Below are positions 1 through 59,763 of a stretch of DNA of 59,763 nucleotides, one piece after another. The notes below the pieces were generated by a model. It saw nothing but the letters and a program-made list of their open reading frames with translations. It ran no database searches and had not been told where the DNA came from. The position numbers were made by a program, and so were the translations under genes. Position 1 is the stretch's first letter. Each line of letters begins with the position of its first letter. This stretch comes from Streptomyces sp. NRRL F-5727 (GTDB taxonomy: Bacteria; Actinomycetota; Actinomycetes; Streptomycetales; Streptomycetaceae). The DNA is taken from contig NZ_JOGX01000040.1 in assembly GCF_000719555.1 (NCBI RefSeq), positions 1 to 59,763 on the forward strand, written 5' to 3'.

Positions 1-1
1 C

Positions 2-454
2 ACCCTCACCACCCCCACCGCCACCGCCGACCGCTCCTTCGCCGTCGCCGTCCACCCGCTGCTCGCCTCCGCACCCCGCCTGGCCGGACTCATGGCCGGC
101 CGCCCCGGCCGGATCATCGCCGTCACCAGCACGGGCGCACGCCGGGTCGTCCCGCGCTACGCGGGCGCCGGAATCGCCAAGGCGGCCCTGGAAGCCCTCG
201 TCCGCTACCTCGCGGCCGAACTCGCCGGCCAGGGCATCACCGTGAACGCGGTCTCCGCCGCCAAGCTGGACAAGGGCGACGGCAGCATGCCCGCCGAACT
301 GGCCAAGACCCTCGCCGCCCGCACACCCGGCGGCCGGCTCACCACCCCCGAGGACATCGCCGACGTCGTGTCCCTGCTCTGCGCCGACGAAGCCGGATGG
401 CTCCAAGGGCAGATCCTCACCGTCGACGGCGGCCTCGGCCTGCTCGCGGGCTGA
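2..454 (+). CDS. SDR family oxidoreductase, C-terminal part (5' end off window)
   Basis: The gene enters from the left edge in an open frame, so only about 150 C-terminal residues are visible. They show the second half of a classical short-chain dehydrogenase: a beta strand ending in VTSTGA, a Tyr followed four residues later by Lys (YAGAGIAK, the YxxxK catalytic pair), the segment GITVNAVS, and the C-terminal signature WLQGQILTVDGG found in FabG-like enzymes. The family reduces keto groups or oxidises alcohols with NAD(P)H in the cytoplasm. It is followed after 13 bp by an FAD monooxygenase, so it probably acts as a tailoring reductase in the same operon. Substrate unknown. Confidence 0.85.
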   Translation, partial: TLTTPTATADRSFAVAVHPLLASAPRLAGLMAGRPGRIIAVTSTGARRVVPRYAGAGIAKAALEALVRYLAAELAGQGITVNAVSAAKLDKGDGSMPAELAKTLAARTPGGRLTTPEDIADVVSLLCADEAGWLQGQILTVDGGLGLLAG

Positions 455-467
455 AAGGGGAACGCAC

Positions 468-1772
468 ATGACGACCGACGCCCGGACCACCGCCACGCCC
501 CACCACGACGACGAACTCCACACCGACGTCCTCGTCGTGGGCGGCGGGCCCGCGGGGCTCGCCCTCGCCCTGATGCTGCTGCGCTCGGGGATCCGCGTCA
601 CCGTCCTGGAGAAGTCCACCCGCCTGGAGCGCGAGTACCGCGGAGAGATCCTCCAGCCCGGCGGACAGCGCATCCTGAGCACCCTCGGCGTCCTGGACGC
701 GGCCCGCGCGGCAGGCGCCTGCGCACTCGACGGCTTCCAGCTCGTCGACCGCGACCGCACCCTCCTCGACATCGACTACCGGCGGCTGCCCGCCCCCTTC
801 GACCACCTCCTGGCGATGCCGCAGCGCCACCTGCTCCAGGCGCTCCTCGACGTCTGCCACCGGCTGCCCGGCTTCCACTACCTCGACGGACACCGGATCA
901 GGTCCCTCCTCGGACACCCGGGCAGGATCACCGGGGCCGTCGCCGCCCGCCCGGGCGGGCAGCGCACCGTCCACGCCCCCGTGGTCGTCGGAGCCGACGG
1001 CAGGTTCTCCAAGACCCGCACGCTCGCCGGCATCGCGGCGGGCCGCACCGACACCTTCCAGCACGACGTGCTCTGGTTCAAGGTGGACGCCCCCGGCCGG
1101 CAGACCCGGCACGTGCGCATCCACCGGACCGGCGCCAGCCCCGTCCTCGTACACGACTCCCACCCCGACCGACTCCAGATCGGCTGGACACTGCCGCACC
1201 AGAGCTGGCCGCGGATCGCCGAGCGGGGAATCGGCGCGGTCAAGCGCGAGCTGATCGCCGCGCTCCCGCAGTTCGCCGACCTCATCGACCAGTCCGTCAC
1301 CGCCCTGTCCGATCTGTCCCTCCTCGACGTCTTCGCCGGCAAGGCCCCCCACTGGGTCCGCGACGGACTCGTCCTCATCGGCGACAGCGCCCACACCCAC
1401 AGCCCGCTCGGCGCCCAGGGCATCAACCTCGCCCTCCAGGACGCCGCGGCCCTCCACCCGGTGCTCGTCGACGCCCTCCGCGACGGCGACACCACCAGCC
1501 GGCGCCTCGCAGCCTTCGCCGACGCCCGCATGCCCGCCGTGGACGCCGTCACGAAGATGCAGGAGATCCAGGCCAAGGGAATGTTCGGGGCCGGCGGGCC
1601 GGTCGCCGACCTGCTGCGCTCCACCGCCGCCCGGGTGATCCGCCGCACCCCGCTCGGCGTGAAGATCACCCACCGGGTCGCCCACGGACACCCTGCCGTC
1701 GACGTCCGCACCGACCTGTTCACCACCGCCCCCGCCCACGACGCCGCCGACATGGCCCACCCGAAGGGATGA
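468..1772 (+). CDS. FAD-dependent aromatic-type monooxygenase
   Basis: This 434-residue protein has the three landmarks of class A flavoprotein hydroxylases (UbiH/PHBH family): the Rossmann GGGPAG near residues 25-30, a central DG motif (VGADGRFSK), and the FAD-ribityl GD motif (LIGDSAHTHSP, about residue 305) followed by GINLALQDA. These enzymes hydroxylate or epoxidise aromatic or polyketide substrates using NAD(P)H and O2. An AAAGGGG ribosome site precedes the ATG. It lies between an SDR and a cyclase-family gene in a tightly packed run, so it probably tailors a secondary metabolite. No membrane segment is visible. Confidence 0.88.
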   Translation: MTTDARTTATPHHDDELHTDVLVVGGGPAGLALALMLLRSGIRVTVLEKSTRLEREYRGEILQPGGQRILSTLGVLDAARAAGACALDGFQLVDRDRTLLDIDYRRLPAPFDHLLAMPQRHLLQALLDVCHRLPGFHYLDGHRIRSLLGHPGRITGAVAARPGGQRTVHAPVVVGADGRFSKTRTLAGIAAGRTDTFQHDVLWFKVDAPGRQTRHVRIHRTGASPVLVHDSHPDRLQIGWTLPHQSWPRIAERGIGAVKRELIAALPQFADLIDQSVTALSDLSLLDVFAGKAPHWVRDGLVLIGDSAHTHSPLGAQGINLALQDAAALHPVLVDALRDGDTTSRRLAAFADARMPAVDAVTKMQEIQAKGMFGAGGPVADLLRSTAARVIRRTPLGVKITHRVAHGHPAVDVRTDLFTTAPAHDAADMAHPKG

Positions 1773-1777
1773 CCCCC

Positions 1778-2551
1778 ATGCGCATCATCGACCTCTCCTC
1801 ACCCGTGGACGCCGCCGCGTGGGAACCCGATCCCGTGATCCACGAGATCCTCACCCCCGCCGAAGGCGCCCGGCACATGAGCGCGGAGATGAAGGAACAC
1901 TTCGGCCTCGACCTCGACCCGTCGGTCCTGCCCGGGGGCGAACTGCTCTCCCTGGACACCTTCACCCTCACCAGCCACACCGGCACCCACGTCGACGCCC
2001 CCTCGCACTACGGCTCGACGGCCGACTACGGCACCCCCCGCCACATCCACGAGATGCCGCTCGACTGGTTCCACCGCCCCGCCATCCGCCTCGACCTGCG
2101 CGACCAGCCCGTCGGAGCCGTCGGCGTCGACGTCCTCGAGAAGGCCATCGCACGCGCCGGCCGCACCCCCGACCCCTACGACATCGTGCTCCTCAACACC
2201 GGAGCCGACGCCCACCTGGGCACGCCGAAGTACTTCACCGACTTCACCGGCCTCGACGGCCAGGCCACCGACTTCCTCCTCGACCTCGGCGTCAAGGTCA
2301 TCGGCACCGACGCCTTCAGCCTCGACGCGCCGTTCGGCGACATGATCCGCCGCTACCAGCAGACCGGCGACCCCGCCGTCCTGTGGCCCGCGCACTTCGC
2401 CGGCCGGCGCCGCGAGTACTGCCAGATCGAGCGGCTGCACAACCTGGACGCCCTGCCCGGAGACTTCGGCTACACCGTGTCCTGCCTGCCCGTGAAACTG
2501 GTCGGCTCCGGCGCGGGCTGGGCCCGCGCGGTGGCCCTGGTCGAGGAGTGA
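1778..2551 (+). CDS. Cyclase family protein (kynurenine formamidase-like metal hydrolase)
   Basis: The 257-residue product has the PF04199 signature HTGTHVDAPSH at about residues 67-77, whose His and Asp residues bind the metal in bacterial kynurenine formamidases, and a later GTDAFSLDAPF segment. Family members hydrolyse N-formyl amides or act in natural-product pathways, where they are often annotated as cyclase. An ATG at 1769 overlaps the upstream stop but has no room for a ribosome site. The ATG at 1778 lies 9 bp after GAAGGG, so I prefer it. A role with the neighbouring monooxygenase on an aromatic or formylated intermediate is inference. Confidence 0.8.
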   Translation: MRIIDLSSPVDAAAWEPDPVIHEILTPAEGARHMSAEMKEHFGLDLDPSVLPGGELLSLDTFTLTSHTGTHVDAPSHYGSTADYGTPRHIHEMPLDWFHRPAIRLDLRDQPVGAVGVDVLEKAIARAGRTPDPYDIVLLNTGADAHLGTPKYFTDFTGLDGQATDFLLDLGVKVIGTDAFSLDAPFGDMIRRYQQTGDPAVLWPAHFAGRRREYCQIERLHNLDALPGDFGYTVSCLPVKLVGSGAGWARAVALVEE

Positions 2552-2559
2552 CAGCGGCC

Positions 2560-3141
2560 ATGACGACCCCACCCCTGCGCCTCGCCCTGATCGTCGGCTC
2601 CACCCGCACCGGCCGCTTCGGGCCGACCGTCGCCGGCTGGTTCGCCGACCGGGTACGCGACCACACCGCCTTCGACGTCGACGTGATCGACCTCGCCGAA
2701 CTCCAGCTGCCCCCCGCCCTGCCCGCCTTCGGTGCCGACCCGGGACCCCAGGTCGAAGCGCTCGCGGGCCGCCTCGCCCGGGCCGACGCCTTCGCCGTGG
2801 TGACCCCCGAGTACAACCACAGCTTCCCGGCTCCCCTCAAGGACATGATCGACCGCTTCCGCACGCCGTGGCACGCCAAGCCGGTCGGCTTCGTCTCCTA
2901 CGGCGGCATGTCGGGCGGCCTGCGCGCCGTCGAGCAACTCCGGCCGGTCTTCGCGGAGCTGCACGCGGTCACCGTGCGCGACCAGGTCAGCTTCCACAAC
3001 GTCTGGGAGGTGTTCGACACCGACGGACGCCCCCTCAACCCGCCCGCGGCCGAGACCGCCGCCAAACAGCTCCTGGACCAGCTCGCCTGGTGGGCGCGGG
3101 CCCTGCACACCGCCCGAACCGCCCACCCCTACGCGGCCTGA
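2560..3141 (+). CDS. NADPH-dependent FMN reductase-like flavoprotein
   Basis: The 193-residue protein has the flavodoxin-like fold of the FMN_red family (PF03358): an N-terminal phosphate-binding loop (GSTRTGRFG), the conserved TPEYNHSFPAPLKD segment, and SYGGMSGGLRA. Such enzymes reduce FMN or quinones with NAD(P)H in the cytoplasm. It starts 8 bp after the cyclase-like gene, so it belongs to the same transcript. It may supply reduced flavin to an oxygenase. In a YcaO context it could also be the azoline-oxidising partner, although the usual azoline dehydrogenases belong to another (nitroreductase) family. That second option is speculative. Confidence 0.82.
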   Translation: MTTPPLRLALIVGSTRTGRFGPTVAGWFADRVRDHTAFDVDVIDLAELQLPPALPAFGADPGPQVEALAGRLARADAFAVVTPEYNHSFPAPLKDMIDRFRTPWHAKPVGFVSYGGMSGGLRAVEQLRPVFAELHAVTVRDQVSFHNVWEVFDTDGRPLNPPAAETAAKQLLDQLAWWARALHTARTAHPYAA

Positions 3142-3369
3142 CGTCCACCCGCCCGACACGGCCTGGCGCCCCTCCACCCCCGCACGGCCTGACGCCACCG
3201 TCCCACCCGTCGGCCCGCCCGGCCGGCCGGCGAGCGGCTCCGGGCGCACACCCCGCGCCCTCGAGCCGGTCTCGATCACCGTCCACCACAGTGAGCCGTG
3301 GGCCCGCCCCGCCGCCCGCGCCGGGCCCACGCACCCCGCACGCGCCCCCACCCGTCGAAGGACCCCCTC

Positions 3370-4674
3370 ATGCGCCACACCCCACCGCGGACCGGCAGCC
3401 GCAAGCCCCCGCCGCCCGCCGCCTGGCGCGGGCTCCCCCCGGTCTTCTGGTGGATCTGGGCCGGACTCGTCGTCAACTGGATGGGCTCCTTCGCCGGCCC
3501 CATGCTCGCCTTCTCCCTCACCACGGACCGCGGCTACTCCGCCTCCTCCACCGGGCTGGTCGTCTCCCTGCTCGGCGCGGGCGCGTTCGCGGGCAACCTC
3601 CTGGGAGGCGCCCTCGCCGACCGGGCCGGCCGGCGCCGCGTCCTCATCGCGGGCCACTGCCTCGGCGCGGCCGGCATGGCGACGCTCGGGCTCACCGGGC
3701 AGGCCGCGACCGTCGCCCTGGCGGCCACCGCCGTCGGTCTGGGAGCCGGTGCGGCCCGCACCGCGGCCGGCGCCGTCCTGGCCGACGTCCTGCCGGCCGA
3801 GGACCGGCAGCGGGCCTTCGCCCTGAACTACTGGGCGGTGAACGCCGGAACGGCCGTCTCGGCGGTGCTGGCCGGCCTCCTGGTCGTCCACGGCTACCTC
3901 CTGCTGTTCCTCGCCGACGCCGCGGCCACCGCACTGTGCGCCCTGATCGTCTGGGCCAGGGTGCCGGAGACCCTGCCCGCCGCCCGCCGGCACACCGGGC
4001 ACGGGCCGGCCTCCGCGCCGGTGCGCGGCGACCGGCCCTTCGTCCTGTTCGTCCTGCTGACCGCCGTGTTCGCGATCGTCCTCGAGCAGCGGTCCGGCGC
4101 ACTGGCCGTGGTGATGGCCGGACAAGGACACACCCCGACCGACTTCAGCGTGGTCAACGCCGTCAACGCGCTGCTGGTCGTCGCCCTCCAGATCCCGCTG
4201 TCACGGCTCGTCGAGCGACGCTCCCGGGGCGGAGTGCTGGCCGCGGCAGGACTGCTCGTCGCGGCCGGTCTCGGACTCACCGGCCTCGCCGACGGCCTCG
4301 CCGCCTACGCCGCCCTGACCGTGCTGTGGACGCTGGGCGAGATGCTCCAGGCCCCGGCCGGCAGCGCGGTGACCGCCGGGCGCGCCCCGGAGGCCCTGCG
4401 CGGCCGCTACCTGGGCGCCTACGGCGGTGCCTGGTCCGCGGCCGCGTTCCTCGGCCCCGCCGCCGGCGGCTGGTGCCTCGACCAGTGGGGCGCCCCCACC
4501 CTGTGGGCGCTGTGCGCCGCCCTGGGCGCCGTGGCCGGCTGCGGCTGGCTGCTCGCCGTCGGCGGCGAAGACTTCCGTACGGCGACCGCCGTACGGTCCG
4601 GGGGCGCGTCCGCGCCCCCGGTGGCCCCGGCCGCGAACGGCCGGGAACCCGACCGGAAAGGACGACCCTCATGA
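3370..4674 (+). CDS. MFS transporter
   Basis: About 434 residues with roughly twelve hydrophobic segments, and the major-facilitator loop signature between helices 2 and 3 (GGALADRAGRRR). Proton-driven drug or metabolite export across the cytoplasmic membrane is the usual role. I start at the ATG at 3370 because GAAGGA lies just upstream; a longer open frame to 3298 has no ribosome site. The stop overlaps the ATG of the following peptide gene by four bases (ATGA), so transporter and peptide are translationally coupled. This suggests export of, or immunity to, the peptide-derived product. Confidence 0.88.
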   Translation: MRHTPPRTGSRKPPPPAAWRGLPPVFWWIWAGLVVNWMGSFAGPMLAFSLTTDRGYSASSTGLVVSLLGAGAFAGNLLGGALADRAGRRRVLIAGHCLGAAGMATLGLTGQAATVALAATAVGLGAGAARTAAGAVLADVLPAEDRQRAFALNYWAVNAGTAVSAVLAGLLVVHGYLLLFLADAAATALCALIVWARVPETLPAARRHTGHGPASAPVRGDRPFVLFVLLTAVFAIVLEQRSGALAVVMAGQGHTPTDFSVVNAVNALLVVALQIPLSRLVERRSRGGVLAAAGLLVAAGLGLTGLADGLAAYAALTVLWTLGEMLQAPAGSAVTAGRAPEALRGRYLGAYGGAWSAAAFLGPAAGGWCLDQWGAPTLWALCAALGAVAGCGWLLAVGGEDFRTATAVRSGGASAPPVAPAANGREPDRKGRPS

Positions 4675-4832
4675 ACCCGATGACCGCCGCCACGCAGAAC
4701 CAGCCGCTCGACGCGGAGGCGCTGACCGTCAGCAACTGCGTACCGGCCCGTCTCGACGACGAGACGGCCCCGCACCGCCTCGACGAGACGGCCCTGCTGG
4801 TCACCAACTGCGTACCGGCCCACGCGGCCTGA
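4671..4832 (+). CDS. Putative RiPP precursor peptide with duplicated NCVPA unit
   Basis: A 53-codon gene lies between an MFS transporter (ATGA overlap) and a YcaO enzyme (its stop shares one base with the YcaO ATG). The peptide has a short polar N-terminus (residues 1-12), then two aligned 14-residue units: residues 13-26 (LDAEALTVSNCVPA) and 37-50 (LDETALLVTNCVPA). Ten of 14 positions are identical. A linker with a partial RLD-DETA copy separates them. Each unit has one Cys, the usual substrate residue for YcaO cyclodehydration. A 16-base DNA stretch is also repeated exactly (4734-4749 and 4806-4821), so the unit arose by recent duplication. I do not recognise this precursor family; precursor status is inferred from context and repeat structure. 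Confidence 0.75.
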   Translation: MNPMTAATQNQPLDAEALTVSNCVPARLDDETAPHRLDETALLVTNCVPAHAA

Positions 4833-6214
4833 TGCGCTCGCCCGACCCGAAGCCCGGCCGCGGCGGCACCGAGCCGCCCGCGCCGGGCTCCGGCCCCCTG
4901 TCCCGTTTCGTCACCCGCACCCGCGTCGCCCGGGGCCTCGGCGGCACCCCCGCCGCCCTGCACCTGGCCGTCGCCGACCTGCCCGAAGGACCCCCCTGGC
5001 AGAGCGACCGCCAGACCTTCGGCACCTCGTGGGAGTCGGCACAGGCCGCCACCCTTCGCGCCGTCGGCGAGGCGGTGGAGCGCACCTGCGGTGACGCCGC
5101 CCCCCAGCCGGGCCGCCTGCTGCACGGCAGCTACGAGACACTGCGCCGCCGCGGCGCCGCACCCCTGGACCCCGCGACACTGGCCCTGTACTCGCCCCGG
5201 CAGTACGCCACCGCGGGGTTCCCCTTCACGCCCTTCACCCGGGACGCGCCCGCCGCCTGGGTCGAAGCCCACTCGCTCACGCGCGACGCACCCGTCCACG
5301 TACCGGCCTTCCTGGTGTACGCGGCCTGGCGCCGCATGCCGGCGGCACGCGCGGAACCCCTGTACGCCTTCCCGCCGCTGGGTGGAACAGCCGCCGCGGC
5401 CACGCGCGAGCAGGCCCTGCTGGGAGCCCTGGGGGAGGTCGTCGAGCGGGACGCCGCCGCCGTCTGGTGGGCCAACGCCCACCCGCTGCCCGCCCTGCCC
5501 CTCACCCCCGAACTGCGGGCGCTGACCGGGGGAGGGCAGCGCGGGTTCGACATCCGGCTGGTCGGCATCGACAACGAGTTCGGGATCCCGGTGGTCGCCG
5601 CCGGCGTCCGCAGCCGCGACGAGGGCTGGCTGACCTACGGGTTCGCCGCCCGCGACAGCGCACCGGAGGCGGCGGCCAAGGCGCTCGCCGAGGCGTACAC
5701 GCTCCAGCACACCTGCCGCACCCTGGACACTCCCGGCACCGCGCCCCGGACGGCGACGCGCGCCTCCGCCCTCAGGCCGCATCGACCGGACCGTCGCTAT
5801 CTCGACTCCTACCGGGCCTCCACGGGCGAGGTGGCCGGCATGACCGAGCAGCTGTGCCACCTCCAGCTCCATCTGGATCCCCGGGCCGCGCCGCGGATCG
5901 CGCCCTGGGCATGGGATCTGCCGACCGGCCGGTGGCCGCAGGAGCGCCCGCACGACCGCGGCCTGCCGGCGGCCCTGCGCGCTGTGGAGGCCGCGGGCTT
6001 CGAGGCGGTCGCCGTCGATCTGACGACCGCCGAAGCCGCCGGGGCCGGTCTCCACGCCTGCCGGGTCATCGTCCCCGGCACCGTCCAGGCGGCGCCCGCC
6101 GCCTACCCCGCGCGCGGCGTGCGCCGCATGCAGGACACGGCCGTACGGCTGGGGTGGCGGACCCACGCGCTGGAGGAGGAACACCTCAACTCCTTCCCCG
6201 TCCCGCACGCGTGA
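4832..6214 (+). CDS. YcaO-type cyclodehydratase / peptide-backbone-modifying enzyme
   Basis: The 460-residue protein carries the three acidic ATP/Mg-binding signatures of the YcaO fold: GEAVERTCG near residues 79-87, ALGEVVERDA near 200-208, and ALAEAYTLQ near 285. The C-terminus is a short proline-containing tail (NSFPVPHA), as in many YcaO proteins. The family activates a peptide amide with ATP to form azolines, thioamides or amidines. No ThiF/E1-like leader-binding domain, TfuA or fused nitroreductase is seen, so it is a stand-alone YcaO. The adjacent Cys-containing peptide, with a one-base TGATG overlap, is the obvious substrate candidate. A RimO/ribosomal-protein role is less likely in this context. 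Confidence 0.9.
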   Translation: MRSPDPKPGRGGTEPPAPGSGPLSRFVTRTRVARGLGGTPAALHLAVADLPEGPPWQSDRQTFGTSWESAQAATLRAVGEAVERTCGDAAPQPGRLLHGSYETLRRRGAAPLDPATLALYSPRQYATAGFPFTPFTRDAPAAWVEAHSLTRDAPVHVPAFLVYAAWRRMPAARAEPLYAFPPLGGTAAAATREQALLGALGEVVERDAAAVWWANAHPLPALPLTPELRALTGGGQRGFDIRLVGIDNEFGIPVVAAGVRSRDEGWLTYGFAARDSAPEAAAKALAEAYTLQHTCRTLDTPGTAPRTATRASALRPHRPDRRYLDSYRASTGEVAGMTEQLCHLQLHLDPRAAPRIAPWAWDLPTGRWPQERPHDRGLPAALRAVEAAGFEAVAVDLTTAEAAGAGLHACRVIVPGTVQAAPAAYPARGVRRMQDTAVRLGWRTHALEEEHLNSFPVPHA

Positions 6215-6246
6215 GGCGGGGAGCCGGCTCTCGCCGCCTCCCCGCC
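6215..6246. terminator. Hairpin between convergent YcaO and methyltransferase genes
   Basis: The nine-base arm GGCGGGGAG at 6215-6223 is exactly complementary to CTCCCCGCC at 6238-6246, with a 14-nt loop. It sits directly after the YcaO stop and before the stop of the convergent methyltransferase gene, so it could end both transcripts. There is no clear T-run. Confidence 0.5.
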
Positions 6247-6256
6247 CGGCCCGCGC

Positions 6257-7030
6257 CTACTCGCCCCACTTCATGTAGATGACCGGGGGCTCACGACCGG
6301 GCAGCTGGCGCAGGGGGGCGTGGTCCAGCCCCAGCACCTCGCGCAGGGCGGTGGTCTCCCCGGGCCACTTGGGGTGGGCCAGCTCGTCGAAGGCGAGGAT
6401 GCTGCCCTTGGTCAGGTACGGCTTGATGCACTCCAGGAGTTCCTTGGTCGGCTGGTAGAGGTCCAGGTCGAAGAAGGCGAGCGCGATCACGGTCTCCGGG
6501 TTCTCCTCCAGGTACTTCGGAACCGTCTCCCGCACGTCGCCCTGCACCACGAAGGTGCGCTGGGTGTGCCCGAACGGCTCGCTCGCCTCGTGGGCGGCGA
6601 GCACCTCGCGCAGATGGTCCACCTCGCCGTCGGGCACCGCGAAACGCCCGGCCACCGCACTGGTGCTGACCCGGTCCACCTCCGCGATGTCCGGGAAGCC
6701 GGTGAAGGTGTCGAAGCCGACGATGCGGCGCAGGGAGTTGTACGGCTCGTAGATGCTGCGCAGCGCCGTGAGCGCGGCGAGGTGCCGGCCGTGCAGCACA
6801 CCGAACTCCATGACGGTGCCGGGTATCTCGGGCAGCATCCGGTACAGGGCGTCCATGCTGAGCAGGTCGGCGAGCTGGTGGCGCCGCAGATAGACCGGCA
6901 GGTTGTCGATGAGGTACTCGGGCGGCATGGGCGTCTCGACGAGGAGCTTGGTCAGCCGTTCGCGGACGTCCCGCTCCTGCGCCGACTCGTGCGGGACGAA
7001 CCGCGGGTCGGTGAACTTGTCAGCGGTCAT
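6257..7030 (-). CDS. TylF/MycF-type O-methyltransferase
   Basis: The 257-residue protein resembles macrocin O-methyltransferases. A VMEFGVLHGRH segment binds SAM, the acidic run FFDLDLYQPTKELL corresponds to the family's metal/substrate-binding region, and GSILAFDEL follows. TylF-family enzymes methylate sugar or other hydroxyls, usually Mg-dependently. The start with upstream AAAGGGAA is preferred over a longer frame lacking a ribosome site. It is convergent with YcaO and divergent from the epimerase gene, so it is probably part of the same biosynthetic locus. Whether it methylates the peptide product or a sugar is unknown. Confidence 0.87.
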   Translation of the reverse strand: MTADKFTDPRFVPHESAQERDVRERLTKLLVETPMPPEYLIDNLPVYLRRHQLADLLSMDALYRMLPEIPGTVMEFGVLHGRHLAALTALRSIYEPYNSLRRIVGFDTFTGFPDIAEVDRVSTSAVAGRFAVPDGEVDHLREVLAAHEASEPFGHTQRTFVVQGDVRETVPKYLEENPETVIALAFFDLDLYQPTKELLECIKPYLTKGSILAFDELAHPKWPGETTALREVLGLDHAPLRQLPGREPPVIYMKWGE

Positions 7031-7380
7031 GAGAGGTTCCCTTTCGGCATTCGGTGAGAGCGCGGGAGAATTCCTTGCGACGGGGCCGGCCCGGCCGGTT
7101 CCATTTCTTGCCGCGCACGGGAATAGAGGGGCCGGTGGAGGACTCCCGGCAAGCGTACGGGCGGACCCCCGAAGCACCCAGCCGAAGCCGTCGGCGTTCA
7201 TCCGGATCTCAAGCGGTGCTCAAGCCCGCGACGCGCGAACACCCGCACGCGCGACGCCCCTTGAAACCGGCTGAACAGACACTCCCGGCGCGATGGAAGG
7301 AACGTCGGCCCGGCCTTGACGAATTCCTCCGCTCCGGAGGACTTTTACCACTCAACTCGCCGAGGGAAGGCCACGGACGG
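7031..7380. promoter_or_regulatory. 350-bp divergent intergenic region
   Basis: This separates the methyltransferase (leftward) and epimerase (rightward) and must carry both promoters. Visible elements are a TTGACG (7316-7321) that could be a -35 box and, just after it, the inverted repeat TCCTCCG-CTC-CGGAGGA at 7325-7341. I see no additional small gene. Confidence 0.4.
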
Positions 7381-8367
7381 ATGTCGACTCAGTACTGGGC
7401 CGGAAAAACAGTCGTGGTGACGGGAGCGACGGGATTCATCGGAACCCACTTCGTCACGGAACTGCTGAGCCGAGGGGCACACGTCGTCTGCCCGGTCCGC
7501 GGCGACGCCCCCCGCCTCCCCGCCGCCACCCCGGACGAGACACGGCTCAGAACGGTGCCCGCGGACCTCCTCGACGAGAACGCCCTGCGCGGCACCTTCG
7601 AGACCACCCCCGGAGGCGTGGACGCGGTCATCCACTGCGCGGCGGTGTGGGGAAACGCCGGCTTTCGCTACGACCACCCGGCCCGGGTATTCGAGGAGAA
7701 CCTCAGGATCACCACCCACATACTGCACTGCGCACGCCGCTACGGCGTCCCCGACACCGTGCTGATGGGATCCGGCGAGGTCTACCGGACAGAAGTGGAC
7801 CGCCCTTTCCGGGAGACCGACTTCGACGGCTCCTTCACCTACACGCCGGATGGCTACTACCTGGCCAAGGTGTACGAGGAGACACTGGCGGAGACCTACC
7901 GCCTCGAATACGGGATGCGCATATTCCAGCCCCGGCCCAGCAGCGTCTACGGGCCGGGAGACGACTTCGGCCCGCACACCAACAAGGTCATCCCCATCAT
8001 GTTCCGCAAGGCCATGGCCGACGAGGGGATCACCCTGTGGGGAGACGGCCTGCAGACACGCACCTACATCTTCGTCACCGACCTGGTGCGCGGCGTCCTG
8101 GAGACGGTCGAGAAGAACGACCACCACATCGTCAACATGGGAACACCCGAAGTCGTCACCATGCGCCGGCTGGCGTCCATGGTGTACGCCGCACTCGGCC
8201 GACCGGAGGACATACGGCTCGACAGGAACAAGCCCGCGGGCCGCCGAAGCCGCACCCTCGACCTCTCCCGCCTCCACGAGACGATCAGCTTCGCACCACG
8301 CGACCTCGACCAGGGCCTGCGACAGACAGCCGCCTGGCTCCGCAGGACCCCGCCCCCGGCCGGCTGA
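7381..8367 (+). CDS. NAD-dependent epimerase/dehydratase
   Basis: The 328-residue extended short-chain dehydrogenase has an N-terminal nucleotide-binding GATGFIG at about residues 15-21, the catalytic Tyr/Lys pair in YYLAKVYEE, and a PRPSSVYGPGD segment typical of sugar-nucleotide epimerases and reductases. It acts in the cytoplasm on NDP-sugars or related carbonyl substrates. Paired divergently with a TylF-type methyltransferase, it suggests a deoxysugar or other decorated moiety, but no glycosyltransferase is seen in the window. It could instead reduce a non-sugar intermediate. Confidence 0.87.
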   Translation: MSTQYWAGKTVVVTGATGFIGTHFVTELLSRGAHVVCPVRGDAPRLPAATPDETRLRTVPADLLDENALRGTFETTPGGVDAVIHCAAVWGNAGFRYDHPARVFEENLRITTHILHCARRYGVPDTVLMGSGEVYRTEVDRPFRETDFDGSFTYTPDGYYLAKVYEETLAETYRLEYGMRIFQPRPSSVYGPGDDFGPHTNKVIPIMFRKAMADEGITLWGDGLQTRTYIFVTDLVRGVLETVEKNDHHIVNMGTPEVVTMRRLASMVYAALGRPEDIRLDRNKPAGRRSRTLDLSRLHETISFAPRDLDQGLRQTAAWLRRTPPPAG

Positions 8368-8504
8368 CCGGCCACCGACCCCACCGGGCGGCGCAGGTAA
8401 CGGATTTGGCCGGCCGGCAACCGATGCGGTTGGGTGTGCGTGTCATCGAATTCGATCATGGTCCGTTCTTCCGCGGGCCTGATCAGGGCATCGGAGGAGT
8501 CCGC

Positions 8505-9191
8505 GTGAAGGCAGTCATACGGGGGGCGGCGGTCGTGGCGGTCATGGCGCTGGCCCTGACCGGGTGCAAGGACGGGAGCACCCCGGCGAAAGCCACGGCG
8601 GCGACGCCGCCGGCCACGACCGGCGGAGGGTCGTCGGCGCCGGCCGACGGCGAGGGCGTGACACCCAACCTCCCGCCGGTCTGGGTGGACACGACGGGCC
8701 TGTACGCCGCGCTCCCGTCCGACGGCAGCATCGGCGACGTCATGGTCGGCGGCGACCCCGTCGTGGTCCAGGGCGAGGACGCGGTCAAGGGCTGCTCCGA
8801 GCTGACGACATCGCCGTGTGCCGGGATCCAGGCCATCGGGAACAGGGACATGGAGGCCCGCGGCTCCGCGGACGAGGCGCGCGTCGAGTTCACCCTCTTC
8901 ACCTTCGCCACGGCGGAGGAGGCGTCCTCGACGATGAAGATCCTGGCGGAGCACGAGCGCAAGGAGAGCGCGGAGCACGACGAGCCGGCGAAGCCGGTGA
9001 CGCTCGACGCCGGCGCGGACGAGACCCAGGCGATGCAGGACGGCGACAGCTTCGAGGTCGTCATGCGCATCGGCGCGGTCGTGGCCCACCTGCACGCCGG
9101 CGACACCGAGCTCGGCAACGTGGAGTACGCGGCGAAGGTCCAGATCGCCCGCGTCACGTCCGTCTCGAACGGCATCAACCCGGACCGCTGA
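8505..9191 (+). CDS. Secreted lipoprotein, unknown function
   Basis: The 228-residue protein begins at GTG after GGAGGAG. A hydrophobic segment ends in the lipobox LALTGC (Cys about residue 21), followed by a Thr/Ala/Pro-rich linker, so it is a membrane-anchored lipoprotein. The folded part (about residues 55-228) has two Cys in a CSELTTSPC segment, possibly a disulfide. I do not recognise the domain; similar small lipoproteins are common in Streptomyces. It is transcribed alone and convergent with an SDR gene. Confidence 0.8.
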   Translation: MKAVIRGAAVVAVMALALTGCKDGSTPAKATAATPPATTGGGSSAPADGEGVTPNLPPVWVDTTGLYAALPSDGSIGDVMVGGDPVVVQGEDAVKGCSELTTSPCAGIQAIGNRDMEARGSADEARVEFTLFTFATAEEASSTMKILAEHERKESAEHDEPAKPVTLDAGADETQAMQDGDSFEVVMRIGAVVAHLHAGDTELGNVEYAAKVQIARVTSVSNGINPDR

Positions 9192-9218
9192 CCCGGGGAA
9201 CCCATGGCCGCCTCCGCG

Positions 9219-9243
9219 CTCCCCCAGCGGGGCGGCGGGGGAG
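9219..9243. terminator. Candidate bidirectional terminator
   Basis: CTCCCCC at 9219-9225 pairs with GGGGGAG at 9237-9243 around an 11-nt loop, between the lipoprotein and SDR genes, which converge here. No T-run is present. Confidence 0.45.
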
Positions 9244-9263
9244 TCCCGCCGTCCCGGGACCGG

Positions 9264-10001
9264 TCACCAGGGGACGACGCCGGCGTCCTCGAAGAACGAA
9301 CCGGTCGGGCCGCCGTCGGGCAGGGTGGCGAGCCGGATCGGTGTGGCCGCGCCCTGCTCGGGGGTGCGGGGTCCGTGGAAGCCGTTGAAGTCCGTGGCGA
9401 CCAGGCCGGGGCAGGCTGCGTTGACCAGGATGTTCGTACCGGCGAACTGCCGGGCGTACTGGACCGTGAGGGCGTTGAGGAACGACTTCGACGGCGCGTA
9501 GGCCGCCATGACCGGGCCGATCCCGGTGCGGGGGTCCGTCTGCCGGGCCAGGGAGCCGACGCTGCTGGACACGTTGACGATGCGTGGCGAGGCCGAGCGC
9601 CGCAACAGCGGCAGCATCGCGTTGGTCACCCGTACGACACCCATGACGTTGGTGTCCACGACCCTGCGAAGCACCTCCAGGTCGAGCGCGGTCGGGTCCT
9701 GCTCCCACCCCGGGCCCATCTCGCCCGAGATCCCGGCGTTGTTGACCAGGACGTCCAGGCGCCCGGCCAGCCGTTCGACCAGTTCCGCGGCACCGGTGAC
9801 GCTCCGGTCGTCGGTCACGTCCAGCGGCACGCCGAACGCGTCCACGCCGACGCCGCGCAGCCTCCCGACGGCGGTCTCGCGCCGGACGGCGTCACGGGCC
9901 CCCACGCCCACCCGGTACCCGAGTCCGCCCAGCCCGGCCGCGATCTGATACCCGATGCCCTTGTTCGCGCCGGTCACCAGCGCGGTCTTCGTTTCGCTCA
10001 T
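9264..10001 (-). CDS. SDR family oxidoreductase
   Basis: This 245-residue classical short-chain dehydrogenase has TGANKGIG (about residues 9-16), NNAGISGEM, a catalytic Ser in VNVSSSVG, and Tyr/Lys in YAPSK. The NKG form of the glycine motif and overall pattern resemble carbonyl-reductase-like SDRs. The start (MSETKT) fits the family's N-terminus better than an upstream ATG. It is divergent from a LysR regulator across a 92-bp gap with a LysR-type box, so it is probably that regulator's target. Substrate unknown. Confidence 0.88.
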   Translation of the reverse strand: MSETKTALVTGANKGIGYQIAAGLGGLGYRVGVGARDAVRRETAVGRLRGVGVDAFGVPLDVTDDRSVTGAAELVERLAGRLDVLVNNAGISGEMGPGWEQDPTALDLEVLRRVVDTNVMGVVRVTNAMLPLLRRSASPRIVNVSSSVGSLARQTDPRTGIGPVMAAYAPSKSFLNALTVQYARQFAGTNILVNAACPGLVATDFNGFHGPRTPEQGAATPIRLATLPDGGPTGSFFEDAGVVPW

Positions 10002-10059
10002 GTCGATGAGGGTGGCCCGCGGGCGAACAGCGCGGCCAACACCGATCCGGTGCCCTGTC

Positions 10060-10074
10060 ATACCCGCCAGGTAT
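10060..10074. promoter_or_regulatory. LysR-type operator
   Basis: The perfect inverted repeat ATACC-CGCCA-GGTAT has the T-N11-A form typical of LysR boxes. It lies in the 92-bp gap between the SDR and the LysR gene, about 20 bp upstream of the LysR start, consistent with autoregulation and control of the SDR. Confidence 0.6.
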
Positions 10075-10093
10075 CACCGCGTAGGCTGCGGCC

Positions 10094-10987
10094 GTGGACA
10101 CCCTGGAGACCCGCCTGGAGACCCGCGAGCTCAGGTACTTCGTGGCCGTCGCCGAGGAACTGCACTTCGGGCGCGCCGCCGAGCGCCTCGGCATGGCCCA
10201 GCCGCCGCTGTCGCGAGCGATCCAGCAGCTCGAACGGCGCCTCGGGGTCGTCCTGCTGCAGCGCAACCGCCGCGGTGTCCGCCTGACCGCCGCCGACGAG
10301 GTGCTGCTGCGGGAGGGCCGGGCGGCCCTCGACGCGACCGCCGCCGCCGCGCGCCGCACCCGGCGCGCCGGCGGCGCCGACAGCCCCGGCGGCCCCCGCG
10401 AGCGGCTGGTCCTCGCGGTGAAGGCCGCCGCCTCCCACGAACTGCTGCGGACGCTTCTCGACGCCTACGCGGCCGAGCCCGACAGCGCCGAGATCGAGGT
10501 ACTGCCCTGCGGCATCAGCGAGCAGGGACAGCTGCTGCGCGACGGACGCGCCGACGCCGCGCTCATGTACACGCCGTGGAACTCCCTCGCCGGGTTCGAC
10601 AGCGAGCCGCTGACGACCGAGGGGCAGGTCGCCGTCCTGCCTGCCGGGCACCCCCTCGCCGCCCGCGCGACCCTGTCCCTGGCCGAGGTCAGGGACGTCC
10701 CCGACCTGCCGCTCGCCCGCTGGCCCACCCGCGGCGCCTACGCACCCGGCCCGGGCCCCGAGATCCACGACCAGACGCAACTGGCCCAGCTGATCGCCCT
10801 CGGACGCACCCTGGCGGTCGTCCCCGCGTCAGCCCGCTCCTGGCTGTGGGCCGAGCACACGGCCGTCCCCGTGACCGACGCACCCCCCGTCGTGACCCAC
10901 ATCGCCTGGCCCCCGCACAGCCGCTCCCTCACCCTGGCCGCCCTGGTCCGCACCGCCACCCGCACTGTCAGAGCAGCCGCCAGGTGA
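10094..10987 (+). CDS. LysR family transcriptional regulator
   Basis: The 297-residue regulator has a winged helix-turn-helix in the first 70 residues (LHFGRAAERLGMAQPPLSRAI... QLERRLGVVLLQR), then an effector-binding domain. It starts with GTG. Divergence from the SDR with a LysR box between them points to local control. The 3' end overlaps the convergent M64 peptidase gene by 20 bp, so the two transcripts are antisense at their ends. Effector unknown. Confidence 0.88.
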   Translation: MDTLETRLETRELRYFVAVAEELHFGRAAERLGMAQPPLSRAIQQLERRLGVVLLQRNRRGVRLTAADEVLLREGRAALDATAAAARRTRRAGGADSPGGPRERLVLAVKAAASHELLRTLLDAYAAEPDSAEIEVLPCGISEQGQLLRDGRADAALMYTPWNSLAGFDSEPLTTEGQVAVLPAGHPLAARATLSLAEVRDVPDLPLARWPTRGAYAPGPGPEIHDQTQLAQLIALGRTLAVVPASARSWLWAEHTAVPVTDAPPVVTHIAWPPHSRSLTLAALVRTATRTVRAAAR

Positions 10988-12371
10988 GGGAGTTGGAGCT
11001 CGCCGCGCGGACGGCGGGGTCGCGTACGGCGGCGGTGGTGTCGGTGACGGTGGCGGTGACGCGCTGACCGCTGCGGGTGGCGCCGAGTTCGGCGGGGGTC
11101 ACCGACAGGTCGCCGGTGGCCCAGGTGACCTGCCTGCCGTCGACGTACCAGGTCAGGTGCAGGCCCGCCAGGCCGGTCACCGGCGCGAGCCGCACGGTCA
11201 GCGGCTGGGTCGGGCCGACCCGCCGGCCCGTCGGCACGGTCGAGGTCAGGGCGTCGGCGTGGGTGTAGAAGCCCTTGATCATCGCCTCGCGGCCGACGTG
11301 GTTGAAATCGGTGGAGGCGAGGGTCCGCATGAGGGAGGTGTCGGTCGGGCGGTAGACGCCCGTCTCGTAGTAGTCGCCGCCCTCGTACGTGCCGATCGGC
11401 GAGCCGGTCGGGTCCTGCTCGCCGACCCAGCGGTACCACTTGCTCGTGCCGAGGTCGGCGGCGGTGGAGATGTTGGTGCTGGCGGACGACTTGTACGGGT
11501 AGGCGCCGTAGCCGGCGTACTGGTACTCGTCGGCCAGCTCGCCTATGGAGTGGCCGAGCTCGTGGGCGCCGATGAGGTACGACTGCGCGTGGTCGGAGGA
11601 CATGGTCGCGATGCCGCGGTACGACGCCCCGGCCGGCGGCCGGGAGAAGCTGTAGCCCGCGCCGCCGTACTTGGCGGAGTTGGCGATGACGAAGACGATG
11701 TCGGAGGCCGGGGCCCGGCCGGCGTGGGCGGTGACCTTGGACTCGTCGACGCAGAGCAGCCGCTCCATGCCGTCGCAGAAGAAGTAGGAGCTGAGGGCCG
11801 TGTCCCTGACGACGTCGGCCGTCGGGTCGCCGGAGACGCCGGACTCGGCGGAGTCGGCGTCCACCAGCCAGATGTTGAACAGGCCCCGGTAGCTGGCGTA
11901 CGGCTCGACGGCGAAGACCGCGTCGATCGTCGCCTGCGCGTCCGCGCGGAAGTCGGCCTGCTGGGCGGCGGTGTAGCCGTCGCCCATGACCACCAGGTCG
12001 AGACGGCCCGTGACGGGCCCGGTCTCCTGGACGGCCGTGACCGTCGCGCCGACGGCTGCACCGGGGGTGGAGGTCTGGTGACGGGCGATCCTGTCCGGGG
12101 CGTGCGCCGGGACGTGCCGGTGCCGGGGATGACCCTCGGGGCCGCCGAAGTACTCGACCTCGTGGGTCTCCGCCGCGCCGGAGACGCCGGCGAGGCCGGG
12201 GACGGGTCCGGAGACGGGAACGGCGGTGGAAGTGGCGGGGTGGGGGGCGGGGGAGGGGGCCGGAGCGGGGGCCGCTCCGGCCGCGCTCGCGCCGGCGAGC
12301 AGGGCCGCGGTGGTGAGGGCGGCGCCGACGGAGGCGATCCAGCGGGTACGGCTGCTTCCGCGTCTGGGCAC
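10968..12371 (-). CDS. Secreted M64-family metallopeptidase (IgA peptidase M64)
   Basis: The 467-residue protein starts with a signal peptide (basic RR, hydrophobic core, Ala-rich cleavage region near residues 30-40) and an Ala/Pro linker. The peptidase M64 domain carries the zinc signature HELGHSIGELADEY (residues 270-283), where the two His and a following Asp/Glu are metal ligands. An Ig-like C-terminal domain (about residues 375-467) follows. M64 enzymes are secreted zinc proteases; in soil Streptomyces the target is probably environmental protein. Three CTTAAG-type sites lie just upstream. Confidence 0.88.
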   Translation of the reverse strand: MPRRGSSRTRWIASVGAALTTAALLAGASAAGAAPAPAPSPAPHPATSTAVPVSGPVPGLAGVSGAAETHEVEYFGGPEGHPRHRHVPAHAPDRIARHQTSTPGAAVGATVTAVQETGPVTGRLDLVVMGDGYTAAQQADFRADAQATIDAVFAVEPYASYRGLFNIWLVDADSAESGVSGDPTADVVRDTALSSYFFCDGMERLLCVDESKVTAHAGRAPASDIVFVIANSAKYGGAGYSFSRPPAGASYRGIATMSSDHAQSYLIGAHELGHSIGELADEYQYAGYGAYPYKSSASTNISTAADLGTSKWYRWVGEQDPTGSPIGTYEGGDYYETGVYRPTDTSLMRTLASTDFNHVGREAMIKGFYTHADALTSTVPTGRRVGPTQPLTVRLAPVTGLAGLHLTWYVDGRQVTWATGDLSVTPAELGATRSGQRVTATVTDTTAAVRDPAVRAASSNSLTWRLL

Positions 12372-12395
12372 GGTGAACCTCTCTAAAGCGACGAG

Positions 12396-12423
12396 TTAAG
12401 CGTGCTTAAGTAGCCGCTTAAGC
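12396..12423. promoter_or_regulatory. Clustered TTAAGC palindromes, probable operator
   Basis: TTAAGCGTGCTTAA (12396-12409) is a perfect palindrome, followed by the palindrome GCTTAAGC (12416-12423), with CTTAAG cores 12 bp apart. AT-rich palindromes stand out in this GC-rich DNA. They lie about 25 bp upstream of the M64 peptidase start and about 110 bp upstream of the XRE-TPR gene. Confidence 0.6.
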
Positions 12424-12535
12424 TAGGGGTTCGGCGGCCGGACGCACAAGGCCCCGGCGAGAGACGGACGTACGGACACGGCGCGGGCGGCCACGGCCGC
12501 CGGCAGCGCCCGGAGCCGCGAGCGGAGGCGCTGGC

Positions 12536-13903
12536 ATGATGGGACACATGGCGAGACGGGACGACCCCGAGACCATCGGCCGCAGAGTGCAGGAGCTGCG
12601 CCGACAGCGCGGGCTGACACAGCGTCAGCTCGCCGAACCCGCCTACACACCGGCCTACGTCTCCACCCTGGAAGCCGGTCGGGTCCGCCCCTCCGACGAG
12701 GCGCTGCGACACCTCGCCGACCGGCTCGGCGTCCCCTTCGAACAACTCGCCACCGGACAGCCCGCCCGCCTCGCCACCGACCTCCGCCTCGGGCTCACCG
12801 AGGCCCAGCGCGCCCTCGCCGACGGCGAGGCCGAACAGGCCGCCGACCGGTTCACCGGCCTCCTCGCGCAGGCCGAGGCACACCACCTCGTCCAGGAACA
12901 GGCCACCGCGCGGCTCGGCCTCGGCGAGTGCGCCTTGGAGACCGGCGACCTCCAAGGCGCCCGCGAGCACTTCGAGGCCGCCGAGCAGACCCTCGCGGAC
13001 GCCTCACTCCCCGCCCGCGTCCCCGCCCGCCGGGGCCGCGCCGTCGCCCACTACCTCGCCGGCGAACTCCGGTACGCCGTCTACCTCCTGGAGACCACAC
13101 TCGACGAACTCAACCGCACCGGCCTGCACGACCCCGACGCCCTGCTCCGGCTCTACACCGCCGCGATCGGCCCCTACATGGACCTGGGCGCACAGGCCCG
13201 CGCCGCGCAGGCCGCCGAACTGGCACTCGCCCTCGCCCCACAGGCCGGGGATCCGGCGCTGATCGCCCGCATGCACCGCTCGGTGGCCCGCACCCTGCTC
13301 GCCGAGGGCCGGATCGCCGAAGCCGACGCCTCGCTCGCCAAGGCCGCGGAGATGTACCGCCAGCTGGAGATCCGTACCGAACTGGCCAACTGCCGGTGGA
13401 TGCGCGGCTACGTGTACGCCCAGAACGGCGAACTCGCCCGCGCCGAGGAAGAACTGCGCGCCGCCCGCGCCATGCTGACCTCCCGCCGCGCCACCCTCTA
13501 CACCAGCCAGGTCACCGTCGAGCTCGCCGACGTGCTCCACCGGCGCGACAAGTCCCAGGAGGCCGCGGAACTGCTGCGCGAGGTACTCGGAGGGCTCTCC
13601 CCGGAACGCGGCGCCGTCCACGCCGCCGCCGCCCACCGGCTGCTCGGCATCATCGCCGAGGACACTCGCGACACCGAGGCCGCCGAAGAGCACTACGTCC
13701 GCGCGATGAGCCTCCTCGAACGCGCGGGCGCCGCCGGGGACCTCGCCGACCTGTGCCGTCTCCTCGGCGACCTGCTGCGCCGCACCGGCCGGGTCGAAGC
13801 GGCCCTCGACGCCTACCGCACGGGCCTGGGACACCGCACGGCCGGCACCACCACCCTCGGCCCCGCCCCGGCCCCGCCACCCCTCCACGACGAAACCCCG
13901 TGA
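12536..13903 (+). CDS. XRE-family regulator with TPR repeats
   Basis: The 455-residue protein has an N-terminal HTH_XRE domain (about residues 13-70: VQELRRQRGLTQRQLA, then TPAYVSTLEAGR) and Ala/Leu-rich tetratricopeptide repeats through the rest. This architecture resembles peptide- or protein-sensing regulators of Gram-positive bacteria. The ATG at 12536 is chosen because GGAGG ends 7 bp upstream. It is divergent from the M64 peptidase, with TTAAGC palindromes between, and could regulate it. Its stop overlaps a GTG that begins a broken substrate-binding protein gene. Confidence 0.86.
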   Translation: MMGHMARRDDPETIGRRVQELRRQRGLTQRQLAEPAYTPAYVSTLEAGRVRPSDEALRHLADRLGVPFEQLATGQPARLATDLRLGLTEAQRALADGEAEQAADRFTGLLAQAEAHHLVQEQATARLGLGECALETGDLQGAREHFEAAEQTLADASLPARVPARRGRAVAHYLAGELRYAVYLLETTLDELNRTGLHDPDALLRLYTAAIGPYMDLGAQARAAQAAELALALAPQAGDPALIARMHRSVARTLLAEGRIAEADASLAKAAEMYRQLEIRTELANCRWMRGYVYAQNGELARAEEELRAARAMLTSRRATLYTSQVTVELADVLHRRDKSQEAAELLREVLGGLSPERGAVHAAAAHRLLGIIAEDTRDTEAAEEHYVRAMSLLERAGAAGDLADLCRLLGDLLRRTGRVEAALDAYRTGLGHRTAGTTTLGPAPAPPPLHDETP

Positions 13904-14321
13904 ACCGAGCCTCGCCCTCGACCCGCCGTCGCTTCCCGTTCGGCGGCGGCGCGCCGCTGCTCGCCGGGGCCGCCGGCGCGGGCGCCTGGGCCGTGCTGCG
14001 CTCGGACGCCATGAAGCCCCCGCTGCCGGTACGTACCGTCGCGGTGCTCGTCGAGGCGGCCGACGACCCCGCATGAACGCCGCGCGGTTGGCAGCCGACG
14101 AACTCAACGCCCGCCCCGACCGCGGCTACGACCTGCGGCTGCCCCGGGTGACCGCCGACGCCCCGGCCCGCGTGAGCGGGAGCCTCGTGCTGCTGGCCTT
14201 CGACGGCCCGCCGCCCGTCGCCCTGGCCGCGCAGCAGGCAGGCATCCCGTGTCTGTCGGTGTGCGACACGGCGGTCACGGGCCCGAAGGGATTTCCGCGT
14301 ACGGCACGATCGCCTGCATGA
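13900..14321 (+). pseudogene. Frameshifted, truncated substrate-binding protein remnant
   Basis: From GTG 13900 (GTGA overlap with the XRE stop) the frame encodes a basic Ser/Arg N-terminus, a hydrophobic Gly/Ala segment (GGAPLLAGAAGAGAW) and PVRTVAVLVEAAD, then stops at 14076. From 14073, in another frame, it continues with NAARLAADELNARPD and SLVLLAFDGPPPVALAAQQAGIPCL before ending at 14321. Together these resemble the start of a periplasmic-binding-protein-like receptor (ABC ligand-binding type) cut short after about 140 residues. The junction lacks the expected spacer, so I call it a decayed gene. Confidence 0.6.
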
Positions 14322-14415
14322 ATCCCGTCACTCCGATGGCGCGCGCGGTGGGGGACAGGGTCACCAGGAGGACGTGGAGGGCAGTCAGGGCGGCCGGCCG
14401 GAGCCGGGCATTCGG

Positions 14416-15033
14416 CTACCGGGCCGTCGGGCGGCCCAGGTACCAGACGGGTCCGGGGTCGGGCACGTTCAGCTGCGTGAATCCCAGCCGGTCGTAGAAG
14501 GCGCGGGCCGACGTGTTCGCCTGGACCATGCACAGGTGTACGGCGGGCACGCCGTGCTCGTGCAGCGCGGCGAGCAGTGTGTGGATGAGCGAGCGCCCGT
14601 ACCCCTGGCCCTGCCAGGAGGGCAGCAGGTCGATGTGCAGGTGTGCCGGATGGCCGGACAGCTCCCCGTGGACCATGCGCTCCGGCGTGTGCAGGAGGGC
14701 CGCCATCCCGTCGGCGGGTGTGTCGGCCGCTCCGGCGGGCGGCGGGAAGCGAGGGGTCACCCGGGGCAGCCATTCCCGGCGGAACCGGGCGGCGAAGGCG
14801 GCGGTGTCCGGCGCCCCGAGGACGTAGCCGACGGCCTGTCCCGTCCCGTCGTCCAGGACGAACGCGAAGTCCGGCTCCAGCTCGACGTAGGGGTAGGCGA
14901 ATATCACGGGGAGCAACTCGGGGTCGGGGTAGAGCCCGGAGGCGTCACCGCCCTCGTGGGCCGTTCTGACGCAGATCCCGGCCACGGCGGGGCGGTCGGA
15001 AGGACGGTAGCGGCGGATGAACGGTCGTGTCAT
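14416..15033 (-). CDS. GNAT family N-acetyltransferase
   Basis: The 205-residue product has the acetyl-CoA pyrophosphate-binding motif QGQGYGRSL (about residues 155-163), preceded by HLHIDLLP and followed by the GNAT C-terminal pattern NTSARAFYDRLGF. These features place it in the GNAT superfamily, perhaps near the O-GlcNAcase-like acetyltransferase branch. The start MTRPFIRRYRP matches common GNAT N-termini; a longer frame adds 13 residues. Acceptor unknown. It is transcribed leftward, 130 bp downstream of an alpha/beta hydrolase gene. Confidence 0.85.
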   Translation of the reverse strand: MTRPFIRRYRPSDRPAVAGICVRTAHEGGDASGLYPDPELLPVIFAYPYVELEPDFAFVLDDGTGQAVGYVLGAPDTAAFAARFRREWLPRVTPRFPPPAGAADTPADGMAALLHTPERMVHGELSGHPAHLHIDLLPSWQGQGYGRSLIHTLLAALHEHGVPAVHLCMVQANTSARAFYDRLGFTQLNVPDPGPVWYLGRPTAR

Positions 15034-15163
15034 CCGCGCCACGATTCCAGAATGGGAGCGCTCCCGCAGCATGTTTGTCCACGTCCACGTCCAGGTCCGC
15101 TACCGAGCAGGTCGACGCTTTCGCGTCACCGTCCACCATGCGGTGGGGTCCGGCGACGCCCGC

Positions 15164-15952
15164 TCAGGAGTGGCTGAGGCAGAAGCCGCGCACGGCCCGG
15201 TTGAACTCCTCGGGCCGCTCCAGGTGGCTGACATGCCCCGCGCCGGGGATCACGACCAGCTCGGCGTCCCGGATCGCGTCCTGGAACTGTCGCGCGACGA
15301 CCAGGGGCGAGCGCACGTCCTGCTCTCCCCAAAGCAGCAGGGTGGGCACCGAGACGGTGGGCAGGAGATCCCGCTGGTCCGTCTCGGCCATGAGGAAGAG
15401 CTGCGTCCGCATGCTCTCCGGGCGTACGACGGCCGCCATCGCGTCCAACAGCGGTACGTACGCGGCGGGCGGCTCGCCGGCGAACAGTCCGGGCAGGGTC
15501 GGATCGAACTCCTCGCGCGGCGCGGCCAGCATCCGGCGCGCGCCCTCGACCCTGGCCCGCACCTCCTCCGGCGGCAGGGAGCCCTTCCAGCCCGCGTAGG
15601 TGTCGACGAGGATCAGCGTCCTCACGAGGTCCGCGTGGTGGCGATAGAACTCGAGGGCCAGCGTGCCACCCCAGGAGAGACCGGCGACATGCGCCGGGCC
15701 GAGCCGCAGCGACGCCACGACCGCGGCCAGACAGTGGGCGTAGTCCGCGAGGCCGAAGGACTCCGGTACGTCGGAAGAACGGCCCGCTCCCGGCTCGTCC
15801 CAGGCCACGACCGTGAACGACTCTGCCAGTGCGTCGAGTTGCGGCCGCCAGACGCGGGAGTCCTGCGCCGCGCCATGCAGGAACACCACGGGCGGTCCCT
15901 CGCCCACGCGGTCGTAAGCGACCTCTACCCCGTTGACCTGCACCGTCGCCAC
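15164..15952 (-). CDS. Alpha/beta hydrolase
   Basis: The 262-residue protein has the oxyanion HG motif (VVFLHGAAQD), DEPGAGRS, the nucleophile elbow GLSWGG (Ser about residue 95), an acid in LLWGEQDVRSP, and a C-terminal catalytic His in GAGHVSH. The catalytic triad looks complete. No signal peptide is seen, so it is cytoplasmic. Family members cleave esters, lactones or C-C bonds. The N-terminus (MATVQVNGVEVAYDRVGEG) is typical. Its promoter region abuts the IS112-like remnant, which begins 11-14 bp upstream of its start. Confidence 0.88.
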   Translation of the reverse strand: MATVQVNGVEVAYDRVGEGPPVVFLHGAAQDSRVWRPQLDALAESFTVVAWDEPGAGRSSDVPESFGLADYAHCLAAVVASLRLGPAHVAGLSWGGTLALEFYRHHADLVRTLILVDTYAGWKGSLPPEEVRARVEGARRMLAAPREEFDPTLPGLFAGEPPAAYVPLLDAMAAVVRPESMRTQLFLMAETDQRDLLPTVSVPTLLLWGEQDVRSPLVVARQFQDAIRDAELVVIPGAGHVSHLERPEEFNRAVRGFCLSHS

Positions 15953-15965
15953 GACCTCATGCTAA

Positions 15966-16800
15966 GAGCTGTCCCGTAAATGATCTTCGGGTCGCCTCGG
16001 GCATGGTTGATCCCGGTGGAACCCGTTAGTCTATCCGCCGACAGCGAGGTTGTACATCCGGGCGATGCCGAGCATGGCCTGGTGGACGCCGTCGCCCTTC
16101 AGGCGGCAGTCGCGGAGGATCCTCCAGGTCTTCATGCGGGCGAAGACGTGCTCGACGCGGGCTCGGACCTGCTTGTGGGACTTGTTGTGCTCCTCTTTCC
16201 AGTCGGGCGGTCTGGCCGCGCCGCCGGCGGTGGGGGATGACGAGTCCGGTTCCGGGGTAGCCGCCGTCGGCGATCGTGAGGGTGTTGCCGACGGCGGCCT
16301 TGGCGCCGGATTCCTCCCATGCCTTGCAGTCGTTGCGGTTCCCGGCGAGCGATCGACCGACTACGACGACCCGGCGCGTGTCGGCGTCGATGACGACCTG
16401 GTGGTTGGTGGAGTACCGATAGTTCTTCGACCGCTCGGCGATGGCGTGATCCCGGGTGGGGACCAGAGCGCCGTCCACGATGAGCACAGCGTCCTTCGCG
16501 AACCGCTTGCAGGGCTGGAGCGCGAGTAGCGGCCCGAGATGGTCGATGACCCGGTCGGCCGCCGACTTCAATACTCCGAACAGCGGCGCGAGCTGCCGCA
16601 TGGTCAGGTTCGTGCGCCAGTAGGCTGCGACCATCAGGGCCCTGTCTTCCAGCGGAAGGCTCCAAGGCCGGCCCCTGCGAACCGTGTCCGCACCCTCGCG
16701 CCGCAACACCGTCACCAGTTTCCCGAAGGCACGCGGGCTCAGCCCGGAGAACGGGGCTATCCAGACACCTCACGGCGCCAAGCCGTCAAGCCGGGCAGCG
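15966..16800 (-). mobile_element. Decayed IS112-like (IS5 family) insertion sequence
   Basis: The element begins right after CTAA with GAGCTGTCCCGTAAATGATC, a sequence also found near 23593, so this end is recognisable. The rest holds a frameshifted IS5-family transposase read leftward. The other terminus is not identifiable; the right limit given is approximate. Confidence 0.7.
16031..16773 (-). pseudogene. IS112-like DDE transposase, frameshifted
   Basis: Read leftward, the frame from about 16770 gives APFSGLSPRAFGKLVTVL, RPWSLPLEDRALMVAAYWRTNLT and the DDE-core segments LIVDGALVP and TIADGGYPGTG. At about 16235 the reading frame breaks. A third frame then supplies the proper C-terminus (KEEHNKSHKQVRARVEHVFARM, then RMYNLAVGG) to a TAG at 16031-16033. 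No start codon is visible upstream of the conserved part. One indel plus a missing start make it non-functional unless it is a sequencing error. Confidence 0.78.
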
Positions 16801-16844
16801 GGCACGAGCTCACCGTTCGATTTCGAGGGCCCTGCCGGTGGTCA

Positions 16845-17612
16845 TCAGAGAGCGTCCTTGATGTGGCCTCGGGCGAAGTCCCATGGGGCGGGTGCATTGG
16901 CAGCCGCGTACTCATCTGCGATGCCAAAGACGCTCCCGCATCCTGGACATTCCGCCTGGCCAAACAGGTGAGTCAGGCCCCAGGCGAGCCGTTGCTGGCC
17001 ATCCCGTACGGCTGATTCGTGCAACATCCTCCCGGTACCGGTCAGCTCGTGCGGGACGGCCGGCCTGAGCGGGACCTGGTGGACATCCCCCAGATTCCAG
17101 TCCCGGATTGAGGAGTAGCATCCGTAGTCGCCGATCGCGATCGTCACCGGTGCGTCGCAGTGCGGACAGGCGACAGTGACGAAGGAATCGGTGAAGTCGT
17201 CCAGGGCCTCGAACCACAAGGGCTGGCCGTCGAACGCGAGCATGGCCCGCAGCCGGCTCAGGTAGACCTTCCCGTCCAGGCCAGACCGCAGCCGGGCGGC
17301 GGCCATGGCGCGAAGCTCGGCCAAGGTAGCTGCACAGCGGGCGACTTCTTCGTCGGCGCCGTGAGGTTGAAGGAGGCCACTCGCTATGGCTCCGGCCAGA
17401 TCGAGCGCCCAGTCCGCGGCGTTCTCGGTCTTGGCGATGTCCGCCAGCTGCGGCAGTGCGGCGATGCTCGCCGGGGTGATCGTCCCCTGGTGGCACAAGC
17501 GCCCCCAAAGCCCGTTGATGGCCTCTTGGTCACGACCGCTGGCTCGGTCCAGCAGCCCGGGTATCGCGTGTGCCGGGCCGTAGGCGTCGTGGAGTGTGGA
17601 CCAGTCGATCAT
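16845..17612 (-). CDS. Hypothetical protein with C-terminal zinc-ribbon cysteines
   Basis: The 255-residue protein starts MIDWSTLHDAYGPA. Its N-terminal two thirds are helical and Leu/Ala-rich, reminiscent of HEAT-like surface or immunity-type proteins. The C-terminal third has CPHC and CPGC pairs that could bind one zinc. I chose the internal ATG at 17612 because it fits a folded N-terminus; the upstream 20 residues are basic and disordered. Function is unknown. It sits between an IS112-like remnant and an IS110 transposase, and such solitary proteins in IS-rich DNA are sometimes orphan immunity proteins (inference). Confidence 0.65.
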   Translation of the reverse strand: MIDWSTLHDAYGPAHAIPGLLDRASGRDQEAINGLWGRLCHQGTITPASIAALPQLADIAKTENAADWALDLAGAIASGLLQPHGADEEVARCAATLAELRAMAAARLRSGLDGKVYLSRLRAMLAFDGQPLWFEALDDFTDSFVTVACPHCDAPVTIAIGDYGCYSSIRDWNLGDVHQVPLRPAVPHELTGTGRMLHESAVRDGQQRLAWGLTHLFGQAECPGCGSVFGIADEYAAANAPAPWDFARGHIKDAL

Positions 17613-17672
17613 CCGGTGATTCAAGCACGCTGCGGAGCGACCTCCGCGGCGGTGAGTCGTGAGCGGGATCAC

Positions 17673-18911
17673 CTACGCCACTGCCAGTGCTGAGGACTGC
17701 GGCGCCGGGAACGCGGTGTGCTCATCGAACAGGCGGCGGTTCTTGAGACAGTGGTGGAGCTGGCCCAGCATCCGGTTGAACAGATTGCGCTGGCCAGCGG
17801 CGTGCCAGTCTCCGTGGTCGTCACGTCGCCGCCGGTAGTGCGCTTTGGCACCGGGCGAGGCGGTGATCGCTGAGAACGCCCAGAGGTAGCCGGCGTGGCT
17901 GAGCCGGTTGTTCTTCACCCATCGTCTGGTGATGCTGGACTTCTTGCCGGAGGCCCGGGTAACGGGTGAGGCGCCCGCGTAAGCCTTCAGGCCGCGGGCG
18001 TCCGCGAAGCGGGTGCGGTCGTCTCCGATTTCGGCCAGCACCCGGGCGGCAAGCTGGATACCGAGGCCGGGGAAGCTGAGGATGATTTCCGAGTCCGGGT
18101 GCTGCGGGAACGTCTCCTCGACGGCCTGGGCGAGGTCTGCGGCGGCGGTGCAGGCGGCCGTGAGCTGTCCAAGCAGGGCGAGCGTCTGCTTGCCGAGCGC
18201 ATCCTCGACAAGCTCGGGCTGACGGGCCCAGTCGGTGCGGAATGCCTCGCGCAGCCGCTCGACATCCGCCTCGATGCCGCGCTTGCGGCCCGCACCCTTG
18301 AGAGCCGCCGTGATCTGGGTGCGAGTCAGGCTCGCGGCCTTGGCCGGTGTCGGCGCGAGCTTCATCAGCTCGCGGGCCTCCGGTCGGCACAAGCCGTTGT
18401 CCCACTTGGCGAAGGCCTCCAGAGCGGCGGGGTAGTACTCGCGCAGCAGCGAGCGAAGCTGGTTGGCAACCTGCTGCCGGTTCCAGACCGCGTCCTGCTG
18501 AGCGCGGGCCAGTACGGCGATGGCGCGGGCCAGCTCGCTGTCGTTCGGCAGCGGCCGGTGGGCATGCATATCCGTGCGCAGGAGGTTCGACAGGACCAGG
18601 GCGTCGCCGGGGTCGGACTTCTTGCGGGAGACCGCGTGCCGGTCACGGTAGCGGGCGGCAGCCATCGGGTTGATCGCGAACACCTTCCGCTTGCCTGCCC
18701 GCAGCACCGCGACCAGCAGACCGCGGGAGGTCTCGATCGCAACCGGAATCGGGGTGTCCTCCGTGTCGCCGTACTCGGCGAGCAGGTCTATCAGGCTCCT
18801 GTAGCCGGCCGCGTCGTCGGTGATGTGTCGCTTCGCAAGTAGCTGGCCGGTGTCGTCGACCAAGGCAACGTCGTGTGTCCTCTCGGCCCAGTCGGTTCCG
18901 CAGTAGATCAA
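17673..18911 (-). CDS. IS110 family transposase (intact)
   Basis: The 412-residue protein has the N-terminal DEDD transposase domain (CGTDWAE with Asp near residue 7, AIET near 58, KKSDPGDA near 101-108) and the C-terminal transposase_20 domain (FPGLG-QLAARVLAEIGD, then AYAGASPVTR). The catalytic acids and the conserved C-terminal Ser region are in place, so the enzyme looks functional. IS110 elements lack clear terminal inverted repeats and recombine through a bridge-RNA-type mechanism in studied members; I could not define the ends. It lies 60 bp upstream of the preceding hypothetical gene's start. Confidence 0.9.
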   Translation of the reverse strand: MIYCGTDWAERTHDVALVDDTGQLLAKRHITDDAAGYRSLIDLLAEYGDTEDTPIPVAIETSRGLLVAVLRAGKRKVFAINPMAAARYRDRHAVSRKKSDPGDALVLSNLLRTDMHAHRPLPNDSELARAIAVLARAQQDAVWNRQQVANQLRSLLREYYPAALEAFAKWDNGLCRPEARELMKLAPTPAKAASLTRTQITAALKGAGRKRGIEADVERLREAFRTDWARQPELVEDALGKQTLALLGQLTAACTAAADLAQAVEETFPQHPDSEIILSFPGLGIQLAARVLAEIGDDRTRFADARGLKAYAGASPVTRASGKKSSITRRWVKNNRLSHAGYLWAFSAITASPGAKAHYRRRRDDHGDWHAAGQRNLFNRMLGQLHHCLKNRRLFDEHTAFPAPQSSALAVA

Positions 18912-19395
18912 CTCTTTCCTCCCCAGAGATGCGGTGTTTGCGCTGGTTGCGAGCGCATGCGGGCCACGCAGCGACCTAATTCCAGGACTCGACCACCCGG
19001 TCGGTCCGCCACCTCACTAGCCGTTCGTGGCGCCAGCGCACCCCACGGGCCCCGGTCTCCTCGGGAGCTCTGACGGCTCTGGAGTATCAGGAGGTCACCG
19101 TGCGGCGGGCTCGCACCACCAACACCAACGAGTGATCAAGCGGCCAGTGCTGACGGTGGCGGCCTCGAAGACACCGAGCGCCGCCGCTCTGGATAAAGGG
19201 ATCGAGTGCCCAGACGGCTCCAGGCGTACGTTCGGTGCCCGCGAAGCTGCCACCACCTGCACTGTGGAAGGCCGGGATGAGCGAAGGGCATCGGTCCCCG
19301 GCGCTCGAACGGACTGGTGGCCAGCCCCGTCCCACGGCCCGTTACCAGGGAATTAGGAAGGCTCCGACGCTGTGATCACACCAGTCACTGCGTGA
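18912..19395. other. Non-coding flank of the IS110 gene
   Basis: This 484-bp stretch upstream of the IS110 transposase has no convincing gene. The short frame at 19027-19356 has atypical composition and no recognisable domain. By analogy with studied IS110 elements, the left-end non-coding RNA region of the element could lie here. Confidence 0.4.
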
Positions 19396-19743
19396 TCATT
19401 CCACTGCTTCAGGTTCTCCCTGCTCGAACGCAATGCGACAGCGTTCTACCTGGTCGGCCACCTGCTCCATGTACCAGCGCATGACCTCGTAGGGGACGAC
19501 GCGCTCGTCAGGGCTCCAGACGCGGACGGTCGGTTGCAGATTCGGGTCCTCGTCCGGGACATGTGTCACCAGGAAGGCAGCGCCAGGCAAGTGGGTCACC
19601 GCGACGGCGGGGCTCTCGGCGTCGCCCTCTGCCGACGCCGGCTTGGCTTCGCTCAGTTCCACAGCCCAGGCGTCGTCAGGCAAGGCGTAGTGGAACAGGA
19701 CGGCGTAGTGGCGACCTGCGTGCTCTTTGAGTTCCCATGGCAT
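19396..19743 (-). CDS. Small hypothetical protein
   Basis: A 115-residue acidic protein (MPWELKEHAGRHYAVLFHYALPD at its start). It has alternating hydrophobic strands, a mid-protein AAFLVTHVPDEDP and a C-terminal helix rich in Glu and Gln (YMEQVADQVERCR). The composition and third-position GC look coding. No known domain is recognised. It lies between the IS110 copy and a row of integrative-element-type genes, so it is probably accessory cargo. Confidence 0.6.
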   Translation of the reverse strand: MPWELKEHAGRHYAVLFHYALPDDAWAVELSEAKPASAEGDAESPAVAVTHLPGAAFLVTHVPDEDPNLQPTVRVWSPDERVVPYEVMRWYMEQVADQVERCRIAFEQGEPEAVE

Positions 19744-19822
19744 GTCGGCAGGCTGCCACAGGTGCCCTGTTGGAGGCTCGCGGGTATCCGGGGCTCACCT
19801 GGGCGCAACCCGTCCAGCGTTT

Positions 19823-19840
19823 GCGGGACAGCCCTTAGGG
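19823..19840. mobile_element. IS112-like terminal fragment
   Basis: GCGGGACAGCCCTTAG is the reverse complement of CTAAGGGCTGTCCCGC, nearly the same as the IS end at 15963 (CTAAGAGCTGTCCCG) and the sequence at 23580. It falls exactly where the coding frame of the neighbouring leftward gene loses its expected character. Confidence 0.5.
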
Positions 19841-20060
19841 CGTCGACGATGAGCAAGGCGGGTTCGCCGGGCGCCAGCGGACGGACCAGGGTGCCGGTCG
19901 CGCGCAGCAGGTCGCCGGGCTGGATCCGGTTCAGCAGTTCGTGGACAATCCTCGGGTCACCGCTGGTGCAGGTGACGACCGTGTCGTGGATTTCTTCTTC
20001 GACGGAGTCGACGTCGGTGGGGACGATCGGGTCGAAGGTGGCGGTGTCGGGGAGGTGAGA
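19836..20060 (-). pseudogene. 3'-truncated small integrative-element-type gene
   Basis: Leftward translation gives HLPDTATFDPIVPTDVD, VEEEIHDTVVTCTSGDP, ELLNRIQPGDLLRATGTL and ending GEPALLIVDAL, a compact well-formed protein of about 75 residues. The frame then runs into the IS112-like end fragment (LRAVPQ...) and continues as unrelated sequence to 19653. No start codon is visible in frame. It has the look of a small cargo protein of actinomycete integrative elements. Truncated by insertion; function unknown. Confidence 0.5.
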
Positions 20061-20061
20061 G

Positions 20062-20328
20062 TCAGGCGTCGGTCGTCGCGCCGCTCTTGGGCGGGTCGGA
20101 GACGAACCGGTTCTCGCCGGGGTGTGCCGTGTTCCAGAGCTCCGCGCAGACCTTGTGGACGGGCTCTTTGGCGTGGGACCTCAGCGGGGTGGTGGTGCCG
20201 CACAACACGTACGGGGCGGGCTGGCCGAAGTGCCGGCCGTCGCGCCATTTTTTGAGGAGCGGGAAGGGCACCGCGGGCTGCTCCGGCGGTGTGGGCACCG
20301 CGCGGGGGTGGCGGCGCCGGGCGGTCAC
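20062..20328 (-). CDS. Small hypothetical protein of mobile-element type
   Basis: An 88-residue product beginning VTARRRHPRAVPTPP, with a Pro-rich head and a conserved-looking middle (LLKKWRDGRHFGQPAPYVLC, then HAKEPVHKVCAELWNTAHPG). GTG 20328 overlaps the stop of the upstream ASCH gene (GTGA), showing translational coupling. Two Cys and several His might bind metal, but no family is assigned. Such proteins are seen next to replication or transfer genes in Streptomyces integrative elements (from general knowledge). Confidence 0.6.
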   Translation of the reverse strand: MTARRRHPRAVPTPPEQPAVPFPLLKKWRDGRHFGQPAPYVLCGTTTPLRSHAKEPVHKVCAELWNTAHPGENRFVSDPPKSGATTDA

Positions 20329-20735
20329 GGCTGCAGGCCGGGCAGCTGCTGGAGGACCTGGGCGACGAGTTCGGGCGCCGGTCTCCACGCGGGGAGCGCG
20401 CCCGTGGCGGGCACCTGGAGGGGCAGCTCGCGGACGTCGTCGAGGACCAGGTGGTACGCGTCGCGGTGCGCCCATGGCCTGGTGCAGTGCTCCGGACCCT
20501 GGGCGAGGTGGCAGGCGGTGAGCCGGGCGACGCCGATGACCGCGCCGCGGTGCAACTCCCGGCCTCGGATCGCGGTCGCCACCAGCGGGTCGCGCAGCAG
20601 GGCGGGGTCCGGCTTCGCCTTCCCGGCGTGGATGAGGACCCAGCCGCGCCACGGCCAGTGGGCGGGCCGGTTCTCCGGGGTCTTCCCGGCGAGGATGCGG
20701 GTGGCCCAGGGCTGGCGGATTGTGATAGCCCGCAC
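20325..20735 (-). CDS. ASCH domain-containing protein
   Basis: The 136-residue protein starts VRAITIRQPWATRILAG and contains WRGWVLIHAGKA and a GAVIGVARL strand, the pattern of the ASCH fold (PUA-like, RNA-binding or nucleoside-processing). ASCH proteins act on RNA or modified nucleosides; the precise role here is unknown. I start at GTG 20735; upstream codons in frame form a low-complexity Arg/Pro run. It lies between a GGDEF remnant and a small coupled gene, all leftward, as in a mobile-element accessory operon. Confidence 0.68.
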   Translation of the reverse strand: MRAITIRQPWATRILAGKTPENRPAHWPWRGWVLIHAGKAKPDPALLRDPLVATAIRGRELHRGAVIGVARLTACHLAQGPEHCTRPWAHRDAYHLVLDDVRELPLQVPATGALPAWRPAPELVAQVLQQLPGLQP

Positions 20736-20769
20736 CCAGGTACCCGGGTCGGTGAGGAGGGCGGGTCGC

Positions 20770-21312
20770 TCATGCCGCCCGTCCCCACGTGGCCGTACCG
20801 GGCCGTCCGAGGCGGCGGCCGTTGAGGGAGGGGACCGTGGCATGCTCGGCGGTGGCGAGGACCGGGCGGCCGGTGTGCTTGCCGTCGTACGGGGCGGCAT
20901 CGGCGGCCCGGTGAAGCGCGGGCAGGTCCCGGCTGCCGACGGCGGCCGGGGTCGCGGCGCCGACCGAGGCGCCGACGTCGACGGTGCGGCCGTCGTCCAG
21001 GACGACCGGGGTGTGCAGCATCCGCACCAGCTGCTCCAGGCGCTGGACGCGGCGAGCGGCGGGGAGGTCCAGGGCGAGCGCGAACTCGTCGCCGCCGAGC
21101 CGCCCGACGGCCGCGGACGGCCCGGCCCAGGCGGTGAGGCGAGCGCCGAACGCGGCGAGGACGGCGTCGCCGGCCGCATGCCCGAACTGGTCGTTGATTG
21201 CGTTGAAGTGGTCGGCGTCGGAAGCGCGCGGGTTCCCGGAATCCTGAACGTCGGTAAGCCGGGACCTGCCTGCCAGCTGATGGTTGCGGCGGTCCCACGC
21301 GCGGGTTCCGGC
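20770..21312 (-). pseudogene. GGDEF-domain protein remnant lacking its N-terminus
   Basis: The leftward frame has DHFNAINDQFGHAAGDAVL, then GRLGGDEFALALDLP (intact GGDEF active loop), the late-domain pattern VDVGASVGAATP, PYDGKHTGR and a C-terminus ending TATWGRAA. The frame is open only from a TAA at 21313-21315, with no ATG, GTG or TTG before the domain core. The usual membrane or linker region and the first GGDEF strand are missing. It resembles GGDEF proteins carried on Streptomyces integrative elements. Probably a decayed gene; c-di-GMP synthesis is doubtful. Confidence 0.6.
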
Positions 21313-21543
21313 TTAGCTGACGGGACATGGTGAGAGAAGCCCGGTTCAATGAGGAGGAGTGGGAAGACCGCGGCTGACCTGAAAGACACATCCCGCCTGA
21401 GACTTCGACCACGGCTACGACTCACCCGGCGACCGCCCTGACAAGCTGCTCTGTACGATCACCGAATACTGGGCGCTGGTCCGCCTGTCCTGTGCGGAGA
21501 TCAGCAAGTGGTGCCCTGTCCGGATAGTTGAGGGAGTTGGCGG

Positions 21544-22077
21544 GTGTCCGCGTTGGACTTCTACGCTCACGTGGCCGTTTGCGGTGAGGTCCTGGGAGTT
21601 GGACTCGGTGCCGACCCGGAAGCCTGGGAAGCCGCCCTGGGGGTGACGTGCCTCGATGTTCCCGGTGGTGGCCTACTGCGGCGGGACTACGGGCTCGTGG
21701 AAATCAACTTCTCGCCGGACCAGCCAGGGCGGCAAGGACAGATGTCGTGCTTCGGCTTCGGCGTGAAGATCCAACGACTGCTGTACGACCACTCCCCGAG
21801 CACTGTGCCGTCCCCGCTCTCGCGGGAATACGGGGAATTCGCACCCAGAGTCCCCTTCAAGGAACTGCAGACCGCCATCCTGGCCCTGGGCCACACGATC
21901 GAACTCGACAAGCACAACACGTCGAGTGACATGGACTGCTACCGCGTATCCGCGTCCGCCGCCCGCATCCACGTCGTCGCTGACCCTGACCCGTACGGGT
22001 CAGGCGCCCCAGATCCAGACGGACGTCAGAGGGGCGACGTCTGGTCCGTCGACGTCTGGTCCGTCGACGTGTGGTGA
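21544..22077 (+). CDS. Hypothetical protein with repeated DVWSV tail
   Basis: The 177-residue protein starts with GTG (MSALDFYAHVAVCGEVLG). Residues 1-155 look globular with a small-protein pattern (VEINFSPDQ, CFGFGVKIQRLLYDHS, ALGHTIELDKHN), similar in feel to DUF-type immunity proteins. The last residues are a tandem repeat, GDVWSVDVWSVDVW, from direct 15-bp repeats (22033-22075). No domain is identified. It is transcribed rightward, opposite to the flanking accessory genes. Confidence 0.65.
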   Translation: MSALDFYAHVAVCGEVLGVGLGADPEAWEAALGVTCLDVPGGGLLRRDYGLVEINFSPDQPGRQGQMSCFGFGVKIQRLLYDHSPSTVPSPLSREYGEFAPRVPFKELQTAILALGHTIELDKHNTSSDMDCYRVSASAARIHVVADPDPYGSGAPDPDGRQRGDVWSVDVWSVDVW

Positions 22078-22227
22078 CCAGCCAGCGACCTCCCAGCAGC
22101 GCCCGTGACATCTCTTCGCTACGAGGAGCGCCGGGCAACGATCACCTGCGCGGCGGGCAACGATCTGAAGAGCGCGCGCCACCCAGCTGATCAGCCACAC
22201 TCAAGCCCCCGTGCCGCATCCAACCGG

Positions 22228-22881
22228 CTAGCCCACAGGCCAATGTGGGTTCGACATGTCGTCATCGCTCATGTGCGCCCGCTGCCAGATCCCTTTCCAG
22301 TTGAACGGCGTCTCCGGGACGAACCGGTGCCGCTGCCCGCACGGACATGGCGCCAGTACCCACGCGCACCCACGGCACAGCTCCACCCAGCCATGCCCGG
22401 TCGAGTTCGACACCAGCGGTCCCTTGTCCCCGCAGGCGGGGCAGCCGGGGAGGTCGGCGCCGTCCAGAATCGCGTTCTGTCGCCGGACGTACTCAGGCAG
22501 CCGCAGCGACGGATGGCGAAACGGGTCTTCGTACCAGGCGCGGTTCGGGCCCTCCCACCAGCTCCGCAGCCACCACGGTCGCGGGTTCACTACAGCCCGC
22601 CGTCCCGCCCGCTTCTCCGCCCGGCGTTGCGCGGCGTACTCCTCCGCTCGCGCGAGCCACAGCACCCGCGCCTCATGCAGTTCCTCCACCGCCCGCACCA
22701 GTGCGTCCGGGTCCGCCTCCAGACGCCGGGGGATCGCGGCGCTGAGCGTGAGGTGGTGGTACGTCGCCCGGAAGCCGTACGGAGCAAAGAGGGTGATGCA
22801 GGTCCGCAGCGCGCTGTGCCGGCGGCGGAGGGGGAGACGGGCGTCGTGCACGTGCGCTCGGTGGGTCAGGAAGCTGGTCAT
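22228..22881 (-). CDS. Hypothetical zinc-ribbon protein (replication/transfer type)
   Basis: The 217-residue basic protein has a helical N-terminal half (RAVEELHEARVLWLARAEEY) and a C-terminal half with CPACGDKG and LCRGCAW (Cys pairs for zinc), then CPCGQRHRF. This resembles small accessory proteins on Streptomyces integrative plasmids. Its ATG overlaps the stop of the upstream gene by four bases, so the two form a coupled leftward operon. Role unknown. Confidence 0.65.
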   Translation of the reverse strand: MTSFLTHRAHVHDARLPLRRRHSALRTCITLFAPYGFRATYHHLTLSAAIPRRLEADPDALVRAVEELHEARVLWLARAEEYAAQRRAEKRAGRRAVVNPRPWWLRSWWEGPNRAWYEDPFRHPSLRLPEYVRRQNAILDGADLPGCPACGDKGPLVSNSTGHGWVELCRGCAWVLAPCPCGQRHRFVPETPFNWKGIWQRAHMSDDDMSNPHWPVG

Positions 22882-23507
22882 TGTGTGGGCGCCAGGTCCA
22901 GTGCCCCTGCCAGGGCGGCAGTGACAGCGCCGGCGTGTGCCGGCAGGTGTTGTTGAGCCCAGATTCCGGCAACACCGAGGAAGTCCTGCAAATCCTGCTG
23001 GGCGCCCGCGACGAGCCTGCGTGCCTGGTCCACCGACAGCTCGATCACCGGGCTGTCGTCCGTCCCGTAAGCGTCGAACGTCAGCCGGACAATGTCGCCG
23101 ACGCGTTCGGCCACCGACGACGGATCGTGGCCGAAGTAGGAGCAGCCGGTACCGTCGAGCACCTCCAGCCAGTCCCGCCAGGTCTCTAGGCCGTTGCAGC
23201 AGCCCGGATCGACGAAGACGGTGTCGGTGGCATTCTCGGTCACCCGGAACCCTCCGGCGGCGAACAGATCAGGCATGGTGAGCAGCCCGTGCAGGAATGT
23301 GCCGAGCGGGTCGGTCGGGCACGGCCCGTGCTCCTCCTCCGGCTCGAAGTCGTTGCAGGCAGCGATCTGCATAACCGCCGTGCCGACCTCCGCCGGAGTG
23401 AGCTCCCCGTTCAGCACGAGGTAGCCATATGACTCGTGCTCGCTAACCGGCCAGAGCGCGAAGTCGGCGGCGGCGGAGATCTCCAGAACGGGTTGCATCA
23501 CAATCAC
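22878..23507 (-). CDS. Hypothetical acidic protein
   Basis: A 209-residue acidic protein. The first half shows strands (SYGYLVLNGELT) and an acidic loop (EPEEEHGPCP), the middle has DPGCCNGLETWRDWLEVL, and the C-terminal region is a helix (SVDQARRLVAGAQQDLQDFL). The Met at the second in-frame ATG (MQPVLEI) is an alternative start. Its composition recalls immunity or small cargo proteins. It is coupled (ATGA) to the following zinc-ribbon gene. Function unknown. Confidence 0.65.
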   Translation of the reverse strand: MIVMQPVLEISAAADFALWPVSEHESYGYLVLNGELTPAEVGTAVMQIAACNDFEPEEEHGPCPTDPLGTFLHGLLTMPDLFAAGGFRVTENATDTVFVDPGCCNGLETWRDWLEVLDGTGCSYFGHDPSSVAERVGDIVRLTFDAYGTDDSPVIELSVDQARRLVAGAQQDLQDFLGVAGIWAQQHLPAHAGAVTAALAGALDLAPTQ

Positions 23508-23590
23508 ATGGGGATGATGCCGGACCCACTGCTACACCGCCACGGGCTTTCAGCTGGCATCGGGCTCGGAGCGGGCCCGCTAAGGGCTGT

Positions 23591-23706
23591 CGGCTGTCCC
23601 GTAAATGATCTTCGGGTCATCTCGGGCATGGCTGATCACGGTGAAGCCCGTTGGCCTATCCGGCGAGAGCGAGGTTGTGCATCCGGGCGATGCCGAGCAT
23701 GGCCCG
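23591..23706 (-). mobile_element. IS112-like end fragment (about 115 bp)
   Basis: The run from GGCTGTCCCGTAAATGATC through GTGCATCCGGGCGATGCC matches the end and last transposase codons of the copy at 15966-16077, with scattered substitutions. Beyond 23706 the match stops. It is a second, truncated copy of the same element type; the preceding CTAAGGGCTGTC may be a nested earlier end. Confidence 0.65.
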
Positions 23707-23843
23707 CGGCCGCCGACGTTGTCGCGGCGGTGGAATCGGCGAATCGTTCCCTGGTCGCGGCCGTTGACCGCCCCACGGCCCAGACCGCGCAAGACGGGCC
23801 GTTCGGCGCGCCGCGCGTGCCTGAGGTCGGTGGGGCGGATTTC

Positions 23844-24284
23844 TCAGCCCTGGGCGGGGACGTCCAGGGCGGTCCCGTAGAGGCGAGAGACCCGGAGCAG
23901 AATGGTCACGCGCCGGTCAGGCAGTGGCCGCGTGCCAGGGGTCGCCTCGTCGGCCGGGTCCACTATCTCCACCTCTCCCTCCGCCACGGCGAACGACCAG
24001 ACGTCCGGGCCGCTGACGTGCAGTGAGGCATGCGGGTCGCGGCGCAACTGACGGACCTTGAGGCGGTTGGCGGTGGAGGAGACCCGCAGTACCTGCTCCT
24101 CGGCGTTCCAGTCGTAGAGGACGGTCGACAGGTGCGGGTGGCCGGTGCTCCTGACACTCGCGAGTACGCCGAACTGCTGCTGGCTCAACAGCCGGGAGAG
24201 CTCCTGGGGCGTGAGCGCTCGGGGGGCCGGCCCGTCGTTCCGGGTGGTGCCGGCGGTGGACTCGGTAGCGGTCAGCTCGCTCAT
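23844..24284 (-). CDS. PPOX-class F420-dependent oxidoreductase-like protein
   Basis: The 146-residue split-barrel flavin/F420-binding protein has the motif FGVLASVRSTGHPHLSTVLYD, strands (LRVSSTANRLKVRQLRRDPHA), and a C-terminal strand RVSRLYGTALDVPA. These proteins reduce small molecules with F420H2 or FMN and are frequent in dormancy and nitrosative-stress regulons. The segment between EIVDPADE and the C-terminal strand seems shorter than usual. An inverted ATAGT-N10-ACTAT sequence lies about 100 bp upstream. Confidence 0.78.
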   Translation of the reverse strand: MSELTATESTAGTTRNDGPAPRALTPQELSRLLSQQQFGVLASVRSTGHPHLSTVLYDWNAEEQVLRVSSTANRLKVRQLRRDPHASLHVSGPDVWSFAVAEGEVEIVDPADEATPGTRPLPDRRVTILLRVSRLYGTALDVPAQG

Positions 24285-24577
24285 GGCGGTCGGCCTTTCG
24301 GTGGTCCGGGTGAGGCGGGTTGGATGGGCGGGCAGTCGGGGTGCGGCATCCCGCCGACTGCCGCAACAAAGGAGACCGTAGCAGATAGTTTTGTTGCAGA
24401 CTATTGAGGGTCGCAGGACCGTCGTCAGGGGTGGTCAGGTGGTGCCGGGACTCGACCTTCTGTACGTGGCGTTCAGCTCGGCCGCCGCTTCTCCGCTTCG
24501 GCAGGAGCCTTGCCCGAGCCTGACCACTCGGATTGGTCTCGTCGACCTTGAGATCGCAGGTCAGATACGGTGTGGGC
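24285..24577. other. Intergenic region between PPOX gene and unknown gene
   Basis: This 293-bp divergent region must hold both promoters. At about 24383-24403, ATAGTTTTGTTGCAGACTAT forms an ATAGT/ACTAT inverted repeat with a 10-nt spacer, with GCAGA direct repeats. It is AT-rich compared with the flanks. No extra gene is seen. Confidence 0.4.
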
Positions 24578-25261
24578 ATGATTGAGGGGCTTCCTTCCGG
24601 TGGTGACGTGCCCAGCGAGACGCTGCTCGCCGGCTACTTCGTTGCGGCGCCCGAGCAGGTCAGATTCTCGGGGCTCCCCTCTGCGGAACAACTGACATCG
24701 GCGTCCGACTGTCTGACCGATCGGTTTCCGGACGACGGCTGCTGGTTCGGCACGGCGCGGGAGGCGCTTGCGGCCTGCCTGCCTCTCCAGCTGCCCGTGG
24801 ACGCGCGCCTGTTCGCCCTGCTCGTGCCCTCTGAGCATGTCGGCGGATTCGTCGCCGACATCCGCGCGGCCGGGACGGACGAACCGGTGCTACTGGCCCA
24901 CCTCGACGGTCAGGGCGCCGACGAGGCTGCCCGGGAGGTGGCCGACGGCGGGCGCGAGCTCGGCTGGGAGGTACTCGGCTACGACTGTGGCCTGCTCCAT
25001 ACCTGGCTCTGCAACGACCTGTACGAGGAGGGCAGGCTCCACCTCGGAGTGGATACCGATGAGCGTGGTCTGCTGCCCGACCGGCAGGCCGCCGTGCGAG
25101 TCGCCGCCTGGGCGAACTCTCGGGAAGACACCAAGCCGGTCACCTGGTTCCCCGCCGCCCTGATCGAGTGGGACACCCCGATCGAGAGCGGCCTCGCCCC
25201 CGTCACCACGGAGGCCCCGGCGCCCTCCGCACACGGGTCCTGGTGGGGCCGGATCCTCTAG
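24578..25261 (+). CDS. Hypothetical protein
   Basis: The 227-residue protein starts MIEGLPSGGDVPSE and is acidic and well-composed, with alternating helices and strands (AGYFVAAPEQVRF, LFALLVPSEHVGGFVAD, WEVLGYDCGLLHTWLCNDL). The C-terminus is a Pro/Thr-rich tail. No domain is recognised. Similar short proteins of unknown function, perhaps immunity-like, occur near mobile DNA in Streptomyces. The upstream extension to 24533 lacks a ribosome site. Confidence 0.62.
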   Translation: MIEGLPSGGDVPSETLLAGYFVAAPEQVRFSGLPSAEQLTSASDCLTDRFPDDGCWFGTAREALAACLPLQLPVDARLFALLVPSEHVGGFVADIRAAGTDEPVLLAHLDGQGADEAAREVADGGRELGWEVLGYDCGLLHTWLCNDLYEEGRLHLGVDTDERGLLPDRQAAVRVAAWANSREDTKPVTWFPAALIEWDTPIESGLAPVTTEAPAPSAHGSWWGRIL

Positions 25262-25856
25262 CGCGGCTTCGCCGACCCCGAAGCAGCGAAGCCGGCGCGT
25301 CACGGGTTCACCGCGTCGAAGGGCTCGTCGTGCCGGCGCCGGCCGGCGGTGCCGTCGTCACGGAGGTGCCGCATGAACTCCGCGACGAGGCAGCCGTCGG
25401 GAACGTCATCGTGAGCGCCCATTGCGGATGTGAGGGGAGTAGGCGTCGGTGCCCGCTCCCAGTCCTCCTCGCCGACAGCCCGCTCTGGGGAGTGTCTCGA
25501 CGCCGGCGTGAGTCCAGGGCGTGTCGGCGCCGGTCACCGTCGGCCGGGCGATCTCCTGGCCGCCGTGGTGGAGCCGCCGGATACTGCCGGTGGTCAGGTT
25601 CGCGACGGTCGTGTTCGACGGGCAGCTGGGGGTCTCGCCGGTGTGGCGAGGTGAACAGCCTTGTGACGACGAGGGTTTCGGGGCAGGTGGTCCAGCTCGA
25701 TCTGGACCATCGCAGGGGCGGCGGGGATCGCCGAACGGGTCCTCGCCCAACGTGCCGAGTCGCCGGTCGCAGGGGGCCGCGACCTCGGCGCGCACACACA
25801 ACCGACGCGCGCGAACATGAAGCGCTTCGGGTCAACTGCGGAGGTCCCCTGCGTCC

Positions 25857-25870
25857 GGGACTTTCGCCCT
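25857..25870. promoter_or_regulatory. DosR/OsdR-like box 1
   Basis: GGGACTTTCGCCCT closely follows the dormancy-regulator consensus (GGGACT-WW-AGTCCC type). It lies about 380 bp upstream of the small membrane-protein gene, and between that gene and the decayed leftward frame. Confidence 0.45.
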
Positions 25871-26063
25871 CTTCTTTCCCGGTCGCGGTCGACCTTCATC
25901 CCGAATGAAGAAAGGGAGATCCCGGATTTTCGAGGCCGAGCGCCAGCGAAAGGCGCTGTGTTCCGTGGATGGTCGGCGGGGGACGGCGGGACCCTGGCTC
26001 CAGTAAGTCCCGCGGCGGGGAGTCCTGTTCATGGTTCACGCCGGGCCGAAGACCCTCCCCGAC

Positions 26064-26077
26064 GGGTCGAAAGTCCC
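26064..26077. promoter_or_regulatory. DosR/OsdR-like box 2
   Basis: GGGTCGAAAGTCCC is the reverse complement of GGGACTTTCGACCC, nearly identical to box 1, 200 bp away. It lies about 160 bp before the small membrane-protein gene. Two such boxes in one region are unlikely to be chance but need a motif scan. Confidence 0.5.
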
Positions 26078-26084
26078 ATCCGAC

Positions 26085-26194
26085 GATCTGTCGAAGTTGC
26101 TTGTTGGATCCCCGAAAAATGGTCTTGTACGGTGAATTTGCGCACACCGCGGAACCCTTTCCAGGGAAATTCCGTCCGCGGATCTGTCGAAATT
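26085..26194. repeat. Direct repeat of GATCTGTCGAA upstream of antiporter operon
   Basis: GATCTGTCGAAGTT at 26085-26098 and GATCTGTCGAAATT at 26181-26194 are near-identical, 96 bp apart, in the leader region of the operon. Possible regulator sites, or a local duplication. Confidence 0.45.
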
Positions 26195-26236
26195 CCGCCT
26201 TCAGGCCCCGACTGTCGTGGGCCATCAGGAGCCGAC

Positions 26237-26455
26237 ATGAACAGCACGCACGCATCCTCACCGTCTCCAGCCTCCGTGTTCGCGCCGCAGGGCGTCGATT
26301 CCCCACGGGAGGAGGGGGCTTCGCGGTCCGCTCCGGAACGGTCCGGGCCTCGGCGGCGGCGGTGGCGGCGACGGCCGATCGTCGTGGTCGAGGCCGTCGT
26401 TCTGACGCTCTTGGTCCTCGCCGTGTTCGCCACCGGCCTGTTGATGACCGGATAG
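26237..26455 (+). CDS. Small single-pass membrane protein
   Basis: The 72-residue protein starts 7 bp after AGGAG. The N-terminal 45 residues are Ser/Pro and basic (ending RRRRWRRRP), followed by one hydrophobic helix (VVVEAVVLTLLVLAVFATGL) and a short tail. It probably sits in the cytoplasmic membrane with the basic head inside. It precedes the antiporter gene by 68 bp, so is probably co-transcribed and perhaps an accessory subunit. No family assignment. Confidence 0.6.
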   Translation: MNSTHASSPSPASVFAPQGVDSPREEGASRSAPERSGPRRRRWRRRPIVVVEAVVLTLLVLAVFATGLLMTG

Positions 26456-26523
26456 GCACACGCCCCCGCCTGATCAGCCCTCCCGCGCCTCGCAACGCGC
26501 TCATGTGACCACCGGAGTTCACC

Positions 26524-28071
26524 ATGACCGACCTGCAGACACCCCCTTCCCTCCCCGCCACCGCGGCACCGTCTCCACCAGGCGCGACGCCCGGCGAGCG
26601 GCCTGGCCCGGCGGGTGACGCCACGGCCCGGTCGCAGGGCGGCAAGCGTGCCGGTCTCGCGCTGACGACGATGGTCGGCATGGTCGTCGGCTCCATGGTC
26701 GGGGCCGGGGTGTTCTCGCTTCCGGGCCGCTTCGCCCAGGAGACCGGTGTGGGCGGGGCCCTCATCGCCTGGGCCGTCGCGGGTACCGGCATGCTGATGC
26801 TGGCACTGGTGTTCCAGCGGCTCGCCGTCCGCCGGCCGGACCTCGACTCGGGGGTGTACGCCTACGCCAAGGCCGGGTTCGGGCAGTACACCGGCTTCCT
26901 GTCCGCCATCGGCTTCTGGGCCAGCGCCTGCGTCGGCAACGTCACCTACTGGGTGCTGATCATGTCCACGATGGGCGCGCTCTGGCCCGCCCTCGGAGCG
27001 GGCGACACCCTGCTCGCCGCCGTGCTGTCGACCGCGGGCCTGTGGGCCTTCTACTTCCTCGTCCGGCGCGGCGTACGGGAAGCGGCCCTCCTCAACCGCA
27101 TCGTCACCGCCGCGAAGGTGGTGCCGATCCTCGTCTTCGTCGTCCTGGCCCTGTTCTTCTTCGATCCGGGCGTCTTCGCCGACAACCTGGGCGGCGCCGC
27201 CTACGCCGGATCGCTGTTCGACCAGGTCGCCGGCACCATGCTGATCACCGTCTTCGTGTTCCTCGGCATCGAGGCGGCCAGCGTCTACTCACGGCACGCC
27301 CGGCGCCGGGAGGACGTCGGCCGTGCCACCGTCCTGGGGTTCCTCGGCGTCTTCGCCGTCTTCGCGTCGGTCACGATCGTGTCGTACGGGATCATGCCCA
27401 TGGGCGAGATCGCCGAACTGCGCCAGCCGTCGATGGCCGGCGTCCTGGAGCACGCCGTCGGGCCCTGGGGCACGGCGTTCGTCAGCGCCGGGCTGATCGT
27501 CTCGGTGCTCGGCGCGTACCTCGCGTGGACGCTGATGGCGGCCGAGGTCCTCCACGTGGCGGCCCGCAACGACGACATGCCCCGCTTCCTCAAGCGCACC
27601 GCACCCGGCGACGTACCCACGTCCGCGCTGCTGATGAGCACACTGCTGTCGCAGGCGGTCCTCGTGATCACGATGTTCTCCGAGAACGCCTTCAACTTCG
27701 CCCTCGACCTCACCAGCGCCCTCTCCCTGATCCCGTTCCTGCTCGCCGCCGGATTCGCGGTGCGCTCCGCCCTCGCCGCCACGACCACGCAGGCTCCCGG
27801 CCCCGCGCCGTTCGGGCAGCGGCGCGCGGTGCAGCTCGTGGTCCCCGTGGCCGCCACCCTCTACTCCCTGTTCCTGCTGTACGCGGCCGGCCCCGGCTTC
27901 CTGCTCCTGTCGTTCCTGCTGTACGCCCCGGCGACCGCGCTGTACGTGCTGGCCCGCCGCGAACAGGGCCGCCGCGCCTTCACCCGGCCGGAACTCGTGC
28001 TGTGCGTCCTCGTCGTCCTCGGCGCGGCGGCGGCCGTCCTCGCCCTGGCCACCGGCTCGATCGCCCTCTGA
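26524..28071 (+). CDS. APC family basic amino acid antiporter (ArcD-like)
   Basis: The 515-residue protein has about 12-13 hydrophobic helices and the APC-family start MVVGSMVGAGVFSLPGRFA (about residues 60-78), plus the pattern FLGIEAASVYSRHARRREDVG seen in the arginine/ornithine and lysine antiporter branch. These exchangers drive arginine or lysine uptake against ornithine or cadaverine and usually pair with deiminase or decarboxylase genes. The N-terminal 50 residues are a Pro/Gly-rich extension. A stub of what looks like arginine deiminase follows directly, supporting arginine/ornithine exchange. Confidence 0.8.
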   Translation: MTDLQTPPSLPATAAPSPPGATPGERPGPAGDATARSQGGKRAGLALTTMVGMVVGSMVGAGVFSLPGRFAQETGVGGALIAWAVAGTGMLMLALVFQRLAVRRPDLDSGVYAYAKAGFGQYTGFLSAIGFWASACVGNVTYWVLIMSTMGALWPALGAGDTLLAAVLSTAGLWAFYFLVRRGVREAALLNRIVTAAKVVPILVFVVLALFFFDPGVFADNLGGAAYAGSLFDQVAGTMLITVFVFLGIEAASVYSRHARRREDVGRATVLGFLGVFAVFASVTIVSYGIMPMGEIAELRQPSMAGVLEHAVGPWGTAFVSAGLIVSVLGAYLAWTLMAAEVLHVAARNDDMPRFLKRTAPGDVPTSALLMSTLLSQAVLVITMFSENAFNFALDLTSALSLIPFLLAAGFAVRSALAATTTQAPGPAPFGQRRAVQLVVPVAATLYSLFLLYAAGPGFLLLSFLLYAPATALYVLARREQGRRAFTRPELVLCVLVVLGAAAAVLALATGSIAL

Positions 28072-28144
28072 CCCCCGGTGCGCGCCTTCGGGCACGACCC
28101 CCGCCCGCCTTCGCGCAACCACCTCCACCCGGAAGGGAACCGCC

Positions 28145-28381
28145 GTGACCACCCTGTCGCACACCCCCGCCTCCGCCCCGGCCGCCGCCATCCAGACCTC
28201 CCCGGCTTCCCCGGCCGTCGGGCACGGCGTCCACTCCGAGGCCGGCACTGCTCATCGCGGCGACCCCCGGCACCGACCGCGGCCGCCCACCGACCGCCGG
28301 CACCGGTCCGGGCCCTTGGACCGGTGCGGTCGGGACCTTCGGGCAGCTCCGCCCGGGCCCCGTCCGTGCTGTCCTTATTGA
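28145..28381 (+). pseudogene. 5' stub, possibly of arginine deiminase
   Basis: GTG 28145 follows a strong GGAAGGGA ribosome site 73 bp after the antiporter stop. The first residues (MTTLSHTPASAPAA, then VGHGVHSEAG) recall the start of arginine deiminase, where a short N-terminus leads to VHSEVGRLR. After about 33 residues the frame becomes an Arg/Pro-rich non-protein-like run ending at 28381. This suggests the gene was cut and only its beginning remains. The match is short, so the assignment is tentative. Confidence 0.4.
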
Positions 28382-28408
28382 ATGGTGAAGCACCTGATGG
28401 AGCACCTG

Positions 28409-29629
28409 ATGGAACACGCCTCCACCGCGGCACCCACGCCCTCCCCGCGCCCCACCGACCGGACGACGCGCACCACGCTCGCGGATCCGGCCCCCGACGA
28501 GCAGTGCGCGCCCCGGCACCGTAGCGCCCTGCTCGCCCTGCTCCCGGCCCTCGTCCTGGTGGCCACCGTGGTCATCGACGTGGCCACCTGCGAGAGCTTC
28601 CGGGGGATCATCTGGGTCGCCCTAGTCCCCGGCCTCGCCGCCCTCCTGTGCGGCCTGCGGACGACCGCCCTGTACGGCCTCCTCACCGTGGGCACCTACG
28701 CCGCGGTCGACATCCCCTACCCGGGCGGAGCCCTGACCGGTCTCCCCGGCCTGATCCTGGTCATGATCAGCGCCGCCGGAGCTCTCGCCGTGTGCGGCGC
28801 CCGGCTGAGCGCCGCCCGCCGGGCCGATCACATCCGTGAGGTCGCGGAGACGACCCGCCGCACCGTCCTGCGACCGCTGCCCTCCTCCTGGGCCGGCCTG
28901 GACCAGGCCGCCGCCTACACCACCGCCGACGTCGCCGCGCGGGTCGGCGGGGACTTCTACGACATCCAGCCCTCGTCGTACGGCACCCGCCTGGTCCTCG
29001 GCGACGTTCAGGGGAAGGGACTCGACGCCGTGGCCTGCGCCTCCGCGCTGGTCGGCAGCTTCCGCGAGGCCGCCTTCCACGAGCCCGACCTCGCCGACGT
29101 GGCCCTGCGCATGGACCAGCGGGTGCGCCGTCACCAGGAACACGTCCAGGCCCTCGGCGGCGACGAGAGCGAACGCTTCGCCACCGCGGCCCTCATCAGC
29201 TTCCCCACGAACGGGACGGCACGGCACCACGACGACGCCCACGTCGAGCTCGTCAACTGCGGTCACCTCACCCCGCTCGCCGTCGGACCGGACGGCGTCC
29301 GCCCTCTGGGGGGCGCCGCCACGCTGCCCCTGGGCATGCTCGGCCTCACCGGCGAGAAGCCTTCCGTCGACGTCGTCGCCGTGCGCCCCGGCGAGACGCT
29401 CCTGCTGGTCTCCGACGGGGTGACCGAGGCCCGCGACGCCGAGGGCGCCTTCTACCCCCTGGCGGACGACCTGGACTGCGCCCTCCGCACGGACCCGGCC
29501 CTGTCCGAGCCCCGTCGCCTCGTCCGGCACGTGCGCGCGGCCGCCGCTCGGCACACCGCGCACGGCCTGACCGACGACACCACCGTCCTCGCCGTACGCC
29601 GCAGCCCGGCCCGCGGCACGGCCGGCTGA
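28409..29629 (+). CDS. PP2C/SpoIIE-type membrane-associated serine phosphatase
   Basis: About 406 residues. After a Pro-rich N-terminus there are three or four hydrophobic helices (residues about 40-130), then a SpoIIE-like phosphatase with the metal motifs GGDFYD, LGDVQGKGLDAV and VSDGVTEARDA, and a PLG segment in between. It probably acts on an anti-anti-sigma factor or other STAS target. Several in-frame ATG codons (28382, 28397, 28409) come from a duplicated ATGGAGCACCTG; I prefer 28409 because GGAG lies six bases upstream. A degenerate DosR-like GGGACCTTCGGGC (28332-28344) precedes it. Confidence 0.85.
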   Translation: MEHASTAAPTPSPRPTDRTTRTTLADPAPDEQCAPRHRSALLALLPALVLVATVVIDVATCESFRGIIWVALVPGLAALLCGLRTTALYGLLTVGTYAAVDIPYPGGALTGLPGLILVMISAAGALAVCGARLSAARRADHIREVAETTRRTVLRPLPSSWAGLDQAAAYTTADVAARVGGDFYDIQPSSYGTRLVLGDVQGKGLDAVACASALVGSFREAAFHEPDLADVALRMDQRVRRHQEHVQALGGDESERFATAALISFPTNGTARHHDDAHVELVNCGHLTPLAVGPDGVRPLGGAATLPLGMLGLTGEKPSVDVVAVRPGETLLLVSDGVTEARDAEGAFYPLADDLDCALRTDPALSEPRRLVRHVRAAAARHTAHGLTDDTTVLAVRRSPARGTAG

Positions 29630-29750
29630 CCGGCTCGCTGACCGGCTCGGCGAATCGTTCGAGCGCGGCTTCCTCGGTCGCGCCGTGGTGACCGGCCCCG
29701 GGAGCCTCGCGAGCTCGACCCGGTCCCGGCGGGGCCGTGGACCGTCAGCC

Positions 29751-30266
29751 TCAGTGGTCTGCACAGCACGGCGTCGGGTCCGGCACCTCGAAGGGCACCA
29801 GTACGCCGCCCGCGGCGGGCATGGCGGTCAGGACGAGTTCGCCGTCGGCTGTCCATCGGGGGCGTACGTGGCCGTTCGTGACCAGGCGGGTGTGTGAGGC
29901 CGGCGGGTGTGGGGTGCCGAGGACGGTCACGCGGTCGATCGCCGAGCGCGCGAGGACGTCGGTGACGGTGAGCGTGCCCGTGAGCAGGGCCGAGCCGGGG
30001 TACAGCACCGCCCGGCCCACCGCGTCGGGGATCCCGCGCGTCACCTGGTGGCCCTGTGCCGTGAGCCGCTCCTCGACGGTGCTCACGAGCGGCCCGGAGG
30101 GCAGGGCGAGGGACACCACGACGCGCGGCCGGTCGTCGCGCACCAGGTGCGTGCATCCGAACACCACGTCAGGGAGGTCGAGTTCGGCGGCCAGTGCGTG
30201 GAGGAGGTGGTCGGCGGCGGGCAGGTTCCCGGTGTCTGCGTCGATGGTCAGGGTCTGCGGGGTCAT
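29751..30266 (-). CDS. Hypothetical protein coupled to a PHP hydrolase
   Basis: The 171-residue protein starts MTPQTLTIDADTG and has alternating strands and helices (LLHALAAELDLPDVVFGC, PRVVVSLALPSG, DRVTVLGTPHPPASH). Two Cys near the C-terminus (PTPCCADH) could bind metal. Its ATG overlaps the PHP-hydrolase stop by four bases, so it is translated after it and is probably a functional partner. Family not recognised. Confidence 0.65.
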   Translation of the reverse strand: MTPQTLTIDADTGNLPAADHLLHALAAELDLPDVVFGCTHLVRDDRPRVVVSLALPSGPLVSTVEERLTAQGHQVTRGIPDAVGRAVLYPGSALLTGTLTVTDVLARSAIDRVTVLGTPHPPASHTRLVTNGHVRPRWTADGELVLTAMPAAGGVLVPFEVPDPTPCCADH

Positions 30267-31960
30267 GACGGCAGGATCCACACCGGGTTCGAGTAGAACC
30301 ACAGGTCGCGCCACGGGTCGGCGTCGCCGATCACGTCGATGGCCGGGCCCGCCGGATCGACCGCGGCACCCATCGGGCCGACGGCGGTGCGGTTGCCGTC
30401 GGTGCCGCGCATCCGGAGATAGACCGGGCGGTCGACGCGGCCGAGGTCGTAGGTGAGGCGGACGCTGCCGGACGCCTTCCTCACCTCGTACGACGTCACG
30501 ACCCTGGCCGTCGGCGCGGTGAAGGTGTCCGGGTCCGCGACCGGCCCGGTCACGTCGCCCTGGATGACGTCCACGCGGGACAACCGCGGTACGAAGCCGG
30601 CCCAGTTGGGGCCGACGGCGAGGGCGATGTCGGCGGTCAGCGTGACGTTCGTGCCCTTTCTGACGTGCAGGGCGCCGCCCAGCGTGGCCCAGCGGTGGCC
30701 GCCGGCCACGCGGACGTCGAGACCGCTGATCAGTCGACCGTGGTCCACCCAGATGCGACCCGCCCGGATGCCGTCCATGACGGCGGCGTAGCCGAAGCCG
30801 TCGGCGCCGACGTGTGTGCGGCTGTACTGACCGGGCCAGTAGTCACCCTCGGTGAGGTCGATCTTCCCGCCGTAGACCGGGTCCCCGTGCCTGCCGTCGG
30901 CGGCGTAGTCGCCGTGAGGGCCCCGGACGGCGGTGTCCGTGTAGACGTGGTGCGAGTCGGAGTTGGCGGTGATCCACCAGGGCTTGCCCTCGGCGAGGAG
31001 GCTGTCCCACAGCCCGCCGACGGTGGCGGTCATCCAGTCGAACCCGCCCCAGGTGCGGTAGCTCTCCAGCGGGTAGCCGGGGAAGGAGTTGGCTCCCGGG
31101 CTGCCGTCGTACAGGCCCCGGGCGCGGCCCATGCCGAGGCCCTTGGCGATGCCGGCGGCCTGGTGGCCGGGGGCGCCCTCCATGCCGACGGCGATGCGGC
31201 GGTCCTCTCCGGTGGCATCCCGCCAGGCCCGAATCTCGTGCGGTGAGTCGATGCCCTTGCGCGAAGGATGGTTGGCGAGCATCAGCACGTCCTTGACCTG
31301 GCGCCGCCGGACCTGGTCGGCGAGGAAGCCGAGGCCCGCGATGGCCAGCGCCTCGTTGGCGGGCGTGGAGTCGCCGGCGCCCTTGACGCTGCCGTCGTAG
31401 TCGTTCTCGAACCGCTTGAGGACGGAGACCTCGTTGCGGCCGGGGTGGACGAAGACGGTGCCGTGCTCGGCACCCGGGATGTTCCACTCCAGGCCCTGGA
31501 AGACGAGGGTGTCCTCGTAGGCGGCGCGGGCCTCGCGGATGTCCGGGTTGACCTTCTCGACGCCGATCCTGGCGTGGGTCGCGTTGCCGTGGTCGGTGAT
31601 GACCAGCCAGTCCAGGCCGTGCCTGGCGCCCTGCCGGACCTGGTCGACGACCCGGTACTTGCCGTCGTTGCTGTACTGGGTGTGGACGTGGTGGTCGCCG
31701 GCGAGCCACAGGAAGCCGTCCGGCCGGCGGGGACCGGGGGCGGCGGCCGCGGTGCTCTGCGGGGCGAGGACGCTTCCGGCGGTCAGGCCCGCGCCGAGCA
31801 GGCCCGCCCTGCGCAGCAGCGAGCGGCGTGACCGCTGCTCGGGAGTCAGGGCCTCGTCGGGCACGCGGACGTCGAAGGCGGCGGGCAGCTCCGTCGCCGT
31901 GTGCTCGTCACCGTGGTCGTGTCCGTGCCGGTGATGACCGTGCCCGTGGCCGTGCCCCAT
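30263..31960 (-). CDS. CehA/McbA-type PHP-domain metallohydrolase, Tat-exported
   Basis: The 565-residue protein has an unusual His-rich N-terminus (about residues 2-20, repeated HG), then a twin-arginine signal (SRRSLLRR near 44-51, hydrophobic run, Ala-rich cleavage region near 75). The PHP domain follows with GDHHVHTQYS (His 90, 91, 93) and VITDHGN, the metal-binding signature of CehA/McbA phosphoesterases. The distal part (about 430-565) is Ig- or lectin-like. It probably acts outside the membrane. The signal lies about 43 residues in, so the His-rich head would stay cytoplasmic until cleavage. Confidence 0.85.
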   Translation of the reverse strand: MGHGHGHGHHRHGHDHGDEHTATELPAAFDVRVPDEALTPEQRSRRSLLRRAGLLGAGLTAGSVLAPQSTAAAAPGPRRPDGFLWLAGDHHVHTQYSNDGKYRVVDQVRQGARHGLDWLVITDHGNATHARIGVEKVNPDIREARAAYEDTLVFQGLEWNIPGAEHGTVFVHPGRNEVSVLKRFENDYDGSVKGAGDSTPANEALAIAGLGFLADQVRRRQVKDVLMLANHPSRKGIDSPHEIRAWRDATGEDRRIAVGMEGAPGHQAAGIAKGLGMGRARGLYDGSPGANSFPGYPLESYRTWGGFDWMTATVGGLWDSLLAEGKPWWITANSDSHHVYTDTAVRGPHGDYAADGRHGDPVYGGKIDLTEGDYWPGQYSRTHVGADGFGYAAVMDGIRAGRIWVDHGRLISGLDVRVAGGHRWATLGGALHVRKGTNVTLTADIALAVGPNWAGFVPRLSRVDVIQGDVTGPVADPDTFTAPTARVVTSYEVRKASGSVRLTYDLGRVDRPVYLRMRGTDGNRTAVGPMGAAVDPAGPAIDVIGDADPWRDLWFYSNPVWILPS

Positions 31961-32194
31961 GAAGCGCCTCCTGGCTACCGCTTGCTCGCGCGGGCGCTGC
32001 TGCGCCGCTTGAGGAGAGTCGAGGTGAAAGATGAAAATTGAACGACTGGTGGGTGAGCGGCGGGCGACCCGGGCGCGGCGGTTCGCGTTCGCCCCCCTCG
32101 TCTTCTCAAGTCCCCTTGCTCAGAGCGGTGTTGTGGGCCGAACCTGAGCACTGTTCACGTCCCGACCACTCCTCCGACCGGAGCAACCCCCCCC

Positions 32195-33559
32195 ATGAGA
32201 AGACTTCTCGGTACCCTCGCGGCCGCGGCCCTGCCCCTGACCGGCCTTACCGGCCTGAGCGCCGCCAGCGCCACGCCGGCGGCCGCCACCGCCACCACCA
32301 CCGCCGCCGCCTCTGCCACCGCCGCCACCAGCGGGTCCTTCAGCGTTCTCACGTACAACATCGCCGGTCTCCCTCTCGGCCTCGGCGACAGCGACCCGGA
32401 GACGAACACGCCACTCATCGCAGAGCGGCTCGGCCCGTACGACATCGTGAACGTGCAGGAGGACTTCAACTACCACGCTTCCCTGTACGCCCACGACACC
32501 CATCCCCACCGCACGGCGACCAGCGGCGGAGCCGCGATAGGCGACGGCCTCAACACCCTCTCCGACTACCCCTTCGAGGACTTCCAGCGGGTCAGGTGGA
32601 ACCAGTGCACGGGGACCAACTGCCTGACACCGAAGGGCTTCTCGCTGGCCCGCGCGCGGCTCGCCGAAGGCGTCTTCGTCGATCTCTACAACGTCCACAC
32701 CAACGCCGACAGCACCGATGACGCCCTGGCCGCCCGCCGCGCCAACATCGAGCAGCTGTCGGACTTCATCCAGGCCAACTCCTCCGGCAACGCCGTGATC
32801 GTCATGGGAGACACGAACACGCGGTACACGCGCGCGGGCGACAACATCCGCACCCTGCTGTCCGAGAACGGCCTGAAGGACCCGTGGGTCGACTTGGTCA
32901 AGGGCGGTACCGCGCCCCCGCAGGGCGGCGACCCGCTGCTCTGCGACTCCGCCGCCCCGACCGACGACTGCGAGGTCGTCGACAAGGTCCTGTACCGCGG
33001 CAGCGCACTCCTGAGCCTCGATGCCACCCGCTACCACAACGAGTGGGCGTCCTTCCTCCGCTCCGACGGTAAGCACCTCTCCGACCACTTCCCGCACACG
33101 GTCGACTTCTCCTACACCCTCGCCCCGTCCCTGAGGGCGAGCGACTTCTTCGGAGGCCCGCACGGCACCGCGTTCAACGACGCGGACGACCTGCCGGCCA
33201 CCGTGTCCCCGCGCACCCTGACCCTGCGGGGCGGCTCCCGGCTGGACGCGGTGTCGCTGACGCACGACGGCGGTACGGCCCTGACCCACGGCGGCACGGG
33301 CGGCACGGCGACGTCCCTGACACTCGCCGCCGGGGAGCATCTCACCTCGGTGAAGCTGACACGGGGCCAGAAGGACGGGCGCACCCGGGTCTTCTCGGCC
33401 TCCTTCACGACCGACCGGGGCCGTACCCTCTCCTCCGGCGTGGCGTCGTCGGACACCCGGACCTTCGCCGCACCGTCCGGCTGGCAGATCGTCGGGTTCA
33501 CGGGCAGGTCGGGCGACGAGATCGACAAGCTGGGCGTGCTGTACGCGCCGATCGGCTGA
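32195..33559 (+). CDS. Secreted sphingomyelinase-like phosphoesterase with C-terminal jacalin-like domain
   Basis: The 454-residue protein has a clear signal peptide (residues 1-about 40) and an endonuclease/exonuclease/phosphatase-fold domain (about 45-300): TYNIAG, NVQEDFNYH, YNVHTNAD, VIVMGDTNTR and the catalytic LSDHFPHTVDF. These match bacterial sphingomyelinase or DNase-I-like enzymes. The last about 130 residues (GPHGTAFNDADDLP, SLTLAAGEHLTSVKLTRG, WQIVGFTGRSGDEIDKLGV) look like a jacalin-type lectin domain that would direct the enzyme to sugars. Substrate (lipid or nucleic acid) not determined. Confidence 0.83.
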   Translation: MRRLLGTLAAAALPLTGLTGLSAASATPAAATATTTAAASATAATSGSFSVLTYNIAGLPLGLGDSDPETNTPLIAERLGPYDIVNVQEDFNYHASLYAHDTHPHRTATSGGAAIGDGLNTLSDYPFEDFQRVRWNQCTGTNCLTPKGFSLARARLAEGVFVDLYNVHTNADSTDDALAARRANIEQLSDFIQANSSGNAVIVMGDTNTRYTRAGDNIRTLLSENGLKDPWVDLVKGGTAPPQGGDPLLCDSAAPTDDCEVVDKVLYRGSALLSLDATRYHNEWASFLRSDGKHLSDHFPHTVDFSYTLAPSLRASDFFGGPHGTAFNDADDLPATVSPRTLTLRGGSRLDAVSLTHDGGTALTHGGTGGTATSLTLAAGEHLTSVKLTRGQKDGRTRVFSASFTTDRGRTLSSGVASSDTRTFAAPSGWQIVGFTGRSGDEIDKLGVLYAPIG

Positions 33560-33569
33560 GAAGCCCTCG

Positions 33570-33589
33570 CCCCCGGGGATGCCCGGGGG
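33570..33589. terminator. Rho-independent-type hairpin
   Basis: CCCCCGGG (33570-33577) pairs perfectly with CCCGGGGG (33582-33589) around a GATG loop, 10 bp after the stop of the sphingomyelinase-like gene and followed by TCTT. It lies between convergent genes and could stop both. Confidence 0.6.
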
Positions 33590-33679
33590 TCTTGGCGTCG
33601 CCCCCTCGCGGGCGCCCGGACCGGTGCGCCGAGGAACGTACCGGACACCCGGTCGGTCTCGCGTCGCCGGTGCCCCTGG

Positions 33680-34615
33680 TCAAGCCGCGCGCATCTCGCG
33701 CCGGTAGCCGCCGGGGGCCTGCCCGTACTCGCGTTTGAACGCCTTGGCGAAGGCGTACTCGGAGCCGTAGCCGGTGTGCGAGGCGACCGTGGACAGGGGG
33801 TCCTCGGTCTCCCGCAGGAGCCGCGCGGCGGTCGTCATGCGCCAGCGGGTCACATACGCCATGGGCGGTTCTCCGACCAGGTCGTTGAACCGGCGGGCGA
33901 AGGCGGCACGCGACAGCCCCGCGCGGGCGGCCAGTGACTCCACGGTCCACTGGAAGCCGGGCTTCTCGTGGATCGCCGCCAGCGCCGGCCCGACCGCCGC
34001 GTCACCGAGCGCGGCGGCCCAGCCCCTGGCGCCGACCGCCGGACGTTCCTCCAGCCAGGCGCGCAGGATGTACAGGAGCAGCGAGTCGATCAGGGCGGGC
34101 ACGATGCCGCCGGAGCCCGGTCGCGGCTGCTCCAGCTCCGAGCGCAACAGCTGTATGGCCGAGGCGAGTTCGGGGTGCCGGGCAGGGTTCGCGGGCAGAT
34201 GGATGATCGCCGGCAGTTGTCGTACGAGGGGATGGGGCCGGGCCTTGTCCAGGTGGTAGTTCCCGCACAGCAGGTTGGTGGTGGCGCCCTCGCCGCCGAT
34301 GGTGACGGTGCCGAGCGGTGAGCCGGGGCTGAACTGCGAGGCCCGTTCGACCTCGGCCGGGGTGTCGGGGTGGTCGGCCAGGATGTGGCCGCGCCCGTCC
34401 CGCAGGAAGACCACGTCGCCGGGGCCGAGCGGGAGCGGCGCCTGGTGCGCCGCGTCCTCGAGCGGGACGAGCCAGCACGTGCCCGACAGCACCACGTGGA
34501 ACCCCGCGCCGGCCACCGGGGGCAGCCTCAGTCCGAAGGGCACCCGTCCGGTGGTCCGGACGGAGACCGGTCGGCCGGTACGCATCGAGGCCAGCACCTC
34601 GGTGAGGATGTCCAC
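33680..34615 (-). CDS. AraC family transcriptional regulator
   Basis: The 311-residue protein has an N-terminal cupin-like sensing region (GFHVVLSGTCWLVP, then LGPGDVVFLRDGRGH) and a C-terminal AraC DNA-binding domain with two helix-turn-helices (VESLAARAGLSRAAFARRF, and SEYAFAKAFKREYGQAPGGYR). It resembles the AraC_binding_2/cupin_6 type often next to oxidoreductase genes. It is 68 bp downstream of the quinone-reductase-like gene on the same strand, so probably part of a small operon and its regulator. Confidence 0.85.
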   Translation of the reverse strand: MDILTEVLASMRTGRPVSVRTTGRVPFGLRLPPVAGAGFHVVLSGTCWLVPLEDAAHQAPLPLGPGDVVFLRDGRGHILADHPDTPAEVERASQFSPGSPLGTVTIGGEGATTNLLCGNYHLDKARPHPLVRQLPAIIHLPANPARHPELASAIQLLRSELEQPRPGSGGIVPALIDSLLLYILRAWLEERPAVGARGWAAALGDAAVGPALAAIHEKPGFQWTVESLAARAGLSRAAFARRFNDLVGEPPMAYVTRWRMTTAARLLRETEDPLSTVASHTGYGSEYAFAKAFKREYGQAPGGYRREMRAA

Positions 34616-34683
34616 CTTCCGCTCCTCCGCCCGCTCCCCTGCGCGACTCTCCCTGTCCCCGTCTGCACTCTAACCCGCTCTGC

Positions 34684-35610
34684 TCAGGCGACCGTCAGGA
34701 CCACCTTGCCACGGGTGCGACCGGAACCGACCAGCTCGTGGGCCTTCGCCGCCTGCTCCAGCGGGAGCGTCGCCGAGACGTGCGGGCGGATGCGGCCGGC
34801 GTCGATCAGGGCGGCGATCGCCTCCAGCGAGGCGTAGTCCGGTTCGACCGAGACTCCGGCGAAGCGGCGGCCCTCCTTCTCGACGCGGGCGGCGAGCTCG
34901 GTGTTCCAGTGCTCCATGATGCTGACGAGGGTGCCGCCGGGCTTCAGGACGTGCAGCGCGCGCTCGCCCTCGGAGCTGGAGTCGAAGACGACGTCGACGT
35001 CCGCCACCGCTTCGGTGTAGTCGGTGGTGCGGTAGTCGATGACCTCGTCCGCCCCGAGTTCGCTGACGAAGTCGTGGTTGGCGGCGCTCGTCAGGGCGGT
35101 GACGTGGGCGCCGCGCGCCTTGGCCACCTGCACCGCGAAGTGGCCGACGCCACCGGCCGCCCGGTGGATCAACACCCGCTGTCCTTCGGTGACCCGGGCC
35201 GCGTCGACCAGGCCCTGCCAGGCGGTGAGGGCGGCGAGCGGCACGGCGGCGGCCCGCACGTGGTCCAGCGACGCGGGCTTGCGGGCCACCTGCCGCGAGG
35301 GCACCGCCACGTAGTCGGCGTAGCCGGTGGCGGCGCGCGGGAAGAACGGCATGCCGAAGACCTCGTCCCCGGGCTTGAACCGAGCACCGGGTCCGGCCTC
35401 CTCGACCACACCGGAGATGTCCCAGCCGACGCCGAACGGCGGCTCGCCCAGGAGCGGGTAGGTGCCGGAGCGCACGGCCACGTCGACCGGGTTGACGCCG
35501 CTCGCGTGAACCCGGACCAGGACCTCGCCGCCGAGCGGCGCCGGCTTGTCCCTCTCGGCGAGCTCGAGGACCTCGGGGCCGCCGAAGGACTTCTGGATGA
35601 CAGCGCGCAT
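34684..35610 (-). CDS. NADP-dependent quinone-oxidoreductase-like MDR enzyme
   Basis: The 308-residue protein is a zinc-independent medium-chain dehydrogenase: N-terminal GroES-like half (VLVRVHASGVNPVDVAVRSG) and a Rossmann half with HRAAGGVGHFAVQVAKARGA, the NADPH-binding AAGGVG motif. It ends RTRGKVVLTVA. Such enzymes reduce quinones or enones. I take the ATG at 35610; the longer frame upstream has low-complexity sequence. Gene order with an AraC regulator suggests inducible detoxification. Confidence 0.86.
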   Translation of the reverse strand: MRAVIQKSFGGPEVLELAERDKPAPLGGEVLVRVHASGVNPVDVAVRSGTYPLLGEPPFGVGWDISGVVEEAGPGARFKPGDEVFGMPFFPRAATGYADYVAVPSRQVARKPASLDHVRAAAVPLAALTAWQGLVDAARVTEGQRVLIHRAAGGVGHFAVQVAKARGAHVTALTSAANHDFVSELGADEVIDYRTTDYTEAVADVDVVFDSSSEGERALHVLKPGGTLVSIMEHWNTELAARVEKEGRRFAGVSVEPDYASLEAIAALIDAGRIRPHVSATLPLEQAAKAHELVGSGRTRGKVVLTVA

Positions 35611-35946
35611 GGTGAACTCCCTTGAGCAGTGGTGGACTCGGGGCGACCGCCCCGTCTGCCTCCACACTAGGAAGATCGAACGAGATGCTGAATATCCTCC
35701 AGTCTTCGAAAGATGTCCGAGCGTCCACCCACGGGCTGACGACCCCGAGCGACGGAACGGTCCGGGAACTCCCCGCGGGCCGGCCGGCCCTTGGGTGACC
35801 TCCGGCTCGTGTGACCGCGTGGAGGGTCTTCCCGAACGGCAGGGGTGGGGACAACCCCACCCGTGATCCACCGGCCGCCGTCATGGTCCCTGACCTGCCC
35901 CGTTCCGTACGTTCGACAGGACGAACCCGAACGTACGGAGGAACCC
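35611..35946. promoter_or_regulatory. 336-bp divergent region with long inverted repeat
   Basis: This separates the leftward oxidoreductase and the rightward ABC transporter. At 35905-35938, CCGTACGTTCG and CGAACGTACGG form an 11-bp perfect inverted repeat with a 12-nt spacer that itself contains CGAAC. It overlaps the region just before GGAGG and the ABC start. No gene is apparent in the rest. Confidence 0.5.
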
Positions 35947-36735
35947 ATGGCGCGGGAAGCCGCCCCCTTGACGGCAGCCGTCGAACTTGCCGGAGTACAA
36001 CGCCGGTACGGCAAGGGAGACCGCGTCGTGCACGCCCTGCGCGGCATCGACCTGAGCCTCCCGCACGGCAGCTTCACCGCCGTCATGGGACCGTCCGGAT
36101 CCGGCAAGTCGACCTTCCTGCAGTGCGCCGCCGGACTCGACCGCCCCACCGCCGGGTCGGTCCGGCTCGGCGGCACCGAGATCACCCGCCTCGGCGAGAA
36201 CGAGCTCACCCGACTGCGCCGCAGTCGTCTCGGCTTCGTCTTCCAGGCGTTCAACCTGCTTCCCTCGCTCACCGTCGAGCAGAACGTGCTGCTCCCGCTG
36301 CGGCTCGCGGGCCGCCGCCCCGACCGGGACCGCGCCGCCGAGGTCCTCGGGCAGGTCGGCCTCGCCGACAAGGGCGCCCGGCGGCCCTCGGAGCTCTCCG
36401 GCGGCCAGCAGCAGCGGGTCGCCATCGCCCGCGCCCTCGTCACCCGGCCGGACGTGATCTTCGGCGACGAGCCCACCGGCGCCCTCGACACCACCACCGC
36501 CGCCGAGATCCTCACCCTGCTCCGCGACGCCGTGGACCGGCTCGGCGCGACCGTCGTCATGGTCACCCACGACCCGGTCGCCGCCGCCTACGCCGACCAC
36601 GTCCTCTTCCTCGCGGACGGCGCCCTCGCCGACCGCCTTCCCCGGTCCACCCCGGCCCGGATCGCCGCCCTGATGACGGACCTCACCTCCACGGCGACGG
36701 CCACGTCCCGCGCCCGGGCCGGGGCGGTCGCCTGA
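35947..36735 (+). CDS. ABC transporter ATP-binding protein (MacB/LolD-type)
   Basis: The 262-residue ATPase has the Walker A GPSGSGKST (residues 48-56), the Q-loop FVFQAFNLLP, the ABC signature LSGGQQQR, and the Walker B VIFGDEPTGALD with the switch His in VTHD. Sequence and context (FtsX-type permease next to it) fit the MacB/LolCDE-type class that exports peptides or antibiotics rather than importing solutes. GGAGG lies 6 bp before the ATG. Its TGA overlaps the permease ATG by one base. Confidence 0.92.
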   Translation: MAREAAPLTAAVELAGVQRRYGKGDRVVHALRGIDLSLPHGSFTAVMGPSGSGKSTFLQCAAGLDRPTAGSVRLGGTEITRLGENELTRLRRSRLGFVFQAFNLLPSLTVEQNVLLPLRLAGRRPDRDRAAEVLGQVGLADKGARRPSELSGGQQQRVAIARALVTRPDVIFGDEPTGALDTTTAAEILTLLRDAVDRLGATVVMVTHDPVAAAYADHVLFLADGALADRLPRSTPARIAALMTDLTSTATATSRARAGAVA

Positions 36736-39158
36736 TGCCGCTCCGACCCAACGGCCTCGCCCGGGCCGCCGTCCGCTTCAAGCCCTCCTCCTTCGTCGGC
36801 ACCTTCGTCGCGCTGCTGCTCGCCGCCGCCGTCGTCTCCGGGTGCGGGCTGCTGCTCCAGACCGGCCTCACCGCATCCGTGCCGCCCGGCCGTTACGCCG
36901 GTGCGGCCGTCGTCGCCGCCGCTGACCAGCAGGTGCACGCCACCGTCGGACGGGGCCCGGAGCGCGAGACCTTCTCCGCCGCCCTGCCCGACCGCGCTCG
37001 CCTCGACGCCTCCCTCGTCCACGCCGCCGCCCGCGCCCCGGGCGCCGCCCGTGCCGTCGGCGACGTCAGCTACCCCGTACGCGACGCCGCCGGCACCCCG
37101 CTCACCGCCTCCGGCTGGGGCTCCACCGCCTTCACCGGCACCCGGCTCGCCTCCGGCACCGCCCCTGGACCCGGCGGGGTCGTGCTCGGCGGCGGCCACG
37201 CGCGCGTGGGGGAGCGCGTCACCCTCGACACCCCGCTCGGCCGGCGGAGCTTCACCGTCTTCGGAACCACCGGCACACCGGGCGTCTGGTTCACCGACGC
37301 CCAGGCCCTCGCCCTGTCCGGCCACCCCCGCACCGTCGACGCCATCGCCGTCCTGCCCGCTCCCGGCACCGACCCCGGCGCGCTCGCCGTCGAGGTCGAC
37401 CGCGCCCTGCGCGGCCGGGCCGAGGTGCGCACCGGCGACGACCGCAGCCTCGCCGAGGGCGCCGCGCTCCCGGCCGCCAAGGAGCTCCTGGTCGCGCTCG
37501 GCGGCTCCTTCGGCGGCATCGCCGCCCTGGTCGCCGTGTTCACCGCGGCCGGAACCGTCGCGCTCGGAGTGGGCCAGCGCACCCGCGAGTTCGCCCTGTT
37601 GCGGGCCGTCGGCGCCACCCCGCGCCAGCTGCGCCGCTCCATCGCGACCGAGGCCCTGCTGCTCGCCCCGCTCGCCGGCGCCCTCGGCTGCCTGCCCGGA
37701 CTCGCCCTCGCGACCTGGTGGTTCGGACAGCTCCGGGACAAGGGTGCGGTTCCGCAGGGCGTACGGCTCGACACCGCCCCCCTGCCGTACGCCGCCGCCG
37801 TCCTCGTCGTCGTCCTGGCAGCCCTGGGCGCCGGGCTCGCCGCCGCCCGCCGTCCCTCCCGCGTCGCGCCCGGCCTCGCCCTCGCCGAGGCGCAGACCGA
37901 GCGGCGCGCGATCGGCCGGGTCCGCACCGTCCTCGGCGTGACCGCCGTCGCGGGCGGCGCCGTGCTCGCCGGGGTCGCCGCCGCCGGTTCCGGCGAGGAC
38001 GCCGCCAACGCCGCCCTCGGCGTCGTCATGCTCTTCATGCTGGCCGTGGCGCTCCTGGGCCCGCTCCTCGCCCGGCTCAGCGCCACCGTCCTCAGCCTGC
38101 CGCTCCACGCCGCCGGGGCGTCGGGGCACCTCGCCGCCGCCAACTCCCGTACCAACGCCCGCCGGCTCGCCTCCGCGCTCACGCCCATCGTGCTCGCGAC
38201 GTCCTTCGCCTCCACCCTCGTGCTGCTGCACGCCAGCACCGACCGCGCCACCGAGCACCAGCAGCGGGCCGGCGTCATCGCCGACCACGTCGTGACCGCG
38301 CCGGGCGGGCTGCCCGTCGACGCCGCCGCCCGCGCCGCCCGCCTTCCGGGCGTCACCGCTGCCGTGGCCGTCCAGCACACCGGCGTCCTGCTCCCGGACC
38401 GCGACACGGGATTCCGGAGCGCCACCGCGCTGGCCGTCTCCGCCGACCCCCGCCCCGTGCTCGACCCCGACGTGCGCACCGGCTCCCTCGCCGGCCTGCG
38501 CCCCGGCACGGTCGCCGTCGACGCCAACCTCGCCGACGCCGTGGGCGTCCGCCCCGGAGAACGCCTCCCCCTGCGGCTGCCCGACGGCCGCACCGCCTCG
38601 CCCCGCGTCGTCGCCACCTACGGGCGCGGCCTCGGCCTCGCCGAGGTCACCCTGCCCGCCGCCGACCTGGCCGGCCACCGCACCATGCCCTACGCCGACG
38701 AACTGCTGGTCCGCGGCGGCACGCCGGACCGCCTCACGGCGCTCGGCACCGTCACCGACGCCGCGGGCCGGGCCGCCGCGCAGAGCCGGGACCGCGAGGT
38801 CAACGCCTGGGCCAACACCACCATGGCCGCCGTCCTGGGCGGATTCGCGGCCGTCGCCGCCGCCAACACCCTGGTGATGACCGTCCTCGCCCGCCGCCGC
38901 GAGCTCCGCACCCTCCGGCTCGTCGGCACGACCCGCCGCCAGGTCCTGCGCATGCTCCGCTGGGAGAGCCTCCTGGTCGGCGTCACCGGAACCGTCCTGG
39001 GCGGAGCGATCGCGCTGGCCACCCTCGTGCCCATGACCCACGGCCTCACAGGCGAGGGCCCCTACCTGCCGCCGCTTGTCGTCGGCTCCTTCGCCGCCGC
39101 CGCGGTGCTCCTCGCCCTGGTCTCGACCTCCCTCCCCGCCCGGGCCGTGCTGCGATGA
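36735..39158 (+). CDS. FtsX-type ABC permease
   Basis: The 807-residue membrane protein has an N-terminal helix, a periplasmic-type domain (about residues 60-250), three helices (AALVAVFTAAGTVAL and following), further internal helices, a second external domain and C-terminal helices, the duplicated FtsX/MacB arrangement. Conserved HALLRAVGA-like segments appear as FALLRAVGATPRQLR and LRTLRLVGTTRRQVLR. It is coupled to the ATPase (TGATG). Together they probably form a mechanotransmission-type exporter for antibiotic or peptide resistance. Confidence 0.9.
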   Translation: MPLRPNGLARAAVRFKPSSFVGTFVALLLAAAVVSGCGLLLQTGLTASVPPGRYAGAAVVAAADQQVHATVGRGPERETFSAALPDRARLDASLVHAAARAPGAARAVGDVSYPVRDAAGTPLTASGWGSTAFTGTRLASGTAPGPGGVVLGGGHARVGERVTLDTPLGRRSFTVFGTTGTPGVWFTDAQALALSGHPRTVDAIAVLPAPGTDPGALAVEVDRALRGRAEVRTGDDRSLAEGAALPAAKELLVALGGSFGGIAALVAVFTAAGTVALGVGQRTREFALLRAVGATPRQLRRSIATEALLLAPLAGALGCLPGLALATWWFGQLRDKGAVPQGVRLDTAPLPYAAAVLVVVLAALGAGLAAARRPSRVAPGLALAEAQTERRAIGRVRTVLGVTAVAGGAVLAGVAAAGSGEDAANAALGVVMLFMLAVALLGPLLARLSATVLSLPLHAAGASGHLAAANSRTNARRLASALTPIVLATSFASTLVLLHASTDRATEHQQRAGVIADHVVTAPGGLPVDAAARAARLPGVTAAVAVQHTGVLLPDRDTGFRSATALAVSADPRPVLDPDVRTGSLAGLRPGTVAVDANLADAVGVRPGERLPLRLPDGRTASPRVVATYGRGLGLAEVTLPAADLAGHRTMPYADELLVRGGTPDRLTALGTVTDAAGRAAAQSRDREVNAWANTTMAAVLGGFAAVAAANTLVMTVLARRRELRTLRLVGTTRRQVLRMLRWESLLVGVTGTVLGGAIALATLVPMTHGLTGEGPYLPPLVVGSFAAAAVLLALVSTSLPARAVLR

Positions 39159-39184
39159 GAGTCCGTCGTTCGGGGGAGGCGGGA

Positions 39185-40090
39185 TCAGCCCTGCCGGCGC
39201 AGGGCGTCGATGTAGGCGTCGAGTGCCGGTGACGTCTGGGACCGCCGGCGGGTCACGGCGTAGAGCCGTCGGGTCAGGCTGGTTCCGGCGATGTCGCGGA
39301 TGGCCAGGCTCGGGTCCGCGGCCGGCAGAGTCAGGTCGGGCAGCAGGGTCACCGCGCCCGCTCGGCGGACGAGTTCGAGCTGGACGTCGGCGTCGTTGGA
39401 CCGGTGCCGGAGGTCGGGGTCGAATCCTCCGTGCGCCCGGCAGGTCCCGATGATCATCGCGTGGTGGCCGGTGCCGCTGCTCGAGGAGGCCCACACCTCG
39501 TCGCGCAGCGAGGACAGGGCGACCGGCCCGGGGCGGGCGGCGAGCGGATGCCCCGCCGGCAGAACCAGCCGCGTCCCTTCCCGCAGCAGCAGGCGGTGGT
39601 CGACGCCGTCGGGACGCGGACGGGGATGGCCCTCGTACTCGTCGCTGATGACGAGGTCGACGGTGCCCAGGCGCAGCTCGGGCAGGGCCACTTCGAGTTC
39701 GAGTTCGGTGATCTCGACCTCGACGAGCGGGTGCAGGCGTGCCACTTCGACCAGCGCGGGGATGAGGAGACGGCGGGCCGCCGACTGCAGACCCACGGCT
39801 CGGATCCTGCCCCGGACTTCCCGGCTCAGGTTCGCCAGTTCGGTTTCGGCGGCCTCGGCGGCGTCCAGCAGGACGGTGGCGTGACGGGCGAGCACCTTCC
39901 CGGCGTCGGTGAGCCGCACTCCCCGTCCGGCCGGCTCGACCAGGCGGGCACCGGCCTCTCGCTCGAGTACCGCCAGCTGCTGGGAGACCGCCGAGGGGCT
40001 GTAGCCGATCGCGGCGGCCACGGCGGCGAGGGTCCCGCGCTCGGCGAGTTCGCGAAGCATCCGCAGGCGGTGGAGATCCGAGAGAACCAT
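39185..40090 (-). CDS. LysR family transcriptional regulator
   Basis: The 301-residue protein has an N-terminal HTH (LRELAERGTLAAVAAAIGYSP, then SAVSQQLAVLEREAG) and a substrate-binding domain. The ATG at 40090 gives a better start than the TTG two codons upstream. It is divergent from an EamA-type transporter across 141 bp with a GAATC-N8-GATTC repeat, so it is probably that gene's regulator. It converges with the ABC permease gene. Effector unknown. Confidence 0.86.
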   Translation of the reverse strand: MVLSDLHRLRMLRELAERGTLAAVAAAIGYSPSAVSQQLAVLEREAGARLVEPAGRGVRLTDAGKVLARHATVLLDAAEAAETELANLSREVRGRIRAVGLQSAARRLLIPALVEVARLHPLVEVEITELELEVALPELRLGTVDLVISDEYEGHPRPRPDGVDHRLLLREGTRLVLPAGHPLAARPGPVALSSLRDEVWASSSSGTGHHAMIIGTCRAHGGFDPDLRHRSNDADVQLELVRRAGAVTLLPDLTLPAADPSLAIRDIAGTSLTRRLYAVTRRRSQTSPALDAYIDALRRQG

Positions 40091-40104
40091 CCACAAAGCC
40101 TAAT

Positions 40105-40122
40105 GAATCAGCTCCACGATTC
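40105..40122. promoter_or_regulatory. LysR-type inverted repeat
   Basis: GAATC (40105-40109) and GATTC (40118-40122) form an inverted repeat with an 8-nt spacer in the divergent LysR-EamA gap. It lies just upstream of the regulator start, consistent with an autoregulatory LysR operator. Confidence 0.45.
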
Positions 40123-40231
40123 GCCGCTGGTCCTTACCGGCGAAGTGGGAGACGCTGGAGCCCGCCGCGGTCCGCACGTCCCCGGCGGGCCCCTTCACCC
40201 TCCCCGCCCCACGGAAGGCACCCACGCCCAC

Positions 40232-41167
40232 ATGAACGCGCCCACCCCCTCCGTCCCCGCGTCCGGGATCGCGTCCTCGGTCGGAGCGTCGGTCATCTTC
40301 GGAACGATCTTCATGATCCCCCCGCACCTCCTGCCGCTGGATCCCGAGCAGATCCTGGGATACCGCATCGTCGCGATGGTCGCCTTCCTGGCCGCCTTCT
40401 TCTGCGTGGCGCGGATGTGGGACCAGGCGGCGGCGCTGGTCGGCCGCCTGCGCGCAACACCGCACCTGGTCGGCGTCCTGGTCCTGGACGCCGCCCTCCT
40501 GGGGCTGCAACTGTGGCTGTTCGGATGGGCGCCCCAGAGCGGGCACGGCCTCGATCTCTCCCTGGGCTATCTCATCCTGCCGCTGGTCATGGTGGTGGTC
40601 AGTGTCGTGGTCTACCGCGAGAAGCTCTCCCGCAGGCGGATCGCGGCCGTCCTCTGCGCCGCCGCGGGAGTCACGGCGGCCGTGGTCCTCGCCGGCGGGC
40701 TGCGCTGGCCCACCCTGCTGGTCGCGCTGGGGCTCCCGCTCTACTTCGTCAGCCGGCGCGCCTTCGCCCTGGACTCCGCCGCCGCCCAGCTCCTCGAACT
40801 CACCGCGATGCTCCCCTTCTCGGTCCTCGTCCTGACGGTCAAGCCGTCGCTGGACACGGTCATCCACCGCCCACGACTCATCGCCGGACTCGTCCTGCTC
40901 GGCCTCCTCAGCGCCGCCGGGTTCGCCCTGTACCTGACCGCCAGCCGCGTCCTGCCCTTCTCCCTGTTCGGGGTACTCGGCTACGTCGAGCCGGTGCTGC
41001 TGGTGCTGGTCTCCCTGACGTTCCTGGGCGAGCCGTGGCAGCCGGCCGACTCCTTCGTCTACCTCCCGATCTGCGCCGGACTCGTCCTTCTCGCGCTCGA
41101 GCCGACAGCAGGAGAATCCGGCGCCCCGAAGCACCCCGCCCCTCGCTTCGACAGCGCATGCGCGTGA
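40232..41167 (+). CDS. EamA/RarD-type DMT transporter
   Basis: The 311-residue protein has about ten hydrophobic helices arranged as two EamA repeats (FGTIFMIPPHLLPLDPEQ, YREKLSRRRIAAVLCAAAG, YLTASRVLPFSLFGVLGYVEP). The pattern matches RarD-like drug/metabolite exporters. It would sit in the cytoplasmic membrane. It is probably under control of the divergent LysR protein. The ATG at 40232 has a weak ribosome site (GGAAGG 18 bp upstream); substrate unknown. Confidence 0.84.
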   Translation: MNAPTPSVPASGIASSVGASVIFGTIFMIPPHLLPLDPEQILGYRIVAMVAFLAAFFCVARMWDQAAALVGRLRATPHLVGVLVLDAALLGLQLWLFGWAPQSGHGLDLSLGYLILPLVMVVVSVVVYREKLSRRRIAAVLCAAAGVTAAVVLAGGLRWPTLLVALGLPLYFVSRRAFALDSAAAQLLELTAMLPFSVLVLTVKPSLDTVIHRPRLIAGLVLLGLLSAAGFALYLTASRVLPFSLFGVLGYVEPVLLVLVSLTFLGEPWQPADSFVYLPICAGLVLLALEPTAGESGAPKHPAPRFDSACA

Positions 41168-41257
41168 TCCGGCGGCCGCAGGCCGGGGTCGAGGCTGCCG
41201 CGTAAACCCACCTGCGGATGATCGGCGGGCCGCTCCGTGCCCGTGCACCCTGTCCGC

Positions 41258-42232
41258 TCAGAGCCAGTTGCGCTCCCGGGCCGCCAGCGCGGCCCGGAAA
41301 CGGTTCGGTGCGCCGAGGCGGCGCATGAGCGCGGCGACGTGGCTTCGGTAGGTCCGTACGGACATGCCGAGCTCGCGCGCGCCCGCCTCGTCCTTGTCCA
41401 CCCGGGCCATGGCGTGCAGGACACGGCGCTCGGCGTCACTCGGAAGGTCGTCCGCGAACGCGCACGAGCGGGACCAGCGGGATTCGAAGAGCGTCAACAG
41501 GTGCGCCACCAGGCTTGGTTGGCGGACGACCAGGGCGCCGCGGGTGATGTCCAGCCGGTCGGTCGCCACCAGGGCGATCCGCCGGTCGAAGATCACCATC
41601 CGTTCCAGCGGCCCGTCCGTGCCCCGTACCTGGGCGCCCCGTTCCGACAGCTCCGAAACGAACCGGCCGACTTCAGGGGAGCCGAGCGCGCGGGTGTGCA
41701 CGATGGTCCGCATGCGCAGGCCGCGCCGCAGGTACTTCAGGTCGGAGTTCCTGACCGCGTCGAACGCGGCGGTGAGGATCGGCCCCGGGTGCGTGGTCAG
41801 CCGCTCCTCGCGGGCGAAGAACGAGAACTCGTCCACGTACGCGACCACTTGGTCGAGGCCCTCGACGTGCTCCAGCTCGGTCGTCCGCCCGCGCTGTCCG
41901 GCGCGCCGGTCCTCGGTCAGGCTCTCCACGAGATGCCGCGAGGAGGCGACGCGCCGGATCTCCCCCTGCAGGCCGTGGATCCGCGTCCGCGCCAGCCGAT
42001 CGACCACGGACACCGGGTCCGTACCGCTGAACCTGCGCTGGTCCGGGGTGACCACCATGCCGAAGTCCCGGAGCCTGTCGAGCGCCCTCACCGCGCTCTC
42101 CGGGTCGATCCCGCACCCTTGGGCGATCGCGGCGACCTCCATCCCGGGTGACCGCAGGGTCAACCGGTAGACCGCCTCCTCGCGCGCGCTCACCCCGAGG
42201 AGCGCGAGTGCGTTGACTTCCGCCGTGTCCAT
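41258..42232 (-). CDS. TrmB-like/LuxR-HTH transcriptional regulator
   Basis: The 324-residue protein has an N-terminal winged-helix resembling TrmB (LLGVSAREEAVYRLTLRSPG, and AAIAQGCGIDPESAVRALDRL), a central phospholipase-D-like or sensor region, and a C-terminal LuxR/GerE helix-turn-helix (LGMSVRTYRSHVAALMRRLG). This two-HTH architecture is common in Streptomyces. It is divergent from a thioester surface protein, with a GGACCTAGGTCC palindrome between. The target may include itself. Confidence 0.82.
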   Translation of the reverse strand: MDTAEVNALALLGVSAREEAVYRLTLRSPGMEVAAIAQGCGIDPESAVRALDRLRDFGMVVTPDQRRFSGTDPVSVVDRLARTRIHGLQGEIRRVASSRHLVESLTEDRRAGQRGRTTELEHVEGLDQVVAYVDEFSFFAREERLTTHPGPILTAAFDAVRNSDLKYLRRGLRMRTIVHTRALGSPEVGRFVSELSERGAQVRGTDGPLERMVIFDRRIALVATDRLDITRGALVVRQPSLVAHLLTLFESRWSRSCAFADDLPSDAERRVLHAMARVDKDEAGARELGMSVRTYRSHVAALMRRLGAPNRFRAALAARERNWL

Positions 42233-42305
42233 TCCGAATCCCCGTTTTTCCTGTCGGCCGTACGAAACGACGTCGATCGTCCACCATGCCTCACGCGCCT
42301 TTTAG

Positions 42306-42317
42306 GGACCTAGGTCC
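42306..42317. promoter_or_regulatory. Perfect 12-bp palindrome GGACCTAGGTCC
   Basis: It lies about 75 bp upstream of the regulator start and 164 bp upstream of the thioester protein start, in an AT-richer divergent gap. It is a candidate operator for the TrmB/LuxR regulator. Confidence 0.5.
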
Positions 42318-42480
42318 TTACCGCCCATAAGTCGAGGCTATGGGGCCATAGACCGCGTTGACCTGCAGGAAGCTGCGGCCGCGGTCCGCAGGAAGTGCCC
42401 CCGGTCTCCTTCTCGACAGCCCTCCGACCGCCCGTAGTTTTGCTCGGGTCCGTGGTGGCTCATACAGGAGAAGAGAAACA

Positions 42481-43836
42481 GTGAGGCGGAAACACGCAAC
42501 CCGTACGGCGATCGTCGGGCTCGCGAGCGGAATGCTGCTGGGCGGCGCTGCGGCGACAGCGCCCGCGGCGGACGACGGGGCCGGCGGCGCCCCGGACGGC
42601 ACCATCGTCGCCACGTCGTACAGACTCGTGGCCTCGGACTACATCGGGGACTTGGACCTGCCGGAGGGTGGGGACGGACAGGTCGGCGGCCTGCTCAAGG
42701 TGACGACCAGCGACGGCCGCACCCTGTTCGCCTACTGTCTCGACGCCGCCACCCCGACGGAGGACGGCGCCGCATACCGGGAGGCCGGCCGGTCCGACGT
42801 CCCCACGCTGAAGGACAACCGGGACGCGGGGAAGATCGACTGGGTGCTGCGGCACGCCTACCCGGTCGTGTCCGAGGACGCGCTCGGCGAGCTGATCGGC
42901 GCGAAGCTCTCCAAGGGCGCGGCGGCCGGTGCGACCCAGGCCGCCCTCTGGCGCTTCTCCCACCAGGGCAAGGCGGTCCCGTGGAACCCGGCCGCGGCCG
43001 ACCTCGCCGACTACCTCGTGGCCCACGCCGAGGACGCCGAGGAGCCGGTCCGGCCGCTGTCCCTCGCCCCCGGCAGCGTGACCGGGGCCGCCGGGTCGCT
43101 CCTCGGCCCGATCGGGATCAGCACCTCGGGCGACCGGGTCGCCGTCACCCTCGACCCCGCGGCCGCCGCCGCCGGCGTGACGCTGACCGACCCGGAGGGC
43201 ACCGTGCTCTCCGGCGCCGACGGCAAGCCGACCCGGCCTGCGAAAGACGGTGACGCGCTGTACGTGAACGTGCCGTCCGACGCGCGCCAGGGCGGCGCCA
43301 CGGTGTCGGCGACGTCCCTGGTGCCGACCCGGGTGGGCCAGAAGCTCGTCAGCGCGGACAGCCAGCCGCTGGCCCTCGTGAGCGGCGACCGCATCCCCGT
43401 CACCGCGGACGCGAGGGCGGACTGGACCGCCGCCGCCTCGCCGTCGCCCACGGCGGACCCGAGCGGCTCGGCGAGCGCGGCCCCCGGTCACTCCACGTCC
43501 CCCACCGCACCGGGCGGTGCCACGACCACCCCGGGCACTCCCGGCACGTCGGCGAGCGCAAGCGCGGGCCCGCACCCGGGCGGCACTACGACCACCCCGG
43601 CCACCCCCGGTACGTCGGCGAGCGCGAGCGCGGGTCCGCACCCGGGCGGCACCACGGGCCCGGACACCACGGGCGGTGCCACGCCTCCGCCCACCGCCGG
43701 AGACCCGGAGCTGGCCTCCACCGGCACCGGCGGCGTCCTCGGGTTCCTCGCCGCCGCAGCCGGCGGGCTGGCCACGATCGGCGGCGCCGTGGTCCTCCTC
43801 CACGAGTACCGCCGCCGCTTCCGCACCGAGGACTGA
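42481..43836 (+). CDS. Thioester-domain (TIE) surface protein, LAxTG-anchored
   Basis: The 451-residue protein has a signal peptide, a TIE domain with Cys in LFAYCLDAA (about residue 86) and Gln in GATQAALWRFS (about 153) that can form an internal thioester, an Ig-like domain (about 195-300) and a low-complexity stalk with the unit TPGTSASASAGPHPGG twice. The C-terminus has LASTG (about residue 410), a hydrophobic helix and a basic tail (RRRFRTED), a sortase anchor. TIE proteins bind host or surface amines covalently. GTG start with AGGAGAAG upstream. Confidence 0.85.
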   Translation: MRRKHATRTAIVGLASGMLLGGAAATAPAADDGAGGAPDGTIVATSYRLVASDYIGDLDLPEGGDGQVGGLLKVTTSDGRTLFAYCLDAATPTEDGAAYREAGRSDVPTLKDNRDAGKIDWVLRHAYPVVSEDALGELIGAKLSKGAAAGATQAALWRFSHQGKAVPWNPAAADLADYLVAHAEDAEEPVRPLSLAPGSVTGAAGSLLGPIGISTSGDRVAVTLDPAAAAAGVTLTDPEGTVLSGADGKPTRPAKDGDALYVNVPSDARQGGATVSATSLVPTRVGQKLVSADSQPLALVSGDRIPVTADARADWTAAASPSPTADPSGSASAAPGHSTSPTAPGGATTTPGTPGTSASASAGPHPGGTTTTPATPGTSASASAGPHPGGTTGPDTTGGATPPPTAGDPELASTGTGGVLGFLAAAAGGLATIGGAVVLLHEYRRRFRTED

Positions 43837-43862
43837 GCCGGCCCGAAGGCCGACGGCAAAGG

Positions 43863-43896
43863 GCCCCCGGGCCGGCGGTGATGCCGGTCCGGGGGC
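43863..43896. terminator. Strong hairpin between convergent genes
   Basis: A 14-bp stem with one G-U (43863-43876 with 43883-43896) around a 6-nt loop lies between the thioester protein stop and the MMPL gene stop. Position and symmetry fit a bidirectional terminator. Confidence 0.7.
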
Positions 43897-43909
43897 GGGC
43901 AGAGCCGAG

Positions 43910-46189
43910 TCAGCGGTCGACCAGCCGTGGACGCGAGGCATCGCCCATGGACTCCGCGTCGCTGCCGTCGCCGTCGTCGGTGCCGACCGGGCCGCGCGGA
44001 AGTATCCGGTCCAGCCACGTCGGCAGCCACCAGTTGGTCCGGCCCAGGAGCGTCATGGTGGCCGGTACCAGCACCATGCGTACCACCGTGGCGTCGATGA
44101 AGATCGCGGTGGCCAGGCCGAGCCCGAACATCTTCGTGGACGGGTCGTCGGCGACGGCGAAGGACAGGAAGACCGCCACCATGATGAGGGCGGCCGAGGT
44201 GATGATCCGGGCGGTGCGCGAGACGCCCTCGACGATCGCCGTGCCGTTGTCGCCGGTGCGCAGGTACTCCTCGCGCACGCGGGAGAGGAGGAACACCTCG
44301 TAGTCCATCGACAGGCCGAACAGGATGGCGAAGAGGAACATCGGGATGAACGACACGATCGGAACCGTCGCTTCCAGCCCGATGAGCGAGCCTCCCCAGC
44401 CCCACTGGAAGACCGCGACCATGATGCCGTAGGCCGCGCCGATGCTCAGCAGGTTCAGCAGGACCGCCTTGAGCGGGACGAGTACCGAGCGGAAGACCAG
44501 CAACAGCAGCAGGAACGACGTCGCCAGCACGGTGGCGACGAGCACCGGCAGGCGTTCGCTGGTGCGCCGGCCCACATCGGACAGGCTCGCGGCGGCGCCG
44601 CCGACGTGGGCCCTGGCCGGGCCGTCCCCGATCGTCGCGGGCAGCACGTCGGTGCGCAGCCGGGCGATGGTGTCGGTCGTGGCCTTGTCCTGAGGACTCG
44701 TGGTCGGGAACACCACGAGCGTCGCGATGCCGGTGGCCCGGTCGACGTGCGCCGGCGCGACGGACGCGATGCCCGGATCCGCCGCGACCGCGGCGACGAG
44801 TCGGTCCAGCACTCCCGGATCACCGGTCGGGTCCGCGGCGATGACGAGGGGACCGTTGGTGCCCGGACCGAACCCCTCGGCGACGAGGTCGTACGCGCGG
44901 CGCTCGGTACGGCTCTGCGGCAGTGAGCCGTCGTCGGGCAGGCCGACGCGCAGGCCGAGCACCGGCAGCGTCGCGGTCAGCAGCAGCCCCGCCGCGCCGA
45001 CCGCGTACGGCACCGGGTGCCGGCTGACGTGCCCGACCCAGCGACGCCACCCGGCGGCGGGGGCTGCCCCTGCCCCCGGGTCTCGCCGCCGCGCGAGCCG
45101 GCCCGGCTTCCTGCGCTGCAGGGCCCGGCCGACCCGGCCGGCCCGGGCCAGGCGTGGGCCGGCGGCGCCGAGGAAGGCCGGCAGCAGCGTCACCGACGCG
45201 AACACCATGATCAGAACGACGATCGAGACGGCGACCCCGCCCACCGTCATGAACGGCACGTTCGCGACCGCCAGGCCGAGGATCGACACGACGACGGTGC
45301 CGCCTGCGAAGACCACCGGCCGCCCCGCCGTCGCCACCGCTCGCCCGGCCGCCGCCTGCGGATCGAGCCCGCGCGCGAGGTACTCCCGGTGCCTGGCGAG
45401 CACGAACAGCGCGTAGTCGATGCCCACTCCGAGCCCGACCATGCTGCCCAGGACCGGTGCGAAGGTGGGGACCTCCGTCACCCCCGCCAGTACCGTCATC
45501 GTGGCGACCCCGACGGTCAGCCCGAAGACCGCCATGCCGATCGGCAGCGCGGCGGCGACGAGCGAACCGAACGCCAGGAACAGGATCGCGGCCGCGGCGA
45601 GGAGGCCGATCAGTTCGCTCACGCCGCCGTCGGGGTCGGAGAAGGCGTAGAAGAGGTTCCCGCCCATCTCGACACGCAGCGGCAGTTCGGCGCGCAGCCG
45701 GTCGCCGAGATCGACGAGGGCGTGGAGGTCATCGGCCGACAGCCGGCTCTGGTCGGGGTACTGCACCCGGACGACCGCGATCCGCCCGTCGGCCGAGACG
45801 AGCCCGCCGCGCACGGCGGTGTCCCCGCCCGCGTCGAGCGCCCCCGCCGGGTCGCTCGTGCCGAGCACGTGCGGCAGCCGCCTCACGTCGCTCTGCAGCC
45901 GCGTGAGAGCGGTGCGCGCGCTGCCCTGGTCGAAGAAGGTCGCAGCGTCGTCGAGGGGAGTGACGACCACTTGGGCGGTCATCCCCTCCTGGCCGGTGCC
46001 GGCCCGCTCGATCAGTTCCGCGGCCCGCTGGGAGTCGAGTCCCGGAGCGGTCATCGAGTCCGCGGTACGCCCGCCGAAGGCGACGGCGGCGAGGACGACG
46101 AGCGTGGCGGCGACCAGCCATGCCGCGATCACCCGCCAGGGATGGCGGGCGGCGCTTGCGCCCAGGCGCAACAGGGCTTTCGAGAGCAT
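43910..46189 (-). CDS. MMPL family transporter
   Basis: The 759-residue protein has two copies of a helix bundle separated by large extracytoplasmic loops (first hydrophobic segment WRVIAAWLVAATLVVLAAVA near 20; FLAFGSLVAAALPIGMAVFGL; GVGIDYALFVLARHREYL; and in the second half FAILFGLSMDYEVFLLSR). This is the RND/MMPL fold. Such proteins export lipids or drugs using proton motive force. Start at ATG 46189, with GGAGG upstream; the longer frame is antisense to the sensor kinase. It is divergent from a two-component system. Confidence 0.9.
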   Translation of the reverse strand: MLSKALLRLGASAARHPWRVIAAWLVAATLVVLAAVAFGGRTADSMTAPGLDSQRAAELIERAGTGQEGMTAQVVVTPLDDAATFFDQGSARTALTRLQSDVRRLPHVLGTSDPAGALDAGGDTAVRGGLVSADGRIAVVRVQYPDQSRLSADDLHALVDLGDRLRAELPLRVEMGGNLFYAFSDPDGGVSELIGLLAAAAILFLAFGSLVAAALPIGMAVFGLTVGVATMTVLAGVTEVPTFAPVLGSMVGLGVGIDYALFVLARHREYLARGLDPQAAAGRAVATAGRPVVFAGGTVVVSILGLAVANVPFMTVGGVAVSIVVLIMVFASVTLLPAFLGAAGPRLARAGRVGRALQRRKPGRLARRRDPGAGAAPAAGWRRWVGHVSRHPVPYAVGAAGLLLTATLPVLGLRVGLPDDGSLPQSRTERRAYDLVAEGFGPGTNGPLVIAADPTGDPGVLDRLVAAVAADPGIASVAPAHVDRATGIATLVVFPTTSPQDKATTDTIARLRTDVLPATIGDGPARAHVGGAAASLSDVGRRTSERLPVLVATVLATSFLLLLLVFRSVLVPLKAVLLNLLSIGAAYGIMVAVFQWGWGGSLIGLEATVPIVSFIPMFLFAILFGLSMDYEVFLLSRVREEYLRTGDNGTAIVEGVSRTARIITSAALIMVAVFLSFAVADDPSTKMFGLGLATAIFIDATVVRMVLVPATMTLLGRTNWWLPTWLDRILPRGPVGTDDGDGSDAESMGDASRPRLVDR

Positions 46190-46211
46190 CAGGTCCTCCA
46201 ACCACCTCGGC

Positions 46212-46229
46212 GGCCGTCCTTGTACGGCC
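46212..46229. promoter_or_regulatory. Inverted repeat in divergent promoter
   Basis: GGCCGT and ACGGCC are separated by 6 nt, in the 175-bp gap between the MMPL and sensor-kinase genes. It may be a response-regulator site, but it is short. Confidence 0.3.
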
Positions 46230-46364
46230 ACCCGTGCCGAGGCTCCTCGCCGCGGCGCTCCGCGGCATCGGCCCGCGGGCCGCGGATCCGTCGGCCCCGG
46301 GGCGGAGTGACGACCCGTCCTTTCGGCCGATGCGCGGCACGCCTCGGCCCCTAGGCTGAGAACC

Positions 46365-47546
46365 GTGCTCCGAGACGACCTGCGAACCCTGCGAACCCTG
46401 TGGACCGAGCCCCGGCCGCACGGCGCGCCCGCCCGGGTGGGGCGGGACTGGGCGCTGCTCGCCGTGGGTCTTGCCGGCGTGGCGCTGGAGGCCACCCTGC
46501 GCGAGGACGTCGTGTGGCGGCCGGCGGCGGTGGTGGTCGCCGTGTGGCTGTGCCTGCTGCCCCTGTGGCGCCGGACCCGCCCGCTGGCGATGGTGACGCT
46601 GGCGTTCGGCGCGATCCTCCTGCTTGCGGTGGCCTCGCTCGTCGTCGCGCCGCGCGAGCCCGTCGGCCTGTACACCGGCGCGGTCGTGCTCGTGCTGGTG
46701 TACGCGCTGCCCCGGTGGGGTTCGGGACGCGAGATCGTGCTGGGCGGCGCGGTGATCCTCGCGGTCGGCACGCTGTGTGTCGTCATGGACGAGACCCCGC
46801 TCGTCGAGAAGGTCGTGGGCCTGGTCTTCCTGCTGCTGCCCGGCGTGGTCGGGGCTGCCGTACGGTTCCGGGTGACCGCTCGCGAGCGGCAGTTGGAGCA
46901 GGTGCGCTCCCGCGAGCGCGAGCAGCTCGCCAGGGAACTGCACGACACGGTGGCCCACCACGTGTCGGCCATGGTGATCATCGCCCAGGCGGGCCGGGTG
47001 CTCGCGGGCACCGACCCGTCCGCCGCCGTCCAGGCGCTGGAGGGGGTCGAGGAGGAAGGGGCGCGCACGCTGGAGGAGATGCGCGCCATGGTCGCCGCGC
47101 TGCGCGACCGCGGCGTCGGCGCCGAGCTGGCGCCCCCTGCCGGAGTCGCGGATCTGGAGCGCCTGGTACGCACCCCGGGCGGTCGCCTCAGGGTCGACCT
47201 GGGACTCGACGGCGAACTGGACGCGCTGCCCCCGGCCGTGGACGCGGCCGTCTACCGGATCGTGCAGGAGTCGGTGACCAACGCGCTGCGCCACGCGGTC
47301 GACGCGACCGAGCTCGTCGTTCGGGTCGCCGCGGAGCGGCACACGGTACGGGTGAGCGTGCGCGACAACGGCCGACGCACCGGCCGGGGCCGCGACGGAT
47401 ACGGACTTACCGGATTGCGCGAACGCGCGACCCTGCTCGGCGGCACACTACGAGCGGGCCCGGGCACCGACCGCGGCTGGCACGTCGAAGCCGAACTGCC
47501 CGGAGCGAGGAGCGAGAGCGGTGTCCATACGCGTCCTCGTCGCTGA
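46365..47546 (+). CDS. Sensor histidine kinase (HisKA_3 type)
   Basis: The 393-residue protein starts at GTG. It has about four to six hydrophobic helices (residues about 25-150), then the phospho-acceptor RELHDTVAHH (His about 193) and an HATPase with VTNALRHA and a GYGLTGLRER motif, as in NarX/DesK-type kinases. It overlaps the response-regulator gene by 26 bp, so the pair is co-translated. It probably controls the divergent MMPL exporter. Confidence 0.9.
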   Translation: MLRDDLRTLRTLWTEPRPHGAPARVGRDWALLAVGLAGVALEATLREDVVWRPAAVVVAVWLCLLPLWRRTRPLAMVTLAFGAILLLAVASLVVAPREPVGLYTGAVVLVLVYALPRWGSGREIVLGGAVILAVGTLCVVMDETPLVEKVVGLVFLLLPGVVGAAVRFRVTARERQLEQVRSREREQLARELHDTVAHHVSAMVIIAQAGRVLAGTDPSAAVQALEGVEEEGARTLEEMRAMVAALRDRGVGAELAPPAGVADLERLVRTPGGRLRVDLGLDGELDALPPAVDAAVYRIVQESVTNALRHAVDATELVVRVAAERHTVRVSVRDNGRRTGRGRDGYGLTGLRERATLLGGTLRAGPGTDRGWHVEAELPGARSESGVHTRPRR

Positions 47547-48183
47547 CGACCAGGCGATCATCCGTACCGGGTTGCGGATCATGCTGAACGCCCAGCCCGG
47601 CATCGAGGTGGTCGGCGAGGCCGCCGACGGGCGGGAAGCGGTACGCCTGGCCCGCGAACTGCGCCCCGACGTCTGCCTGTTCGACATCCGCATGCCCGTA
47701 CTCGACGGGCTGGAGGCCACCCGGCTGGTCGCCGGCCCGGGCGTCGCCGACCCGCTGGCCGTGGTCGTCATCACCACCTTCGACCTCGACGAGTACGTCT
47801 ACGGCTCACTGCGCGCGGGCGCCCGCGGATTCCTCCTCAAGGACACGGGACCGGACCTGCTGGCGCAGGCCGTACGGTCGGCGTCCGACGGTGAGGCGCT
47901 CATCGCGCCCAGCGTCACCGTCCGCCTGCTCCAGACCTTCGCGGACCTGCCCGCCGGCCGGCCCGTCGCCCAGCCGGTCTCGCCCGTCACCGCCCGCGAG
48001 GAGCAGGTGCTCCTCGCCGTCGCCCGCGGACTGACCAACACCGAGATCGCCGACGCACTGCACATCAGCCTCAGCACGGTGAAGACGCACCTGGCCAGCC
48101 TGATGGCCAAACTGGGCGCCCGCAACCGGGTCGAGATCGCGATGTGGGCCTACGAGACGCGCCGCCTCCTCCCCGGAACCTGA
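47521..48183 (+). CDS. Response regulator, NarL/LuxR type
   Basis: The 220-residue protein has a receiver domain with the acidic pair near residues 8-9 (VADDQ), phospho-acceptor Asp in CLFDIRMP (about residue 55), a Lys in LLKDTGPD, and a C-terminal LuxR/GerE HTH (VTAREEQVLLAVARGLTNTE). It starts with GTG inside the kinase gene. Together they form a classical two-component system next to an MMPL transporter, its probable target. Confidence 0.92.
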   Translation: MSIRVLVADDQAIIRTGLRIMLNAQPGIEVVGEAADGREAVRLARELRPDVCLFDIRMPVLDGLEATRLVAGPGVADPLAVVVITTFDLDEYVYGSLRAGARGFLLKDTGPDLLAQAVRSASDGEALIAPSVTVRLLQTFADLPAGRPVAQPVSPVTAREEQVLLAVARGLTNTEIADALHISLSTVKTHLASLMAKLGARNRVEIAMWAYETRRLLPGT

Positions 48184-48280
48184 GCCGGGTGCCCGGCGCG
48201 CCGTCGCCGGCCTTCCGGGCGACCTCCTACGGCTCGCGGCCGCACCCTCGACGTGTCGGCCGCCCCGCGCGACGAGCGGC

Positions 48281-49171
48281 TCAACCGGCGTCGCCGCGCC
48301 TGGTGGTCTGCGCGGCAGGATCGGGTACGGCCGGCGAGGCGACCCAGCTGCGCAGCAGCCGCACCGCTTCAGCGGTCGGCGACTGCGGCTCGACGTTGTA
48401 GACGCACAGCGTCTGCTCGGCGTCGCCGGGGACCTGGAAGGACTCGTAGGCGAAGTGCATCTCCCCGACCAGCGGGTGTACGTAGTGCTTGTCCCCGTGG
48501 GTGCGGCGCAGCACCTTGTGGTCGTTCCACCAGCCGGAGAACTCCGGTGAGCGCAACGTGAGTTCGCCGACCAGGTCGGCCAGTTGCCGGTCGTTGGGGT
48601 AGCGGCCGGCCTCCAGGCGCAGGATCGCCACGGTTTCGGCGGCGATCCTCTCCCAGTCCCCGACGCGCTCGCGCGCCTGGGGGTCCAGCAGGTAGTACCG
48701 GGCCAGGTTGCGGCGCTGGGCGGGCAGCGCCTCGAAGTCCGTCAGCACCGCGCGGGCCAGCTGGTTGGCGGCCAGCACATCGGTGCGCCGCCCCAGGATG
48801 AACGCCGGCACGTGACCGAGCGTCTCCAGCATCAGGAACAGTCCCGGCCGCACCCGCTGGGGCCGCTGGGGGCCGCGCCCCACCGCGCCGCGGCGGGCCA
48901 GCAGCAGGTCGCCGAGGTGTTCGCGCTCCGAGGCGTCCAGTCGCAGGGCCCGCGACAGCGCCTCGACGACCTCGGGCGACGGGTTGCCCGCCCGTCCCTG
49001 CTCCAGTCGCGTGTAGTACTCGGTGCTCATTCCGGCCAGCCGTGCCACCTCGTCCCGGCGCAGCCCCGGCACGCGCCGGACGCGGCCGTCCGGGTCGAGT
49101 CCTGCCTCTTCCGGTCTGATCGCGGCCCGACGGGTGCGGAGAAAGCCGGCGATCTCTTTGCTGCGATCCAT
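48281..49171 (-). CDS. XRE-family regulator with MmyB-like ligand domain
   Basis: The 296-residue protein has an N-terminal HTH_XRE (FLRTRRAAIRPEE, VARLAGMSTEYYTRLEQGR) and a C-terminal MmyB-like region (VLAANQLARAVLTDFEALP, RRTHGDKHYVHPLVGEMHFAYESF). The C-terminal part binds an acyl or small-molecule ligand in related proteins. ATG 49171 is chosen. It is divergent from an SDR gene and probably regulates it, the usual arrangement. Confidence 0.9.
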   Translation of the reverse strand: MDRSKEIAGFLRTRRAAIRPEEAGLDPDGRVRRVPGLRRDEVARLAGMSTEYYTRLEQGRAGNPSPEVVEALSRALRLDASEREHLGDLLLARRGAVGRGPQRPQRVRPGLFLMLETLGHVPAFILGRRTDVLAANQLARAVLTDFEALPAQRRNLARYYLLDPQARERVGDWERIAAETVAILRLEAGRYPNDRQLADLVGELTLRSPEFSGWWNDHKVLRRTHGDKHYVHPLVGEMHFAYESFQVPGDAEQTLCVYNVEPQSPTAEAVRLLRSWVASPAVPDPAAQTTRRGDAG

Positions 49172-49340
49172 ACCCCCAGTGTGACCACGGCCCGACCGGG
49201 CCGTCCGCCCCAGGGTGGCCCTCCCAGTACCAGCCGGGACAGGGCCGGCTATGGCCGCGCCGGCGGGGCACCGGGCCGCTGTGATGGAGAACGTACCGAG
49301 ACCCACTCGGCGCCCACCCCGATCCCGACGGAGGAACACC

Positions 49341-50117
49341 GTGTCCACCCTTGCCCCCACCACCCCGCTCCGAGACCGCGTCGCCGTGATCACCGGCGCC
49401 TCCAGCGGCATCGGTGAAGCCACCGCCGAGAAGCTCGCCTCGCTCGGTGCTCGCGTCGTCGTCGTGGCCCGCCGCGCCGACCGCCTGCAGAACCTGGTCG
49501 AGCGGATCGCCGAGAACGGCGGCACCGCCGTCGCCATCGCCGCCGACGTCACCGACCCCACGGCCGTCCAGGCCGCGGCGGACCGCGTCGAGGCCGAGCT
49601 GGGCGGCGCCGACCTGCTCTTCAACAACGCCGGCGTCATGCTGCCCGCCCCGATCGAGGAGCGGGCGGCCGGCCAGTGGCAGCACCAGATCGACCTGAAC
49701 ATCGCCGGACTGATGCACGTCATCGGTGCGTTCACCCCGCAGCTGGTCCGCGCCGGACAGGAGCGCGGCGTCGCCGACCTGATCAACACCTCGTCCATCG
49801 CGGCGCAGAACATCTTCCCGACCTTCGCCGTCTACTCCGCCACGAAGGCGTACGTCACCCACCTCTCGCGCCACCTGCGCGCCGAGCTGGGCTCCAGGAA
49901 CGTCCGGGTGTCGGCCGTCGAGCCCGGCATCGTCGGCACCGAACTGCAGAGCCACGTCACCGACCAGGGCGCCCTGGACTGGCTGGAAGGCTCCAAGAAG
50001 TCGATGGAGTGGCTCACCGCGCAGGACATCGCCGAGACCATCGGCTTCATCGCCGCCCTGCCGCCGCGCGTCAACCTTCAGCAGGTCACGATCATGCCGA
50101 CCGCCCAGGCCGGCTGA
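49341..50117 (+). CDS. SDR family oxidoreductase
   Basis: The 258-residue classical SDR has GASSGIGEATA (about residues 19-29), NNAGVMLPAP, a Ser in NTSSIAA and the Tyr/Lys pair in YSATKAY. GTG 49341 follows GGAGGA. The divergent XRE/MmyB regulator suggests substrate induction. Activity is probably on a keto group; substrate unknown. Confidence 0.9.
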   Translation: MSTLAPTTPLRDRVAVITGASSGIGEATAEKLASLGARVVVVARRADRLQNLVERIAENGGTAVAIAADVTDPTAVQAAADRVEAELGGADLLFNNAGVMLPAPIEERAAGQWQHQIDLNIAGLMHVIGAFTPQLVRAGQERGVADLINTSSIAAQNIFPTFAVYSATKAYVTHLSRHLRAELGSRNVRVSAVEPGIVGTELQSHVTDQGALDWLEGSKKSMEWLTAQDIAETIGFIAALPPRVNLQQVTIMPTAQAG

Positions 50118-50140
50118 CACCCCGAGCGCCACGGACACGC

Positions 50141-51034
50141 TCAGCCGGCGAGGCCGAGGGCGTTCAGCGCTTCGGCGACGTCACGGCGTGCGGCCTCGTC
50201 CAGCCCGCGCAGCGGGCGCGGCAGGTTCGGCTCTTCCGTCAGCCCGAGGTGGGAGGCGGCGGCGGACATGACGCGCAGGCTGCCGTGGCGGCGGAAGAGT
50301 GCCCACAGCGGCTCAAGGGCGTCGGACAGCTCCGTGGCCGCCCCCACGTCACCGGCCTGGGCGGCACGGGTGAGGGCGAGCGCGGTCAGCGGGAAGGTGC
50401 CGCCGATCACCGAGTACCAGGCGTCGCATCCGGCGCTGAGACCACGGGCGGCCGTCCAGTCCCCGCTCACCCCGATGGTGACCGTGTCGGGGATCAGCGC
50501 CCGCAGGGCGTCGACGCGGGCCTCGGCCTGCGCCGGATCATCCGGCACGCCCGGGATCTTGATCGAGCCGACGTTCGGCAACTGGGCGATCCGGCCGTGC
50601 AGTTCGTCGCTGAAGTGCACATGTGTGGTGCCGGGGTTGTCGTACACGCACAAGGGCACCGACAGCTCGCGGGTGACGTCCTCGTACAGGCCGAACACCT
50701 CGTCCTCGGTGAGCGGCTGGTACGTCAGCGGCGCGAGCAGCACCGCGGAGGCCCCGGCCTTCTGGGCGTCCTCGGCCAGGGCGAGGACGTGCGAGGTGCG
50801 CAGCGCGCCGATGCCCGCCATGACGGGCGTCCCGTCGGCGGCCTCGACCGCGATCTTCAGGGCGTGGGCGCGCTCCTCGCGGGTGAGGTAGGCGTAGCCG
50901 CCGGTGGAGCCGAGCGCGCCGACGGAGTCGACGCCGGCGGCGGCGAGACGGGCGACGAGCGCGGCGTACGCCGTGGTGTCGATGCCGTTCTCGTCGGTGG
51001 GGGTGAGGGGGAAGGCGCTGAGGCCGTGGAACAC
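50141..51034 (-). CDS. Dihydrodipicolinate synthase/N-acetylneuraminate lyase family protein
   Basis: The 297-residue TIM-barrel aldolase has FPLTPTDENG at its N-terminus, GSTGGYAYLTREER (the usual GTTGE loop with the Glu changed to Gly), the catalytic Tyr in CVYDNPG and the Schiff-base Lys in GSIKIPG (about residue 157). It probably cleaves or makes an aldol with pyruvate or a related keto acid. GTG start with AAGGAG. It is 29 bp downstream of the MocR gene on the same strand; the loop change suggests a substrate other than lysine biosynthesis. Confidence 0.84.
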   Translation of the reverse strand: MFHGLSAFPLTPTDENGIDTTAYAALVARLAAAGVDSVGALGSTGGYAYLTREERAHALKIAVEAADGTPVMAGIGALRTSHVLALAEDAQKAGASAVLLAPLTYQPLTEDEVFGLYEDVTRELSVPLCVYDNPGTTHVHFSDELHGRIAQLPNVGSIKIPGVPDDPAQAEARVDALRALIPDTVTIGVSGDWTAARGLSAGCDAWYSVIGGTFPLTALALTRAAQAGDVGAATELSDALEPLWALFRRHGSLRVMSAAASHLGLTEEPNLPRPLRGLDEAARRDVAEALNALGLAG

Positions 51035-51063
51035 GGTGACTCCTTGAGGAGGGGAGACGGTTG

Positions 51064-52380
51064 TCAGTCCGCGGGGCGCAGGTCGGCGACGACCGCGGCG
51101 AGGTCGGTGGCGAACGCCTCGGCCTGCGAAGCGGTGAGGGTGGAGCTGGTGATCCGGATCGCGCCCCGGCGGGTGGACGGGTCCCGGACGAAGAGGTCGC
51201 CGGGGCGTACGGCCCAGCCCCGCGCGGCCAGCGCCCCGACCACGGACCGGCCGTCGACGTCGAGTTCGACCCAGACGTTCAGCCCGTCGGGCCGGTAGGG
51301 CACCTCGATGCCGTGGGCGTGCAGCCGCTGGATGAGCAGGTCGCTGCGGTGCGCGTACGCTTCGCGGGCCTGTTCGTGGAGTTCCTGCACGCCGGGGTCG
51401 ACGAGCAGTTCGTGGGCGGTGTGCTGCAGGAGGCGGCTGACCCAGGTGGTGCCGGCGCTGAGCCGCGCCTCCAGGCGTGTGGCGCTCTCCGCGTCGGCGG
51501 CGACGAGGGCGAGACGCAGGTCCGGGCCGAGGAACTTGGAGACGGACCGCACGAGTGCCCAGCGTGCCGTGGTCGGAGGGGTGATCCGGTGGTACGGGCG
51601 TGCGGAGACGGCCGAGAAGTGGTCGTCCTCGATCACCAGGACCTGCGGGTGGTCGGCGAGGATCGCGCGGAGCTCGGCGGCCCGTACCTCGGTCAGGCTC
51701 GCGCCGGTCGGGTTGTGGGCGCGCGGCGTGCAGACGACCGCGCGGGCGCCGTTCTCGAGGGCGGCGCGCAGGGCGTCGGGGCGCATGCCCGCGCCGTCGA
51801 CCGGGACCGGTGCGGACTGGTAGCCGTTCAGCCGCAGGGTGCCGATGCTCGCCAGGAAGCAGGGGTCCTCGACCGCCACGAGGTCGCCCCGGGCCAGGTG
51901 GGCGTTCAGGAGCCGCTCGGTGGCGTCGACCGCTCCGTGCGCGACCAGCGTCCGGAACGGCTGGTCGATGTCCTCGGCGAAGTCGGCCGCCGCCCACGCG
52001 GCCAGCTCCTCGTCGACGGCGGGCGTGCCGTACAGGGGCTGGGAGTACTGCCCGCTGCGCGCCGCGGCCAGGATGTCCGGCAGCAGCCGCGGGTCCGGGT
52101 TGCCGCTGGCCAGGTCGACGCAGGCGCCGCCGACACCGACGCCCTCGCGGGCGAGCTGCGGCACCGCGGCGATCACCGTGCCGCCACGCCCCCGGGTCTC
52201 GGCCACCCCGGCCTCCACCAGCCGCCGGTACGCCAGGGCGACCGTGTTCCGGTTCACTCCGAGCTCGGCGGCGAGCGCCCGCACCGGCGGCAGCATCGCC
52301 TGCGGCGCGAGCGCGCCCGATGCGACCTGGTCGCGCACGCTGCCGGCGATCTCCGCCGCGGTCGTACCTGTGATCGGCAC
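51064..52380 (-). CDS. MocR-type PLP-dependent transcriptional regulator
   Basis: The 438-residue protein joins an N-terminal GntR winged helix (VRALAAELGVNRNTVALAYR) to an aminotransferase-like domain with PLP Lys in SVSKFLGPDLRL (about residue 282) and VCTPRAHNPTG. MocR proteins sense PLP-linked or amino acid ligands and regulate adjacent pathways. GTG 52380 follows GGAGG. It lies between a flavin reductase (upstream) and a DapA-like gene (downstream), its likely targets. Confidence 0.9.
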   Translation of the reverse strand: MPITGTTAAEIAGSVRDQVASGALAPQAMLPPVRALAAELGVNRNTVALAYRRLVEAGVAETRGRGGTVIAAVPQLAREGVGVGGACVDLASGNPDPRLLPDILAAARSGQYSQPLYGTPAVDEELAAWAAADFAEDIDQPFRTLVAHGAVDATERLLNAHLARGDLVAVEDPCFLASIGTLRLNGYQSAPVPVDGAGMRPDALRAALENGARAVVCTPRAHNPTGASLTEVRAAELRAILADHPQVLVIEDDHFSAVSARPYHRITPPTTARWALVRSVSKFLGPDLRLALVAADAESATRLEARLSAGTTWVSRLLQHTAHELLVDPGVQELHEQAREAYAHRSDLLIQRLHAHGIEVPYRPDGLNVWVELDVDGRSVVGALAARGWAVRPGDLFVRDPSTRRGAIRITSSTLTASQAEAFATDLAAVVADLRPAD

Positions 52381-52415
52381 GTGATCACCTCCGCCGGCGA
52401 CTCTAACACTTTGTC

Positions 52416-53042
52416 CTATGCCAAACTTTCGAGGCGCGGAGGCTCCGAGCGGAAGCCGTGGCCCACCTCGGCCGCGAGCCCGTGGTAGTGGCGGAAGTTG
52501 TAGATGAGGGGGCTCCACACCCCGGGGTCGACGTGGTGCGTGCCCGGGACGACGATGCGTTCGTGGGCGTGGACCCGGAGCACCGCGCACTCGACGGCGA
52601 GGAAGCTGCCCCGGCCGCCCGGGGTCAGCGCGACGGCCCTCGCCTCCAGCTGGAGAGAGGATTCGGCGACCCGGGGAGGCCGTACGAGGTCGGAGGGCTG
52701 TGGCGTCAGGCCGGCGGCGGCGAACTTGTCGGGCGCGAACCGGTACACCGCCCGCTTGCTCTCCGGCACCGGATCGGCGCCGGTGAGCGGCGCGAGGCGC
52801 TCGACCCGCTCCCACAGCTCGGGCGACGCGACGCTGATCACCACGTCCGGACGCTCGGCCAGGTTGCGCACCGTCTGGCTCTCGCTGCCCAGGCCGAGGA
52901 CGACGTTCTGCCCCAGCGCCCAGGCGGACGAGATGGGCGCGAGGTTGAAGGTGCCATCCTCGTTCTCCGGGGTGAGCAGGGCCACCGGGGTCCCGAAGTA
53001 GAGGATGCTCGGATTGATCACTCGATGCGTGTCGGTCGACAT
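52416..53042 (-). CDS. Flavin reductase-like FMN-binding protein
   Basis: The 208-residue protein has the flavin_reduct split-barrel pattern (ALLTPENEDGTFNLAPISSAWALG, LGSESQTVRNLAERPDVVISV) and a C-terminal strand (HHVDPGVWSPLIYNFRHYHGL). Members either reduce FMN for monooxygenases or bind FMN. It is divergent from a frameshifted ArsR gene across a 65-bp gap with an inverted repeat, and 35 bp upstream of MocR. Expected to be ArsR-controlled. Confidence 0.84.
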   Translation of the reverse strand: MSTDTHRVINPSILYFGTPVALLTPENEDGTFNLAPISSAWALGQNVVLGLGSESQTVRNLAERPDVVISVASPELWERVERLAPLTGADPVPESKRAVYRFAPDKFAAAGLTPQPSDLVRPPRVAESSLQLEARAVALTPGGRGSFLAVECAVLRVHAHERIVVPGTHHVDPGVWSPLIYNFRHYHGLAAEVGHGFRSEPPRLESLA

Positions 53043-53066
53043 GCGTCCGACGCCAGGCGCCGGACC

Positions 53067-53084
53067 CTTCGACGGCGGTCGAAG
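53067..53084. promoter_or_regulatory. ArsR-type operator (inverted repeat)
   Basis: CTTCGAC and GTCGAAG form a perfect 7-bp inverted repeat with 4-nt spacer in the divergent gap between the flavin reductase and the ArsR gene, a typical place for a winged-helix repressor operator. Confidence 0.55.
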
Positions 53085-53107
53085 CGTCGGCTGCCGACAA
53101 CGGCCTC

Positions 53108-53834
53108 GTGACCCTCACCGACGTCTCCACCGATGAACCGGATCTCGCTGCCCTGGCCGGACTCCTCGCCGACCGGACGCGCGCCGCCTTCTGTCTCGCC
53201 CTGCTGGACGGCCGTGCCTGGACGGCGACGGAACTCGCCGGTTTCGCGGGCGTCTCCCCGTCCACCGCGACGAGCCATCTGACCAAGCTGGTGACGGGCG
53301 CGCCTGCTGGCGGAGGAGCGCAAGGGCCGCAACCGCCACGTCCGGCTCGCCGACCCGGGCATCGCCGAGATGATCGAGGCACTCGCCGCACGGGCTCCCC
53401 GGCATCCGGTGCCGGTGCGTTCCCTCAACGCGTCCCGCCGTCACCGGGAACTCGCCTTCGCGCGTGTCTGTTACGACCACCTCGCCGGCTCCCTGGCTGT
53501 CGCGATCACCGACGCGATGACCGCCGAAGGGCTCCTGTCCTGGGACTACGGTCCGACGCTCACCACCGCGGGCGCCCGCCGGCTGAAGGAGCTGGGCATC
53601 GTCGACGAACCCGCCGGCTCGTCCACCCGGCCGCATGTCCTGACGTGCATCGACCGGACCGAGCAACGGCTCCACCTGGCGGGCGGCATGGCAGCCGCGA
53701 TCTTCCGGCACGCGGTCGCGGAGAAGTGGCTCGTCCACGCGCACGACACGCGGGTGGTCAGGCTGACCGCCGACGGCCGCACCGCGCTCGGCCTGCACCT
53801 ACGCCTGCCGGACACGGTACTGACAGGAAGCTGA
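53108..53834 (+). pseudogene. ArsR-family regulator with frameshift
   Basis: The first frame (VTLTDVSTDEPDLAALAGLL, ATELAGFAGVSPSTATSHLTKL) gives a good ArsR N-terminus to about 53295. There the proper continuation (RLLAEERKGRNRHVRLADPG) is in the next frame, which leads into ALAARAPRHPVPVRSLNASRR and the ending at 53834. One extra base in a GGGCGCGCC run would explain it. It may be a real inactivation or a sequencing error. If real, the divergent flavin reductase would be constitutively expressed. Confidence 0.72.
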
Positions 53835-54154
53835 GGCAGGCCCCCGCCCTGCACACTGCCGTGCCGCCACACCAGGAGCACTGCTTCCCGCACCACGGAG
53901 CGGCCCGGCGGCTTCCTGGAACGGCCCTCTCGCCGTCCTGCTCCCTCCTGCTCGCGCGGCGGGGGAGTCCCCTTGCGGGGGCCGGCCGACGCCGAGGGCG
54001 CCCTTCTGCGCCCTGCGACGGTCCCCGAAGGCAGGCCGGCACCCGGCCGGCGGCCCTTCGCTCCTCCATGCCGTCCACGCGTTCGCTGGAGGACCGCCTC
54101 CGGCGGCGGACGAGCCTTGACCTTGACCCATGGGTCAAGGTCTACCGTCCGGAC
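53835..54154. other. Intergenic region with MerR operator
   Basis: The 320-bp region has no gene. The MerR-type palindrome (54119-54142) is near its 3' end. The remainder is GC-rich with no strong hairpin or open frame of coding character. Confidence 0.5.
54117..54146 (+). promoter_or_regulatory. MerR-type promoter with 24-bp perfect palindrome
   Basis: GACCTTGACCCA and its exact reverse complement fill 54119-54142. A TTGACC -35 box (54117-54122) and a weak -10 (TCTACC, about 54141-54146), spaced 18 bp apart, flank it. This is the long-spacer layout that MerR regulators use. The oxidoreductase ATG is at 54155, so the transcript leader is very short or absent. Confidence 0.68.
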
Positions 54155-55156
54155 ATGAATGCGACCCATCGCCTTGTACGCCTGGTGCGCCGCCCTGGTG
54201 GACTGCCGACCTCGGACGATTTCGCCCTGGTGCAGGCACCCATCCCCCTGCCCGAGGCCGGACAGGTACTCGTCCGCAACACCCATTTCCTCGTCTTCCC
54301 GGGCTTGCGCACCCTCATCGGGGGCGAGACGCGCGATGTCCCACTGCCCCCGCTGCACCCTGGAGACGCGCTGTTCGGCCCCGCGATCGGCGAGGTGGTC
54401 GACGGAGCACTGGAGAAGGGCCGACGGGTGGTGCACCTGCAGGGCTGGCGGGAGTACGCGACGCCTGCCGTTGCCGAGTGCCGGCCGCTGGACGGCATCC
54501 TGCCGGACCCGGTGGCCCATCTCGCCCAGGGCTCCGCGGCGTACGGCGCGCTGACCCGGCTGGCCGAAGTCCGCGAGGGCGACACCGTGTTCGTGACCGG
54601 CGCCGCGGGTGCCGTGGGCACCATGGCGGGCCAGATCGCCCGGCTGCTGGGCGCTGCCCGGGTGGTCGGGAGCACCGGCTCACCGGACAAGGCACAGCGC
54701 CTGAGGCAGGACCTCGGCTATGACGCCGTCGTGCTGCGCGGGGCAGGGCCGGTCGGCCGACAACTCGCCGAGGCGGCACCGGACGGTGTCGACGTCGTCG
54801 TGGACACCGTGGGCGGCGAACAACTCACGGCCGCCGTCGATGTGGCGAACCGGGGTGCACGGCTCGCCCTGGTGGGCGCGTTGGACGGTCAGTTGTCTCC
54901 GGACCGGGCGGGCGGGAGCGCGCCGACCGTGCTCGACACCTACCGTCTGCTGACGCGGGGCATCACGGTCGCCGGCTACAACGGTATGGACCACCCGGAT
55001 GTGGAGGCGGAGTGGGAGGCCCGCTTCGGAGACTGGCTGCGGGCGGGCGAGATCCGTTTCCCGTACACCCCGGTCCACGGAATGGAGCGCGCCCCGGGGG
55101 CGTTGCCCGCATTGATCGCCGGGCGCTCCTTCGGGGCGTCCATCGTGGAGTTGTAG
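54155..55156 (+). CDS. MDR-family (PTGR/crotonyl-CoA-type) oxidoreductase
   Basis: The 333-residue protein has the MDR fold: N-terminal (HRLVRLVRRPGGLPTSDDF), AQGSAAYGALTRLAEVREGD, and the nucleotide-binding GAAGAVGTMAGQIARLLGA (residues about 151-169). Members (NADP-dependent oxidoreductases such as leukotriene B4/prostaglandin reductases) reduce enones. The MerR gene starts 12 bp after its stop. Inducible through the palindrome; substrate probably a reactive unsaturated carbonyl. Confidence 0.87.
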   Translation: MNATHRLVRLVRRPGGLPTSDDFALVQAPIPLPEAGQVLVRNTHFLVFPGLRTLIGGETRDVPLPPLHPGDALFGPAIGEVVDGALEKGRRVVHLQGWREYATPAVAECRPLDGILPDPVAHLAQGSAAYGALTRLAEVREGDTVFVTGAAGAVGTMAGQIARLLGAARVVGSTGSPDKAQRLRQDLGYDAVVLRGAGPVGRQLAEAAPDGVDVVVDTVGGEQLTAAVDVANRGARLALVGALDGQLSPDRAGGSAPTVLDTYRLLTRGITVAGYNGMDHPDVEAEWEARFGDWLRAGEIRFPYTPVHGMERAPGALPALIAGRSFGASIVEL

Positions 55157-55168
55157 GGCGGAGCGGGC

Positions 55169-55615
55169 ATGCGGATCGGCGAGGCAGCGGCGGCGGCCGG
55201 GACCACACCACGTGCTCTGCGCCTGTACGAGGCCCGTGGCCTGCTGAGGCCCCCACCGCGTACCTCGTCCGGTCAACGGGAGTACGACTCCGCCGCGGTG
55301 GCCCGCGTCCGAGTCATCCGCAGCCTTCTGACACTGGGCCTCACCCTCGAGGACCTCCGCTCCCGCGCCCACCGCCTGGACCTCCTGGTCCAGGAGGGGA
55401 CGCCGGCATCCTGCGCCGGCCGTCCCGGCGAGTTGAGCGACGTGGTCGCCGATCGCCTGGCGGCCTTGGACGCCGAGATCGCACGCCTCACGCGCCTGCG
55501 ACAGGCTCTCGCCGCAGCCGCGGGAGACGTGCGAGATGCCCCGGGTCAGCCGCCGCCGGACGGGCAGCGCGCAGGGCGGGACCCGGCTGTTCCGGCTCGG
55601 CGCTCCAGCGGGTGA
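55169..55615 (+). CDS. MerR family transcriptional regulator
   Basis: The 148-residue protein has an N-terminal MerR HTH (MRIGEAAAAAGTTPRALRLYE) and wing (SGQREYDSAAVARVRVI), then a coiled-coil dimer helix (LVQEGTPASCA... ARLTRLRQALAAAA). No clear conserved metal-binding cysteine cluster; one Cys in the helix region. Likely acts on the palindromic promoter upstream of its partner oxidoreductase. Stop overlaps the next gene's GTG. Confidence 0.88.
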   Translation: MRIGEAAAAAGTTPRALRLYEARGLLRPPPRTSSGQREYDSAAVARVRVIRSLLTLGLTLEDLRSRAHRLDLLVQEGTPASCAGRPGELSDVVADRLAALDAEIARLTRLRQALAAAAGDVRDAPGQPPPDGQRAGRDPAVPARRSSG

Positions 55616-56142
55616 GCGTGACGGCACGTGGCCTCCCGGCCCTCGCCGTCCTCGGCTCCGCCGGCCTGCTGCTGCCCTGTGCGGCCCCCGCCGCGGCCGC
55701 CCCGGCCGCCCAGCCCGTCCCGGTCCTCCACGGCGACTTCAACGAGCCCGCCATGAAAGGAGACGGCGCCACCACCGTCGGCCTCGACTTCCGGAAGCAG
55801 CCCAACCAGCCCTACTCGCCCGGCACACCGCAGGCGACCCGACCGCGTCAAGGGCACCCCGGGCAAGGGCGTCGGGACGGCCCGCAGTCACACCTTCACC
55901 GCCGGCGAGAACGAACCGCTGCTCACCTTCACCCCGCGGGTCGCCGACGCCAAGACACACGTCACCTGTACACCGGTGATCGCCCGCGTCCGCGCGACCG
56001 ACCGACCGTCGTCGACAAGACCGTCGGCAAGACGGCCCTCGGCACCTCCTGCACGCAGTCATCGACGGGCCCTCCAGCGGGGACTGCTGAAGACGCCGGC
56101 ACCGACCGCCCCCGGGGCACGGACGCGGAACACTGCCGCTGA
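55612..56142 (+). pseudogene. Decayed secreted protein
   Basis: From GTG 55612 (overlapping the MerR stop) the frame gives a signal peptide (ALAVLGSAGLLLPCAAPAAA) and HGDFNEPAMKGD, then RKQPNQPYSPGTPQATR. Proper sequence (RVKGTPGKGVGTARSHTFTAG, then EPLLTFTPRVADAKTHVTC) continues in a different frame from about 55845. Both frames end as low-complexity. The result is a frameshifted secreted protein of unknown family. Confidence 0.5.
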
Positions 56143-56344
56143 ACCGACCGGGCCGTGCGGCGAAAGCGCGGCACGGGGGCCGGGACAACGTGGGGCAGCC
56201 ACTCCCTCGAGGAGACCACCGGCACCAACGCCATCGCCACCGCCTTCGAACCACGACGTGGCGCTCATGGACGGCGACGATCTCGTCGGCGAGGCCGACC
56301 AAGGCAACCTCGGCCCGCTCGGTGTCATCGGCCGGGCACCGATG

Positions 56345-57601
56345 TCAGACGGGCAGCGCGTGCAGCTTCTTGCCATGCAGGGCGAAGACGTGCTGCCCGT
56401 CTGTGGCCACCAGCCACGCGTGGTAGTCGCCGGACTTGTCGTTGAACGTCCAGCGCACGGCACCGGATTTCGCGTCGATGGCGATCACGCCGCCCTGCTT
56501 GTCGAGGTCCGTGGCCGCGTACAGGACGCCGCCCGCCTTCACGTACTGCCGCGGCACCGTGAGGTTCGCATCGGCGAGCGCCCGCGACTTCCAGATCTCC
56601 TTGCCGGTACGGGGGTCGAGGGCACGCATCGTGCGGTCGCTGTCGGCGATGTAGAGGACACCGTCCAGGACGGCCGGCTCCTTGAAGGCGACGTAGCTCT
56701 CGGCGGTCTCCGTCGACCACTTCACCGAGCCGTCGGCCAGGCCGAAAGCCTGAAGCCTCGGCCCCTGCGGAACGATCACCAGGTCCTGGTACACGGCGAA
56801 GAAGCCGTAGTTGGTCCTGGTGGTCTTGTGGGTCCACACCTGCCTGCCGGTGGCGGTGTCGCGCACCGTGAGGTTCTTCTTGAAGTCGGTGTAGACGAGG
56901 TGGCGGCCCGCGGCATGGGCGTGGATGCCGTTCTGTTCGGTGCCGACGTCACGCTGCTCCTTCCACGCGAGTCGGCCGGTGCTGCTGTTCAGTGCGGCGA
57001 TCACATTGGTCTTGGACGAACCGTCGCTCTCGAGGATCTCGGCGACGACGTACACCTGCTTGTCGTCGACCGCGACGGGCCTCGGCTGCCGGTATGCCTT
57101 GCCCAGGTGGCTGCGCCAGGTCTCCTTGCCCGAAGCCGGGTCGTAACCGGCGACGGTGCCGTCGTACGTGGCACTGGCCAGGTACAGCGTGCCGCCGCCG
57201 AGCAGCATCGGTGCCCCTGGGATCGCGCCGTCCTCCAGCGACCACCGTTCCTCGCCCGTGGCGGCGTCCAGCGCGGCCAGCGGTTCACCGCTGGCGATCA
57301 CCACGCCGCCCGCGACCACGAGTTCGTCGTTGTCACCGTAGGTCTGCGCGGATGTCGTCCTCGTCCACAGCGGCCGAGGCGCCTGACCGTCCTCGCCGGC
57401 GCCCCCTCCTGCCGGCTCGTCGCCGCCGACCGGCTTCCCGCCGTCCCCGGATCCCCCGGAGCCGCCCGGATCGGAGCCGTCCTCGCGACAGCCGGCCGCG
57501 CCCGCTGCCAGCACGGCCAGCGTGAGACCGCCGCCGGCCAGCCGCAGTGCGCGCCGCCGGGAGAATCCGACACCCGGCCGGCCGTCTCGTCGCATCGTCA
57601 T
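56345..57601 (-). CDS. PQQ-repeat beta-propeller Tat lipoprotein
   Basis: The 418-residue protein has a twin-arginine signal with lipobox (SRRRALRLAGGG, ending AAGAAGC), a Gly/Asp-rich linker and PQQ-like beta-propeller repeats (GEERWSLEDG, GKETWRSHLGKAY, GRQVWTHKTT, GKEIWKSRAL, GAVRWTFND). The blades are PQQ-enzyme type but there is no visible catalytic dehydrogenase signature, so it is probably a scaffold or kinase-sensor-like protein. Anchored outside the membrane. Confidence 0.86.
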   Translation of the reverse strand: MTMRRDGRPGVGFSRRRALRLAGGGLTLAVLAAGAAGCREDGSDPGGSGGSGDGGKPVGGDEPAGGGAGEDGQAPRPLWTRTTSAQTYGDNDELVVAGGVVIASGEPLAALDAATGEERWSLEDGAIPGAPMLLGGGTLYLASATYDGTVAGYDPASGKETWRSHLGKAYRQPRPVAVDDKQVYVVAEILESDGSSKTNVIAALNSSTGRLAWKEQRDVGTEQNGIHAHAAGRHLVYTDFKKNLTVRDTATGRQVWTHKTTRTNYGFFAVYQDLVIVPQGPRLQAFGLADGSVKWSTETAESYVAFKEPAVLDGVLYIADSDRTMRALDPRTGKEIWKSRALADANLTVPRQYVKAGGVLYAATDLDKQGGVIAIDAKSGAVRWTFNDKSGDYHAWLVATDGQHVFALHGKKLHALPV

Positions 57602-57785
57602 GTTGCCCTACCCCCGTGAAGCGCCGGATCAGAGATGTGCGTGGCCCGACGCCGGACAGGCGTACGAACCGCGGTGGGGACGCTATCCGTCTCCACCCGT
57701 CACCGTCGCTGCCGGGTCTCAACCGGAACGGACTCGTGAACCAATCGGGACACTGAGCCCCTTTCATCCTGCGTCTTAGGGTGAA

Positions 57786-58600
57786 ATGGCCTGGTCAGCG
57801 GGTGTGGTGACGAGGCAGGGCCCCCTCGTCGCCGGCGTGGTGACTCCACTCGCCACACCGGCGACCGAAGGGGCCCTGTTGGTTCCGTATCCCGCGATGC
57901 TCGACGTCCCGCATGAGCACGTCGAGCAGGGCGCCTGGCTGCTTCACGAACGCCGCCGGGCCCGCAACACGCGCTGGCGCAAGCTCGGCTGCTTCAAGCA
58001 GGCGCTGCTCACCCTCGTCCACCTACGCAAGAACGGGACGTTCTCGCAGCTCGGAGCCGGTTTCGGGATATCCCAGGCCACCGCCTGGCGCTACGTCAAC
58101 GAGTCCTTGGAGGTCCCGGCCGGCTGGGCGCCCGGTCTCCATGAAGCTCTCACCGCCTCGGTGAAGGCGACCACGTCATCATTGACGGCACTCTGATCTC
58201 GATCGACCGGATCCGCGCGGCACGTGCAGGTCATCGCCCGTCCCGATGGCGCACCGCTGGGGTTCTTCCGCGCGACTCCAGGCAGGACCCATGACCTGAC
58301 CGCGGCACGAGCCCACGGCATCATCCAGGTACGCCTGACCCGGCAGGTCCTCGTGCTCGCAGACCGCGCCTACCAGGGTGCCGGCGCCGCGGTCCGCACC
58401 CCGTACTACCACCACCGCGAACAGCCCGCCCACTACCCGCAGTTCAACCAGGATCATGCCCGCCTGCGAGCTCCGGGAGAACGCGCCTTCGCCCAGCTGA
58501 AATCCAGGCGGCTGCTCCGGCGAGCCAGATGATCCACCCGCCGCATCAGCGCCATCGTCCAGGCTGTCCACACGTTGCTGACCTGCAACTGTCCAGGAGG
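57786..58600 (+). pseudogene. IS5-family transposase, deleted and frameshifted
   Basis: The N-terminal part (LVPYPAMLDVPHEHVEQGAWLL, FGISQATAWRYVNESL) is followed by GDHVIIDGTLISIDRI in a new frame (about 58165-58205). A further jump then gives VQVIARPDGAPLGFFRATPG, VLADRAYQGAG and GERAFAQLKSRRLLRRAR. A segment that normally contains the middle DDE region (PYYSQKHKKHG-like) seems deleted. A TGA interrupts near 58530 before a STRRISAIVQAVHTLLTCN end. Non-functional copy of an IS112-like or ISL-type element. Confidence 0.75.
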
Positions 58601-58633
58601 AGGCGGCCGACGAAAACAGGCCGGCCTTCTCGC

Positions 58634-59038
58634 CTATGGCTTCATGTCGAGACGCACGAGCGCGCCGATCTCCACGAGTTGGTCCGGCAGGGCCAAGTCG
58701 GAGACTCCCATGACCGTGCTGGTGGGCCGGTGCTCCCCGAAGTACTCGGCGTGAAGGCGTGCTGTCGTGTCGAAGTTCTCCCGCAGGTTCCTCACCAGAA
58801 CCGTGGTCTCCACTATCTGGCTGCGCTCGGCTCCGAACTGCCTCAGCACCAAGTCCAGATTCTCCAGTGTGGTGCGGACCTGCAGTTCGAAGTCGCCGGC
58901 ACCCACGAAGTTGCCGTCACGGTCATGAGACAGCTGCCCCGACACGTAAACCGTGTCACCGACCTGGGTGGCCTGGCTGTACCCGTACAGCGACTCCCAC
59001 GGCATGCCGAACCCGAATACCTTCACCTGAGGACTCAT
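58634..59038 (-). CDS. RidA family protein
   Basis: The 134-residue protein has the YjgF/RidA trimer pattern: VGDTVYVSGQLSHD, FELQVRTTLENLDLVLRQFG, and HRPTSTVMGVSDLALPDQLVEIGALVRLD, with a conserved Glu at the end. RidA proteins deaminate reactive enamine/imine intermediates, though some subfamilies have other roles. AAGGGAG precedes the ATG. It is solitary, transcribed leftward beside the IS5 remnant. Confidence 0.85.
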   Translation of the reverse strand: MSPQVKVFGFGMPWESLYGYSQATQVGDTVYVSGQLSHDRDGNFVGAGDFELQVRTTLENLDLVLRQFGAERSQIVETTVLVRNLRENFDTTARLHAEYFGEHRPTSTVMGVSDLALPDQLVEIGALVRLDMKP

Positions 59039-59355
59039 GACTCACTCCCTTGATATGGCGCGCGGGGCCGTAGGTGCAGGCAGGCCCCATGCGTGGAGAA
59101 GTTACGGGTCCGTACGGGAGATGCTTGTCTGGTAGCGCCGCCTGAGTGTTCTCTGCACGCACAGAATTGGCTGCAGTGGGCTCCTCCAGGCGCCGGGGTG
59201 ATGAGTGGCACCCCTACCGACGAGGAGGGCCCTGCCTCCTCATCGCCTGCTCCACCACCTGCGGAACATCCGCCTCGGACGGTCTTGGCTCCACGGCCGC
59301 CGCCCCCCTTCGGCTCGCTTTTTGGGCGTGGTGGTGCGGCGGATGCGGTCGGGTG
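59039..59355. other. 317-bp region without a supported gene
   Basis: This region includes the RidA ribosome site at its start. A short frame at 59093-59383 is Pro-rich and not convincing. No repeat or hairpin stands out. Confidence 0.4.
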
Positions 59356-59763
59356 TCAGCGGAGTGCGGAGCCGTCAGTTTGATCGGCTTCGTCTTCGGG
59401 TGTCCAAGTCCAGGGCTTTGCCGCGGGGGATGGACCCTCGATGGCGCTGCGGAACTTCTCCTTCAGGGTCTTCGGCGGCGCTTCCTTCTCTTCTCGCCGG
59501 TGGACGAGCTGGGCTGTGGTCACCCGAATGTGGCATTCGCGGTGGCGCTGCTTCACCAGCACGATCCACGCACCGTCCTGAGTGCGCAGCGCGTGGCGGG
59601 CGGGCTCGTCTCCCGGGCGTGCGTGGCGGGCCAGGATGCCCGGCAGGTAGTTGAGGGCCGCGTCCTCGGCGGCCGCGGCCGCCTCTATGGGGTCCGGGCC
59701 GATGCGGTGGGTGCCGGTGAGCATCCAGCGGTGCAGTTTCAGTTCCGTGCCGTCGGCGCGTTG
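59356..59763 (-). CDS. Hypothetical protein, 5' end off window
   Basis: The leftward frame is open from the right edge. It gives about 135 residues: DGTELKLHRWMLTGTHRIG, IEAAAAAEDAALNYLPGIL, WIVLVKQRHRECHIRVTTAQ and a Lys/Glu-rich tail. The Met at 59724 is internal, not the start, since the frame continues in coding style upstream. No domain is assigned. Its style resembles small proteins of integrative-element or accessory regions. Confidence 0.55.
   Translation of the reverse strand, partial: QRADGTELKLHRWMLTGTHRIGPDPIEAAAAAEDAALNYLPGILARHARPGDEPARHALRTQDGAWIVLVKQRHRECHIRVTTAQLVHRREEKEAPPKTLKEKFRSAIEGPSPAAKPWTWTPEDEADQTDGSALR

What the first reader, a model, noticed from the sequence alone, without database searches (positions are those of the whole stretch)
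4671..6214. Unrecognised YcaO RiPP pair: precursor with duplicated NCVPA unit and stand-alone YcaO
A 53-residue peptide is sandwiched by overlapping codons between an MFS exporter and a YcaO enzyme. It carries two aligned 14-residue units (positions 13-26 and 37-50, 10 of 14 identical), each ending Asn-Cys-Val-Pro-Ala with a single Cys. The 16-bp DNA repeats (4734-4749, 4806-4821) support recent duplication. YcaO enzymes act on Cys, Ser or Thr in precursor peptides, and no leader-binding E1/ThiF or TfuA partner is seen, so this would be a minimal system. I do not recognise a known class with this precursor. The two units could yield two copies of a small modified product, or act as repeated recognition elements.
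Basis: partly seen in the sequence, partly recalled or inferred. Interest (0 to 1): 0.93.

Follow-up and report, generated by a model that had tools for sequence, protein, structure and literature searches.

The report
Leaderless repeat peptides with lone YcaO
A compact set of three genes, shared by several Streptomyces and their relatives, encodes a short peptide built of two to ten near-identical cysteine-containing units, an enzyme of a family known for turning cysteines into rings, and a likely exporter; it is predicted to make small modified peptides without the usual helper protein and often without a leader, and its product is not yet known.

Summary
The 53-residue peptide (4671-4832) is joined by overlapping codons to an MFS transporter and a 460-residue YcaO, and its two NCVPA units are not chance (0 of 5000 shuffles). 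It is not a strain quirk. In 8 of 8 loci of this YcaO clade whose DNA I could read, the same place holds a peptide of 2-10 units, consensus [FL]-V-V-N-[NT]-C-V-x-A-[YFH]; 16 distinct peptides were found (Streptomyces, Kitasatospora, Amycolatopsis, others unnamed). The clade (50 rows, 100 SH-aLRT) consists of stand-alone YcaOs; relatives fused to a leader-binding half and other stand-alone lineages lie outside, and none of 22 such loci (1.5 kb around the match; 12 also over 6.6-19 kb) has the peptide. MFS-peptide-YcaO is the constant core; a JmjC oxygenase joins it in 4 of 8 loci. No TfuA was found in the genome. Best reading: a minimal multi-core RiPP system in which a partner-free YcaO would cyclise the single Cys of each unit to a thiazoline. 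Chemistry, cleavage and function are untested. The open papers searched do not describe it, but a 2021 survey of stand-alone YcaOs may list it uncharacterised in supplements I could not read.

The parts
3370..4674 (+). MFS transporter, likely exporter of the product
   Evidence: Pfam MFS_1 7e-43; its stop overlaps the precursor ATG as ATGA; an upstream frame ends with the same 4-base overlap in the other 7 loci
4671..4832 (+). 53-aa multi-unit precursor peptide
   Evidence: conserved family of 16 distinct peptides; no Pfam or NCBIfam match
4707..4748 (+). unit 1, residues 13-26, LDAEALTVSNCVPA
4779..4820 (+). unit 2, residues 37-50, LDETALLVTNCVPA
4734..4749 (+). 16-bp exact repeat, copy 1 (AACTGCGTACCGGCCC)
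4806..4821 (+). 16-bp exact repeat, copy 2
4832..6214 (+). stand-alone YcaO (SagD-type D protein), 460 aa, predicted to cyclise the Cys of each unit
   Evidence: Pfam and NCBIfam; AlphaFold2 model mean pLDDT 88, best PDB matches LynD, MusD, TruD; residues 1-20 of low confidence, no extra domain

Best explanation
This is a three-gene operon (MFS transporter, multi-unit peptide, stand-alone YcaO) that likely makes a ribosomal peptide product in which the YcaO would convert the single Cys of each unit to a thiazoline without a leader-binding partner. Shown: the conserved gene order with overlapping or abutting codons; peptides made of 2-10 units N-[NT]-C-V-x-A; Cys as the one constant ring-forming residue; a YcaO of the LynD/TruD fold without the N-terminal leader-binding half; no TfuA match in the genome. 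Inferred: (1) the YcaO would recognise the unit itself, since half of the peptides have almost nothing before the first unit; (2) ATP-dependent attack of each Cys thiol on the preceding Asn/Thr carbonyl would give thiazolines, not thiazoles, because no dehydrogenase is shared by the loci; (3) host peptidases, or the YcaO itself, would cut the chain into units, as no protease gene is shared; (4) the MFS protein would export the small products; (5) in loci with a JmjC oxygenase a residue near the Cys, perhaps the Asn/Asp two before it, would also be hydroxylated. Biological role untested; a small antibiotic, metal ligand or signal are all open.
For: Peptide present at the same place in 8 of 8 loci of the clade with DNA (window, L031, L032, L034, L035, L036, L060, L061); 16 distinct peptides, consensus over 50 full-length Cys windows: -1 N 30 / T 20, +1 V 45, +3 A 48. 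The chain ends 5-6 residues after the last Cys in 13 of 16; first Cys at residue 13 or earlier in 8 of 16. Units of L032, L060 and L061 have no Ser/Thr within 5 residues (9 of 9 units), so Cys is the only candidate there. Within arrays synonymous exceed non-synonymous proportions in 7 of 8. The 50 clade rows (43 database proteins, 7 loci) form one group, 100 SH-aLRT, against 32 others (99 with fewer rows). Peptide scan: 0 of 12 non-clade regions, 7 of 7 clade regions. 43 of 43 aligned YcaOs keep E80, E83, R84, E202, E205, D207 (role recalled). No gene but MFS and YcaO shared by all loci. No TfuA.
Against: No chemistry was measured. The YcaOs end in PxPH, not the full PxPxP quoted for azoline-forming YcaOs. 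The window's own two units show no synonymous difference and one amino-acid difference in the six core codons, and L034 against L060 shows pS 0.00, pN 0.09 over 42 codons, so purifying selection is not visible everywhere. P0073 has a middle unit without Cys, and P0076 carries two Cys outside the motif. The window peptide has 12-17 residues before its first unit, which could act as a short leader. A cryptic or small partner, or one encoded elsewhere, could escape the search (AmiB was such a case). DNA was read for only 8 loci of the clade.
Confidence: 0.6

Rival explanations
1. The YcaO installs a backbone thioamide (+15.98 Da) rather than a thiazoline, as in thiovarsolins, whose precursor is likewise a series of repeats.
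For: Repeating precursor plus YcaO is the thiovarsolin design (passages of PMC6511847); an archaeal YcaO thioamidates McrA (search listing with abstract).
Against: No TfuA match in the whole genome; the YcaO passes the SagD cut-off and reaches only 42.1 bits against a cut-off of 365 for the McrA-thioamidation model; a near-constant Cys would have no role.
Confidence: 0.1
2. The YcaO forms an amidine or another ring using a backbone or terminal amine, as in streptamidine or bottromycin; Cys serves recognition, metal binding or a transient ring.
For: Bottromycin YcaOs work without partner protein, and streptamidine comes from a clade of stand-alone YcaOs whose precursors carry a motif one to three times (PMC8442711, passages and section 6).
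Against: The AmiD-like YcaO that I located near an HLSATH precursor falls outside the clade (99 SH-aLRT); the precursor there has no Cys and no resemblance to these units; no gene besides MFS and YcaO is shared by the 8 loci, so no set like amiB, amiC, amiE travels with them.
Confidence: 0.12
3. The units are not separate products: the whole modified chain, for example a poly-thiazoline metal binder, is the end product.
For: L035 has ten 9-residue units without spacers and no protease gene is shared.
Against: An MFS transporter with an overlapping reading frame in all 8 loci fits a small product better (inference); spacers and unit number vary.
Confidence: 0.12
4. The peptide is translated but only a coupling or regulatory ORF between transporter and YcaO, not a substrate.
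For: ATGA and TGATG overlaps are typical of translational coupling.
Against: Protein-level conservation of a Cys motif in repeated copies across genera, with synonymous variation in codons.
Confidence: 0.04

Closest known systems
Thiovarsolin (varAYT) RiPPs
   Same: Streptomyces; precursor with imperfect repeats, up to five in that family; YcaO; peptide, YcaO and TfuA genes suffice for one product (passages of PMC6511847)
   Different: Needs TfuA, has a predicted leader, makes thioamidated APR tripeptides; here no TfuA, and units carry Cys
Streptamidine family
   Same: Stand-alone actinobacterial YcaO; a motif one to three times in the precursor (PMC8442711 section 6)
   Different: Other precursor (HLSATH, ALV), cryptic E1-like AmiB, hydrolase, dehydrogenase, iron transporters; YcaO in another clade
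Bottromycin
   Same: YcaO works without partner protein; no canonical leader; thiazoline from Cys (passages)
   Different: Follower peptide, two YcaOs, dedicated amidohydrolase and aminopeptidase
Cyanobactin heterocyclases LynD, TruD, MusD
   Same: Same YcaO fold, nearest solved relatives with 19-22% identity in the fold match; Cys cyclodehydration and several cores per precursor (recalled)
   Different: They carry an N-terminal leader-binding half; precursors have leaders and recognition sequences (recalled)
C-D fused actinobacterial YcaOs (719-784 aa, P0046-P0055)
   Same: Nearest sequence relatives outside the clade
   Different: N-terminal extension of about 260-320 residues (leader-binding by my reading of its sequence, not by a family scan); no multi-unit peptide found near fused loci

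Membership tests
RiPP | precursor gene beside a modifying-enzyme gene, conserved together | tested here: met
   8 of 8 loci of the clade with DNA
RiPP | post-translational modification of the precursor shown | not testable with these tools
   needs expression and MS
RiPP | leader (or follower) plus core in the precursor | tested here: inconclusive
   first Cys at residue 13 or earlier in 8 of 16, at 18-24 in the other 8; chain ends 5-6 residues after the last Cys in 13 of 16. The window peptide has 12-17 residues before unit 1. Bottromycin shows that a leader is not required
Azoline-forming (TOMM) YcaO | YcaO/SagD domain with conserved acidic motifs | tested here: met
   residue roles recalled
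Azoline-forming (TOMM) YcaO | C protein (E1-like/RRE) partner or fusion | tested here: not met
   460 aa, low-confidence residues 1-20 then YcaO fold; no shared partner among ORFs of 80 residues or more in 8 loci; small, cryptic or distant partner not excluded
Azoline-forming (TOMM) YcaO | C-terminal PxPxP | tested here: inconclusive
   PxPH invariant in 43 of 43; last Pro missing; TruD and LynD align with it up to their P-M-P near the C-terminus
TfuA-YcaO thioamide RiPPs | TfuA partner | tested here: not met
   0 matches in the own genome; control rang in 1 of 14 genomes, Methanosarcina acetivorans
Streptamidine family | YcaO of the AmiD clade | tested here: not met
   AmiD-like protein outside the clade
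Streptamidine family | motif A or B precursor | tested here: inconclusive
   no HLSATH-like core in the peptides read; motif logos are in figures not held
Bottromycin | bottromycin precursor | tested here: not met
   NCBIfam scan of the window peptide: 0 families (the survey names NF033414 for this family)
Bottromycin | YcaO without partner | tested here: met
   with the limits above; it works like one in this respect only

The most novel reading that the evidence does not exclude
A self-sufficient RiPP class: a YcaO that has shed its leader-binding half reads the core motif N-[NT]-C-V-x-A directly, makes a thiazoline at every repeat of a leaderless poly-core chain, and itself cuts the chain between units by ATP-driven peptide bond cleavage as MusD does, so that peptide, one enzyme and one exporter suffice.
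Probability: 0.2. Interest if true: 0.88.

Novelty: new variant of a known kind. Interest (0 to 1): 0.72.

Why it matters
Azoline-forming YcaOs normally need a leader peptide and a partner domain to find their substrate (established knowledge). A clade without the partner, whose substrates are strings of nearly bare cores, offers a direct test of how a YcaO can choose its residue without a leader, and a compact tool for modifying peptides. Tools that search for leader-binding domains would miss it. My search already lists 43 database proteins of the clade. The products would be unknown metabolites of Streptomyces, Kitasatospora and Amycolatopsis.

Tried and rejected
Precursor alone against 392 Streptomyces-group genomes: 159 genomes had matches at E<=1, the best outside the window 0.0017 with a stop inside; these were not followed, and the true relatives in G308, G314 and G076 were not seen this way, so single-peptide search is useless for spread. 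(294 genomes) repeated a subset of the same pool. Searches (81 relatives, own included; 8, 35 and 90 genomes) found no further locus of the clade; Amycolatopsis DNA was not reached. The first tree was invalid because minus-strand loci had been read on the wrong strand; one search corrected this but its motif filter dropped most genome-search loci; one search places them strand-aware (there the row for L049 is a copy of its neighbour L043, so L049's own YcaO is not placed). The repeat scan read one strand only and was repeated on both strands and over wider regions. In one search, for fused genes the 1.5 kb upstream of the match is partly the gene itself. Weak self-repeats near L037, L038 and L079 were not pursued. 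Rejected: an anti-phage role (no PADLOC match for the three genes); that the upstream SDR/FAD-monooxygenase/cyclase/FMN-reductase genes belong to the core system (no homologous neighbour among predicted ORFs of the other 7 loci for those in my list; the FMN reductase was not in that list), although they may tailor this strain's product. Literature: 10 searches; none of six unit strings occurs in the held papers; 'NCVPA' has no occurrence in the 30 papers listed of 284; four papers use one of six stand-alone-YcaO phrases. Supplements were not readable, so prior listing in the 2021 survey cannot be excluded.
Full report
OBSERVATION. The window is a whole contig of a 7.9-Mb genome in 187 contigs; its left end is a contig end. 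The 53-residue ORF 4671-4832 lies between an MFS gene (3370-4674) and a YcaO gene (4832-6214) with ATGA and TGATG overlaps. Both units, the 10-of-14 identity and the exact 16-bp repeats are as reported; 0 of 5000 shuffles of the peptide reach 10 identities.

CONSERVATION. Two named Streptomyces loci found with the YcaO (L031 and L032, 59% identity) have a small ORF at the same place with three units each. Searching 392 genomes of the genus gave 15 with E<=1e-40; four of these (G000, G308, G314, G076) belong to the clade and all four carry the peptide. The family sample gave 4 of 249 at E<=1e-60, two in the clade with peptide (G000 and G424). The class sample gave 8 of 394, of which only the window has the peptide in the scans made. 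The samples overlap. A plasmid of Streptomyces sp. NBC_00158 adds L060. In all, 8 of 8 clade loci with readable DNA have it. The precursor ATG overlaps the stop of a long upstream frame by 4 bases in each. The first base of the YcaO start lies 0 to 5 bases past the last base of the precursor stop in 7 of 8; in L061 the script found no start, and the match there begins about 90 bases on.

THE PEPTIDE FAMILY. A profile of 8 peptides found 11 proteins at E<=10 among 334 candidates from 5.8 billion sequences, among them Kitasatospora, Amycolatopsis, one labelled Microtetraspora glauca (identical to that of L036) and metagenome members. I take 16 distinct peptides together. They hold 51 Cys; 50 have a full 11-residue window. 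Position -1 is N (30) or T (20), +1 V (45), +3 A (48), +4 Y, F or H (42). Unit number runs from 2 to 10. Cys-to-Cys spacing is 9 without spacer in L035 and 10 in the two Amycolatopsis-type peptides; 8 of 16 have only spacings of 14-17, with spacers that are mostly acidic; the window has 24. In 8 of 16 the first Cys stands at residue 13 or earlier, so there is hardly a leader; the window peptide is of the other sort. Exceptions: P0073 has a middle unit that lost its Cys, P0076 has two further Cys outside the motif, and P0078 has one unit with T for the +3 A. P0073 and the YcaO P0006 list the same longest-contig length, 75,631, and both are from Streptomyces sp. NPDC096033, a likely ninth pair.

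SELECTION. Comparing the six core codons between units of one array, synonymous exceed non-synonymous proportions in 7 of 8 arrays (for example L035 0.43 vs 0.09, L032 0.67 vs 0.00); the window array is the exception (0.00 vs 0.07), and the near pair L034-L060 shows 0.00 vs 0.09 over 42 codons. So the protein motif is kept over the family, while recent change in single strains is not always conservative.

THE ENZYME. Pfam covers residues 69-417 only. The AlphaFold2 model (mean pLDDT 88.1) has a low-confidence first 20 residues and then the YcaO fold; Foldseek's best PDB matches are LynD (4v1v), MusD (7u58) and TruD (4bs9), and sequence search finds the same three and an archaeal YcaO. No further domain is seen. 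In the final tree (82 rows) 50 rows, the 43 database proteins P0003-P0045 and seven loci, form one group with 100 SH-aLRT; 32 rows lie outside: fused forms and other stand-alone lineages (L044-L047, L069, open frames 463-538). So stand-alone YcaOs as such do not predict the peptide; membership in this clade does. Earlier trees with fewer rows gave 99 (61 rows, 70 rows with AmiD and eight outgroup rows). All are quick trees. The nearest relatives outside are fused, which suggests that the clade lost its leader-binding half; the root is only a midpoint. None of 22 loci outside the clade shows a peptide with two or more [NTDS]C[VA]xA motifs in about 4 kb, nor do 12 wider regions of 6.6-19 kb, while the same scan rings exactly once in each of 7 clade regions.

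THE SURROUNDINGS. A comparison of predicted ORFs of 80 residues or more in the 8 loci (regions of 13.6 to 21.4 kb) found only MFS and YcaO families in common (in L060 the MFS was missed by my gene caller but is annotated). Other neighbours differ in most: xanthine-dehydrogenase-like and sugar transporter in L031, RF3 in L070, a glycosyltransferase and a GFO/IDH oxidoreductase in L051. In 4 of 8 loci (L050, L052, L060, L070) a JmjC_2 protein (61-83% identity to that of L060) lies before the MFS, with a possible start codon 4 bases into its end (annotated as the MFS start in L060). L050 and L060, two near relatives, also share an AMP-binding/carrier protein and a thioesterase upstream (86-87% identity), and L052 has a distant thioesterase (37%); a larger pathway in these loci is possible. 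Units of the type [ND]-N-C occur in 10 of 11 units of the four JmjC loci and 0 of 18 units of the other four. The loci are not independent, so this is a lead only. A JmjC oxygenase hydroxylates ornithine in biphenomycin (passages of PMC12707348), which makes side-chain hydroxylation plausible.

MECHANISM. Shown: gene order, motif, enzyme family, missing partners. Inferred: thiazoline at each Cys. Cys is the only constant ring-forming residue, and 9 of 9 units in L032, L060 and L061 have no Ser or Thr within five residues; the nearest solved enzymes are cyclodehydratases; no TfuA was found in the genome; no dehydrogenase is shared. How units are released is open. Thiovarsolin B is made from repeats by only peptide, YcaO and TfuA genes in S. 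coelicolor (PMC6511847 passages), so host peptidases can suffice; MusD shows that a YcaO can itself cleave a peptide bond with ATP (PMC10885120 passage).

COMPARISON AND NOVELTY. It works like the repeat-core thiovarsolin system and like the partner-free bottromycin YcaOs but lacks tested defining features of each. It is not streptamidine-like by clade; I located an ami-type precursor in G056 by the HLSATH motif and named a YcaO about 2.7 kb on AmiD-like from the published gene order. Cox et al. 2015 state that very little is known of clusters using a stand-alone D protein (PMC4603692 passages). Russell et al. 2021 mined 1514 stand-alone actinobacterial YcaOs and give the full peptide networks only in supplements (section 6); this family may sit there unnamed. 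The ten searches listed no paper that I recognised as describing it; the library holds open-licence papers only. I therefore call it a new variant of a known kind.

VERDICT. The finding is real and conserved; I put 0.95 on a genuine precursor-YcaO pair and 0.6 on the full thiazoline explanation.

Noticed in passing
window 92-3141: SDR (cut by the contig end), FAD monooxygenase, PF04199 cyclase and NADPH-FMN reductase run in the same direction just upstream of the MFS; no counterpart seen at the other loci, so membership in the pathway is unsure.
   Followed up: partly
L050, L052, L060, L070, just upstream of the MFS: JmjC_2 oxygenase; its presence goes with [ND]-N-C units (10 of 11 against 0 of 18).
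   Followed up: partly
L050 54-2359 and L060 4666-7457: Shared AMP-binding/carrier protein and thioesterase upstream of the JmjC gene in two loci.
   Followed up: partly
L035 1190-1483: Ten head-to-tail 9-residue units APNTCVSAF-like with no spacer, the largest array seen.
   Followed up: partly
G049:C1 106083-107444 and 10569694-10571055: Two copies with identical match scores of a fused YcaO on opposite strands near the two chromosome ends, as in terminal inverted repeats.
   Followed up: no
G183:C144 48062-50626 (L043, L049): Two YcaO genes lie side by side.
   Followed up: no
L047 (G178): Stand-alone YcaO whose C-terminus is the same ten residues as that of the AmiD-like protein of G056; probably a streptamidine-type cluster.
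   Followed up: no
L037 near 3910: Frame with repeated RLWTTARLCTTA units about 1.1 kb from the YcaO match; may be chance.
   Followed up: no
L067 (G919): YcaO with a 572-residue open frame grouping with fused forms, possibly an intermediate architecture.
   Followed up: no
window 10971-12371: M64 peptidase on the minus strand; no counterpart among the other loci's predicted ORFs.
   Followed up: no
window 17676-18707: IS110-type transposase.
   Followed up: no
window 6260-7030 and 7381-8367: Methyltransferase (Methyltransf_24, weak TylF match; minus strand) and NAD-dependent epimerase (plus strand) right after the YcaO; no counterpart among the other loci's predicted ORFs.
   Followed up: partly
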